From: Bacillota bacterium
GTDB lineage: Bacteria; Bacillota; Clostridia; Clostridiales; Clostridiaceae
NCBI GenBank assembly: GCA_021781655.1
Contig: JAJXWJ010000025.1
Location: forward strand, 1-45,306
Length of the DNA stretch: 45,306 nucleotides
Direction of reading: 5' to 3'
This document shows, piece after piece, positions 1 to 45,306 of this stretch. Positions within the stretch are counted from its first letter, which is position 1, and the number at the start of each line of letters is the position of its first letter. A model generated the notes under the pieces. That model searched no databases and had not been told where the DNA came from. It saw only the letters and a list, made by a program, of their open reading frames with translations. Made by a program: the position numbers and the translations under genes.

Positions 1-3000
1 CCATAGTTACTCCATATAGAACGTCACTAGCTTCCATAGTTCCCTTTCTATGAGTAATAACTATAAATTGACTTTGATTTGAAAATTTATTTAAAAACTG
101 ACCATATCTTGAAACATTAGCATCGTCCAGTGCGGCTTCTATTTCATCCAATATACAAAATGGAGTTGGTTTCATCTTAAGGATGGCAAATAGCAGAGCT
201 ATAGCAGAAAGCCCCTTTTCGCCACCAGACATAAGATTTATATTTTGAAGCTTTTTACCGGGAGGTTGCACGTTTATTTCTATTTGAGCAGATAAAATAT
301 CCTCTCCTTCTAAAATAAGATCAGCACTGCCGCCTTTAAATAATTCCTGAAAGGTTTCATTAAAGTTTTCTCGAATTGTTTCAAAGTTTTCTGCAAAAAC
401 TGTTTTCATCTTATAAAGCATTTCGTTAATAACTTCAATTATTTCTTCTTTTGCATTTATTAAGTCGTCTCTTTGCCCACTCATAAAAGTAAACTTTTCA
501 TTTACTGACTTATATTCTTCAATAGCACCTACGTTTATGCTTCCAAGCTTTGATATTTTCCCTTTAATTTCATCAATTTCTTTTTTAAATAAATTGGTAT
601 CAAAATCCTCGTATTTGTATTCTATTGCTTCTGCATAAGTATAATTATATTCTTCATTTAATTTTTGAAGTAGCGACTCGTTTTCTGTTTCATATTTTGT
701 TAAATTTAATTGTAGCTTATGATTTTCCTCTTCTCTTTTATTAAGCACTAGCTCTCTTTCTTCGATTAAAGAGCTAAGAGCCGCTATTTTGTCTTTAATT
801 TTTATTTTTCCCGCTGAATTTTCTTCAAAAATTTTGTCCATATCAGAAAGCTTTTGTTGAAGGTTTATAAGCTTTTCTTTATTGTCTGTTATTTTGCTAT
901 TAACAACTTCTATATTTTTATTGTTTTCATAAATTTGCTGCTTAATAATAACATTTCGCCTGTCTATATCTTCGATACTTCTATTAAAAAGGTTAAGCTC
1001 TCTTTGGTTACTCAAAACAGTTTCTTCTAGCTTAGCCTTTTCTATCATCATATTCGTCAACTCTTTTTTTAGCTTGGAAATTTCACTAGCATTTTCATAC
1101 AGTTTATTTTCTAACTTAGAAATATTTTTTTCCAGTTCCATTTCAGTTGTTTTAAGCCTTTGTAACTTATCTTCATTTTCTAAAAGCAGCTTTGATGCAT
1201 TTTTAAATTTGTTATCAATGAGATTAATTTCTTCTTTAGATACACTAACATTTTTGTTTAGCTTTTCATTATCTAGCGTAATACTATCTATACGGCCTTG
1301 AAGTTTTGTTATCTCAATATTTTCAGAATGAATCATATCCTTTAGCGTTAAATTTTCATCGTCAAGTGCTTTTATTTTTTCACTATTATTTTTATTAATT
1401 TCATTTAATTTATGTATTTCTTCTTTTACTTTTTCAAGCTTTATTTTCTGCTCCTCTATTTCTCTTTTTCTGCCTATAACATTTAAAGCTTTGTTAAAGG
1501 TACTTCCTCCTGTTAATGAGCCGCCTGTGTTAATAACATCACCATTTAACGTAACTATTTTAAAAGAATAGCCTGCCTTTTTTGCAATCTTTAAAGCTGA
1601 GTCCATATTATCTGCAATAACAGTTCTCATGAGCACATGTTGAACTGCCGGCATAAATTTTTTGTCAAATTGTATTAAATCGCTTGCTATACCAATAAAG
1701 CCTTCTATTTTTGTTACCTCTTCACTAATATTTAAAGGTCTGTTTTTTAATATATTCAAAGGTAAAAAGGTTGTTCTTCCTAAATTATTTTCTTTTAAAT
1801 ATTGTATCAATTTTTTTGCAATTTCTTCTGTATCAGTGATTAGATTTGAAATAGAGCCACCTAAAGCTATTTCAATAGCCGTCTCAAACTTTTTATCAAC
1901 ATTGATTATTTCACCTAAAACGAAACATTTCCCTGTTGCATAAGGAACAAAACCTTTATCTATTTTTGACATTAAGTTTTTTACGGATTTATTATATCCT
2001 TCATATTGATTTTCAAGGGATACCAACATATTAATATTGGCATCAACCTTGTTAAATTCAGAATTCAAACTTCTGACTTTGTTTTCATCAGAATTCAAAG
2101 TTCTATGAAGTAGTTGCATGGCATTTTTATTTATACTTATTTTTTTTTCAAACTCTTGAGTTTTAATATTTATGCTATTTATCTCATTTAAAAGCATATT
2201 TTTAGTATTGGCATTTATAATTATAGAATTTTGAAAACCTTCACAAGAAGCTTTAATTTGGTAAATTGCAGCATCGTGATTATCTAAATCTCTTTTAATA
2301 AGATTAATATGATTTTTAGTATCAGAAACCAAGCCTATTGTATCCATTAGCTTTTCTTTATTTTCTTTTAAGGAAACTTCATCCTTGCTATTAGTTTCTT
2401 CAAAAACTAATAATTCTTTCTCTAATTTTTCAATAGACATCTTAGTGTTAGTAAAATTTTCATTGTTTTTCTTAAGTTCATCTAACACTCTATTTTTTTC
2501 CTTAGCTTGCGTCTCCATTCTATTTTGCAGTTCATCAATTTCTAAATTAGCTGTAGTTATGGACTCCTTTGAAGTTTTAATTTTCTCAATCATTAAAGTG
2601 TTATCTGTTTCAACTTTTTGATAATCTTCCTTGATCAAGTAATATTCTTTTTTTTGATTTTCTTGATTCATTTCTAACATATTCAAATCATCAGAATATT
2701 TTTTTTGCTCAGCTTTTGCACTTTCTTTTTCATTTAAAATATTATTGATATCTAGAGAGGATATTTGTATTTTATTCTCTATCTCAGATATCCTTTGTTT
2801 TAAATTGTCTACTGAATTTACAATTAAACTTACTTCCCTTACCTTTAAATCTTCTGATAGCTGTAAAAACTCTTTTGCTTTATCACTATCGATTTTTAAA
2901 GGACCTAATCTTTCTTCATAGGTTCCAAGTATATCATTTATTCTAATAAGATTTTCTTCAGTATTCTTTAGCCTTTTTTCTGCTTCCTCTTTTCTTGCTT

Positions 3001-3511
3001 TAAACTTCACAATACCAGCAGCTTCTTCTAATAACCCTCTTCTTTCCTCAGGCTTACCACTTAAAACTGCTTCGATTTTACCTTGCCCGATTATTGAATA
3101 ACCTTCCTTTCCAACACCGGTATCCATAAACATTTCTTGAACATCTTTAAGTCTACACTTTGTATTGTTAATAAAATATTCGCTTTCTCCAGAGCGATAT
3201 AATCTTCTTGATATGGTAACTTCATTATAATCTATAGGCAACATTTCATCGCTATTATCCAAGGTCAAAACAACTTGAGCTAGTCCAACTGGTTTTCTAA
3301 ATTGAGTACCTGCAAAAATTACATCTTCCATTTTGCCGCCTCTAAGACTTTTAACGCTTTGCTCTCCAAGCACCCATTTTATTGCATCAGATATATTGCT
3401 TTTTCCGCTTCCGTTAGGACCTACAACAGCAGTTACTCCTTTTTTAAATACTAATTCTGTCTTATCTGCAAAGGATTTAAATCCTCTGATTTCTATAGCT
3501 TTTAAATACAT
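1..3511 (-). CDS. smc: Chromosome segregation protein SMC (partial, C-terminal end outside window)
   Basis: SMC ATPase that compacts and segregates the chromosome with ScpA and ScpB. About 1170 codons are present. The N-terminal P-loop (GPNGSGKS) is near residues 30-38. Long coiled coils flank a hinge at roughly residues 505-675. The C-terminal ABC signature (SGGEKG, about residue 1097) and Walker B (CILDEIEAALDD, about 1112-1123) are intact. The reading frame runs off the left edge after THRKGTMEASDVLYGVTM, so only some 15-20 terminal residues are missing. The ATG at 3511 is preceded by a good ribosome site (GGAGTG). It lies downstream of spoVS and a 32-codon membrane ORF on the same strand. 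In related genomes ftsY usually follows, which would be beyond the edge. Identity is certain from domain order and motifs. Confidence 0.97.
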   Translation of the reverse strand, partial: MYLKAIEIRGFKSFADKTELVFKKGVTAVVGPNGSGKSNISDAIKWVLGEQSVKSLRGGKMEDVIFAGTQFRKPVGLAQVVLTLDNSDEMLPIDYNEVTISRRLYRSGESEYFINNTKCRLKDVQEMFMDTGVGKEGYSIIGQGKIEAVLSGKPEERRGLLEEAAGIVKFKARKEEAEKRLKNTEENLIRINDILGTYEERLGPLKIDSDKAKEFLQLSEDLKVREVSLIVNSVDNLKQRISEIENKIQISSLDINNILNEKESAKAEQKKYSDDLNMLEMNQENQKKEYYLIKEDYQKVETDNTLMIEKIKTSKESITTANLEIDELQNRMETQAKEKNRVLDELKKNNENFTNTKMSIEKLEKELLVFEETNSKDEVSLKENKEKLMDTIGLVSDTKNHINLIKRDLDNHDAAIYQIKASCEGFQNSIIINANTKNMLLNEINSINIKTQEFEKKISINKNAMQLLHRTLNSDENKVRSLNSEFNKVDANINMLVSLENQYEGYNKSVKNLMSKIDKGFVPYATGKCFVLGEIINVDKKFETAIEIALGGSISNLITDTEEIAKKLIQYLKENNLGRTTFLPLNILKNRPLNISEEVTKIEGFIGIASDLIQFDKKFMPAVQHVLMRTVIADNMDSALKIAKKAGYSFKIVTLNGDVINTGGSLTGGSTFNKALNVIGRKREIEEQKIKLEKVKEEIHKLNEINKNNSEKIKALDDENLTLKDMIHSENIEITKLQGRIDSITLDNEKLNKNVSVSKEEINLIDNKFKNASKLLLENEDKLQRLKTTEMELEKNISKLENKLYENASEISKLKKELTNMMIEKAKLEETVLSNQRELNLFNRSIEDIDRRNVIIKQQIYENNKNIEVVNSKITDNKEKLINLQQKLSDMDKIFEENSAGKIKIKDKIAALSSLIEERELVLNKREEENHKLQLNLTKYETENESLLQKLNEEYNYTYAEAIEYKYEDFDTNLFKKEIDEIKGKISKLGSINVGAIEEYKSVNEKFTFMSGQRDDLINAKEEIIEVINEMLYKMKTVFAENFETIRENFNETFQELFKGGSADLILEGEDILSAQIEINVQPPGKKLQNINLMSGGEKGLSAIALLFAILKMKPTPFCILDEIEAALDDANVSRYGQFLNKFSNQSQFIVITHRKGTMEASDVLYGVTM

Positions 3512-3527
3512 TTGTACACTCCTAACC

Positions 3528-3626
3528 CTATCTTAATACTGTTGCTATAATCGTAGAAAAAACAAAGATTAGTATCGTTATAATCGAAAGTATTTTAACT
3601 GATAATTCTCTTGTTGATTTTTTCAT
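3528..3626 (-). CDS. Small single-pass membrane peptide (32 aa), unknown function
   Basis: A 32-codon ORF in the gap between spoVS and smc. It begins MKKSTRELSVK and continues as one hydrophobic stretch (about residues 12-31, rich in Ile, Leu, Val and Phe), ending LR. A purine-rich ribosome site (GGGGTGTAAGAC) precedes the ATG, and the stop codon falls 16 bases before the smc start. The positively charged N-terminus followed by one membrane helix is the usual design of tiny bacterial membrane peptides. No family is recognised with confidence. The ribosome site, clean start and stop, and tight placement before smc argue that it is translated. The alternative is a chance ORF in AT-rich DNA. Confidence 0.6.
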   Translation of the reverse strand: MKKSTRELSVKILSIITILIFVFSTIIATVLR

Positions 3627-3720
3627 GTCTTACACCCCAAATATTTATATTTTAAAAAAGCCTAGTATTAGTTTATATTATAAAATATAAAATTTCAATT
3701 CTCTTTTAATTTCTTATTTC

Positions 3721-3752
3721 AAAAATAAAACCGTGCTAAAATTGCACGGTTT
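3721..3752 (-). terminator. Rho-independent terminator after spoVS
   Basis: On the minus strand a 9-bp stem (AAACCGTGC / GCACGGTTT) with a 7-base loop is followed by TTATTTTT. It begins a few bases after the spoVS stop, so spoVS probably ends its own transcript and the 32-codon ORF plus smc need a further promoter or read-through. Confidence 0.85.
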
Positions 3753-3757
3753 ATATT

Positions 3758-4018
3758 TTATCTAGGTTCAACTATAAATCTAATAGCTGTTTTTTCCTCT
3801 CCCCCGATATTTACCTCCGAGAAAGCTGGCACAACTACTAAATCTACACCATTTGGTGCAACAAATCCTCTCGTAATTGCTATAGCTTTTATAGCTTGAT
3901 TTACTGCACCTGCTCCAACAGCCTGTACTTCTGCTGCACAACTTTCCCTAAGAACTGCCGCCAATGCTCCTGCAACTGATTTTGGATGTGATTGAGAAGA
4001 AACTTTTAATACTTCCAT
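3758..4018 (-). CDS. spoVS: Stage V sporulation protein S
   Basis: SpoVS, a small Alba-like protein needed for progress through late sporulation and coat assembly in Bacillus. Its 86 residues match the usual family length. The sequence MEVLKVSSQSHPKSVAGALA and the segment VQAVGAGAVNQAIKAIAI are hallmarks of this highly conserved family. The ATG is preceded by a perfect AAGGAGG. It lies 59 bases downstream of the radical SAM gene on the same strand and is closed by a strong terminator. In Bacillus it is induced early in sporulation under sigma-H. No clear sigma-H site was made out here. Confidence 0.97.
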   Translation of the reverse strand: MEVLKVSSQSHPKSVAGALAAVLRESCAAEVQAVGAGAVNQAIKAIAITRGFVAPNGVDLVVVPAFSEVNIGGEEKTAIRFIVEPR

Positions 4019-4077
4019 AAATAAATCCTCCTTATATAATTACAAATTATGGATACAAGAGTATTATTCTACAAATA

Positions 4078-5157
4078 TTAAAATTTTCCTTCTATATACT
4101 TATTTTTAAAATATTGCTTAATCGACACTCTTTTACAAAAATCATCACTACTTATGTTAATTTCGCCACAATTTATAATTTCACTTTGTTTAACTTTAAT
4201 GTTAAAGTTTGATAATTGTTTAATTGTGTCGTTAAAATATTTCTTCTTGCATGTATATAATTTTGATATATCTTTATAATTTACTTCAACTAAATAATCA
4301 CCTGATTTATTATCGTTAATACTATTTAATAAAACCTCATTGTATACGCTACCTTCTACCAATTCCCTAAAAGCAGGGTGAAAAGGACCTGCTACAAGTT
4401 CCTTTCCGACATTTATATCTTCCGTAGGCTGAAGTCCTATTCTAATAACGTTTATTTCATTGGCAGTTAATCTGCCATATAATTGTTTTGAAATTTCAAC
4501 TGCTTCATCCAAACTATACGGCACATATTTTTTATTTATATACATAAGTTCCATTGGCGTATTTTTAATAACGAGCGATGGGTATATCCGGCACATATCC
4601 GGCTTTAACTCAATAACTTTATTTACAGTATAAATATCCTTAATAAAGCTATCACCAGGCAATCCTGGCATTATTTGATGACCTAAAGTAAAACCGTATT
4701 GTTTAATTAGCTTGGAAGCTTTTTCAACGTCCTCTACGCTATGACCTCTACCTGCTAAAAACAAAACCTCTTCATCTAATGATTGTACTCCCAACTCTAT
4801 AATATCCACTTTATATTTTTTTAAATTATCTAAAATTTTTTCTGTTATATAATCTGGTCTAGTGGATAACCTAATTTTATTTATTAAGCCAAGTTCTTTA
4901 TATTTTAAAGCCACTTCTAAAAGTTCTTTTTGCTTTTCTAATTTTATAGATGTAAAGGTACCTCCAAAAAAAGAAATTTCTATTTCACTGTTTTCTTTTT
5001 TCATAGTTTCTAAATATTCTTTTGCAGTTTTGTCTACATAGTCAGCATTAACTAATTGAGAGCTTCCAGTTATACTATCTTGATTACAAAACACACAATT
5101 ATGAGGGCAACCTTCGTGAGGTACAAAAATCGGAATTATATAGTGCCTCTTATCCAT
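4078..5157 (-). CDS. Elp3-like radical SAM protein without acetyltransferase domain
   Basis: Radical S-adenosylmethionine enzyme. The cluster-binding motif C-x3-C-x2-C is Cys17, Cys21 and Cys24 (EGCPHNCVFCNQ). It is followed by FFGGTFTSI and a SAM-binding region with STRPDYI and IELGVQSLDEEVL, the pattern of the Elp3/HemN-type oligomeric TIM barrel. At 359 residues it is shorter than true Elp3 (about 550) and shows no GNAT acetyltransferase domain after the SAM domain. This short form is common in Clostridia beside rnc, and its substrate is not established. The start overlaps the end of rnc by 8 bases, so the two are translationally coupled. A tRNA or RNA modification role is an inference from the Elp3 resemblance and from RNase III next door. 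Confidence 0.85.
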   Translation of the reverse strand: MDKRHYIIPIFVPHEGCPHNCVFCNQDSITGSSQLVNADYVDKTAKEYLETMKKENSEIEISFFGGTFTSIKLEKQKELLEVALKYKELGLINKIRLSTRPDYITEKILDNLKKYKVDIIELGVQSLDEEVLFLAGRGHSVEDVEKASKLIKQYGFTLGHQIMPGLPGDSFIKDIYTVNKVIELKPDMCRIYPSLVIKNTPMELMYINKKYVPYSLDEAVEISKQLYGRLTANEINVIRIGLQPTEDINVGKELVAGPFHPAFRELVEGSVYNEVLLNSINDNKSGDYLVEVNYKDISKLYTCKKKYFNDTIKQLSNFNIKVKQSEIINCGEINISSDDFCKRVSIKQYFKNKYIEGKF

Positions 5158-5854
5158 CTATTTCACCCATATTCTTTAAAGCAATTTTTGCTGCTTCTTG
5201 CTCAGCATCTTTTTTGCTAAAGCCAGTACCTTCTCCAATTATATCTTTTTCATATAAAACCGATACGTAAAATTTTCTTTTATGTGGAGGTCCTTCTGAT
5301 TTTATAAGAGCATAAGTAATTTTTGCTACACCGTTTTTTTGTAAAACTTCTTGGAGCTTTGTTTTGTAATCTAGTACTATTTTATCCTCCATAGCTCTAT
5401 TTATTATATCCATAAAATTTTTCAAAACAAACTTTGTTGTAAATTTAATACCTTTGTCTAAATATATTGCTGCAATTATGGCTTCAACGGAATCTGAAAG
5501 TATTGACGTTCTATTTCTTCCTCCAGTAGCATCTTCTCCATTACTCATTAACATGTATGAGCCAACACCCCATTTTTGTGCTATTTCAAATAAGGAATTT
5601 TCACAAACGATTAAAGACCTTTTTTTTGTTAATTCTCCTTCCTTCTTATTTTCATAATTTGAAAACAAATATTCGGATATAATTATTTGAAGTACAGAAT
5701 CACCAAGAAACTCTAGCCTTTCATTATATTTATCCTTTTTCTTTTCTTTAGCGTATGAACTATGGGTTATAGCAATTTTTAATAAGTTTTTATCATTAAA
5801 ATTTACTTTAAGCTCCTTTTCTAAATCTAGTAAATCTCCTATTTTATTTATCAC
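5150..5854 (-). CDS. rnc: Ribonuclease III
   Basis: Double-strand-specific endoribonuclease that processes rRNA precursors and structured mRNAs as a homodimer. At 234 residues it is the usual length. The catalytic signature NERLEFLGDSVL lies near residues 44-55, and the second acidic motif SDSVEAIIAAIYLDKG near 119-134. A C-terminal double-stranded RNA binding domain (about 160-230) ends in GFSKKDAEQEAAKIAL. The start is GTG with AAGGAG at good spacing. The preceding terminator and a recognisable promoter separate it from acpP, and the gene runs into the radical SAM gene with an 8-base overlap. Confidence 0.97.
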   Translation of the reverse strand: MINKIGDLLDLEKELKVNFNDKNLLKIAITHSSYAKEKKKDKYNERLEFLGDSVLQIIISEYLFSNYENKKEGELTKKRSLIVCENSLFEIAQKWGVGSYMLMSNGEDATGGRNRTSILSDSVEAIIAAIYLDKGIKFTTKFVLKNFMDIINRAMEDKIVLDYKTKLQEVLQKNGVAKITYALIKSEGPPHKRKFYVSVLYEKDIIGEGTGFSKKDAEQEAAKIALKNMGEIDG

Positions 5855-5912
5855 TATATTCGCTCCTTATAAATAAAATTCATTCTTTAACATTTATCAA
5901 GGTAATTGCTTA

Positions 5913-5941
5913 AGAATAAACTTTACAGTTTTAAATTTCAA
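5913..5941 (-). promoter_or_regulatory. Probable sigma-A promoter for rnc
   Basis: Minus-strand TTGAAA (5936-5941), 17-base spacer, TATTCT (5913-5918). It begins right after the acpP terminator and gives a leader of roughly 50 bases before rnc. Confidence 0.55.
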
Positions 5942-5968
5942 AATATAAAATCCCGTATTGCTACGGGA
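5942..5968 (-). terminator. Rho-independent terminator after acpP
   Basis: Minus-strand stem TCCCGTA / TACGGGA with a 4-base loop followed by TTTTATATTTT. It starts just past the acpP stop. Confidence 0.85.
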
Positions 5969-5975
5969 CTTTTAT

Positions 5976-6206
5976 TTATTCCTCAGTATGTGATTTTATG
6001 TATTCAACTACATCTCCAACACTGGATATTTTTTCAGCATCTTCATCAGGAAATTCTATATCAAATTCCTCTTCTAACGCCATAATTAATTCAACGATAT
6101 CAAGTGAATCAGCACCAAGATCGTCGATGAAAGAAGATTCCATGGAAATTTCACTAGCATCTATGCCAAGTTGATCTGCCACAATAGTCTTAACTTTTTC
6201 AAACAT
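5976..6206 (-). CDS. acpP: Acyl carrier protein
   Basis: Carrier of growing acyl chains in type II fatty acid synthesis. At 76 acidic residues it has the family length. The phosphopantetheine attachment serine is Ser34 in [10 protein letters not shown]. The start is set at the ATG at 6206 (MFEKVKTI), preceded by GGGAGGTGA. A longer reading that adds 14 upstream residues has no ribosome site. It has its own promoter and terminator, so it is a single-gene unit beside plsX. Monocistronic expression suits an abundant carrier protein. Confidence 0.97.
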
Positions 6207-6236
6207 TATATATTCACCTCCCAAACTTATATTATG

Positions 6237-6265
6237 ATAATAGTACATATATACTTTATCGTCAA
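6237..6265 (-). promoter_or_regulatory. Sigma-A promoter of acpP with an internal near-palindrome
   Basis: Minus-strand TTGACG (6260-6265), exactly 17 bases, TATTAT (6237-6242). The spacer holds AGTACATATATACT (6242-6255), a two-fold symmetric sequence with one mismatched pair. That is a plausible repressor site between the two hexamers. The regulator is unknown. Confidence 0.65.
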
Positions 6266-6327
6266 TATTAATATGAAAAATTTTAATTTAAATATTAATA
6301 AAGTTTTGTTATTTTTAATTATAAAAC

Positions 6328-6343
6328 GTTAATTATAATTAAC
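6328..6343. repeat. Perfect 16-bp palindrome GTTAATTATAATTAAC
   Basis: A perfect inverted repeat in the roughly 160-base AT-rich gap between acpP and the plsX stop. Its position upstream of the acpP promoter could suit a DNA-binding protein. A chance palindrome in AT-only sequence is the alternative. Confidence 0.5.
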
Positions 6344-6367
6344 TTATAAAGACATATTAGTTATATT

Positions 6368-7378
6368 TTACTGTTCTACTATTAATTCATTAACTTTTAT
6401 AAGTTCTTCAGAAATTTTTTCTATAATACCTGCTTCATAGCAAACTTTAGCTTGTTTAATTGCATTTTTTAGAGCCTTTGAGTCTGAACTGCCATGAGCC
6501 TTTATTACTATTCCTTTTGTGCCTAAAAATGCAGAGCCACCAATTTCAGCGTAGTCAAACATCTTTTTAAATTTATTAAATACAGGTTTTAATAATAGCC
6601 CTCCAAGCTTTGCTTTAGTAGAAGACATTATTTCTTTTTTTAACAAACTAAATATATTTGAGGCAACACCTTCATACATTTTTAAAACAGTATTACCAAC
6701 AAAACCATCACAAACAACAATGTTTACATCACCATTTGAAACATCTCTTGGTTCTACATTGCCTACAAAGTTGAAATTAGAAGATTTAAGTAATTGATGG
6801 GCTTTTTTTGTTAATTCATTTCCTTTTTCTTCTTCAGCACCTATATTAATTAACCCAATTGTAGGATTATTAATCTTTAGTATATTTTCATAATATATTT
6901 TACCCATTAAAGCAAATTGCAATAAATAATGTGGTTTACAGTCGACATTTGCTCCTGCATCTGCTATCATAAAAGAACTATTTTTTCCAGGCATAATAGG
7001 AGCTAAAACTGGCCTCTCTATGCCTTTTATTCTTCCAATCACAAGGGTTGCACCAGAAAGTAGTGCTCCAGTACTTCCAGCAGAAATTAAGGCGTCTGCT
7101 TCATTTTCCTTCACTAACTGTAAGGCTTTATAAAGGCTTGAATCTTTTTTTCGTCTTATAGCATTTGCAGCATGCTCGTTTGGACTAATGACTTCAGAAG
7201 CATTCAATATTTTGATTTTTTCTTTATCATATTCATATTTTGATAGTTCTCTTTTAATTTGATCTTCTATTCCAGTAATAATTATGTCAACATCATACTC
7301 TTTAACTGCCATGACTGATGCCTCAACTACAGCAGCTGGCGCATTATCTCCGCCCATTCCATCGACTGCGATTTTCAT
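6368..7378 (-). CDS. plsX: Phosphate acyltransferase PlsX
   Basis: Peripheral membrane enzyme that makes acyl-phosphate from acyl-ACP for PlsY in phosphatidic acid synthesis. It has 336 residues. The N-terminal [11 protein letters not shown] and the central [11 protein letters not shown] and GRIKGIERP segments are diagnostic. The start is the ATG at 7378 ([10 protein letters not shown]), with GAGGAG upstream. An ATG 18 bases earlier is less like the family. rpmF and the DUF177 gene lie upstream, the usual order. The fapR regulator found before plsX in Bacillus is absent here. Confidence 0.96.
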
Positions 7379-7417
7379 TATTACCACACTCCTCATTATT
7401 TAAAACTTTTGGAAAAG

Positions 7418-7444
7418 AAAAGAAAGCCAAAAGGGCTTTCTTTT
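7418..7444 (-). terminator. Hairpin terminator or attenuator between rpmF and plsX
   Basis: An 11-bp minus-strand stem (AAAAGAAAGCC / GGCTTTCTTTT) begins directly after the rpmF stop. The U-rich tail is broken by one C (TTTTCTTTTCC). It may release part of the transcript, lowering plsX relative to L32. Confidence 0.65.
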
Positions 7445-7627
7445 CTATTTTTCAATTGCAATTACTTCTTTATCATTATAATGCCCACAGTTTTTACATA
7501 CTCTGTGTGCAAGTTTCATTTCGTGACAATTTGGACATTCAACAATGCCAGGTACACTTAGTTTGAAAGTTTGTGCTCTTCTTGAATCTCTTCTACCTTT
7601 TGAAAACTTTCTTGCTGGATTTCCCAC
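7445..7627 (-). CDS. rpmF: 50S ribosomal protein L32
   Basis: Large-subunit protein of 60 residues. It begins [18 protein letters not shown], the typical basic L32 N-terminus. It keeps a zinc ribbon with two Cys pairs (CPNCHE and CKNCG), the zinc-binding form of L32. It follows yceD by 12 bases and precedes plsX, the standard arrangement. The ribosome site overlaps the AAGGAGGTG before the ATG. Confidence 0.97.
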
Positions 7628-7639
7628 AATAACACCTCC

Positions 7640-8137
7640 TTAATCGTTTGAAAACAAATCTTTAAGCTTTGCAAGTCTTGGATCTATATTCAAATGTTGG
7701 CATTTGCATTCACCTAAATTCAAATCAGAACCACAACTAGCACATAACCCTTTACAATCTTCTTGGCAAAGTCTTTGTATTGGAAGTGACATTATGATGT
7801 TGTTTTCAACAATTTCTGTTAAATTTAACTTATCATTATTAATAAAGATGATCTCGTCATCCTTATTTTCAGGGTTATTAGTTAGCTTTTCATTAATATC
7901 TAATTGAATATCATAGTTAAAGTTTTTAAGACATCTAGAACAAGTAAGCTCTAATACGCCTGTTACTTTTCCTTCCAATGAAATAATATCACCAACACTA
8001 TTCAATTCGCCTATTACCTTGAGCGGCTTAAGCACCGTATATTTTTCGTAGCTATCTTGAAGTTCCACAACATCGAGAGTAACATCAATTTGCTTTTTCG
8101 AAACCTTCTTTTCATTTAATTCGGAAATATTTATCAT
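7640..8137 (-). CDS. DUF177 (YceD/YlbN-like) protein
   Basis: A DUF177 protein of 165 residues, the family encoded just before rpmF in most bacteria and linked in plants and E. coli to 23S rRNA maturation. It has a Cys pair (LTCSRCLKNF, about residue 70) and a C-terminal Cys-rich segment (CQEDCKGLCASCGSDLNLGECKC region) that probably binds zinc. The ATG at 8137 has no clear ribosome site of its own. Instead it overlaps (ATGA) the stop of a short leader ORF with a strong site, so translation is probably coupled. The frame upstream is closed by TGA, so the start cannot be moved upstream. Confidence 0.9.
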   Translation of the reverse strand: MINISELNEKKVSKKQIDVTLDVVELQDSYEKYTVLKPLKVIGELNSVGDIISLEGKVTGVLELTCSRCLKNFNYDIQLDINEKLTNNPENKDDEIIFINNDKLNLTEIVENNIIMSLPIQRLCQEDCKGLCASCGSDLNLGECKCQHLNIDPRLAKLKDLFSND

Positions 8138-8169
8138 TGCTTTTTGCTCAAATAATTATATATGAGCAT
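8134..8169 (-). CDS. 11-codon leader ORF coupled to the DUF177 gene
   Basis: ATG at 8169, preceded by a strong GAGGAGGGAAGA, reads MLIYNYLSKKQ and stops at a TGA that overlaps the DUF177 ATG in the sequence ATGA. The downstream gene has no ribosome site of its own, so ribosomes ending this peptide probably reinitiate on it. Whether the peptide itself matters is unknown. It could be only a device for coupling. Confidence 0.6.
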   Translation of the reverse strand: MLIYNYLSKKQ

Positions 8170-8232
8170 TCTTCCCTCCTCTTTATGTATAGCTACTACT
8201 AACTAATCCAAATCATAGACTGACCACAATTA

Positions 8233-8261
8233 ATTATATTAACCTAATTAATAATTGTCAA
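8233..8261 (-). promoter_or_regulatory. Consensus sigma-A promoter for the DUF177–rpmF–plsX unit
   Basis: Minus-strand TTGACA (8256-8261), exactly 17 bases, TATAAT (8233-8238). Both hexamers are perfect consensus. It predicts a leader of about 55-60 bases before the 11-codon ORF. Confidence 0.85.
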
Positions 8262-8293
8262 GATTTAATTTGGAAAAGCTTCTTTATATACGC

Positions 8294-9496
8294 TTAAATA
8301 TTGGAAACAATGTCTTTTGTATCTCTAGCTATCATAAGTTCTTCATCTGTAGGTATTACAAGCACCTTAACTTTTGAGTCATCAGCACTTATATCGGTAT
8401 TTACACCAATAGCATTTATATTTTTAGCTTTATTTATTTTGATACCCAAATAATCTAAGTTTTCGCAAATAGCTTCACGGTTTTCAGGAGAATTTTCACC
8501 TATTCCGCCAGTAAATACAATAGCATCAACACCATTCATTACCGCAGTATATGAGCCTATATATTGTTTTATTTTGTAGTGAAATACGTTTAAAGCAAGT
8601 TTTGCACGATTTTCATTGTTTTCATAAGCTGCTTTTTTAACATCTCTCATATCGCTGCTAACGCCATATATTCCTAAAAGACCAGATTGTTTATTTAATA
8701 GATGATCTACTTCTTCAATGCTGTATTTCATTTCTTTTATTAAATAAGTTACTATAGCAGGATCTATATTTCCACTTCTTGTACCCATAGCAACACCTTC
8801 AAGTGGAGTAAAACCCATGCTTGTATCAATTGACCTTCCATCTTTTACAGCACATATACTAGCTCCATTTCCAAGATGGCAAGTTATAACCTTATAATTA
8901 TTTACATCTGCATTAATAAACTCTGCAGAAGCTTTTGTTACGTATTTATGAGAAGTTCCATGAAATCCATATTTCCTAATTTTATGTTCTTCATACAAAT
9001 CGTATGGAAGCGGATATGTAAATGCGTAATCTGGAAGCGTTTGATGGAAGGCAGTATCAAAAACTGCTACCATAGGAGTACTTGGCATAAGCTCCTTACA
9101 AGCATTTATTCCGATTATATTTGGTGGATTGTGAAGCGGTGCAATACTTATACAATCTTCAATAGATTTCATTACCTCATCATCTATTAAAACTGAATTT
9201 GCATATTTTTCTCCGCCATGAACTACCCTATGTCCAACTGCTGAGATTTCTGACATATCCTTAATAACGCCATGTGAATCATCGATTAACGCATCAAGCA
9301 CTAACTTAATGGCTTCTTTATGATCATCCATTGGAGTTTCTACAATAAATTTTTCTCCGTTAACCTTATGAGTTAATATAGAGCCTTCTATTCCAATTCT
9401 TTCCACTAAACCTTTAGCAAGTACCCTTTCATCTTTCATATCCATCAACTGATATTTTAAGGAAGAACTTCCACAGTTTACTACTAATACTTTCAT
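8294..9496 (-). CDS. ackA: Acetate kinase
   Basis: Converts acetyl phosphate plus ADP to acetate plus ATP, the ATP-yielding last step of acetate formation. At 400 residues it is the usual length. The N-terminal [11 protein letters not shown], the central [20 protein letters not shown] and GTRSGNIDP, and the C-terminal TGGIGENS motifs of the acetokinase family are all intact. The start is ATG with TAGGAGG. It follows pta by 11 bases, so the two enzymes are co-expressed. Confidence 0.98.
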
Positions 9497-9507
9497 TTTC
9501 CTACCTC

Positions 9508-10509
9508 CTATATTCCTCTTTGAGCTTGAACCACTGTAAGTGCAACAACATTAACAATATCATCTGAACTGCAACCTCTTGATAAATCGTTAATTGGCTT
9601 TGCAAAGCCTTGACATATTGGTCCGATTGCTTCTGCTTTTGCAAATCTTTGTACAAGCTTATAACCTATATTTCCTGTTTGCAAATCAGGGAATACTAAA
9701 ACATTTGCTTTTCCAGCAACAGTGCTTCCAGGTGCTTTTAATTTTGCCACATCTTCTTCAATAGCAGCATCTAATTGAAGTTCACCATCAATGTCTAAAT
9801 CTGGTCTTAATTTTTTAGCAATTTCTGTAGCATTTTTAACTTTATCTACAAGTTCACCTTTTGCACTGCCCATAGTAGAAAAAGATAGCATAGCAACCTT
9901 AGGGTCAAGTTCACATAGCTTTTTAGCTGTTTCAGCTGTAGTTATTGCAATAGCTGCTAATTCTTCAGAGTTTGGATTAGGATTTACTGCACAATCTGCA
10001 AAAAGTAAAAGACCGCTTTCACCATATTTGCAGTCTGGAACCATCATTACGAAAAATCCAGAAACCATTTTAACTCCAGGAGCAGTTTTTATAATTTGAA
10101 GACCTGGTCTTAATAAATCTCCTGTTGTATGGATAGCTCCAGAAACCATTCCATCTCCATAACCCATTTTTACACACATTGTTCCAAAATATAGTGGGTC
10201 TCTAATCATTTTTTCAGCTTTTTCTAAGGTCATTCCCTTACTTTTTCTAAGTTCATAAAATTCATTTGCAAATCCATCTGTTAATTCAGATTTTTCTGGG
10301 TCTATTATTTTTGCTCCTTTTATTTCTGCTCCAAATTGTTTTGCATTTTTAATAATTTCTTCTTCATTTCCAATTAAAATAATATCGGCTAAACCGTTTT
10401 TAAGTATTTTATCGCAAGCTATTAGGTTTCTTTTTTCCTCCCCTTCAGCAAGCACTATTTTTTTCTTATCACTTTTGGCTAGTTCCCAAAAGGACTTCAT
10501 CAAATCCAT
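9508..10509 (-). CDS. pta: Phosphate acetyltransferase
   Basis: Converts acetyl-CoA and phosphate to acetyl phosphate and CoA, feeding acetate kinase. At 333 residues this is the short PTA form lacking the N-terminal DRTGG extension of enterobacterial enzymes. Conserved segments include [27 protein letters not shown] and [15 protein letters not shown]. The start is placed at 10509 (MDLMKSFW). AAGGGAG lies 8 bases upstream of it, while an ATG two codons earlier is too close to that site. It is first in the pta–ackA unit and transcribed divergently from tmcAL. Confidence 0.97.
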
Positions 10510-10561
10510 GTACATTTCTCCCTTCAGTTTTAACTGTTATATAAAATAATCATACCCTTAT

Positions 10562-10591
10562 AATATACCTCTTTTTTTTAGTTGATTTCAA
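10562..10591 (-). promoter_or_regulatory. Probable promoter of pta–ackA
   Basis: Minus-strand TTGAAA (10586-10591), 18-base spacer, TATATT (10562-10567), about 50 bases before pta. The rest of the 186-base divergent gap to tmcAL is almost pure AT. No riboswitch-like structure was seen in it. Confidence 0.5.
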
Positions 10592-10695
10592 TAAAAAATC
10601 AAAAAAACCTTTATTATTTATATAAAATGTTATATTATAGTATAGCCATAATTGTACTATATTAGTATTAAAAATAATGATCAGAGGTGGTTTTA

Positions 10696-11922
10696 GTGAA
10701 TATTTCAGCTATAATTGCAGAATATAATCCCATGCATCTTGGACATTTGTATCACATAAAAAAAACTAGAGAAAGTACAAACTGCGATGGAATAATTTGT
10801 GTAATGAGCGGCAATTTTGTTCAACGTGGAGAGCCTGCTATTATAGATAAATGGCTTAGAGCAAAAGAAGCAATTTTAAATGGTGTGGATCTTGTCCTTG
10901 AACTTCCAACCTTATATAGCACTTCCTCTTCAGAATTTTTTAGCTTTGGTGCTGTTAGCCTATTAGATAGCTTAAAAGGTGTTAATACCTTATCTTTTGG
11001 CAGTGAACACGGCGATGTGAAAAAATTGTATGAATTAGCTACGATTTTTGTAACAGAGCCAGAAAAATATAAATATTTTTTACACGAAAAGCTAGGTAAA
11101 GGACTCACCTTTCCAAAGGCAAGGAGCGAAGCACTTATTGCTTTTTTGAAAGAAGAAAAAAGAGAAAAAAACTTAGAAGAAATAATGGAAATTTTACAGT
11201 GTTCAAACAATATTTTAGCTATTGAATATTGTAAAAGTTTAATAAAGTTAAATAGTAAAATAGCTCCCATAACCTTTAAAAGGCTTGGAAACAACTATAA
11301 TGATAAAAATATAACTTCTAACTTTCCAAGTGCCACCGCTATACGAAAAATAATTCATGATGATTTTAGTGTTAAAGAACTTGAAAAATTTTTACCACCA
11401 TCAACTTATAACTTAATTTTAAATTTGAAGGAAAATAACTATCCTTTTGTTATAGACAGTGAAATGTTTAAATTTATTAAATATAAAGCTTTTCAAAATC
11501 CATTGCAATTAAAGCTAATTCCAGATGCAAATGAAGGTATTCACAATTTAATAAATAAAGCTTTAATAACATCCAATGATTTTGAGGCGTTGCTTTATGA
11601 AATCAAAACCAAACGGTATTCTCGCACGAGACTTGCCAGAATATTATGTCAATTTTTTATTGGATTTGAAGCTTTTGATACTAATACTTTAAGAAAAAAT
11701 AAATGTCCTTATGGAAGGGTTCTCGGAATGAATGAGACAGGAAAGAAAATACTTAAATATATAAAAAGTAATAGTGAATTTCCTATATATACAAAGCTTC
11801 CAAGGGAAAGTTTTATGAATGATGTATTAAACCTTGAAATTAAGGCAACTAAAGCTTATAGTTCACTAAATACAAAAGTAAACCCGTTAGATGATTTTTA
11901 TAAAAATCCAATAATATTGTAG
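10696..11922 (+). CDS. tmcAL: tRNA(Met) cytidine acetate ligase
   Basis: TmcAL (YlbM family) makes N4-acetylcytidine at the wobble position of elongator tRNA-Met from acetate and ATP. It has 408 residues. The nucleotidyl-transferase fold starts with ISAIIAEYNPMHLGHLYHI, containing the HxGH signature, followed by CVMSGNFVQRGEPAI. The start is the GTG at 10696, with GAGGTGG five bases upstream. A second GTG nine bases earlier lies inside that ribosome site. It is the first of three plus-strand genes and is followed by ylbJ, as in Bacillus. Acetate is its substrate and pta–ackA is its divergent neighbour, which may be coincidence. Confidence 0.94.
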   Translation: MNISAIIAEYNPMHLGHLYHIKKTRESTNCDGIICVMSGNFVQRGEPAIIDKWLRAKEAILNGVDLVLELPTLYSTSSSEFFSFGAVSLLDSLKGVNTLSFGSEHGDVKKLYELATIFVTEPEKYKYFLHEKLGKGLTFPKARSEALIAFLKEEKREKNLEEIMEILQCSNNILAIEYCKSLIKLNSKIAPITFKRLGNNYNDKNITSNFPSATAIRKIIHDDFSVKELEKFLPPSTYNLILNLKENNYPFVIDSEMFKFIKYKAFQNPLQLKLIPDANEGIHNLINKALITSNDFEALLYEIKTKRYSRTRLARILCQFFIGFEAFDTNTLRKNKCPYGRVLGMNETGKKILKYIKSNSEFPIYTKLPRESFMNDVLNLEIKATKAYSSLNTKVNPLDDFYKNPIIL

Positions 11923-11974
11923 TTATAATAATAATATAATTAATGTGTAAGTACTATATCGGAGACAATAGACA

Positions 11975-13111
11975 TTGTTTGTATTATTTACTTTGATTTT
12001 AATCTTAATATTTGTATTGTTTAAAAATAATAGGAGTAATAAGTTATATAATATTTTAGTTACTTTATGTTGCTCTGTTATTTTATTTTCTTTGCTAATA
12101 AACCCTAAAATTTGCATAGTTAGTTCCCTTGAAGGAGCAAATTTATTTATAACAAAAGTATTTCCTACACTTTTTGCCTTTTCAATGATTACAAATGTTA
12201 TTTTAAATTGTGATGGCATATACATTTACTCTAAATTATTTGGAAAATTGCTTTGCAGGCCGTTAAGTCTTCCAGATAACTGTAGCTTACCATTAATTGT
12301 TAGCGGCCTTTGCGGTTATCCGTTAGGTGCAAAATACAGCTGTGAACTTTATGCAAATAAAGAAATCGATTTTTTTTCACTGCAAAAGCTTCTTAATATC
12401 GCCTCAAACTGCAGTCCGTTATTTATAGTGGGAACTATAGGTACCGTTATGCTTAACAATACAAACGTATCCTACATTATTTTAATCTCCAGCTATTTAT
12501 CATGTTTTATTATTGGTTTATTACTTAAAAGCAAAAAAAATTACGAGAAAAAACTTAAAACCCAAATACATAATTATTCACCATTAAACTTAGGTGATGT
12601 ATTAAAAAAAAGTGTAGAAGCATCTATTGACACTTGTATTTTAGTTTTCGGATTTATTGTAATATTTTCTGTTTTTATAGGGATAATTGAAAATATAACC
12701 TTGTTTAAAACACTTTTCAAAAGCAACATAATAAAAGCCTTAATTTTGGGCATTTTAGAGATGACAAATGGCTGTAATGCAATTAGTATGTCACACACTT
12801 CTTTAGTCATTAAAATAATGTTACTTAGTTTTTTTACTTCTTTTAGCGGAATATGTGTAATATTTCAAGTGTATTCATTTACAAGCAAACATAACGTACC
12901 TATTTTTAGGTATATTATATTAAAGCTTCTTCAAGCTATCATATCCTCTGTTTTAACTTTAATTTTATATTTTTTAACAGCTAAAAGTACTTTTACATTT
13001 AGTCCTGCCATGTCCACTGTAAATAAGTTTGACATTACAGTTATAATGATTATAATTTTCTTGTTGCCCTTTATAGTTTATAAAGTCATCAAATATATTA
13101 CATTCTTTTGA
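11975..13111 (+). CDS. ylbJ: Sporulation integral membrane protein YlbJ
   Basis: A polytopic membrane protein of 378 residues with about eight to nine hydrophobic segments spread along its length. The Clostridium and Bacillus YlbJ family is recognised from the segment LFITKVFPTLFAFSMITN and from GLCGYPLGAK (about residues 118-127). YlbJ has nucleoside-transporter-like Gate repeats and is needed for spore core development in Bacillus, where it is expressed under sigma-E. The start is a TTG with GGAG about ten bases upstream, so the exact start is less sure. The 3' end overlaps the convergent coiled-coil gene by 14 bases. Confidence 0.88.
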   Translation: MFVLFTLILILIFVLFKNNRSNKLYNILVTLCCSVILFSLLINPKICIVSSLEGANLFITKVFPTLFAFSMITNVILNCDGIYIYSKLFGKLLCRPLSLPDNCSLPLIVSGLCGYPLGAKYSCELYANKEIDFFSLQKLLNIASNCSPLFIVGTIGTVMLNNTNVSYIILISSYLSCFIIGLLLKSKKNYEKKLKTQIHNYSPLNLGDVLKKSVEASIDTCILVFGFIVIFSVFIGIIENITLFKTLFKSNIIKALILGILEMTNGCNAISMSHTSLVIKIMLLSFFTSFSGICVIFQVYSFTSKHNVPIFRYIILKLLQAIISSVLTLILYFLTAKSTFTFSPAMSTVNKFDITVIMIIIFLLPFIVYKVIKYITFF

Positions 13112-13619
13112 TTTCCTTAATATTTTCTTTTAAATTGTTGCTAGTTGCTGTAATGCTTTGATGGTAAGCTTTTAAAAAGTCTTCCATTTCAGCCTTTATG
13201 TTTGATAGCATTGCATCATTATATGCCTTTACCTGCTTGTCTAATTCAATTAACACATTTTCAGCATAAATTCTAGAGCCTTCTCTTATTTCTTCTGCAG
13301 TTTTTTGAGCTGAAGAAATAATTTTTTCAGCTCTTCTTTCCGCTTCCCTTGTAACATCATGATTTTCAATTTGATTTAAAATGGTTTGCTCATTTTTTCT
13401 ACGAACCATTTCTGCTTCTTTTAAAGCATCATTAACGATTCTATCCTTTTCTGCTAGTACCCATCTTGCTTTTTTTAATTCATCTGGAAGACTACAAATT
13501 ATCTGGTCTACTATGTCTGATATTTCTTTTTTACTTACAACAACTTTACCTGTCATAGGCAATTTATTTGAAGTTTCTATGATATGCTGTAAATATTCTA
13601 AAAGTTTAGTAACCTCCAA
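13098..13619 (-). CDS. Coiled-coil protein, ATP synthase subunit B-like, unknown function
   Basis: 173 residues without a recognised catalytic motif. The N-terminal third (MEVTKLLEYLQHIIETSNKL through IVDQIICSLPDELKKA) is a small helical region. The rest, about residues 55-170, is a continuous charged helix with heptad character (KDRIVNDALKEAEMVRRKNE, EAERRAEKIISSAQKTAEEI). Proteins of this type are often labelled 'ATPase' in Clostridium because they resemble the b subunit stalk. I see no P-loop, so that label should not be trusted. The start is TTG with AGGAGA inside the end of coaD, 2 bases after the coaD stop. It is constantly placed with coaD, and its function is unknown. The end overlaps ylbJ on the other strand by 14 bases. 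Confidence 0.85.
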   Translation of the reverse strand: MEVTKLLEYLQHIIETSNKLPMTGKVVVSKKEISDIVDQIICSLPDELKKARWVLAEKDRIVNDALKEAEMVRRKNEQTILNQIENHDVTREAERRAEKIISSAQKTAEEIREGSRIYAENVLIELDKQVKAYNDAMLSNIKAEMEDFLKAYHQSITATSNNLKENIKEIKRM

Positions 13620-13621
13620 TT

Positions 13622-14122
13622 TTATCTCTCCTTTATCTTTTTATTTACTTTTTCCATTACATCTTCTATTATTTCATCTGGTACTAACCCAATTATTGAA
13701 CCACCAAAAATAGCAACTTGTTTTACTGAAGAAGAGCTAAGAAAAGAATATTCTGCTCTCGTCATCATAAATACCGTTTCTACTGTAGGGTCAAGCTTAT
13801 TATTCATAAGGGACATTTGAAATTCATATTCAAAATCAGATACAGCCCTTAAACCTTTAATTATAATTTTAGCATTTTTTTCTTTCATAAAATCTACCAA
13901 AAGTCCATTAAAGCATTCCACTTTTACATTTACATCACCAATAGGTTCTAAAGCTTTTTTTATAAGTTCAACTCTTTCCGAAGCTTCAAACAATCCTTTT
14001 TTATGAGGGTTAACTAATACTACTACGATTACTTCATCAAAAGTAGCTGCAGATCTTTTAATTATATCTAAATGGCCATTAGTTATTGGGTCAAAGCTTC
14101 CTGGATAAACAACAGTATTCAT
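13622..14122 (-). CDS. coaD: Phosphopantetheine adenylyltransferase
   Basis: Fourth step of CoA synthesis, transferring AMP from ATP to 4'-phosphopantetheine. At 166 residues it is a typical length. The N-terminal [16 protein letters not shown] carries the T/HxGH nucleotidyl-transferase motif. The C-terminal [13 protein letters not shown] corresponds to the second ATP-binding motif. The start codon overlaps the rsmD stop by one base (TAATG), so the pair is coupled. The earlier CoA enzyme CoaBC is also encoded in this window, at 30.8-32.0 kb. Confidence 0.97.
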
Positions 14123-14685
14123 TAAATGTCCTCCTTATGCCTGTAGAAGCAAACGGTTGTATTTCCATACTTTCTTTTATCTGTTAAGATAATTTCATCA
14201 TTTCCTTCATAAATTTCTTCAATACTATCTATTTTACTTACTATAATGCCATCCTTTTTTAGTAAGGATTTCTTTGAAATAATATTGATAGCTGGTGGAA
14301 TCATATTTTTTCTATAGGGTGGGTCTATGAATATAACATCAAAAACCTTTTCTTTAGCTGCTAATTCTTCTAAAGCAATATATGAGTCTTTATTTAGTAA
14401 TGTACATTTATCATTAAAATTTAAATTATCAACATTTTTTTTCAGTAGAGGGAATGTAATATTGCTCTTATCTACGAGATAACATTCCTTTGCACCTCTA
14501 CTTACTGCTTCAAGACCTAAACTGCCAGTACCGGCAAATACATCTAGAGCAATTGAAAAAGGTACTTCATTTTGAATTATATTAAAAATCGATTGTTTCA
14601 CTCTATCAAGTGTAGGTCTTGTAGTTTCCATGCCTTCAGGTGATAGTAATTTTCTGCCTTTAGCAAGACCTGCAATTATTCTCAT
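14122..14685 (-). CDS. rsmD: 16S rRNA (guanine966-N2)-methyltransferase
   Basis: SAM-dependent methyltransferase for G966 of 16S rRNA. It has 187 residues. The SAM site is [18 protein letters not shown], and the catalytic motif is FIDPPY. The start is set at 14685 ([10 protein letters not shown]), which has GGAGG seven bases upstream. A reading seven codons longer would lie across that ribosome site. It is followed directly by coaD, the usual partner. Confidence 0.96.
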
Positions 14686-14718
14686 TGGATTTCCTCCTTT
14701 TGACACTATTTTTATAAT

Positions 14719-14747
14719 ATTGTAGCATAATTATGAAACTATTACAA
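14719..14747 (-). promoter_or_regulatory. Probable promoter of rsmD–coaD
   Basis: Minus-strand TTGTAA (14742-14747), 17-base spacer ending in TGC, TACAAT (14719-14724), that is, an extended -10. It lies between the recG stop and rsmD. Confidence 0.65.
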
Positions 14748-14757
14748 AAATAATTTT

Positions 14758-16794
14758 TTAATTAAAACAAATATACTTTGAACTAAGGGTTAACTTTTTC
14801 AATATATCATTTTTTAGTCTAATATCATTCTCTTCATTACTTTTTAATAAAAGCTTTGCTTCTTTATTTGCTTCTATCAATAAATGGGCATCCTCAATTA
14901 TATCTGATAGTATAAGTCCGTTATCTCCATGCTGTCTATACCCAAATATTTCTCCAGTTCCTCTTATTTTTAAATCTTCTTCTGCTATATAAAAACCATC
15001 ATTGCTTCGCTTCATTATTTCTAGTCTATTTTTAACTTTATTGCTCTTTATTTCTGAAACAAGTATACAATAAGATTGATAATTCCCTCTCCCAACTCTT
15101 CCTCTTAATTGATGAAGCTGGGATAATCCAAACCTTTCAGCATTTTCAATTATCATAACACTGGCATTAGGCACATTCACTCCAACTTCAATTACTGTAG
15201 TTGAAACTAACACATCAATTTCTCCATTTTTAAAGTTTTTCATTATTTCATCTTTATTTTTAGGCGGCATTTTCCCATGTATCATTTCTACCTTTTCATT
15301 TTTGAAATAAATATTTCTTAATTGTTCAACTAATTTTTCAACAGAATTTAATTCAAGTTTTTCATTTTCTTCAACTAATGGACAAACAACGTATACTTGC
15401 CTTCCCTTTTTAATTTCATCTAAGGCAAAATTATATACTTTATCCTTTGCTCTTTGCTGTATATAATACGTTTCAACTTTTTTTCGTCCCTTAGGCAGTT
15501 CATCAATTGTAGAAATATCCAGGTCTCCATAAACGCAAAGGCCTAAGGTTCTAGGTATTGGAGTAGCTGTCATTACTAAAACATCTACATTTTCACCTTT
15601 ATTAAAAAGCCTGCTACGTTCTTTAACCCCAAACCGATGCTGCTCATCTGTTACTATCATTCCTAGTTTTTCAAAAACCACATTTTCTTCAAAAAGAGCA
15701 TGGGTGCCTATTATTAATTGAATTTCACCTTTCAAAAGCTTTTCTTTAACCTCCAGTTTTTTCTTATTAGTTAAACTTCCAGTTAAAAGTTCAATATTAA
15801 TATCGAACCCTTCATATAATTTTAAAGCCTCAGCATAATGCTGATTAGCTAATATTTCGGTTGGAGCTAAAAGCACTGTTTGAAAACCATTTTTTATTAC
15901 ATTAAATAGTGCTATTAATGCAACTACAGTTTTGCCAGAGCCTACATCACCCTGCACTAATCTATTCATAGGTATAGGTTTTTTTTCGTCTATCAATATT
16001 TCTCTAATAACTCTACTTTGTGCTGCTGTAAGGTCATAAGGGAGCTTTTCTTTTAAATTGACAAGCTCCTTACTTATTTTAAAAGCAATACCCTTAGCCC
16101 CTTCATTTAAATGTTTTTTTAGCATCAATATTTTTAGCGAATAACTGAATAGTTCTTGAAACTTTAACCTTCGTTTCGCTTCATTTAGCTCACTTAAGTT
16201 TTTAGGACTATGTATGTTTCTAATTGCTTTATCTAAAGAAACAAAATTATTGTTTTCCACTACCCATTTAGGCATATTTTCATCTATTTTAATTTGCGAT
16301 AAAATATAGTTTATCGTTTTTATTAAATAAGGGTTTTTTAGATTTTCCTTTAATGGATATATTGGTATTAAATTTTCTTCTTTTTTTACTTCACCTTGAA
16401 TAATTATTGGAGAATTTAAACTAAGTTCGCCTCTTAATATTTTTATTTTTCCCATCAATGTATAATCTTTATCTCTAATAAAGCTATTTTTTATAAAAGG
16501 CATGTTGAACCAAGTGCCATAAAAAATAGTTTCACCATCAGTAAACATTAGCTTTGTAACAATTTTGCCACTCTTACCTCTAAATTGCTCCTCACTTTTT
16601 AAAAACCTGCAATTTATTATTATTTTTTCTCCATCTGTTGCCATTTTGATATTATTTCTATAGGATATATTTTCATAATCCCTTGGAAAGTATAGCAAAA
16701 GATCTATGATGGAGAAAATGCCGCAGCAATTTAAAAGTTCTTTCATTTTAGGTCCTATACCTTTTACATTTCCAATATCACTGTATACATCCAT
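14758..16794 (-). CDS. recG: ATP-dependent DNA helicase RecG
   Basis: Helicase that reverses stalled forks and processes recombination intermediates. At 678 residues it has full family length. It has an N-terminal wedge/OB domain (about 1-230), Walker A GDVGSGKTVVAL (about 280), DEQHRFG as motif II, TATPIPRTLGL as motif III, and helicase C motifs ending HQLRGRVGRG. The C-terminal RecG signature region (KIRGTGEIFGYRQHG) is intact. The ATG is preceded by GGAGTG. It follows fakA across a terminator. Confidence 0.98.
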   Translation of the reverse strand: MDVYSDIGNVKGIGPKMKELLNCCGIFSIIDLLLYFPRDYENISYRNNIKMATDGEKIIINCRFLKSEEQFRGKSGKIVTKLMFTDGETIFYGTWFNMPFIKNSFIRDKDYTLMGKIKILRGELSLNSPIIIQGEVKKEENLIPIYPLKENLKNPYLIKTINYILSQIKIDENMPKWVVENNNFVSLDKAIRNIHSPKNLSELNEAKRRLKFQELFSYSLKILMLKKHLNEGAKGIAFKISKELVNLKEKLPYDLTAAQSRVIREILIDEKKPIPMNRLVQGDVGSGKTVVALIALFNVIKNGFQTVLLAPTEILANQHYAEALKLYEGFDINIELLTGSLTNKKKLEVKEKLLKGEIQLIIGTHALFEENVVFEKLGMIVTDEQHRFGVKERSRLFNKGENVDVLVMTATPIPRTLGLCVYGDLDISTIDELPKGRKKVETYYIQQRAKDKVYNFALDEIKKGRQVYVVCPLVEENEKLELNSVEKLVEQLRNIYFKNEKVEMIHGKMPPKNKDEIMKNFKNGEIDVLVSTTVIEVGVNVPNASVMIIENAERFGLSQLHQLRGRVGRGNYQSYCILVSEIKSNKVKNRLEIMKRSNDGFYIAEEDLKIRGTGEIFGYRQHGDNGLILSDIIEDAHLLIEANKEAKLLLKSNEENDIRLKNDILKKLTLSSKYICFN

Positions 16795-16817
16795 AAAATC
16801 ACTCCGCTCAAATAATT

Positions 16818-16845
16818 AAAAAAAAGTGCATAAAGCACTTTTTTT
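16818..16845 (-). terminator. Rho-independent terminator after fakA
   Basis: Minus-strand stem AAAAAAAGTGC / GCACTTTTTTT with a 5-base loop and an intrinsic T run, starting at the fakA stop and ending shortly before recG. An independent recG promoter was not clearly identified in the short remaining gap. Confidence 0.85.
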
Positions 16846-18478
16846 ATTCAACTGATACTATAAAATAATATAAAGGTTGTTTACCGTTAGTTAATTGAAC
16901 ATCTAAGTCTTTATAATCTATTTCTGTAGTCTCTTTAAGTAAGTTAACCTTATGTTCTTCACACTGATTACCATAATATATAGAAATCAATTCACTTTCC
17001 GCTTTAACCATTTTCTTTATAATTTCAGTACAAACATCATAAGGATTGTTGCCAACAACTTTTATTTTATCTTCGATAATTCCTAAAATATCTCCCTCTT
17101 TTATAGCTTTTCCATCAAATTCAGTATCCCTTACTGCAAAGGTAACTAAACCTGTAGAAACCTTTTTTATTGACTCAGACATCTTTTCTATATTTTCTAT
17201 AAGGCTTACCGCTTCACTAAATTCAGTAAGGCATGTTATACCTTGCGGTATTGATTTTGTAGGAATTACTACAACATTTTTATTTGATAAATCTTTAGCT
17301 TGAGTTGCTGCCATTATAATATTTTTATTGTTTGGCAAAACAAAAATATTATCTGCATTTATTTCATTGATACACTTTAAAATATCCTGAGTGCTTGGAT
17401 TCATTGTTTGACCACCTTCGATAATCTTATCTACTCCAAGCTCTTTAAATATTTGGCTAATTCCTTCTCCAGAAGCAATGGAAATAAAAGCAAATTTCTT
17501 TTTCTCTTCTATTTCTATTGAATTAGTTTCTTCTATTTTATATTCTTCTTCTAAAATTTTATTGTGTTGCTCCCGCATGTTATCAATTTTTATTTTTGAT
17601 AATTGTCCTAAAGTTAAAGCCTTTGATAAAACCACTCCAGGGTCATTTGTATGAATATGAACTTTAACAATGTCATCTAATCCTACAACTATCATTGAAT
17701 CTCCTAATTTAGATAACTCACCTTTAAAATCAGTCAAATCTGGTACCTGTGCCTTAATAAAAAATTCTGTACAATAACCAAACTGAATTTCCGTTTGTGC
17801 GTTTATTAAAGCCGCATCATTTTTTATTTTTATTTCTTCTTTTTCTTTTGGAATTTCTAGTATTATATCACCTTTTAAAGCTTCAAGCATGCCTTTCAAA
17901 ATAGTTAAAAGTCCCATTCCACCAGCATCTACTACTTTAGCCTTTTTTAATACCGGAAGCATTTCAGGTGTTTTGTTTAAAACTTCTTCACTATAAGCAC
18001 ATACTTCTTCTAATAGCTCAGTAATTTCTATTTTATCACTATTAACTGCACTTTCTCCAGCTGCTTTTATGATAGTAAGTATTGTTCCTTCTGTAGGTCT
18101 CATTACCGCTTTATAAGCTGAACCTTTGCCTTCTTGTAAACCTTTAGCAAACAATTGTGCATCAGCAGTTTCAGCATTTTCCATAGCCTTTGCTATTCCT
18201 CTTAATATTTGTGATAATATAACGCCCGAATTTCCTCGTGCACTCATAAGTGCACCTTTTGCCAAAACCTTTGAAATTTCACCTACACTTTGGTTTTCCA
18301 TTCCAATTATTTCTTCAACAGCTCCAGAAAAAGTCATACTCATATTTGTACCTGTATCACCATCTGGAACAGGGAAAACATTTAATGAGTTAATAAACTC
18401 CTTTTGTTGCTTTAACTTATTACTAGCATTTACAAGCATTTTGTAAAAGCAGAATCCGTCTATTATTTTGTACTCCAA
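16844..18478 (-). CDS. fakA: Fatty acid kinase catalytic subunit (DhaL/DegV-like)
   Basis: FakA (YloV) phosphorylates fatty acids bound to a FakB (DegV-type) protein, giving acyl-phosphate for lipid synthesis. At 544 residues it has full length. The N-terminal DhaL-type kinase domain (about 1-200) contains FPVPDGDTGTNMSMTF and SARGNSGVILSQILRG with its metal and nucleotide residues. It is followed by a middle domain and a C-terminal region with IASGEGISQIFKELG. The start is TTG with GGAGG nine bases upstream. The acyl-phosphate product is the same as that of PlsX, encoded in this window. asp23 precedes it by 14 bases, the standard pair. Confidence 0.94.
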   Translation of the reverse strand: MEYKIIDGFCFYKMLVNASNKLKQQKEFINSLNVFPVPDGDTGTNMSMTFSGAVEEIIGMENQSVGEISKVLAKGALMSARGNSGVILSQILRGIAKAMENAETADAQLFAKGLQEGKGSAYKAVMRPTEGTILTIIKAAGESAVNSDKIEITELLEEVCAYSEEVLNKTPEMLPVLKKAKVVDAGGMGLLTILKGMLEALKGDIILEIPKEKEEIKIKNDAALINAQTEIQFGYCTEFFIKAQVPDLTDFKGELSKLGDSMIVVGLDDIVKVHIHTNDPGVVLSKALTLGQLSKIKIDNMREQHNKILEEEYKIEETNSIEIEEKKKFAFISIASGEGISQIFKELGVDKIIEGGQTMNPSTQDILKCINEINADNIFVLPNNKNIIMAATQAKDLSNKNVVVIPTKSIPQGITCLTEFSEAVSLIENIEKMSESIKKVSTGLVTFAVRDTEFDGKAIKEGDILGIIEDKIKVVGNNPYDVCTEIIKKMVKAESELISIYYGNQCEEHKVNLLKETTEIDYKDLDVQLTNGKQPLYYFIVSVE

Positions 18479-18492
18479 TTACGGTTACCTCC

Positions 18493-18840
18493 TTATATTC
18501 TAACACCTTGAACATTTACTGTAATGCTAGAAACCTTTAATCCTGTGTAATTTTCAACATTATATTTAACTTTTTGTATTATATTATTAGCAATAACCGA
18601 AATTTTTGTTCCATATTCAACGATTATGAACAATTCAATATTTAGACTATTACTTTTAGAATCTATTTTAACACCCTTGCTTAAATTTTCACCTTTTATT
18701 AACTCCCAAATACCATCACTAGTACTTTTAGAAGCCATTCCAACAACTCCATAACATTCCATTGTAGATATACCAACTATATTTGTAAGAACGTCTACCG
18801 AATAATTTATTGAACCAAATTCATTGGATACTCCAGTCAT
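18493..18840 (-). CDS. Asp23/Gls24 family envelope stress protein
   Basis: 115 residues of the Asp23/YloU family, small proteins of unknown biochemical role that are consistently placed before fakA in Firmicutes. Recognisable features are the N-terminal FGSINYSVDVLTNIVGIST, a central beta-hairpin, and the C-terminal VSSITVNVQGVRI. The ribosome site AAGGAGG is strong. It is first in the asp23–fakA unit, with a good sigma-A promoter, and is divergent from rpmB. Confidence 0.93.
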   Translation of the reverse strand: MTGVSNEFGSINYSVDVLTNIVGISTMECYGVVGMASKSTSDGIWELIKGENLSKGVKIDSKSNSLNIELFIIVEYGTKISVIANNIIQKVKYNVENYTGLKVSSITVNVQGVRI

Positions 18841-18875
18841 AAAATAACGCCTCCTTATATTTTTACCATAATTTT

Positions 18876-18904
18876 ATTTTATATTAATATAATAAATTAT
18901 TCAA
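18876..18904 (-). promoter_or_regulatory. Promoter of asp23–fakA
   Basis: Minus-strand TTGAAT (18899-18904), 17-base spacer, TAAAAT (18876-18881). It is back to back with the rpmB promoter on the other strand, about 50 bases away. Confidence 0.65.
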
Positions 18905-18953
18905 GTAATTATACTTAATGCTTAATTTTCTATATATACTTTTTATTTTTCCC

Positions 18954-18983
18954 TTGCATAAAATAGGTATTTTATGATAAAAT
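18954..18983 (+). promoter_or_regulatory. Promoter of rpmB
   Basis: TTGCAT (18954-18959), 18-base spacer, TAAAAT (18978-18983), leaving a leader of about 45 bases before the rpmB start. Confidence 0.65.
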
Positions 18984-19035
18984 AAAAATCGTGTAATTAT
19001 GAAGTTCGTACTTCATTTTTAAGGAGGTGTTTTTT

Positions 19036-19227
19036 ATGTCAAGAAAATGTGCTATATGTGAAAAAAGTGTTGTTGCTGGATCACAATTCAGTCACTCACA
19101 TCGTCAATCAAAAAGAACTTGGCTTCCTAATATTAGAAAAGTAAAAGCTATCGTAGAAGGAACACCAAGAACTATACATGTATGTAGTAGATGTCTACGT
19201 TCAGGTAAGGTACAACGTGCTATTTAA
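19036..19227 (+). CDS. rpmB: 50S ribosomal protein L28
   Basis: Large-subunit protein of 63 residues. MSRKCAICEKSVVAGSQFSH is followed by HRQSKRTWLPN, and a second Cys pair (CSRCLRSGKV) completes the zinc-binding form. The start is the ATG at 19036 behind AAGGAGGTG. Upstream in-frame codons lie in that ribosome site. It is a single-gene plus-strand unit between two minus-strand blocks, with its own promoter and terminator. Confidence 0.98.
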   Translation: MSRKCAICEKSVVAGSQFSHSHRQSKRTWLPNIRKVKAIVEGTPRTIHVCSRCLRSGKVQRAI

Positions 19228-19229
19228 AT

Positions 19230-19260
19230 AAAAAATGCAGCTAATTTAGCTGCATTTTTT
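19230..19260. terminator. Bidirectional terminator between rpmB and spoVM
   Basis: An almost uninterrupted palindrome, AAAAAATGCAGCTAA / TTAGCTGCATTTTTT. It gives a stem followed by a T run on both strands, so it can end rpmB from the left and spoVM from the right. Confidence 0.88.
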
Positions 19261-19277
19261 ATTTTTAGCAAAATGTT

Positions 19278-19346
19278 TTACTTTCTAAAAAAGAACCTTA
19301 TAATAGACGATAAAAACTTTGGAAGCTTGAAAGCCACAATTTTCAT
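19278..19346 (-). CDS. spoVM: Stage V sporulation protein M
   Basis: A 22-residue peptide, MKIVAFKLPKFLSSIIRFFF followed by RK. SpoVM is an amphipathic helix peptide that senses the convex forespore membrane and recruits the SpoIVA ATPase to start coat assembly in Bacillus. The KLPKFL core with its Pro and the following hydrophobic helix match the family. Bacillus SpoVM has 26 residues, so this copy has a slightly shorter tail. A strong GGAGGG lies eight bases before the ATG. Its position between thiN and rpmB is the conserved spoVM site. It is so short that length-filtered gene finding would miss it. spoIVA, its partner, is at 34.4-35.8 kb. Confidence 0.93.
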   Translation of the reverse strand: MKIVAFKLPKFLSSIIRFFFRK

Positions 19347-19358
19347 TCTTGTACCCTC

Positions 19359-19532
19359 CTATTTAAAACGTGAATTTTGCATAAGACACCATCCACAATA
19401 TATAAGTACCGCACCACCAGTTAAAATCCATCCCCAAATGGGAATTAAAATCGCAATACAAATGCCTATACCTATAGAGGCAACTATAACGCCTAATTTC
19501 CATTTCAAAGTTCTCTTATTTCTACTGCACAA
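19359..19532 (-). CDS. Small two-helix membrane protein (57 aa), unknown function
   Basis: 57 codons between thiN and spoVM, read from a TTG that has GAGGT seven bases upstream. The N-terminus is short and basic (CSRNKRTLKWK). It is followed by one hydrophobic segment of about 18 residues (LGVIVASIGIGICIAILI), a Pro-Ile-Trp-Gly-Trp turn, and a second segment (ILTGGAVLIYCGWCLM), ending QNSRFK. This predicts a helical hairpin in the membrane. No ATG is in frame. The stop is 12 bases before the spoVM start, so it is probably transcribed with spoVM. I do not recognise a named family. The ribosome site, the PIWGW turn and the placement favour a real gene. Confidence 0.65.
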   Translation of the reverse strand: MCSRNKRTLKWKLGVIVASIGIGICIAILIPIWGWILTGGAVLIYCGWCLMQNSRFK

Positions 19533-19590
19533 ATTAATTACCTCACATAGTATTCCATTATCATTATATGCAGGTGTTTAAAATAGTTTA

Positions 19591-20226
19591 CTAATCTTTT
19601 GACTTTATAAGTATAATTACACCGCTGTCAAATGTTATATGAGCCTTACCTTTGGCTATTTCATTTGAAACAGTTCTAGGATCTCCAAAGGATAAGTTAT
19701 AATTTTTCAGTGGATATTTTGCTCCTTCGATATTTAAAGCTTTTACTTCAGCTCCAAAAGCCACTAAAGAAAAAAGCTGACCTTCTATTCCTTCAATATA
19801 AAAAGCTTTATCATATATAGTTACTTCATTATTATCATCGATTATGTACCCTTTAATGCCACTTTGAAAGCACCTATATAAAAGTCCTATATTAGCTAAA
19901 AGATGGTCAAGCCTACTGCCTGTGGCACCGAAAAAAAATATTTTTTCTGGCTTTTTTAATATGGCTTCAGAAAGAGCTGCTTCCGTATCCGTAAAATTTT
20001 TTTCAGCAGGGAATTTACAGATTTCTATGCCTTTTGAAAGGTAATAACTTAACACCTCTGCTTTTATTGAATCAAAATCACCTAAAAGCATATTGGGGGT
20101 AATTTCATATTCATATAAACAATTTGCACCACTGTCTGCACAAATAATATATGTATCGTCATTAATATATTGCTTTAAAATTTCTTTAGAAGGCTTTTTT
20201 CCTCCACATACAATTAAAGCCTTCAT
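19591..20226 (-). CDS. thiN: Thiamine pyrophosphokinase
   Basis: Transfers pyrophosphate from ATP to thiamine to give thiamine diphosphate. It has 211 residues. Signature segments are CADSGANCLYEY, LGDFDSIK and GATGSRLDHLLAN. The start is the ATG at 20226 (MKALIVCGGKKP). A longer reading would run 31 codons into the end of rpe and has no family support. It follows rpe by one base in the long priA–thiN unit. Confidence 0.95.
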   Translation of the reverse strand: MKALIVCGGKKPSKEILKQYINDDTYIICADSGANCLYEYEITPNMLLGDFDSIKAEVLSYYLSKGIEICKFPAEKNFTDTEAALSEAILKKPEKIFFFGATGSRLDHLLANIGLLYRCFQSGIKGYIIDDNNEVTIYDKAFYIEGIEGQLFSLVAFGAEVKALNIEGAKYPLKNYNLSFGDPRTVSNEIAKGKAHITFDSGVIILIKSKD

Positions 20227-20227
20227 A

Positions 20228-20875
20228 TTAAAAGCTTTCCTTAAGTTTTTTAATATTAGCTTCCATATTATTATCTTTAAAAACTGAAGAGCCTGCAACA
20301 ATAACATTAGCACCAGCATCTATTACTTGTTTTATATTGTCAGACGAGATTCCTCCATCTACTTCTATTAAAAGATTAGGATTGTATTTATTTGATAAAG
20401 CTTTTACTTCTTTAATTTTGTCTAAAGTATACGGAATAAAGCTTTGTCCTCCAAAACCTGGATTGACAGTCATAATTAAAACCAAATCCAATTCTTTAAT
20501 CAAATGTTGTATATTATTTACTGGAGTAGCTGGATTTATTGCTAAACCTGCTTTTTTTCCAAGACTTTTTATATAATTTACTGCTCTATCTAAATGTCTG
20601 TCACTTTCATAATGAATAGTTATTATATCACCAAACTTAGCAAAGTCTTCAATAAATCTTTGAGGTTCCTCTATCATAAGATGGATATCAAACTGAAGCT
20701 TACACCTCTTTCTAATATCTTTAATAATAGTATTGCCAAAAGTAATATTAGGAACGAACTTTCCATCCATTACATCAATGTGAACTATATCAGCTCCAAA
20801 TTTCTCTAAATTCTCTACTTCTTCACCCAATCTAGAAAAATCGGCTGATAATATCGATGGTGCTAATTTTATCAT
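20228..20875 (-). CDS. rpe: Ribulose-phosphate 3-epimerase
   Basis: Interconverts ribulose 5-phosphate and xylulose 5-phosphate in the pentose phosphate pathway. It is a TIM barrel of 215 residues with LAPSILSADFSRLGEE, VHIDVMDGKFVPNIT, MTVNPGFGGQSFI and EVDGGI motifs. The start is placed at the ATG at 20875, whose ATGA overlaps the rsgA stop and which sits eight bases after GGAGG. The ATG six bases earlier is too close to that site. Confidence 0.97.
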   Translation of the reverse strand: MIKLAPSILSADFSRLGEEVENLEKFGADIVHIDVMDGKFVPNITFGNTIIKDIRKRCKLQFDIHLMIEEPQRFIEDFAKFGDIITIHYESDRHLDRAVNYIKSLGKKAGLAINPATPVNNIQHLIKELDLVLIMTVNPGFGGQSFIPYTLDKIKEVKALSNKYNPNLLIEVDGGISSDNIKQVIDAGANVIVAGSSVFKDNNMEANIKKLKESF

Positions 20876-21738
20876 TTCCATTCCCTCCTATTTGAAATTT
20901 CTTCTAAGGTTTTTATATAAAAATCATATCTTATTTTATTGATTTCACCTTTTTCTACAGCTGCTTTAACTGCACAATTAGGCTCCTTATTATGATTACA
21001 TCCATTAAATCTACATAAATCACTATAATTATCAAATTCTCTAAAAAAGTTTTTAAGTTCTTCTTTTTTAATAAAATCTATATTTAATGAAGAAAAACCT
21101 GGTGAGTCAGCTAAATAACCACCTTCGATTTCAATTAACTCTGAATGTCTCGTTGTATGCTTTCCTCTTTTTAGCCTTTCACTAATTTCGCCTGTCTCCA
21201 TCTTATTTGTACCGATTATATTATTAAGTATAGTAGACTTACCTACTCCTGAAGGTCCAGAAAAAACGGTAATATTATTAAATAAGTGCTTTTTTAATTT
21301 ATCTATTCCTTCTCCAGTCTTTCCATTTACAAATATACTTTCATAGCCGATACTTTTAACAAAGGAAACACAATTTTCAATTTCATTTTTTGAAGCTAAA
21401 TCTATTTTATTAAAGCAAATCACAACTTCTAAATTGTTTGCTTCACATAATAACAAAAACTTATTTAATAGATCTGTATTAAAGTCCGGATTTTTTATAC
21501 TAAACACTACAAAAGCTTTTGTAACATTTGCTATACTCGGTCTTATGAGCATTGAAGTTCTTTTATAAATATGTGTAATAAAGCCTTTGTTGTTTTCCAG
21601 ATCTATTTTTACTCTATCTCCAACAAGAGGGGAAAGGTCATTATGTCTGAACTTTCCCCTAGCTTTACATTCAAATACTTTATCCAAAACTTTTACATAA
21701 TAAAATCCTCCGATGCCCTTTATTATTATTCCATCCAT
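20872..21738 (-). CDS. rsgA: Ribosome small subunit-dependent GTPase A
   Basis: Circularly permuted GTPase that checks late 30S subunit maturation. It has 288 residues. An N-terminal OB domain (about 1-65) is followed by NKIDLA (G4), then GPSGVGKSTILN (P-loop, about 160) and DSPGF (G3), the permuted order. The C-terminal zinc knuckle has Cys and His in LCRFNGCNHNKEPNC. The ATG has GGGAGG upstream. It lies between pknB and rpe, a conserved order in Firmicutes. Confidence 0.97.
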   Translation of the reverse strand: MDGIIIKGIGGFYYVKVLDKVFECKARGKFRHNDLSPLVGDRVKIDLENNKGFITHIYKRTSMLIRPSIANVTKAFVVFSIKNPDFNTDLLNKFLLLCEANNLEVVICFNKIDLASKNEIENCVSFVKSIGYESIFVNGKTGEGIDKLKKHLFNNITVFSGPSGVGKSTILNNIIGTNKMETGEISERLKRGKHTTRHSELIEIEGGYLADSPGFSSLNIDFIKKEELKNFFREFDNYSDLCRFNGCNHNKEPNCAVKAAVEKGEINKIRYDFYIKTLEEISNRREWK

Positions 21739-21755
21739 GTTGCCTCCCAGTTAGA

Positions 21756-23978
21756 TTATTTTCCAGCTTGATTAGTACCGTTTGGATCAGGTCCATTACT
21801 TACTACAATACTTACAGAGCTATTTGGACTAGCTTGAGTTCCAGCAGTAGGGTTTTCACTTATAATAGCTCCTTGTGGCACTGTAGAACTATAAGCATTA
21901 GTAGTATTACCCAAAGTATATCCTGATTGTGATAATATTGTTTTAGCAACATCTGGTGTTTTTCCCGTCACATCTGGAACAACTAAAGTATAAACACTCA
22001 ACGCTACATTAGTACCTGGATTAACTGCGGTTCCTCCTTCAGGATTGGAATCAAAAACCACATTATTATCAGTTGGATTAGTAGTATTTGTATAGTTTAC
22101 AGTGTATTTTAAACCTAAGCCAGTTAAAGCATTCTCTGCATCCGTTAATTGACTACCTTTTAAACTTGTAGGTATTGTTACTTGAACAGGTTTTGGTCCT
22201 TGACTAATAACTACATTAACTGCACTATTTGCTTTAAGCTGAGTTCCTGGTGGCGGATCAGTACTTATTATAGAGCCACTAGGCACTGTTGGGCTAAAAT
22301 CATTTGTTTGGTTGCCTAAAGTAAAGCCGTTTTGTTGTAATATATTTTTAGCGTCATTAAGGGTTTTATTTGTTATATCCGGCAATGGCGTTGTCTTTGG
22401 TCCAGAGCTTACAACTATATTAACTGTTCCATTAGCCTGCAAACTACTGCCAGCATTAGGGTCTGTACTTATTACATAACCGTTTGGTATGGTGTCACTG
22501 TTTGCCTGAGTAACATTACCTACAGTAAAGCCAGACAACGTAAGTGTATTTTTAGCTGCATCCAAGGCTTGATCCGATACATCCGGTACAGTACCGGTTT
22601 TTGGTCCAGAACTAACTACAACAGTTACAGTGGCTCCAGAATTAACTGAAGTTCCTGGGGATGGGTTGCAAGAAACAACTTGCCCTGCTGGTTTATTATT
22701 ACTTACAGTTCCTCCGTCCTTATATACTAATCCGCTGTTAGTCAATTGATTTTTAGCATCATCTATGGTTAAGCCTACTATTGAAGGAACTGTTACCTTT
22801 GAAGGACTTGACTGCATTAAAGCTGAAAATCCTCCTATGCCTATTACATAAGCAGAAGCTGCAACCCCTACAATTAAAATAATTATAATAGCGCCAATTA
22901 TTAAATTTCTTTTTACTCTTTTTTTACCTATAACCTTTGGCTTTTTATTTTCTTCGTAGTCTTCATCGTCATATTCACTATCTTCATCAAAATAATCAGC
23001 TTCCTCTTCTAAATCAGCTTCCTCGTTAACTTTATTCGGAGGAGTCTTTTCTCTTTTAGCAATTTCATCTTTTAAATTTCCAATCACGGTTGTATTACCA
23101 AGGTTATCCATCAAAACTGTATTATCATTTGTGTTAGAATCATCAACTACAGAAACATTAGGATTTTTCAATACAAAATCTAAATCCATATACAAAAGCT
23201 TAACATTTTCGTATCTATTAGCTGCATCCTTTTCTATAGCTTTTAATATTATACTATTTAATCCACCTGGAATGTTTGGATAAATATATATTGGTGGTAT
23301 AGGATCCTCCTGAATGTGCTTTAAAGCAACTGTAACAGGTGTATCACCATCGTATGGCACTCTACCAGTAACCATTTCGTAAAGTACTATACCCAAAGAG
23401 TAAATATCGGTTTTACAATCAACATTAGTACCTCTTGCTTGTTCTGGGGATAAGTAATGAGCTGAACCCATAATCTTATCAGTAGAGGTTATAGTAACTG
23501 AATTTGAGCCTTTAGCTATTCCAAAGTCTGTTACTTTAATAACGCCGTCTTCAGTAACTAAAATATTGTGGGGCTTAATATCTCTATGTATTATATTGTT
23601 TTTATGTGCACAATCTAAAGCAAGTGCGATTTGCTTTCCATAATTTATTGCATCAGTCCAGTCTAGCCTTGAATTTTCTTTAATTACTTCCTTTAAAGTT
23701 TTGCCTTTCACATATTCTAAAACAATATAGTTTAAATTTTCTTCTGAACCTACATCATAGATGTTTACTATATTATTATTAGAAAAAGTTGCAACAGCTA
23801 ATGCTTCCCTCTTAAACTTTTCAACAAAGTCTTTATCTTTTGAAAGTTCATCTTTTAGTATTTTTAAAGCAACATATCTATTAAGTCTTACATCTTTTGC
23901 CTTATATACTATTGCTGAACCACCTTCACCAATTTTTTCTATTAATTCATATCTGCCGCTAACTATATCGCCTATCAC
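21756..23978 (-). CDS. pknB: Membrane Ser/Thr protein kinase with five PASTA repeats
   Basis: PrkC/PknB-type kinase that senses muropeptides or lipid II and phosphorylates cell wall, division and germination targets. It has 740 residues. The cytoplasmic kinase domain (about 10-270) has GEGGSAIVY, Lys39, the HRD motif at 131-133 and DFG at 151-153. A very acidic juxtamembrane region (about 319-344, runs of Glu and Asp) precedes a basic patch and one membrane helix (about 358-380). The outside part has five PASTA repeats (about 395-732), each ending in a Val/Ser-Gly-Pro type motif, except the fourth, which is divergent. The start is GTG behind GGGGGAG, 2 bases after the phosphatase gene. Confidence 0.96.
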   Translation of the reverse strand: MIGDIVSGRYELIEKIGEGGSAIVYKAKDVRLNRYVALKILKDELSKDKDFVEKFKREALAVATFSNNNIVNIYDVGSEENLNYIVLEYVKGKTLKEVIKENSRLDWTDAINYGKQIALALDCAHKNNIIHRDIKPHNILVTEDGVIKVTDFGIAKGSNSVTITSTDKIMGSAHYLSPEQARGTNVDCKTDIYSLGIVLYEMVTGRVPYDGDTPVTVALKHIQEDPIPPIYIYPNIPGGLNSIILKAIEKDAANRYENVKLLYMDLDFVLKNPNVSVVDDSNTNDNTVLMDNLGNTTVIGNLKDEIAKREKTPPNKVNEEADLEEEADYFDEDSEYDDEDYEENKKPKVIGKKRVKRNLIIGAIIIILIVGVAASAYVIGIGGFSALMQSSPSKVTVPSIVGLTIDDAKNQLTNSGLVYKDGGTVSNNKPAGQVVSCNPSPGTSVNSGATVTVVVSSGPKTGTVPDVSDQALDAAKNTLTLSGFTVGNVTQANSDTIPNGYVISTDPNAGSSLQANGTVNIVVSSGPKTTPLPDITNKTLNDAKNILQQNGFTLGNQTNDFSPTVPSGSIISTDPPPGTQLKANSAVNVVISQGPKPVQVTIPTSLKGSQLTDAENALTGLGLKYTVNYTNTTNPTDNNVVFDSNPEGGTAVNPGTNVALSVYTLVVPDVTGKTPDVAKTILSQSGYTLGNTTNAYSSTVPQGAIISENPTAGTQASPNSSVSIVVSNGPDPNGTNQAGK

Positions 23979-23979
23979 T

Positions 23980-24696
23980 TTAACACTCCCCCTCGAAAAT
24001 CATTACAGAAATGTTATCTCTAGATCCTTTTTGAATGCTCAGCTCTATAAGTTTTGAGCTAGCTGTTATATTGTCATTATCATGAGCAACATCATAAATT
24101 TCTTCTTTTGTAACAACGTTTGTTAAACCATCTGAGCATAAAACCACTTTCTTAATACCTACTTTTTCAAATGAAAAGATATCTACTTTAACTTCATTAT
24201 TTGTGCCAAGTGCTCTAGTAATTATATTTTTGTTAGGATGATTTATTGCCTGTTCTTCAGTTATACTTCCTGAATCTATAAGTTCTTGAACTAAAGAATG
24301 ATCTTTTGTAACCTTATATATTTTATCATCCTCAACAAAATAGCAACTGCTATCTCCAACGTTTGCTACAAAAATATTTTTAAAGTCTATTATGCAAGCA
24401 GTTATAGTAGTTCCCATACCGTTAAGTGAAATGTCTGATTGTGCTTCTTTATAAATAGTCAAATTTGCTTCTTGAATAGCACTTATTAAAACTTCTTCTA
24501 GCTTACCATTGGATTTGTTATTTTTCACATATTCAATGGTTTTTTCTACTGCCAGTTTACTGGCAACTTCACCAGCATTATGACCGCCCATTCCATCTGC
24601 TACTACATAAATTTTAAAATCGTCATCTTCATGATAGCCTAAATAATCTTCGTTTAACTTTCTAAAAAGTCCCACATCAGAGAGCATACCAACCAT
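23980..24696 (-). CDS. PP2C-type Ser/Thr phosphatase
   Basis: Stp/PrpC family phosphatase that reverses PknB phosphorylation. It has 238 residues. Metal-binding motifs are LNEDYLG, VADGMGGHNAGEVAS, VANVGDSSCYF, LCSDGLTN and GSRDNISVMI. The start is the ATG at 24696 (MVGMLSDVG) with GAGGTG upstream. A 17-codon longer reading overlaps the end of rlmN and has no ribosome site. It is adjacent to pknB, as is standard. Confidence 0.96.
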   Translation of the reverse strand: MVGMLSDVGLFRKLNEDYLGYHEDDDFKIYVVADGMGGHNAGEVASKLAVEKTIEYVKNNKSNGKLEEVLISAIQEANLTIYKEAQSDISLNGMGTTITACIIDFKNIFVANVGDSSCYFVEDDKIYKVTKDHSLVQELIDSGSITEEQAINHPNKNIITRALGTNNEVKVDIFSFEKVGIKKVVLCSDGLTNVVTKEEIYDVAHDNDNITASSKLIELSIQKGSRDNISVMIFEGEC

Positions 24697-24697
24697 T

Positions 24698-25738
24698 TTA
24701 ACACCTCGTTTCGTTTTCCTTAATAAAATCTCTTCTAAGCTGACCACATGCAGCGTTTATATCTGAACCCATTTCTTTTCTTACAGTACACTCTATGCCG
24801 TTTTCTTTTAATATATAAGCAAATTTTCTTATTGCTTCTTTAGACGGTTTTTCATAGTTTTTTTCTGTAACTTTATTAACAGGAATCAAATTAACATGAC
24901 AAAGCATCCCTTTAATAAGTTTTGCAAGTTCCAAAGCATTTTTTTCATTGTCATTTATTCCTTTTACTAAAGAATATTCAAAACTTATCCTTTTATTTGT
25001 TTTCTCAATATAATAATTGCACGAATTTAGCAATTGTTCAATACTATATTTATTTGCTATAGGCATTATTTCTTTTCTTGCAGAATCATTTGGTGCATGC
25101 AAGGAAATCGCTAAAGTGCTTTGAAGTTTTTTATCTGCTAATTCATAAATTTTAGGTACAATTCCTGAAGTAGAAATTGTTATATGCCGCTGACCTATAT
25201 TAAGACCATATTCTGCATTTACTAAATTTATAAATTTAATTACATTTTCAAAATTGTCTAATGGTTCTCCACTGCCCATTAATACTATATTAGAAATTCT
25301 TTCATTTATTGTTTTTTGAGCTAATATAACTTGTGAAAGTATTTCTCCAGAAGTTATATTTCTGACAAGTCCATCTATTGTTGAAGCACAAAATTTGCAA
25401 CCCATCCTGCAGCCAACTTGTGTAGATACACAAATAGAGTTACCATAATTATATTTCATTACAACACATTCTATCATGTTGCCATCTTGAAATTTCAAAA
25501 GATATTTTTCAGTTGAGCCATCTAAAGAGGAAAAGGAAGTTACTAAACTTGGGATTCCTATGTAAAAGGCTTTCTTTAACTTTTCCTTTGTTGCTTTAGG
25601 TATATTAGCCATTTCATCAAAATCCCATACATATTTATAAATACAATCAAAAACTTGTTTTGCTCTAAATTCTTTTTCTCCGTTTGTATTCATCCAATTT
25701 TTTAATTCAATCAAATCAAAATCTAGAATATTAGTCAT
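24698..25738 (-). CDS. rlmN: 23S rRNA (A2503-C2) / tRNA (A37-C2) methyltransferase
   Basis: Radical SAM methylase acting on A2503 of 23S rRNA and A37 of some tRNAs. It has 346 residues. The [4Fe-4S] motif is [13 protein letters not shown] (C-x3-C-x2-C). The methyl-carrying Cys lies in the C-terminal [11 protein letters not shown]. The [12 protein letters not shown] motif binds SAM. The start ATG is preceded by GGTGATATA. It lies between rsmB and stp, the conserved order. Confidence 0.97.
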
Positions 25739-25742
25739 TATA

Positions 25743-27077
25743 TCACCTACCCATTTTCTTTAACTTGCAAATAAAAAATGCATCCATATTTTTGTTTGGC
25801 AATATAGTGACTGAGCCTTGCTCATTGTATACAATGTTTTCTTCATTTCCATAATTTAATTCAACTACTTTAAATTGTGGGTAGGTTTGTAAAAACCATT
25901 GTATATTTTCTTCATTCTCCCTTTTATTCAAGGTACAAGTTGAATATAATATAATCCCATGCTCTTTAACATATTTTTGTGCATTTGCCATAATATTTCG
26001 TTGTATTTTAACAATATCCTTTAATTCCTTTGAAGTTTTATTCCATTTTATTTCAGGCTTTTTCCTTATTATTCCAAATCCTGAACATGGTACATCTATT
26101 AAAACTCTGTCAGCTATAGCTGTATATTTTTCATCATAAATAGTACTATCCATTTTATTATAAACAATGTTTGTTATACCTAACCTATTTGCATTGTCCT
26201 TAACCAAGTTTAATTTATTTTCATGCAAATCAAAGGACATTACTTTTCCGCTGTTATTTAATAGTTCGGAAATATGGGTTGTTTTTCCGCCTGGAGCACT
26301 GCATAAATCAAGAACAGTCATGCCTTCTAAAAGTTCCATAGAAGGAGCTACAAGCATGGCACTCTCGTCTTGAACTGTAATATAACCATCAACAAATAAT
26401 TTATTATCTTCTATATTTTTTCCTTTTGATATAGAAATAGCCTGGGGACAAACATATCCCTCTTCAATACTATATCCATTAGCTTCAAGTTGGTTGTATA
26501 TACTTGAGTAATTTCCTTTAAGGCAGTTTACCCTAACAGAAACCTTTGGAACTTCATTTAACCCTTTTAAAATGGATATGGCTGTATTATAGGTATATTG
26601 TTTAATGAACATATTAACCATCCATGGCTCAAAGGAATATTCAAAACAAATTTTATCTATTTCTTTTGGGCTATTTACAAAATCAACATTTTTATTTCTT
26701 AAATAGTTTCTAATAACCCCGTTTACAAATTTTGAGGCACCTATCCCATTTTTTTTCTTTGTTATTTTTACAGCTTCATTAACTGCTGCGAATTCTGGAA
26801 CTTTATCTAAATATTTTACTTGATAAATAGTTAATCTTAAAATATTTAATACTTCCTTGTCTAGAGCTTTTAAGTCCTTTTTAATAAAATATGACAAAAT
26901 TTTATCGATAGTATATTTGTATTTTATTGTGCCATACACAATTTCTGTTGTTAATGCTCTATCCTTATTACTAAGTTCATATTTATTTAATAATTTACCA
27001 AGTATTATATTTGAGTAAGAGCCATCCATTAAAACTCTATTTAAAACTTCCAGTGCAACTTCTCTACTTTCTATCAT
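25743..27077 (-). CDS. rsmB: 16S rRNA (cytosine967-C5)-methyltransferase
   Basis: SAM-dependent m5C methyltransferase. At 444 residues it is full length. The N-terminal NusB-like domain (about 1-140) is followed by a Rossmann domain with [13 protein letters not shown] (SAM site), DVPCSGFG (conserved Pro-Cys) and [12 protein letters not shown] (catalytic Cys region). The ATG has GAGGTAATTA upstream. It follows fmt by 14 bases. Confidence 0.97.
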
Positions 27078-27091
27078 TTAATTACCTCTAT

Positions 27092-28021
27092 TTACTTTAG
27101 CGTTATTCCCTCTTTTATATTATTTCCTTTTATATATTCTTTTACCTCGATAGCTTTTTTACCAGGAAATTGTATTTTTTTAATTAAAATAACACCATCC
27201 TTTGAAGCAACTTTTATACCTTCTGCTGTTACCTTTATAATACTTCCAGGTGCTTTATCCGATTTTTCCTTTAATACCTCTACTTCATAAACTTTCATAA
27301 TTACATTTTCATATTCACTAAAGGCAATTGGCCAAGGATAAAAGCCACGTACAAGACAAGAAATCTCCGTGCTGCTTTTGTTCCAATCAATTTTCGCATT
27401 TTCTTTTTTTATCATAGAAGCATATGAAGAAAGGCCGTCATCCTGTTTTATAGGTGTTATTTCACCCTTTACATATTTTTCAATAGTTTCTATAAGAAGC
27501 TTCGAGCCATTTTCCATTAAAATATCATGCAATTCTCCTGCCGTCATTGTATCAGTAATTTCAACCTCCTGCTTAAGAAGCATGTCTCCAGTATCAAGTC
27601 CTACATCCATTAACATTGTAGTGTTACCAGTAACCATTTCTCCCTTTACAATGGACCAATTTATTGGTGCTGCACCTCTGTACTTAGGAAGAAGCGATGC
27701 GTGAAGATTTATGCAGGCAAATTTCGGCAGCTCTATTATTTCCTTTGGTAGAATTTGACCAAAGGCAACTACGATTATAAAGTCTGGATTTATTTCCTTC
27801 AATACAGCAAGACTTTGTGCATCGTTTCTTATTTTTTCAGGTTGGTAAACTGGAATTCCTTCTTTTATTGCAAGTTCCTTTACTGGAGGGAAAGAAAGTT
27901 TATTTCCTCTTCCCTTAGGTCTATCTGGCTGAGTAAAAACCGCCTTAACATCATAGTTTTGTATAAGTTCTTTTAAGGATGGCACTGAAAAATCATTAGT
28001 ACCCATAAATACTATATTCAA
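27092..28021 (-). CDS. fmt: Methionyl-tRNA formyltransferase
   Basis: Formylates initiator Met-tRNA using 10-formyl-tetrahydrofolate. It has 309 residues. The N-terminal FMGTNDFSVPSL, the formyl-donor site motif LHASLLPKYRGAAPINW, and GLDTGDMLL are present, with the C-terminal OB-like domain from about 205. The start is TTG, one base after the def stop, with GGAGG in the last def codons. It is adjacent to def, so formyl addition and removal are co-expressed. Confidence 0.96.
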   Translation of the reverse strand: MNIVFMGTNDFSVPSLKELIQNYDVKAVFTQPDRPKGRGNKLSFPPVKELAIKEGIPVYQPEKIRNDAQSLAVLKEINPDFIIVVAFGQILPKEIIELPKFACINLHASLLPKYRGAAPINWSIVKGEMVTGNTTMLMDVGLDTGDMLLKQEVEITDTMTAGELHDILMENGSKLLIETIEKYVKGEITPIKQDDGLSSYASMIKKENAKIDWNKSSTEISCLVRGFYPWPIAFSEYENVIMKVYEVEVLKEKSDKAPGSIIKVTAEGIKVASKDGVILIKKIQFPGKKAIEVKEYIKGNNIKEGITLK

Positions 28022-28022
28022 A

Positions 28023-28490
28023 CTATTCCTCCACTCCTTCTTCAGATTCTACTTCCTCTGCTTTATCGATAAATAATATTCCATCTAAATGATCTAATTC
28101 ATGACAAATAGCTCTTGCTAAAAGTCCTTCGCCTTCAATTTCAAAAGGTTCACCCTTTTCATTTAAAGCCTTTGCCTTAACATATTGAGGTCTATCAACA
28201 ACCCTTTCATCTCCAGGTATACTAAGACAACCTTCCGTATCCAGTTCACTTCCATTAGCTTCAATAATTTCTGGATTAATAAGAATAATAGGGCCTTCAC
28301 CTACATCTATTACAACAACTCTCTTTAAAATACCTACTTGAACTGCTGCAAGACCTACTCCATTTGCTTCGTCCATAGTTTCAATCATATCTTGTATTAA
28401 AGTTAAAAGCCTATCATTAAATTCAACTACCTTTTTACTTTTTTTCCTTAAAATTTCGTCACCAATTTTTCTTATATTTCTTAATGCCAT
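28023..28490 (-). CDS. def: Peptide deformylase
   Basis: Metalloenzyme that removes formyl from nascent proteins. It has 155 residues. All three active-site motifs are intact: [18 protein letters not shown] (metal Cys) and CHELDHLDG (two metal His and the catalytic Glu). The C-terminus has an acidic tail ([11 protein letters not shown]). The ATG is preceded by GGAGG. priA lies 29 bases upstream and fmt follows after one base. Confidence 0.98.
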
Positions 28491-28519
28491 TTCTAAATAA
28501 CCTCCAAATTTACATTGTA

Positions 28520-30721
28520 TTATAATAAGCTAACAGGATTTATATCTAAACTTACCCTTATTTCATTATAATCTGATTTTAAAATTTCATGAATACTTTT
28601 TTTTATATTTTCTGCCAATTCAATAGTTATTTCACCTTTTAATAAAATATGCCATCTATAAACTTCTTTTATTTTTGAAATCACAGAAGGACATGGACCA
28701 AGCATTTTAATTTTATCAAAATTATTTAAATCCATTTTTAACTTTAAGCCAATTTTCTCTGAATATTTTATTAATTCATCCTCTTTTTTACTTCCCATAT
28801 TGATTAATAAAAGTTTAGTAAAGGGTGGATATTCCATTATTTTTCTCATACTGATTTCATTATCATAAAAGCCTAAATAATCATTGGCTGCCGCTGCTCT
28901 TATGGCAAGATTTTCTGGACTATAAGTTTGAATAATAACTTTTCCTTCTTTTGAACCTCTACCAGCTCTTCCTGCAACCTGACTTATAAGCTGAAAGGTT
29001 CTCTCTGAGGCTCTGTAATCTGGCAAATTTAATGTTAAATCAGCAGCAATTACACCAACTAAAGTAACATTTTTAAAATCTAACCCTTTTGCAATCATTT
29101 GTGTTCCAATTAATATATCAGCATTACCATTTTTAAAGCTTTCATAAATTTTTTCGTAATCTTCTTTACGCTTCGTAGTATCTGCATCCATTCTAATTGT
29201 TCTTGCACCTTTAAACTTTAGCTTTATTTCCTGTTCGATCTTCTCTGTACCTGCTCCAAAATATTTCACATATTTGCTATTGCATTTAGGACAGACTGAC
29301 AAAGGTTTCATAGTTTTACCACAGTAGTGGCAAACAAGTTTTTTGCTATTATGGTGATACGTAAGCGATATATCACAATTATCACATTTAAATACATAGC
29401 CACATTCTCTACAAGAAACGAAAGTAGAATGTCCTCTACGATTTAAAAACAATATTATTTGTTCCTTTTTATTAAGGGCTTCTTCTATGTTAAATAAAAG
29501 GCTTCTGCTAAACATTGACTTATTTCCACTTAATAATTCTTGTCTCATATCTACAACCGTCATCTCTGGTAGTTTAGCACCATCTGCTCTTTCATTAATA
29601 GTAATAAGATCAAATTCATTATGCTTAGCTTTATAAAAGCTTTTAATATCTGGGGTGGCTGATCCTAAAATCAACTTACAACCCAATATATTACTTTTCA
29701 TGATTCCTATTTCTACAGCATCATATTTGGGACTCACTTCTGATTTATAGCTGCTTTCGTGCTCTTCATCGATTACTATAAGTCCTAAATTTGAAAAAGG
29801 AAGAAAAATAGCAGACCTTGCACCAACGGCAACCTTAACTTTTTTATTTTTTATTCTAAGCCATTCATCATACCTTTCACCATCTGAAAGCTTACTATGA
29901 AAAACAGCAATATCTTTGCCAAATCTTCCTTTAAATCTTTCAACCATTTGTGGTGTAAGTGCAATTTCAGGAACTAAAATAATGGATTCCTTATTTTCTT
30001 TTATCATAAGGCTTACCAATTTCATATATATTTCAGTTTTCCCACTTCCAGTAATTCCATGTATTAAAAACTTATTTTTTTTACTAGTAGTTATGCGCGA
30101 AATTGCTGCTTCTTGTATAGTATTTAAAACTTTTTCTTCATAAGCTTCATAAACCTTACTATTAAATCTATTTAATATTTTATCTTCTGCTTTAAGTACA
30201 TCATTTTTAATTAAAGTATTTATTGATGAAAGGGAAAAATCGAATTTTTTTGAAAGTTCACTTTTAGTATAAGTTCCATTATTAGCTTCAATAAATTCGT
30301 AAATCGCTTTATATGGATTTTTACTATATTTTAAAGAAAGCTTGTTATTTATAAAAACAAAAGAAGAAGTTTTTTGTTTCATCCCTTTTGTTATTCCTTT
30401 TGGTAAAAATAACTTTATACATTCTAAATATGTACAAATATATTTTTCCTTCATTTTTTTAATTAATGTAATATCTTCATTGGTCAACACTGTAAATTTA
30501 TCGCAGATTTCTTTAATATACTTCATTTTATAATTTTCTTCAATATGCTCATATAATTCAAGAACATATCCATCAATAAATTTATTTCCTAATCCAAAAG
30601 GCACTTTTACCCTCTGACCTAAAGCTATATCGCTTAACATAATATCTGATATTTTATAAGTAAATATTTTATCAACCTGAGAAGCCTCATTATTTATTAT
30701 TATTCCAGCATATTTATACAA
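28520..30721 (-). CDS. priA: Primosomal protein N' (replication restart helicase)
   Basis: PriA rebuilds stalled replication forks and loads the primosome. It has 733 residues. The N-terminal DNA-binding domain (about 1-110) is followed by Walker [12 protein letters not shown] (about 222), DEEHESSYK as motif II and GSATPDIKS as motif III. Two zinc sites are built from four Cys pairs between [13 protein letters not shown] and VCPKCNSKY (about 440-490), and a C-terminal helicase lobe follows with [11 protein letters not shown]. The start is a TTG with AAGGTG upstream. It begins right after the coaBC terminator. Confidence 0.97.
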
Positions 30722-30744
30722 TTTATCACCTTATTTGAATATAC

Positions 30745-30767
30745 AAAAAAGCGCATACTGCGCCTTT
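30745..30767 (-). terminator. Rho-independent terminator after coaBC
   Basis: Minus-strand stem AAAAGGCGCA / TGCGCTTTTTT with a 3-base loop, one G-T pair and a terminal T run, between the coaBC stop and priA. Only some 25 bases remain before the priA start, so priA probably depends on read-through or on a promoter overlapping this element. Confidence 0.75.
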
Positions 30768-30779
30768 TAGTAACAAAAT

Positions 30780-31964
30780 TTAATACCCGTTAATTAAATT
30801 GAAAAGTTCTCTTGCTACACATCTTTTAGTCATTTTTTCCAATTTTATCAATTTGCCATTTTTAGATAAAATCGTTACTAAATTATCTGCACTAGCAAAT
30901 CCGGTGTCTGACCTTGTAATATCGTTAGCTACTACGTAATCTAAATTTTTCTTTTTTAGTTTATCCATAGCATTTTGTAATAAGTCGTTACTTTCTGCAG
31001 CAAAGCCGACTAAAATCTGCTTTGATTTTCTTTCGCCTAAAATTTTTAAAATATCTCTATCTTTTATAAAATCTATGGTTAATTGTGCTTCTTTCTTTTT
31101 AATTTTACTTTCAGAGTAAGCTTTGGGCTTATAATCCGCAACTGCCGCAGATTTTACTACTATATCACATTTTTCAAAACGAGATACTACTTCATCAAAC
31201 ATTTCTTCGTTGGTATTAACTTTTACTGTTTCTATCCCAAAAGGATCCGATAGAGAAGAAGGGCCTGATATTAAAGTTACTTCTGCACCTCTGTCCCTAG
31301 CTTCTTCTGCAACAGCATACCCCATCTTTCCAGTAGATTTATTTGTAATAAATCTAACCGGATCTATGTTTGCTATAGTAGGGCCTGCTGTTACTATTAT
31401 TTTTTTACCTATTAGATCCTTTTTATCGTAAAGCATACTAGAAACTATTTCTGAAATGAGCTTTGAATCCGCTAATTTTCCTTTTCCCTCATCGCCACAA
31501 GCAAGCCTTCCACTAGAAGGTTCAATAAACTCATATCCTAAATCTTTTAATTTTTTAATATTTTGTTGCACAATTACATTGTTATACATATTTGTATTCA
31601 TTGCCGGAGCAAATACAACCTTTGCCTTTGTAGCCATAATGGTAGTTGATAGCATATCATCAGCAATACCATTTGCAACTTTACCAATAATATTTGCTGT
31701 AGCAGGTGCAATAAGCATTATATCTGCTTTTTTTGCTAAGGATATGTGTTGAATTTCAAAGGATTTCGGCTCTTCAAACATGTCATAAATGACCATATTT
31801 TGACTTAATGACTGAAAACTTAATGGCGTCACAAATTGAGAAGATGATTCAGTCATAATAACATGAACATCTATATCCTTTTTCTTAAGATTACTTACTA
31901 TATCTAAAGCTTTATACGCAGCAATCCCACCACAAACTCCTAAAACTACAGTTTTTTTACACAT
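30780..31964 (-). CDS. coaBC: Bifunctional phosphopantothenoylcysteine decarboxylase / phosphopantothenate–cysteine ligase
   Basis: Two consecutive steps of CoA synthesis in one protein of 394 residues. The N-terminal flavoprotein decarboxylase domain (about 1-180) has GVCGGIAAYK, APAMNTNMY and the CGDEGKGKLAD segment with its active Cys. The C-terminal ligase domain (about 190-394) has GPTIANIDPVRFITN, KSTGKMGYAVAEEA and AAVADYKP. The ATG overlaps the end of rpoZ by 8 bases. It is last of the yicC–coaBC unit. Confidence 0.97.
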   Translation of the reverse strand: MCKKTVVLGVCGGIAAYKALDIVSNLKKKDIDVHVIMTESSSQFVTPLSFQSLSQNMVIYDMFEEPKSFEIQHISLAKKADIMLIAPATANIIGKVANGIADDMLSTTIMATKAKVVFAPAMNTNMYNNVIVQQNIKKLKDLGYEFIEPSSGRLACGDEGKGKLADSKLISEIVSSMLYDKKDLIGKKIIVTAGPTIANIDPVRFITNKSTGKMGYAVAEEARDRGAEVTLISGPSSLSDPFGIETVKVNTNEEMFDEVVSRFEKCDIVVKSAAVADYKPKAYSESKIKKKEAQLTIDFIKDRDILKILGERKSKQILVGFAAESNDLLQNAMDKLKKKNLDYVVANDITRSDTGFASADNLVTILSKNGKLIKLEKMTKRCVARELFNLINGY

Positions 31965-32184
31965 CTCTTTCTTCTACCTCTTCCGAATTTTCAAAAGTTA
32001 GCTTATTTTCATTTACTTCATTAATTGCTATAGTAAGCGGCTTATTTGAATCGATATCCATTAAAGGCTTTGATCCAGATATTATTTGTCTTGCTCTTTT
32101 TGAGGTTATAGCAACCACCGCATACCTATCTCCTGCTTTTTCTATTAACTGTACTATTGATGGATTAATCATTGAATTGTTCAT
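31957..32184 (-). CDS. rpoZ: RNA polymerase omega subunit
   Basis: Small polymerase subunit that helps fold beta-prime. It has 75 residues. NPSIVQLIEKAGDRYAVVAI and SKRARQIISG are the family signature. The first ATG (32184) has AGGAGG nine bases upstream and is preferred to an ATG four codons later. It overlaps gmk by 20 bases and coaBC by 8, the usual gmk–rpoZ–coaBC cluster. Confidence 0.95.
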   Translation of the reverse strand: MNNSMINPSIVQLIEKAGDRYAVVAITSKRARQIISGSKPLMDIDSNKPLTIAINEVNENKLTFENSEEVEERDV

Positions 32185-32794
32185 TAATAATCCCCTCCTG
32201 TGAATTGTAAATTTTTTGTTCTACTCTATCTGCTCTGCATCTTTCTGCTATCAAAATTGACTCTATTTTGCTAACAGCATTTTCTACTGTATCGTTTATT
32301 ACAGCATAATTATATTTTGAAATAAATGATATTTCCTTATAAGCGGATTTAAAACGTGTCATTAGAGATTCTGGTGTTTCACTACCTCTTCCACGTATTC
32401 TATTTTTAAGTTCTTCCATGGACGGAGGTAAAATAAAAATAAATACTCCTTCTTTATAGGCTTCTTTAACCTTTAAAGCACCTTGTATATCTATTTCTAA
32501 AATGACATCTTCTCCATTTTGAACCTTTTCCATAACATTAGATTTTGGTGTTCCATAATAATTACCATAGACTTCTGCATATTCTAAAAAATCATCTTTT
32601 TCGATTTTTTCCAGAAATTGATCCTTTGTTAAAAAATAATAGCTCTCACCATCTACTTCTCCATTTCTACTATTTCTAGTTGTTGCTGAAACAGATAAAT
32701 TGAATTTATTTTTTTTCAAAAGAGCTTTACAGATTGTTCCTTTACCTGTACCTGAAGGACCGGATAAAACTATTAAAAGTCCCTTTTCTTTCAT
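32165..32794 (-). CDS. gmk: Guanylate kinase
   Basis: Phosphorylates GMP to GDP. It has 209 residues with P-loop GPSGTGKGTICKAL near residues 11-24, the GMP-binding segments TTRNSRNGEVDGESYYFL and YGTPKSNV, and ILEIDIQGA. The start overlaps the remA stop by one base (TAATG), so translation is coupled. Confidence 0.97.
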   Translation of the reverse strand: MKEKGLLIVLSGPSGTGKGTICKALLKKNKFNLSVSATTRNSRNGEVDGESYYFLTKDQFLEKIEKDDFLEYAEVYGNYYGTPKSNVMEKVQNGEDVILEIDIQGALKVKEAYKEGVFIFILPPSMEELKNRIRGRGSETPESLMTRFKSAYKEISFISKYNYAVINDTVENAVSKIESILIAERCRADRVEQKIYNSQEGIINEQFND

Positions 32795-33066
32795 TATTCT
32801 TCAACCTCGTCTTCTATAGCCTCATCTTTCGAAGATAATCTATTTGCTACTGTTTCTGGTTGCACTGCTGAAAGGATAACATGATCACTATCTGTTATAA
32901 TGACTGCTCTAGTTCTTCTTCCATAAGTAGCATCTATAAGCATTCCTCTATCTCTTGCTTCCTGAATGATTCTCTTTATCGGCGCAGATTCAGGACTAAC
33001 AATAGCAACTAATCTATTAGCTGATACTATATTTCCAAACCCAATGTTTATTAATTTTATACCCAT
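32794..33066 (-). CDS. remA: RemA-like extracellular matrix regulator (DUF370)
   Basis: 90 residues of the DUF370/RemA family, DNA-binding proteins that in Bacillus subtilis activate biofilm matrix and osmoprotection genes. Conserved segments are [34 protein letters not shown] and [17 protein letters not shown]. The acidic C-terminal tail ([10 protein letters not shown]) is variable in the family. It sits between yicC and gmk, the conserved Firmicute order. The regulatory targets in this organism cannot be read from the window. Confidence 0.95.
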
Positions 33067-33083
33067 TAATATCCCCCTCTATT

Positions 33084-33962
33084 TTATTCAATATTTTGCA
33101 CTTGTTCTCGAATCTTTTCTATTTCATTTTTAATGTTTAAAACTACATTTACAATATGTACGTCGTTTGATTTTGAAGCTATAGTATTTGCTTCTCTATT
33201 CATTTCTTGAACTATAAAATCTAATTTTCTTCCTACAGGCTCATTTAAGTTTAAACTATCTTCTAATTGAGCTATGTGACTTTTTAGTCTTACAATCTCT
33301 TCATCAACACATGCCTTATCACATAAAATTGCTGCTTCCATGGCTATTCGGTTTTCATCTATATTAAAATCTGAAAGCAATTGTGTTATTCTTTCATTAA
33401 GTTTTTGTTTATATTTATTAATGATGTCTTCCGAATTTTTTTCAATTTCCAATATAAAATTTGTTAAGTTGTTACACTTAACTATTATATCTTCCTTTAA
33501 TTTCAAGCCTTCTTTTTTTCTCATTTCAACTAACACATCGATTGCTTTATCTAAAGTAACCTTTATATTTTCCCATATCTCTTCAAGGTCCTCTTCACCT
33601 TGTTCTACGGTAATAATATCTGGAAACTTAGCTATTAAACTTAATGATACATTGTCTTTAAGAGAATATCGCTCTTTTATTTCATTTAAACAATTAAAGT
33701 AATTATCACTTAAGTCTTTATTTAAAATTATATTTGTATTATCTGGCTTAAGAATTACTTGAGTTAAATATAAATCTACCTTACCTCTATTTATTTTCTT
33801 TTGAATTGCTTTTCTTATTTTATCTTCAAGAGAAATCAAATTTCTTGGAATTTTGATGCTTAAATCAAGATATCTGCTATTAACACTTTTAATTTCAATT
33901 GTAAAATTTCTTTTACTTGTTTCCTTAAATGCACGACCGTATCCAGTCATACTTTTAATCAC
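33084..33962 (-). CDS. YicC family endoribonuclease
   Basis: YicC/YloC family, shown in E. coli and Bacillus to be an endoribonuclease involved in RNA turnover. It has 292 residues. The N-terminal MTGYGRAFKE and IEIKSVNSRYLDL motif and the C-terminal DUF1732 region with EPVGRKLDFIVQEMNREANTI are typical. The start is GTG (MIKSMTGYG) with GGGTGA upstream. It is first of the yicC–remA–gmk–rpoZ–coaBC unit, with a promoter 45-70 bases upstream. Confidence 0.94.
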   Translation of the reverse strand: MIKSMTGYGRAFKETSKRNFTIEIKSVNSRYLDLSIKIPRNLISLEDKIRKAIQKKINRGKVDLYLTQVILKPDNTNIILNKDLSDNYFNCLNEIKERYSLKDNVSLSLIAKFPDIITVEQGEEDLEEIWENIKVTLDKAIDVLVEMRKKEGLKLKEDIIVKCNNLTNFILEIEKNSEDIINKYKQKLNERITQLLSDFNIDENRIAMEAAILCDKACVDEEIVRLKSHIAQLEDSLNLNEPVGRKLDFIVQEMNREANTIASKSNDVHIVNVVLNIKNEIEKIREQVQNIE

Positions 33963-34004
33963 GGTAAATCACCCTTCCACTTTGCCACCAAATTTATACT
34001 CTTA

Positions 34005-34034
34005 ATTATATAATTTAACAATACAATAATTCAA
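34005..34034 (-). promoter_or_regulatory. Probable promoter of the yicC–coaBC unit
   Basis: Minus-strand TTGAAT (34029-34034), 18-base spacer, TATAAT (34005-34010). A second TATGATATAAT sequence (extended -10) lies about 60 bases further upstream and could be another start. Confidence 0.6.
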
Positions 34035-34128
34035 GTACATTTTCAAATCTTAATGATTATATCATACTTTTAAATAAAAAAATAGAATAGAATTATTTTG
34101 ATATTAATTTTAAATGTTGGACAATAGA

Positions 34129-34326
34129 AAGAAGTTGCGCACCTTTGGGGTTTGGGCGTGCCCATGTGATTCTTGAACAAACATTTTGCAGTCTTAAAAT
34201 CTGAAATGATAAAAAGTGAAACGCATAGGGTTTTAATTGACAGTTGACAATGGACAATTGACAATTAAAACCCTATGCGTTATAATTTCTAAGGATTTTT
34301 ATAGAGGCAACTTGCGTCGCCTTCTT
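34129..34326. repeat. MITE-like non-coding repeat element
   Basis: The 406-base stretch between yicC and spoIVA (33963-34368) has no credible gene. It holds the yicC promoter and this element, which looks richer in G and C than its surroundings. The outer ends are weakly inverted (AAGAAGTTGCGCA at 34129-34141 against the complement of TGCGTCGCCTTCTT at 34313-34326). The centre is a long hairpin described separately. No transposase is encoded. A 64-codon ORF across it has low-complexity ends and no ribosome site. Bounds are tentative because only one copy is visible here. Confidence 0.55.
34221..34280. repeat. Long hairpin with four tandem TTGACAR-type heptamers
   Basis: Perfect 19-bp arms: ACGCATAGGGTTTTAATTG at 34221-34239 and its complement at 34262-34280. 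The apex carries tandem heptamers TTGACAG, TTGACAA, TGGACAA and TTGACAA (34237-34264). Read on the minus strand, the stem is followed by TTTCACTTTTT, so it may also terminate spoIVA transcripts, for which no other terminator was seen. Confidence 0.85.
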
Positions 34327-34368
34327 AAAAAAATGCAAATCATAACCTGAGCCAAATTATCTAAAGCT

Positions 34369-35847
34369 CTAAAGTATTATACAAATTAATCCACCATTAC
34401 CTTCATTAATTATTTTCTCTAAAGTTTTTTGAATTTTTATCTGGACATCTTCCGGCATTTTAAATAGCTTCTTCTGAAGCCCTTCCTTTACAACAACATC
34501 TAAAGACTTACCAAATATATTGCTCTCCCACATCTTAGATGGGTCGCTTTCAAATTGTTCAAGCAATGATTTTACTAATTCTTCACTTTCTTTTTCTGTT
34601 CCCATTATTGGAGAAATTTCTGTTTCTATATCAGCTCTTATAAAATGGAAAGAAGGGGCACTGGCCTTTAATCTAACTTCATACCTAGAACCATTTTTAA
34701 CGATTTGAGGTTCTTCTAGTTTCATTTCAGTGAGCTGTGGTGCAACTAAGCCATAACCTGTATTTTTCACTTCATTTAATGCATCTGCTACTTTATCATA
34801 CTCAACCTTTGCCTTATAGTAATCTTTTATAGTATATAAAAGTTCACTTTCACCTACAATATCTGTGCCACAATATTCGCTTAATACTTTATAAAACATC
34901 CCCTTTTCTGGTTTTAAATATACTCTAGCTGTACCGTTTCCCATATTCATCTCTTTAATTTCACCAAAATCTAGAAAATCTTCTTCCTTGCAGCTATTCA
35001 TGCATTTATTTAAATCTCTAACCTTATCGATATTTTTAGACATTTTCTTAACTAAACCAATATAATTTTGCTTTAGCCAATGAGTAATTTCAAGTTTTTC
35101 TATCCATTCGGGCATATCAATATTTATTTCTTTTATTGGAAATTCTTTTAGTATTCTACTAAATACATTACCTATATGTTCTTCTGTCATATGCAGTACA
35201 TCCATTATTTGAACAGGAACATCATATTTTTGTTCAAGTTCTTCTTTTAATACTATAGTTTCTGGATCAGATGCTTTAGTTGTATTTAACAATATGATAA
35301 ATGGTTTATTTATAACCTTAAGTTCAGCTATAACCCTTTCTTCTGCTTCCAAATATTCTTCTCTATCTATATCTGTAATGGAGCCATCCGTTGTAATAAC
35401 AAGTCCAATCGTTGAATGCTCATTAATAACTTTTTTAGTTCCAATTTCAGCAGCTTCTTCAAAAGGAATTTCATGGTCATACCAAGGAGTACTAACCATT
35501 TTATCCTTTTCTCCTTCTTTATAGCCTAAAGCTCCTTTAACTATATAACCAACACAATCAACAAGCCTAACCTTAAATTTAATACCCTCAGCTAATGTGA
35601 TTTCAACAGCTTCATTAGGTATAAATTTAGGTTCTGTAGTGTGAATTGTTTTTCCAGATGCACTTTGTGGAAGTTCATCTTTAGCCCTTTCCTTTTTGTA
35701 CGAATTTTCTATGTTTGGCAAAACCATAAGTTCCATAAATCTTTTAATAAAGGTCGATTTACCCGTTCTTACCGGTCCAACAATACCAACATATATATCT
35801 CCCTCTGTTCTTTCTGCGATGCTTTTATATATATCATAATTTTCCAA
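34369..35847 (-). CDS. spoIVA: Stage IV sporulation protein A (spore coat ATPase)
   Basis: ATPase that polymerises on the forespore surface as the base layer of the coat, recruited there by SpoVM. Its 492 residues equal the Bacillus length. The N-terminal GPVRTGKSTFIKRFMEL (P-loop about residues 24-31) and the following TRAFAC-GTPase-like fold (DCVGYIVKGALGYKEG; LLNTTKASDPE) are intact. A middle domain and the short hydrophobic C-terminal tail (GNGGLICIIL) needed for localisation follow. The start is TTG behind GGGGTGAG, with a 36-bp inverted repeat directly upstream. The neighbour upstream is a PAS-HisKA protein, which is unusual. Expression is probably by sigma-E, but no sigma-E promoter could be fixed with confidence. 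Confidence 0.97.
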   Translation of the reverse strand: MENYDIYKSIAERTEGDIYVGIVGPVRTGKSTFIKRFMELMVLPNIENSYKKERAKDELPQSASGKTIHTTEPKFIPNEAVEITLAEGIKFKVRLVDCVGYIVKGALGYKEGEKDKMVSTPWYDHEIPFEEAAEIGTKKVINEHSTIGLVITTDGSITDIDREEYLEAEERVIAELKVINKPFIILLNTTKASDPETIVLKEELEQKYDVPVQIMDVLHMTEEHIGNVFSRILKEFPIKEINIDMPEWIEKLEITHWLKQNYIGLVKKMSKNIDKVRDLNKCMNSCKEEDFLDFGEIKEMNMGNGTARVYLKPEKGMFYKVLSEYCGTDIVGESELLYTIKDYYKAKVEYDKVADALNEVKNTGYGLVAPQLTEMKLEEPQIVKNGSRYEVRLKASAPSFHFIRADIETEISPIMGTEKESEELVKSLLEQFESDPSKMWESNIFGKSLDVVVKEGLQKKLFKMPEDVQIKIQKTLEKIINEGNGGLICIIL

Positions 35848-35857
35848 ATTCTCACCC

Positions 35858-35893
35858 CACTACTTAAATATTAGTATATATATATAAGTAGTG
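35858..35893. promoter_or_regulatory. 36-bp inverted repeat next to the spoIVA ribosome site
   Basis: CACTACTTA (35858-35866) and TAAGTAGTG (35885-35893) are perfect complements, with four more pairs after one mismatch inside. On the spoIVA mRNA the second arm ends immediately before GGGTGAG. It could be a dyad operator in the promoter region, or a hairpin that affects translation or 3' processing of the upstream gene. There is no T run, so it is not a good terminator. Confidence 0.5.
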
Positions 35894-35914
35894 ATGGCAT
35901 TTTATTACTTAAAA

Positions 35915-36571
35915 CTAAAAATCAATTAATTCTTTAATTATTTCTAAAAGAGAATATGCACATTCTTTTGCTAAATTTAAATTTTCTCTTTGTTCTTCTA
36001 TTAATTCTGTAAAGAGCGTAAGCTCTATCATTCCTATAATTCCATTTAATGGTGTGCGAATTTCATGATTTAAGTTCTCTAAAAATTGTATCTTATGATT
36101 GCTACTTTTAAAACACATTGAGGACATATTCTTATTTTCTTCTAAGTTATACATATCTATTATTGTAACTAATGCATATCTTTTATTATTAAGTGCCATT
36201 TGATTAATATGTAACTTTATATATATTTTGTACTCATCTTTATTTTTCAAAGTAGTTATAATTATTTCTTCTTGAAAAGAACTTTCACCTTGAACAATTG
36301 CTTTTTTTAATAGCAAATTCATATTGCAGCTTCTGCAGCTTTCCGTTAAGCCACATTTACATGTATTATTAACTATTGATTTACAACATATGCTGTTCCC
36401 AAAAAAAATTCCTACAAATTCATTACTACTTTTTTTCAACCATTTTAATGCTGTCTTGTTAGCCTCAATAATTTTATAATCTTCATCAATTAATAACATT
36501 CCCATAGGTGAATTTAAAAATATACTTTCAAATCTATTTTTATCATTAATATCATTCCCGCTACTTGTCAT
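35915..36571 (-). CDS. PAS–HisKA signalling protein lacking the kinase ATPase domain
   Basis: 218 residues. A PAS domain (about 12-140) contains FLNSPMGMLLIDEDYKIIEA and an inserted Cys cluster (Cys62, 63, 71, 73, 79 and 82, pattern CKCG-x4-C-x2-C). It leads into a histidine kinase dimerisation domain with the H-box LNHEIRTPLNGIIGMIEL, His169. The protein then stops at IIKELIDF, where full kinases continue with SKIEAGK and the HATPase domain. Only about 65 bases remain before spoIVA, so no N, G1 or G2 box remnant exists. It cannot phosphorylate itself. It may accept phosphate from another kinase, act as a phosphatase, or bind its partner regulator. The start has AAGGGGTGA. It follows the response regulator by 18 bases. 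Confidence 0.85.
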   Translation of the reverse strand: MTSSGNDINDKNRFESIFLNSPMGMLLIDEDYKIIEANKTALKWLKKSSNEFVGIFFGNSICCKSIVNNTCKCGLTESCRSCNMNLLLKKAIVQGESSFQEEIIITTLKNKDEYKIYIKLHINQMALNNKRYALVTIIDMYNLEENKNMSSMCFKSSNHKIQFLENLNHEIRTPLNGIIGMIELTLFTELIEEQRENLNLAKECAYSLLEIIKELIDF

Positions 36572-36589
36572 TTGTTTTCACCCCTTAAA

Positions 36590-37582
36590 TTAGACCCTAT
36601 CCCCATTATTTAAAGAAATTTTTTTCAATATTTTTTTTGCATAACTATTATTTATATTTTCTATAACAATTTTCTCAAGTAAAATAATAGCCTCATCTAT
36701 TCTTTCGTTTTTTATGAAAAAAGTAATTAATTTTTTTAAAATTCTATGATAAATCTTCTTCAAAATCAATTGCTGATTATAGCTCCAAATATAACCTTCC
36801 TTTTCAAACAAATCACCTTTATATAATTGAATTAGTTCAATTGCTTTTCTATAATTACTTTCATCAATATTTGTTAAACTATTACTTAATTGTTCAAATT
36901 TTTCTCTATCGAAATTTACATTTTCCATTTTCATTTTGTAATATCCGCAAGAATACGAAATTTTTATTTCGCTGCCAATTTTAGATAAGGACTTTCTAAT
37001 TCTACTCATTGCCGTTTGCATATTAGCAGATGCCCTTCTATATTCAAAATCAGACCATAAGGTATCAATTATTTCATCTTTATGAATACTTTTCCCAATA
37101 TTGTGAAGTAAAAATGCAAAAAGCTCTGCATTTTTAGAACCTTGCCACTTTACTTGTTTGTTTCCTTTATGAACATCCATTTTCCCAAATACTGAAATCT
37201 TCAAAATGCTACTTTGACATCCTTTTTTGCATTTATATCTATTTATTGACTTTTCAAGTCTTTCATAACTTACTGGCTTTAAAATATAATCCATAGCATT
37301 AATTTCAAAAGCAGCTACAGCATAACTAGAATCTGATGAAATCAAAATAACTCCCACATCTGAATGCAGTTCCTTGATTTTTTCAGCTAATTTCAATCCA
37401 TTAATTTTAGGCATTTCGATGTCGATAAAAGCAATATCAGGTTTGATTTTTTTTATATCACTTAATAAATGTTCTGGTTCAGTATATTTATAAACAGTAT
37501 TTTCAGTGAAATTAGTTTCTATCATACTGCTTAACATTTCAACGTTAACTGCTTCATCATCAATTACAATAATTGTATCCAT
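36590..37582 (-). CDS. Response regulator with SARP-like winged helix and BTAD output
   Basis: 330 residues. The N-terminal receiver domain (about 1-120) has the acidic pair Asp8-Asp9, phospho-acceptor Asp54 (FIDIEMP), Ser82/83 and Lys102 (LKPVS), so it looks fully active. A Cys-containing linker (CKKGCQSS) leads to an OmpR/SARP-type winged helix (about 125-215, VFGKMDVHKGNKQVKW to YSCGYYKM) and a bacterial transcriptional activator helical-repeat domain (about 220-325). This is the 'SAPR family' regulator layout. The start ATG has CGGAGG upstream. It is first in a unit with the PAS-HisKA gene and, after that, spoIVA. It probably regulates nearby or sporulation-linked genes, which is an inference. 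Confidence 0.88.
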   Translation of the reverse strand: MDTIIVIDDEAVNVEMLSSMIETNFTENTVYKYTEPEHLLSDIKKIKPDIAFIDIEMPKINGLKLAEKIKELHSDVGVILISSDSSYAVAAFEINAMDYILKPVSYERLEKSINRYKCKKGCQSSILKISVFGKMDVHKGNKQVKWQGSKNAELFAFLLHNIGKSIHKDEIIDTLWSDFEYRRASANMQTAMSRIRKSLSKIGSEIKISYSCGYYKMKMENVNFDREKFEQLSNSLTNIDESNYRKAIELIQLYKGDLFEKEGYIWSYNQQLILKKIYHRILKKLITFFIKNERIDEAIILLEKIVIENINNSYAKKILKKISLNNGDRV

Positions 37583-37619
37583 ATATGCCTCCGTTTAAGT
37601 CACAAATTAAGTATGTATC

Positions 37620-37625
37620 ATTATA
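37620..37625 (-). promoter_or_regulatory. Candidate -10 element for the response regulator unit
   Basis: Minus-strand TATAAT about 38 bases before the start. The matching -35 region (ATAAAC) is poor, as expected if an activator is used. The remaining gap of some 130 bases up to the gpsA terminator is AT-rich and otherwise featureless. Confidence 0.4.
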
Positions 37626-37732
37626 TAATATTTTTATGAAAAGGTTTATATTTAAAATTTTACCAATACGTATACTTGCTTTAATTATAGCAATTTATTC
37701 TTACAAAATTCTTACACGAATTATTAGATATA

Positions 37733-37766
37733 AAAAAAGATGATTTATACAAAAACCATCTTTTTT
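37733..37766 (-). terminator. Rho-independent terminator after gpsA
   Basis: Minus-strand AAAAAAGATG / CATCTTTTTT with a 14-base loop and a T run, starting a few bases past the gpsA stop. It isolates the signalling genes downstream from the der–gpsA unit. Confidence 0.8.
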
Positions 37767-37772
37767 ATACTT

Positions 37773-38768
37773 TTAGTGCATTTCGTTTTTCTTTTCCCTT
37801 ACCATAAGATCCATTACTACTGCTTTTATGTCTTTATCAGTAAATAACAATTTATAGAGCGTATCTGTAATAGGCATATATACATCTAACTTTTCTTTTA
37901 ATTCATAAAATGCTTCACAAGCCTTTACTCCTTCAACTACCATGCCTACTTTATCACAAGCTTCCTTTGCAGAAAGCCCCTGCCCAATAAGTATACCAGC
38001 ACGCCTATTTCTACTGTGCATACTTGTACAGGTTACTATAAGATCTCCCATTCCAGTCAAACCATAGAAGGTTTCTTGATTTCCACCAAGTTTGGTTCCT
38101 ATTCTTATTATTTCGCTCATTCCTCTAGTCATTAATGCTGCTTTAGAGTTATCTCCATATCCTAATCCATCACATATTCCGGCAGCTAAGGCAATAATAT
38201 TTTTTACAGCACCGCCAATTTCGATTCCTATCAAATCGTCATTAGTGTAAACTCTAAAGTTTTTAGTAGTAAATAAGTCTTGAACAATATATGCAAATTC
38301 CATTTGTTTAGATGAAACAACAACTGTTGTAGGCATATTTATTGACACTTCTTCTGCATGAGTTGGTCCAGATAAAATTACTGCTGGATTGTTTGGAAGC
38401 ACTTCATTTATAATTTCAGATAACCTTAAATTAGTCCCTTCTTCAATACCTTTTGCAGTTGATATAATAATTTGATCATCCTTTACCCAACTTTTCAATT
38501 TCATACAAACTTCACGAATAGCAAAAGAAGGAACTGAAAGAACAATATACTTTGCCCCATTTATTGCTTCACCCATGTCATATACTGCTGAAATATTTTG
38601 TGGTAAAGATAAGTCCTTAAAAAACTTACTGTTTCTTTTATTTATATTTATATCATCGATTATATCTTTATTTCTATCCCATACATTTACATCGTAACTT
38701 TTACCTGCTAACAAAATAGCAAGAGCAGTTCCAAAACTACCGCCGCCAATAAAAGTAACCTTAGCCAT
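37773..38768 (-). CDS. gpsA: Glycerol-3-phosphate dehydrogenase [NAD(P)+]
   Basis: Reduces dihydroxyacetone phosphate to glycerol 3-phosphate, the backbone for phospholipids and the acceptor for acyl groups supplied through PlsX. It has 331 residues. The Rossmann motif is [14 protein letters not shown]. Other family motifs are [33 protein letters not shown] and [14 protein letters not shown] with the following SRNRRAG-type segment. It follows der by one base. In Bacillus, gpsA sits between der and spoIVA as well. Here two extra genes intervene before spoIVA. Confidence 0.98.
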
Positions 38769-38769
38769 A

Positions 38770-40086
38770 TTACTCTTTCCTTTCTCTAAATATAGTTTTT
38801 ATTCCTGTACCAGAAAAATCAAAACTTTCTCTCAGTTTATTTTCTAAATATCTTTGATAAGAAAAGTGTAGTGCATCTGGGTCATTTACAAAAAACACGA
38901 AGGTTGGCGGCTTTGAACCTATTTGAGTTACATAATATATTTTTAATCTTTTAAGTGCAACTACAGGAGGCTCTTTCATTAAAACAGCTTTACTTACAAT
39001 TTCATTTAAAACTCCAGTGGATACTCTCTTTGAATAATTTTCATAACATTTTTTAGCTTCTATCAATACTTTATTAACTCTTTGCCCAGTTTTAGCTGAT
39101 ATAAACAAATATTGTGCATATGCCATGAAAGATAATTTATATTGGAGCTTTTGCTTAAATGAATTCATTGTTTTATCATCTTTTTCAATCAAATCCCATT
39201 TATTAACGATAACTAAAATAGCCTTATTTAATTCGTGAGCATAACCAATTATTTTTTCATCCTGATCACTTAACTCTTCAGTTGCATCTACCATTAAAAC
39301 GCAAACATCAGCTCTTTCTATAGCTGCTAAAGTTCTAATTACACTATATCTCTCTATTTCTTCTTTAACCTTACTTTTTCTTCTTAAACCAGCAGTATCT
39401 ATTAGTATAAACTTACCATATTCGCTTTCTAAATAGCTATCTATAGCATCTCTAGTTGTTCCGGGAATATCGCTAACAATAACTCTTTCCTCACCAAGCA
39501 ATCTATTAATGAGGGATGATTTACCTACATTTGGCTTTCCAACCATAGCCATTTTTATGTATTCTTCTTCTTCATCCGAAGTTCCTAAATTTTTGAAATT
39601 TTCAACTACCATATCTAGCATATCTCCTAGCCCAAGAGCCTGAGAAGCAGATATTGTAACCGGTTCTCCAATGCCTAAGTTATAAAATTCAAAGGCATTA
39701 GCTTCATCTAACTGCTTATCTATTTTATTTACAACGAGAACTACAGGTTTTTTAGACTTTCTAAGCATTAATGCCACTTCATTATCAGCATCTGTAAGAC
39801 CTTGTTTTCCATCTACAATAAAAATAATTACGTCTGCTGTTTCTATTGCCATTTGTGCTTGACGTCTCATTTGAGCTACTATGATATCATCGCTTTCAGG
39901 TTCTATTCCACCTGTGTCAATAATTGTGAAATAATTATTTAACCATTCTGCTTCTGCATATATTCTATCTCTTGTTACTCCAGGTGTGTCTTGAACTATT
40001 GAAATTCTTTTACCTGCTAATTTATTGAATAATGTTGATTTCCCAACATTCGGCCTTCCAACTATCGCTACTATCGGTTTACCCAT
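38770..40086 (-). CDS. der: Ribosome biogenesis GTPase Der
   Basis: Tandem GTPase (EngA) needed for 50S assembly. It has 438 residues. The first G domain has [18 protein letters not shown] and NKID. The second (from about 175) has [18 protein letters not shown] and NKWD. It ends in a C-terminal KH-like domain with [18 protein letters not shown]. It lies 2 bases after the DUF512 gene and 1 base before gpsA, one operon. Confidence 0.98.
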
Positions 40087-40088
40087 TT

Positions 40089-41405
40089 TTATTCCTCCCT
40101 AACATTACTATTAATAAGCTGCACTAAATCTTCTCCGGTATAATCACAAACTAATATTTTTTTATCCAATTCTTTTTCAATATCACTAACTGTAATGTCA
40201 TCAAGAAAAATTTCACTATCAGCCTTTAACATGTTTTTAGGTATTATAATAAATTCGCCTAATTTTTCTGTTTTTAAAGCTTCAATTATATCAGTTCCTG
40301 TCAAAAGTCCAGCAACTGTAATAGTTTCTCCAAAATACTTATTTAAAACCTTTATAGTATTAATTTTGATATTTTCATTTTCTTCAGAAATTAATTTAGC
40401 AGCTGTTTCTATTTCATTATAAGCTGAAACTCCAGTCACCATGGTAAAAGAACCTTTACCGTATTTGTTAAGCATTTTAAGTGAATTTTCAATATTGTAT
40501 CTGAAAATTCGTATCATACCTATTCCATCTTCTAGTTGTTCAAATTTTCCATAAAACTTCATATCGGGAACATCAATCTTTGCCATAACATAAAATTCAT
40601 CTGATAATCTGATGAATGGACTGTTAATTTCTTTCATAAATTTTTCTTGTAAATTTTTAATTTGATTAATTTCTTCTAAAGCCGTGTATTCGTTATATGG
40701 TTCCATATCAAATAATCCGTCTCTAAATTTTGTTACTCCTACAGGAACTCCTGCAATATTTTCTACATAAGGATAAAAACTATATAAATCAAGTACTGTT
40801 TTTTGAAGTTCTTTACCGTTATTTACTTTTGGGCATAAAACAATTTGACAATTCATTTTTATGCCACCATCAGCTAACTTTTTAAGTCTTTCCATTATGT
40901 TATCTGCAAACCTATTGTTAAGCATCTTGCTTCTAAGCTTACCATCTGTAGTATGCACTGACACATTTATTGGACTTATTTTATATTTTATAATACGATC
41001 TAAATCTTCATCCGTTAAATTAGTTAAAGTAATAAAATTTCCTTGTAAAAAAGAAAGTCTTGAGTCATCATCTTTAAAATATAAAGAATCTCTCATTCCT
41101 TTTGGCAATTGATCAATAAAGCAAAATATGCAGTTGTTTCTACAGCTTTTGGCTTCATCCATAATTGCTTCATGAAATTCTACACCTAATTTTTCATCGT
41201 AGTCTTTTTCAATTTCAAGCTCCCATATTTCACCGTCTGATTTTTTTTCAACTTCAATTAATACATATTCATCACACATCAAAAACCTGTAATCTATAAT
41301 ATCTCTAACTTCTTTATTATTTATTTTTAATATTTTATCCCCAGCTTCTAAGCCTAGTTCGTAAGCTATACTGTCTTTATATATTTTTGAAATAACAGTG
41401 CTCAT
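40089..41405 (-). CDS. DUF512 / PDZ-containing radical SAM protein
   Basis: 438 residues. An N-terminal PDZ-like domain (about 1-65, [20 protein letters not shown]) is followed by a radical SAM-like domain with Cys88, Cys92 and Cys95 ([20 protein letters not shown]), and a C-terminal DUF512 region (about 215-420). This family is regularly found before der in Clostridia and its reaction is unknown. A maturation or modification role in ribosome assembly is suggested only by the neighbour. It has its own promoter and a GGAG ribosome site. Confidence 0.93.
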
Positions 41406-41435
41406 TTTCCGCTCCTAAATTTTACAGTTTTTTTT

Positions 41436-41463
41436 ATTATACCACGTTGTTATATTACATTAA
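41436..41463 (-). promoter_or_regulatory. Extended -10 promoter of the DUF512–der–gpsA unit
   Basis: Minus-strand TGGTATAAT (TATAAT at 41436-41441), with a weak TTAATG 16 bases upstream. The TG motif one base before the -10 compensates for the poor -35. It lies 30 bases from the start codon. Confidence 0.6.
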
Positions 41464-41493
41464 TAACTGGCTTTAGTCAAGGAACAAATAATT

Positions 41494-41518
41494 AAAAGGG
41501 ACCAAAATGGCCCCTTTT
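41494..41518 (-). terminator. Rho-independent terminator after phoU
   Basis: Minus-strand stem AAAAGGGGCCA / TGGTCCCTTTT, 3-base loop, one G-T pair, then AATTATTT. It ends the pst–phoU unit. Confidence 0.8.
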
Positions 41519-41532
41519 AATTGAACTATATT

Positions 41533-42189
41533 TTATACATTTAAATCTATTTGTTCACCAGTTTCTAAATATATTGTCCATTCACAAATATTCGTAGCAT
41601 GATCTGCAATTCTTTCAAGATATTTGCAAACAAACAAAAATTGTGCTGCTTGATTTATAGTCTTAGGATTATCCATCATTAATAATATTAATTCACTAAA
41701 CACTTGCCTGTAAATAGCATCAATTTCGTCATCCTTTTTACAAATTTCATATGCTCTTTCGATATCTCCTTCTACATATGAATCTAAAGCTTCCTTAATC
41801 ATTGCCTTTACTAATTCACCCATTCTAGGAATGTCCACTAACATTTTAACATGAGTATCATTTTTTATTTTTTTTGTTATTTTAGCTATATCCACAGCAT
41901 GATCTGCCATTCTTTCAAGATCAGTAACTATTTTTGTAGCAGTAAAAATGTTACGTAAATCTACAGCTAAAGGCTGCTGCATAGCTATAAGCCTAATTGC
42001 CTTATTTTCAATTTCTTTTTGCATATTATTAACATTTATATCTGTATCGATAATTGATTGTGCCAGTTCTAAATCTTTATTTACTAATGATTCAATGGAA
42101 AGATAAATCTGTTTTTCAACCATGCTTCCCATTTTTAAAAGATCAACATGGAGCTCTTCTAAATGCGAGTCAAATACTTTTCTTGGCAT
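41533..42189 (-). CDS. phoU: Phosphate transport system regulatory protein PhoU
   Basis: Negative regulator linking the Pst transporter to the PhoR sensor kinase. It has 218 residues in two three-helix repeats, each with the metal-binding signature (DLERMADHAVDIAK and YLERIADHATNICEW). The start is placed at the ATG at 42189 (MPRKVFDSHLEEL), six bases after GAGGTG. A GTG nine bases earlier is part of that site. It is last of the pst unit. Confidence 0.97.
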   Translation of the reverse strand: MPRKVFDSHLEELHVDLLKMGSMVEKQIYLSIESLVNKDLELAQSIIDTDINVNNMQKEIENKAIRLIAMQQPLAVDLRNIFTATKIVTDLERMADHAVDIAKITKKIKNDTHVKMLVDIPRMGELVKAMIKEALDSYVEGDIERAYEICKKDDEIDAIYRQVFSELILLMMDNPKTINQAAQFLFVCKYLERIADHATNICEWTIYLETGEQIDLNV

Positions 42190-42221
42190 TAAATTCACCT
42201 CATCTATTTTTAATTTTCATA

Positions 42222-42971
42222 TTAACCGAATCTACCAGTTATATAATCTTCAGTTCTTTTATCTCTAGGTTTATAAAATATTTCTTCTGTTTTTCCACTT
42301 TCTACAACTTCTCCATTTAGGAAAAATGCAGTGTAATCTGAAATTCTTCCTGCCTGCTGCATATTATGCGTTACTATTATTACCGTATAATTTTTCTTTA
42401 ATACATCCATTAGTTCTTCAATCTTAGATGTTGAGATTGGATCTAAGGCAGAAGTTGGTTCATCCATTAACAAAACTTCAGGCTCAACAGCTAAGGTTCT
42501 TGCAATACAAACCCTTTGCTGCTGTCCTCCAGAAAGACCTATAGCACTTTTCTTTAATCTATCTTTAACTTCTTCCCAAAGTGCTGCACCCTTTAAACTT
42601 TTTTCAACTATTTCGTCAAGTTTACTTTTATTTTTAATGCCATGTATTCTAGGTCCATAGGCAATATTGTCGTAAATCGACATAGGAAAAGGATTAGGTT
42701 TTTGAAAAACCATTCCAATTCTTTTTCTTAAATGTATTTCATCATAGTCTTTATATATGTTTTTACCTTCAAAAATAACTTCTCCTTCAATACGAACAGA
42801 GTCAATTAAATCGTTCATTCTGTTAATTGTTCTTAGAAATGTAGATTTCCCACAACCTGAAGGACCTATTAATGCTGTTACAGAGTTTTTTTTCATATCT
42901 AAATTAATCTTTTTAAGAGCTTGAACATTTCCATAATATAAGTCTAAATCTTTTGTAGTAATTATGCCCAC
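42222..42971 (-). CDS. pstB: Phosphate ABC transporter ATP-binding protein
   Basis: Motor ATPase of the phosphate importer. It has 249 residues. Walker A is [11 protein letters not shown], followed by the Q-loop ([19 protein letters not shown], typical of PstB), the signature LSGGQQQR, Walker [13 protein letters not shown] and the switch His in VTHNMQQA. The start is GTG with GGGTGG seven bases upstream. It lies between pstA and phoU. Confidence 0.98.
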
Positions 42972-42983
42972 TTTTTTTCCACC

Positions 42984-43868
42984 CTACTTTCCACTATATG
43001 AATTATATATTTTTTTACCGATTATTCTTGCTAAGAAATTAAATAACAATACCATTATAACTAAAACCGCAGAAGAACCTGTTGCAATTTTTGTAGCATC
43101 CGGAACTATTCCTTCTGAGTTAAGGCTCCAAATATGCACTGCTAAAGTTTCAGCTGGTCTAAAAATACTAAATGGAGAGCTATTATTTGTTAAGCTAAAA
43201 TTTGAATAATTTAAAATCGGTGCACTTATACCTGATGTGTATAATAATGCAGCTGCTTCACCAAAAACTCTTCCAGAAGCCAATATAACACCAGTTAAAA
43301 TTTGCGGCATAGCAGAAGGAAGTATTACCTTTTGAATAGTTTGCCATTGTGATGCACCTAATCCTATACTTGCTTCTTTTACTTTTGCAGATGAAGCTTT
43401 TATTGCACTTTCACTCACTCTAGTCATAGATGGCAAATTTAAGACAGTTATTGCCAATGCACCGGATAACATTGTATATCCCCAGTGTGTCATCGTAACA
43501 AAAACTAAAAGTCCAAATAAACCAACAACAATTGAAGGAAGCGAAGCCATTGTTTCAATACAAATACTAATTATTTCTAGCAACTTACCTGGTAAAACAT
43601 ATTCTGCAAGATAAATTCCTGCACCTACTCCAATAGGAATTGTAATAATTAATGATAAAAACAGCATATAGAATGAATTAAACAATTCTGGTCCAATTCC
43701 TCCGCCAGCTTGAAGTATTTGAGGATCGCTAGTCAAAAAATGAATATTAAGAGAATCTCTTCCATTATAAATAATATATCCGATAAAAGCAACCAATAAT
43801 CCAACTATTAAAATAGAAATAATATAGAGTATTACGGTTACTATTTTGTCCACTCTTTTTGCATTCAT
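42984..43868 (-). CDS. pstA: Phosphate ABC transporter permease PstA
   Basis: Membrane subunit of 294 residues with six predicted membrane segments. The EAA-like coupling motif is EASIGLGASQWQTIQKVILPSA near residues 165-186, followed by GRVFGEAAALLYTSG. The start overlaps the pstC stop by one base, so the two permeases are made together. Confidence 0.97.
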   Translation of the reverse strand: MNAKRVDKIVTVILYIISILIVGLLVAFIGYIIYNGRDSLNIHFLTSDPQILQAGGGIGPELFNSFYMLFLSLIITIPIGVGAGIYLAEYVLPGKLLEIISICIETMASLPSIVVGLFGLLVFVTMTHWGYTMLSGALAITVLNLPSMTRVSESAIKASSAKVKEASIGLGASQWQTIQKVILPSAMPQILTGVILASGRVFGEAAALLYTSGISAPILNYSNFSLTNNSSPFSIFRPAETLAVHIWSLNSEGIVPDATKIATGSSAVLVIMVLLFNFLARIIGKKIYNSYSGK

Positions 43869-44758
43869 TATATATTACTCCTTTTCCCAAAAAATCTTAT
43901 TATAACTATAAATATAAATGACATTAATAATAACAATAAAGCTAATGACCAAAGTGCATCGTTCCAAGGAGTATTAAAGGATGTATTTGCCATATCCATA
44001 GTTAAAACGCTTGTTAATGTAATAGTTGGTGATGTTACACCATTCGGAAACTTTATTGTGTTTCCGATAACCATTTGAACAGCAAGTGCCTCACCAAATG
44101 CTCTTGCTAAGCCTAAAACAATACTAGTTAATATTCCATTTTTACAAGCAGGAATAATTACTCTATAAATTGTTTGCCATCTTGTAGCTCCAAGTCCATA
44201 AGATGCTTCAATATAATCATGTGGCATAGTTTTAATTGTGTCAGAAGATATACTCACAATTGTTGGCAATACCATTATACTTAAAACCAAAATACCAGTT
44301 AATAAACTAAAACCCACACCACCAAATGCCTTTCTAATAAATGGTACTAATACTATTACGCCTACCCATCCATAAACAACAGATGGAATTCCAGCAAATA
44401 ATTCTAAAGAAGGCTTTAAAAACCTATCACCAAATTTAGGTGATATTAAATTCATAAAAATCGCTAGTGCAATACTTATAGGTGCACTTATAATAATTGC
44501 TCCTATAGAAACCAAGGTAGATCCTACTATAAAAATCAAAGCACCATATTGTGGAGTTGCTGCACCGGGCTTCCAATCTGATGAAAATAGCAGTTTAAAA
44601 AGTGAGATATGATCTACCGTAAAAGTTTGTATTCCTTTTGTAGCTATAAAAATTATTATGGATAAAGTCAAAACAACTATTAATAATCCACAAAATGTAG
44701 CATATCCTTTACCAAGATACTCGGTTTTTATTTTTTGCAGCAAGCTTCTTTTTTCCAT
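43868..44758 (-). CDS. pstC: Phosphate ABC transporter permease PstC
   Basis: Membrane subunit of 296 residues with six predicted membrane segments. The coupling motif is EASYGLGATRWQTIYRVIIPAC, followed by GLARAFGEALAVQMVIGN. The segment LFAGIPSVVYGWVGVIVLVP is characteristic of PstC. It follows pstS, separated by a strong hairpin. Confidence 0.97.
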   Translation of the reverse strand: MEKRSLLQKIKTEYLGKGYATFCGLLIVVLTLSIIIFIATKGIQTFTVDHISLFKLLFSSDWKPGAATPQYGALIFIVGSTLVSIGAIIISAPISIALAIFMNLISPKFGDRFLKPSLELFAGIPSVVYGWVGVIVLVPFIRKAFGGVGFSLLTGILVLSIMVLPTIVSISSDTIKTMPHDYIEASYGLGATRWQTIYRVIIPACKNGILTSIVLGLARAFGEALAVQMVIGNTIKFPNGVTSPTITLTSVLTMDMANTSFNTPWNDALWSLALLLLLMSFIFIVIIRFFGKRSNI

Positions 44759-44791
44759 ACAATCATCCTTTTTTCCTATTTTATCGAATAT

Positions 44792-44816
44792 AGACTGGGC
44801 GAAAAACGCCCAGTCT
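44792..44816 (-). promoter_or_regulatory. pstS–pstC intergenic hairpin
   Basis: A perfect 10-bp GC-rich stem (AGACTGGGCG / CGCCCAGTCT) with a 5-base loop starts six bases after the pstS stop. There is no T run, so it is more likely an mRNA-stabilising structure or partial attenuator. It would favour the binding protein over the membrane subunits. It is the most GC-rich short segment in this part of the window. Confidence 0.75.
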
Positions 44817-44821
44817 CATAA

Positions 44822-45306
44822 TTACTTTGTAACTTTCATGTCGCTTGAAGGAATATATCCTAATTTTTGAACTACAGCTTTGTTATCACTACTCATGATG
44901 TAATTGATAAACGCTTTTGCAAGTCCTGTAGCAGGTCCTTTTGTATACATATGTTCATATGACCAGAAAGGATATTTTCCATCTTCTATGTTTGCATTTG
45001 TTGCTGCAACGCCATCAATTTGAACTGCATTAATATCTTTTGTAACATCAGCAGTTAAGTAAGACATTGCAAGATAACTTATACTTCCACCAGTACTAAG
45101 CATTGCATCTTTAACTGCTCCGCTTGAATCTTGTGTTGTACCTATAGAATCATTTTCAGCAACTCCAGTTGGAAGGAAAGTATCTGCAAATGTAGCTCTT
45201 GTACCAGATGAACTTGGTCTATGAACAACATTGATTTTTAAATCTTGTCCGCCAACATCTTTCCAGTTAGTTATTTTTCCTGTAAATATATCTTGAACTT
45301 GTTGTT
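44822..45306 (-). CDS. pstS: Phosphate-binding protein PstS (partial, N-terminal part outside window)
   Basis: C-terminal 160 residues or so of the periplasmic-type (in Gram-positives lipid-anchored) phosphate-binding protein. The visible part starts in VQDIFTGKITNWKDVGGQDL. It continues with the phosphate-contact segment VVHRPSSSGTRATF and GSISYLAMSYL, and ends GYIPSSDMKVTK. The signal sequence and lipobox lie beyond the right edge, as does the promoter of the pst unit, so regulation by phosphate cannot be read here. Confidence 0.96.
   Translation of the reverse strand, partial: QQVQDIFTGKITNWKDVGGQDLKINVVHRPSSSGTRATFADTFLPTGVAENDSIGTTQDSSGAVKDAMLSTGGSISYLAMSYLTADVTKDINAVQIDGVAATNANIEDGKYPFWSYEHMYTKGPATGLAKAFINYIMSSDNKAVVQKLGYIPSSDMKVTK

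Follow-up and report, generated by a model that had tools for sequence, protein, structure and literature searches.

Spo0B is a DHp-type phosphotransferase of kinase ancestry that does not use ATP and has a C-terminal domain, and phosphatase action by DHp domains without an ATPase domain is known from cut-down constructs. The DHp domains of EnvZ and NtrB on their own have been described as phosphatases both in vitro and in vivo, weaker than when the CA domain is present (PMC3510030). Among the HisKA proteins tested in that work, a threonine or asparagine four residues after the histidine was required for phosphatase activity only, and the acidic residue following the histidine for kinase activity only. 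ChrS without a working CA domain is reported to alter signalling in a way for which the DHp domain matters, although its phosphatase function seemed to be lost along with the CA domain (PMC9491836). Full-length PtpA and PtpB of Clostridium difficile are described as acting mainly as phosphatases (PMC11210211), and NreB as having four cysteines in a PAS domain that holds a cluster (PMC4601167). Homologues of Spo0B have been recognised by an obg/L21/L27 neighbourhood, the absence of a Pfam domain, and an alignable Spo0B N-terminus, as set out in PMC6136694. With regard to DNA targets, SARP sites are reported as direct repeats with an 11-nt period, in which the 3′ repeat lies 8 nt from the -10 element and the 5′ repeat lies over the -35 element (PMC10936776, PMC4393881). 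A search of the open literature by title and start of abstract returned nothing on clostridial SARP-type two-component regulators, which does not prove that no such work exists.

In this analysis, we mainly focus on a gene pair encoding a SARP-type response regulator and a PAS-HisKA protein that ends after its DHp domain, along with the promoter box, the candidate kinases, and the possible functions of the pair.

Genomic context and insertion site

The window, i.e. the whole stretch of 45,306 nt that was analysed, is an entire contig (C15) of a draft genome of 3.7 Mb comprising 168 contigs with 2.48% contamination. On its minus strand, gpsA is followed by the regulator gene, the short gene, and spoIVA, with spacers of 18 nt between the regulator and short genes and 67 nt between the short gene and spoIVA (Table 1). 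For comparison, the best-scoring 29 of the 88 spoIVA loci matched in other genomes were taken with 1.5-kb flanks, together with the window's own locus. Upstream of spoIVA, gpsA is present in 21 of the 29, including the three nearest loci (SpoIVA 79-81% identical), and not in the other eight, two of which have der at this position. None of the 29 carries the regulator/short-protein pair beside spoIVA within these flanks, which bears out the earlier suggestion of an insertion between gpsA and spoIVA, and the pair looks like one. In locus L049, a receiver is weakly matched (28.7 bits) on the opposite side of spoIVA. A chimeric contig is unlikely, because both flanks stand in their usual gene order. 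Insertion scars, sought as flanking repeats, yielded weak repeats only, and a tblastn search against 72,556 plasmid records at 1e-12 gave no matches. The inverted repeat and T-run after gpsA, absent from the list produced by a terminator scan, may terminate the gpsA transcript and so set gpsA apart from the pair.

Table 1. Features of the locus, in window coordinates
Feature	Position	Strand	Basis or remark
spoIVA	34369..35847	-	flank
spoIVA promoter-like block, GTAATAAA ... TATATACT	35873..35908	-	upstream alignment, 18 of 30 spoIVA loci
PAS-HisKA (DHp) protein without ATPase domain, 218 aa	35915..36571	-	ORF; Pfam PAS_8/PAS_9
H169-E170-x-x-T173, phospho-acceptor and phosphatase motif	36053..36067	-	alignment; roles as described in PMC3510030
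Pre-DHp signalling-helix linker, residues 149-161, consensus lost (1/13)	36089..36127	-	kinase alignment
PAS cysteine motif C63-x9-C73-G-x4-C79-x2-C82, residues 62-82	36326..36388	-	alignment
Response regulator (330 aa) with receiver at 4-113, winged helix at 149-214, and a shortened SARP-type C-terminal part	36590..37582	-	
Extended -10 (TGCTATAAT), TATAAT at 37684-37689	37684..37692	-	7 nt past second repeat
SARP-geometry box, TGTAAGAAT twice, 11-nt period	37697..37716	-	upstream of regulator gene
Inverted repeat and T-run after gpsA, possible terminator	37733..37766	-	14 nt, 93% complementary
gpsA	37773..38768	-	flank

In Bacillus, spoIVA has a SigE promoter. The promoter-like block before spoIVA in the window starts 6 bases past the stop codon of the short gene, and both of its parts align without gaps to most other loci, where variants such as GTCATAAA, GGTATATT, and TATATATT occur; three bases have been lost here from the conserved stretch directly after it. 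Because spoIVA has its own conserved promoter-like block, it probably does not rely on the pair and is probably an independent bystander. A box scan found no regulator box upstream of spoIVA, and the sporulation link that had been suggested from the position of the pair is accordingly not supported, no such link having been found.

The short PAS-HisKA protein

The Pfam HisKA match of the short protein covers residues 160-218 (model positions 2-60 of 66, 1.9e-14) with nothing beyond it, HATPase_c has no Pfam match in the protein, and the alignment to full-length hybrid kinases stops at F218. The sequence-only reading is thus confirmed as to both ORFs, the phospho-acceptor H169, the lack of an ATPase domain and of room for one in the 67 nt before spoIVA, and the complete receiver of the regulator with its key residues D8, D9, D54, S82, and K102. 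As the ATPase domain is absent, its reasoning that the protein takes phosphate from elsewhere, removes phosphate, or binds without chemistry is also upheld. The threonine or asparagine expected four residues after the histidine is present as T173, and the acidic E170 is kept as well. Within the PAS domain, C63, C73, C79, and C82 are common to the short protein and the kinases L002, L009, and L010, and a similar cysteine motif was found in ORFs of eight of the 30 kinase loci searched.

The genome contains 33 HisKA domains, and in 31 of the 32 besides that of the short protein HATPase_c follows in the same frame. The remaining HisKA frame (C157) runs off its contig end; since the residues that close C157 reappear at the start of the ATPase frame lying at the C115 contig end, this too is taken as a full kinase, and the short protein is the sole one of the 33 without an ATPase domain. 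A family search at 1e-16, in which at most 15 candidates were scored per genome and weaker matches may be absent, gave 26 matches in 21 of 200 genomes, and the 25 besides the query all lie in frames of at least 498 aa. At 1e-28, with about 13-15 candidates scored per genome, neither 206 genomes of the family nor 225 of the order (a set that includes the family) yielded a kinase-less homologue or one keeping the 218-residue length, which the earlier reading had proposed looking for. A wider contig scan with the short protein returned one partial match of 28% identity in a Porticoccaceae MAG. The short protein is therefore real and rare, yet a singleton.

The full-length homologues that were found are at most 35% identical to the short protein. 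The best in-genome relative, L002, has PAS and DHp in common with it (34% over residues 16-217), the closest paralogue is the C39 hybrid kinase, and RetS is among the solved relatives. PAS hybrid kinases encoded next to chemotaxis-type genes have a DHp domain of the same type as that of the short protein. AlphaFold2 models built from single sequences were of low quality (mean pLDDT 36.3 and 46.1) and were left out of fold searches.

Sequence conservation differs markedly along the protein. The 13 residues preceding the DHp domain are near-universal in the family kinases (AKEEAEAANKAKS type), and the short protein keeps one of them, with a mean linker identity of 0.09 versus 0.52-0.78 for 18 non-redundant kinases. 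In the H-box, 16 of 20 residues are kept, at an identity of 0.76 that is the lowest of the set (others 0.81-0.92), while the DHp domain outside the H-box, at 0.48, falls inside the range of 0.38-0.57 of the 18 kinases. When columns conserved at the 70% level are counted, the short protein keeps 28 of 34 in the DHp domain, and of the eight such columns in the linker it keeps one (Fisher P 0.0004); the same comparison gives P 6e-5 at the 60% level and 0.002 at 80%. Replaced residues include the serine preceding H169 and the asparagine at 213. Codon-position G+C is 0.40/0.21/0.12 in the DHp part, 0.26/0.29/0.19 in the PAS part, a weak signal, and 0.15/0.25/0.35 in the 20 linker codons, which is abnormal. 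Overall, the G+C content of the short gene (0.25) is the lowest among the 40 ORFs of the window, and that of the regulator gene (0.26) is tied for second lowest. The low G+C of both genes and the long branch of the regulator are compatible with relaxed constraint. The pattern of kept residues nevertheless argues against uniform decay, which is disfavoured because H169, E170, T173, and the PAS cysteines stay while the linker consensus is gone. The contrast between linker and DHp domain cannot date the loss of the ATPase domain, since the linker could have been replaced by a domain fusion before that loss, giving the same pattern.

The response regulator and its relatives

Pfam recognises Response_reg and Trans_reg_C (residues 149-214, an OmpR-type winged helix) in the regulator. 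BTAD has no Pfam match in it and is matched in five of six aligned regulators. The alignment to the nearest relative extends to residue 302, and the protein ends about 45 aa short of long relatives, which close with a BTAD domain; relatives of 295-308 aa occur too. Homology and the promoter box uphold the earlier description as SARP-like; the BTAD model of Pfam gives no match to this regulator. Within the family, identity to relatives does not exceed 38%, none of the 290 other genomes among the 291 of the class gave a match at 1e-50, and the branch length of the regulator in the tree is 1.77.

In the loci of 29 relatives, a C50-like kinase lies in the 1.5-kb flank in 15 cases; around L079 (L015), inspection by eye showed no kinase within 14 kb. 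All three kinases scanned beside related regulators contain a PF06580 domain, and none is a PAS-HisKA protein of the short protein's kind: those of L076 and L077 comprise HisKA, HATPase, receiver, His_kinase (PF06580), and HATPase domains, with an additional 7TM part in L076, and that of L078 comprises 7TM, His_kinase, and HATPase. The genes after the regulators of L076-L078 encode products of more than 1000 aa with cell-wall-binding or Ig-like domains, neighbours that the window regulator does not have. In view of these PF06580-containing kinases, the short protein is a putative partner of the regulator, and recognition of the regulator by the short protein is assumed here, because its DHp type differs from that seen with the regulator family.

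A promoter box with SARP geometry

The box upstream of the regulator gene is an exact 9-nt direct repeat. Dinucleotide shuffling of the intergenic region produced an equal repeat in 0.6% of cases at a spacing of 11, in 2.3% at spacings of 9-12, and in 17% at spacings of 5-39, and the window box taken alone is weak evidence. The loci of the 29 relatives were scanned with thresholds chosen after viewing the window's box and before scanning the relatives (one mismatch; 6-8 nt to a -10 element with at most one mismatch). The scan gave 19 hits in 16 loci, against a mean of 1.4 hits in 1.35 loci and a maximum of 4 hits in 60 shuffles, each of which took entire loci with their coding sequence. Of the 19 hits, 14 (in 13 loci) fall between genes and five inside ORFs; 13 of the 14 intergenic boxes are situated downstream of the regulator, on the same strand, 39-323 nt ahead of the next ORF. 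The loci are not all independent, L015 and L020 sharing an identical box. Wider patterns, which are post hoc, add L013, L014, L029, L033, L034, L035, and L039, and six of the 29 loci have no box with any pattern, strict or wider.

According to the scan and the tree, the box core tracks the regulator clade. The core TGTAAGA occurs in the window and in L012, the locus of the nearest regulator relative, TGTCAGA in L014, L019, L022, and L025, TGTTTAGA in L013 and L027, and TTTGTGA in L021, L023, and L028; among loci outside the tree, L015 and L020 have TGTTTAGA and L030 has TTGTGAG. Clostridial receiver-wHTH-BTAD regulators thus appear to use SARP-type boxes before the neighbouring gene, with a core that follows the regulator clade. 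Regulator targets could be predicted from such clade-specific boxes, and this side result may have wider relevance.

Genome-wide, the strict box with up to three mismatches has one site, before the operon itself and with no mismatches; the backward control also gave one match within three mismatches. Allowing at most one mismatch, TGTAAGANNNNTGTAAGA occurs at three genome sites versus two in the control, and the sole exact site is that of the operon. The C54 site lies between genes but shows no -10 element at the proper distance, and the C101 site lies inside an ORF. No further regulon targets are claimed from this search, and a generic sigma-70 scan was uninformative (24 found versus 16.3 expected). 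We take the box to be the predicted site of the regulator itself, which probably switches on its own gene.

Candidate kinases

C50 encodes the sole frame in the genome with HisKA and two HATPase_c matches, a protein of 1057 aa. This kinase is an orphan, in that the surrounding 13.5 kb that were read contain no regulator gene, and among three kinases used as comparison it scores best against that of L012 (635 bits). In trees of 15 kinase-regulator pairs, kinases and regulators form largely the same two groups. The second kinase group (98/96) does not include C50; the regulators belonging to its kinases cluster with that of C78, the other such regulator of the genome, which by eye lies beside an HD-GYP-like gene. 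The window regulator joins the first group and the C78 regulator the second; both placements are weakly supported (77/79), and the branches are long. C50 is most likely the best candidate kinase for the window regulator, as it lies outside the second kinase group while the C78 regulator joins the second group. Other PF06580-like kinases are encoded on C48, C59, C90, and C156; regulators that look AraC-type stand alongside those of C48, C90, and C156, and the C59 kinase ends with its contig. The kinase survey covered nine regions, a subset of the HATPase_c frames without HisKA, and another kinase is possible.

A free-standing ATPase domain that might complete a split kinase with the short protein was sought among the 57 HATPase_c matches of the genome. 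The C115 frame (129 aa), located where its contig ends, opens with the last residues of the C157 kinase frame, the C138 frame (146 aa) is cut off by a contig end, the C88 frame (141 aa) adjoins, by eye, an anti-sigma antagonist and a sigma factor and reads as SpoIIAB-type, and the C151 frame has only 64 aa. None of these is a convincing partner.

Proposed mechanism and alternative explanations

From the observed domains, kept residues, lost linker, box family, and orphan kinase, we infer all the biochemical steps of a model that we hold tentatively: an autoregulated two-gene operon served by a distant kinase, in which the PAS-DHp protein acts as a phosphatase or phosphotransfer modulator. The regulator would be phosphorylated at D54 by a kinase from elsewhere, most likely the orphan tandem kinase of C50. 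The phosphorylated dimer would bind the box in the manner of SARP activators and activate the operon that encodes it. The PAS-DHp protein made along with it, a presumed dimer without ATPase, would take phosphate off the regulator via T173 or draw it away via H169. Its activity would be controlled by the cysteine-rich PAS domain, perhaps through an iron-sulphur or redox signal, and it would form the negative arm of a feedback loop. That the cysteine-PAS domain holds an NreB-like cluster is a guess by analogy. What would fit best is a phosphatase or phosphate sink that is gated by the PAS domain and co-expressed with the regulator it restrains, but phosphatase activity in the short protein is less safe to assume because that of ChrS seemed to be lost. 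More specifically, a naturally evolved sensor phosphatase, whose bare DHp domain is gated directly by the cysteine-PAS domain without any ATP step and which serves as the off-switch of an autoregulated SARP-type regulator with its kinase gene elsewhere in the genome, is rather unlikely. The points against the preferred model include the lack of an orthologue of the short form in the genomes searched, a DHp type not seen with the regulator family, and the lowest G+C.

Nearly equal weight is given to a somewhat doubtful reading of the short gene as a remnant, because no orthologue was found, the DHp type is one not seen with the regulator family, and the G+C is the lowest. A PAS-hybrid kinase would have lost its ATPase and receiver parts by an insertion or deletion reaching the spoIVA block, leaving an open frame without a role, while the regulator may still work. 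The stop codon so close to the spoIVA block, the lack of an orthologue in the 206 family and 225 order genomes, the eroded linker, the low G+C among the window ORFs, and the weak PAS and abnormal linker codon-position signals are consistent with such a loss. It accords less well with a DHp domain whose conserved columns and key residues have survived far more fully than the linker, with intact PAS cysteines, and with a frame open for 218 codons behind a plausible ribosome site (GGGGTG) before its ATG. A collapse in assembly that deleted the ATPase-coding part is very improbable: the draft state and contamination of the genome would allow it, but the flanking genes are in their usual order, the spoIVA block is present, and the site lies about 9 kb from the nearer contig end.

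Because E170 is kept, which is needed for kinase and not for phosphatase activity, the short protein might instead be phosphorylated in trans. It would form a mixed dimer with a full kinase such as C39, in which H169 is phosphorylated or the partner is altered, and phosphate would pass to the regulator; we consider this unlikely. RetS, one of the solved relatives, acts by pairing with GacS, and L002 has the PAS and DHp domains in common with the short protein. ChrS without a working CA domain is likewise reported to change signalling through HrrS in a manner that needs its DHp domain, but the two-hybrid assays described there gave no mixed dimers for the truncated form, and the histidine was dispensable (PMC9491836). 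Mixed dimers here are a sequence-based proposal, and the coiled-coil linker that would have to match a partner is the very part that has diverged. A pure decoy, binding the signal or the regulator without chemistry and holding the regulator inactive, is improbable: sensor-domain-only decoys of sporulation kinases of the pXO1-118 type are known, but H169, E170, and T173, all kept, would be needless for it. Least probable of all is a role like that of Spo0B, in which the short protein would transfer phosphate between a receiver and Spo0A in sporulation. The adjoining spoIVA and a histidine protein without an ATPase domain point that way, against which stand the separate promoter block of spoIVA, the absence of the pair beside spoIVA in all 29 other genomes, and a neighbourhood and domain make-up other than those given in PMC6136694. 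The earlier comparison with Spo0B consequently stands as a functional likeness and fails as to the features of homologues, namely the neighbourhood and the lack of a Pfam domain described in that source.

Comparison with known systems

If the sensor-phosphatase reading is true, the locus would belong to a three-protein circuit in which kinase and phosphatase, usually one enzyme, are placed in separate genes with separate signals. The signalling pair may be a natural brake or relay, though possibly a leftover. Natural signal-gated use of a bare DHp domain is a testable matter in this system, which comprises a pair of small proteins, both probably soluble, and a single DNA box.

In chemotaxis-type clusters, the hybrid kinases with PAS-HisKA-HATPase-REC architecture (L002, L009, L010) share the PAS cysteines and the H-box core with the short protein, at 33-35% identity over about 205 aa. 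Unlike these proteins of 641-779 aa with ATPase and receiver domains, the short protein ends after the DHp domain, and its linker differs from theirs. The EnvZ and NtrB DHp domains studied in isolation, described as phosphatases, are likewise HisKA DHp domains without an ATPase domain (PMC3510030); they are, however, laboratory constructs without a PAS domain of the present kind, whereas the short protein is encoded by a natural gene. The ChrS pseudokinase of Corynebacterium glutamicum is also a sensor kinase without a working CA domain in which the DHp domain is needed, but it is reported to have arisen in laboratory evolution, and its regulator to be cross-phosphorylated by the paralogue HrrS (PMC9491836). 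Spo0B genes lie beside obg, L21, and L27, while the short gene lies beside the regulator gene, gpsA, and spoIVA; Spo0B has no Pfam domain and lacks a HisKA domain that can be recognised, and the short protein matches HisKA and PAS. Like the window regulator, the SARP activators AfsR and OtcR are described as having an OmpR-type wHTH and direct repeats (9 nt for OtcR) with an 11-nt period near the -10 element, from which the window regulator differs in its receiver in front, its unrecognised BTAD, and its clostridial origin. The clostridial receiver-wHTH-BTAD regulators with tandem kinases (L012, L013, L019, and others) are at most 38% identical and share the box geometry; their boxes lie after the regulator and before the next gene, whereas that of the window lies before the regulator, without a C50-like kinase in the flank.

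Receiver-wHTH-BTAD regulators and their kinases

At clostridial receiver-wHTH-BTAD regulator loci in the family genomes (L012-L040, L076-L079), SARP-geometry boxes, that is, direct repeats with an 11-nt period just before the -10 element, precede the next gene, and tandem kinases together with a gene for a large secreted-type protein often adjoin the regulators. The box core tracks the regulator clade, and one match to this regulator family (L024, genome G096, contig C5) is reported with two in-frame TAA stops.

In the genome of the window (G000), the second regulator of this type lies beside an HD-GYP-like gene, which is preceded on its 5′ side by a box-like repeat, and has no kinase beside it. 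No regulator gene was found beside the tandem kinase of contig C50, the candidate distant kinase for the window regulator; its next downstream gene is proA-like, as judged by eye. A single kinase gene seems to be divided between contigs C157 and C115, whose ends overlap.

Coordinates of features in G000 and the window
Feature	Locus (contig)	Coordinates	Basis
Apparent parts of a single kinase gene	L120 (C157); L103 (C115)	3-977; 4186-4575	
Second receiver-wHTH-BTAD-type regulator and HD-GYP-like gene	L072 (C78)	618-1718 and 1954-3096	HD-GYP-like by eye
Orphan tandem kinase, 1057 aa	L111 (C50)	2383-5556	
Stretch directly 3′ of spoIVA promoter-like block	window	about 35865-35873	alignment with relatives

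Hybrid kinases and the spoIVA upstream region

Several hybrid kinases from the family (L002, L009, L010, L083, L084, L085, L090, and L092) share a cysteine motif, C-x(7-13)-CG-x(3-6)-C-x2-C, which probably belongs to a PAS region. Directly after the spoIVA promoter-like block, relatives carry TGTTAATA or a similar sequence, of which the window lacks three bases.
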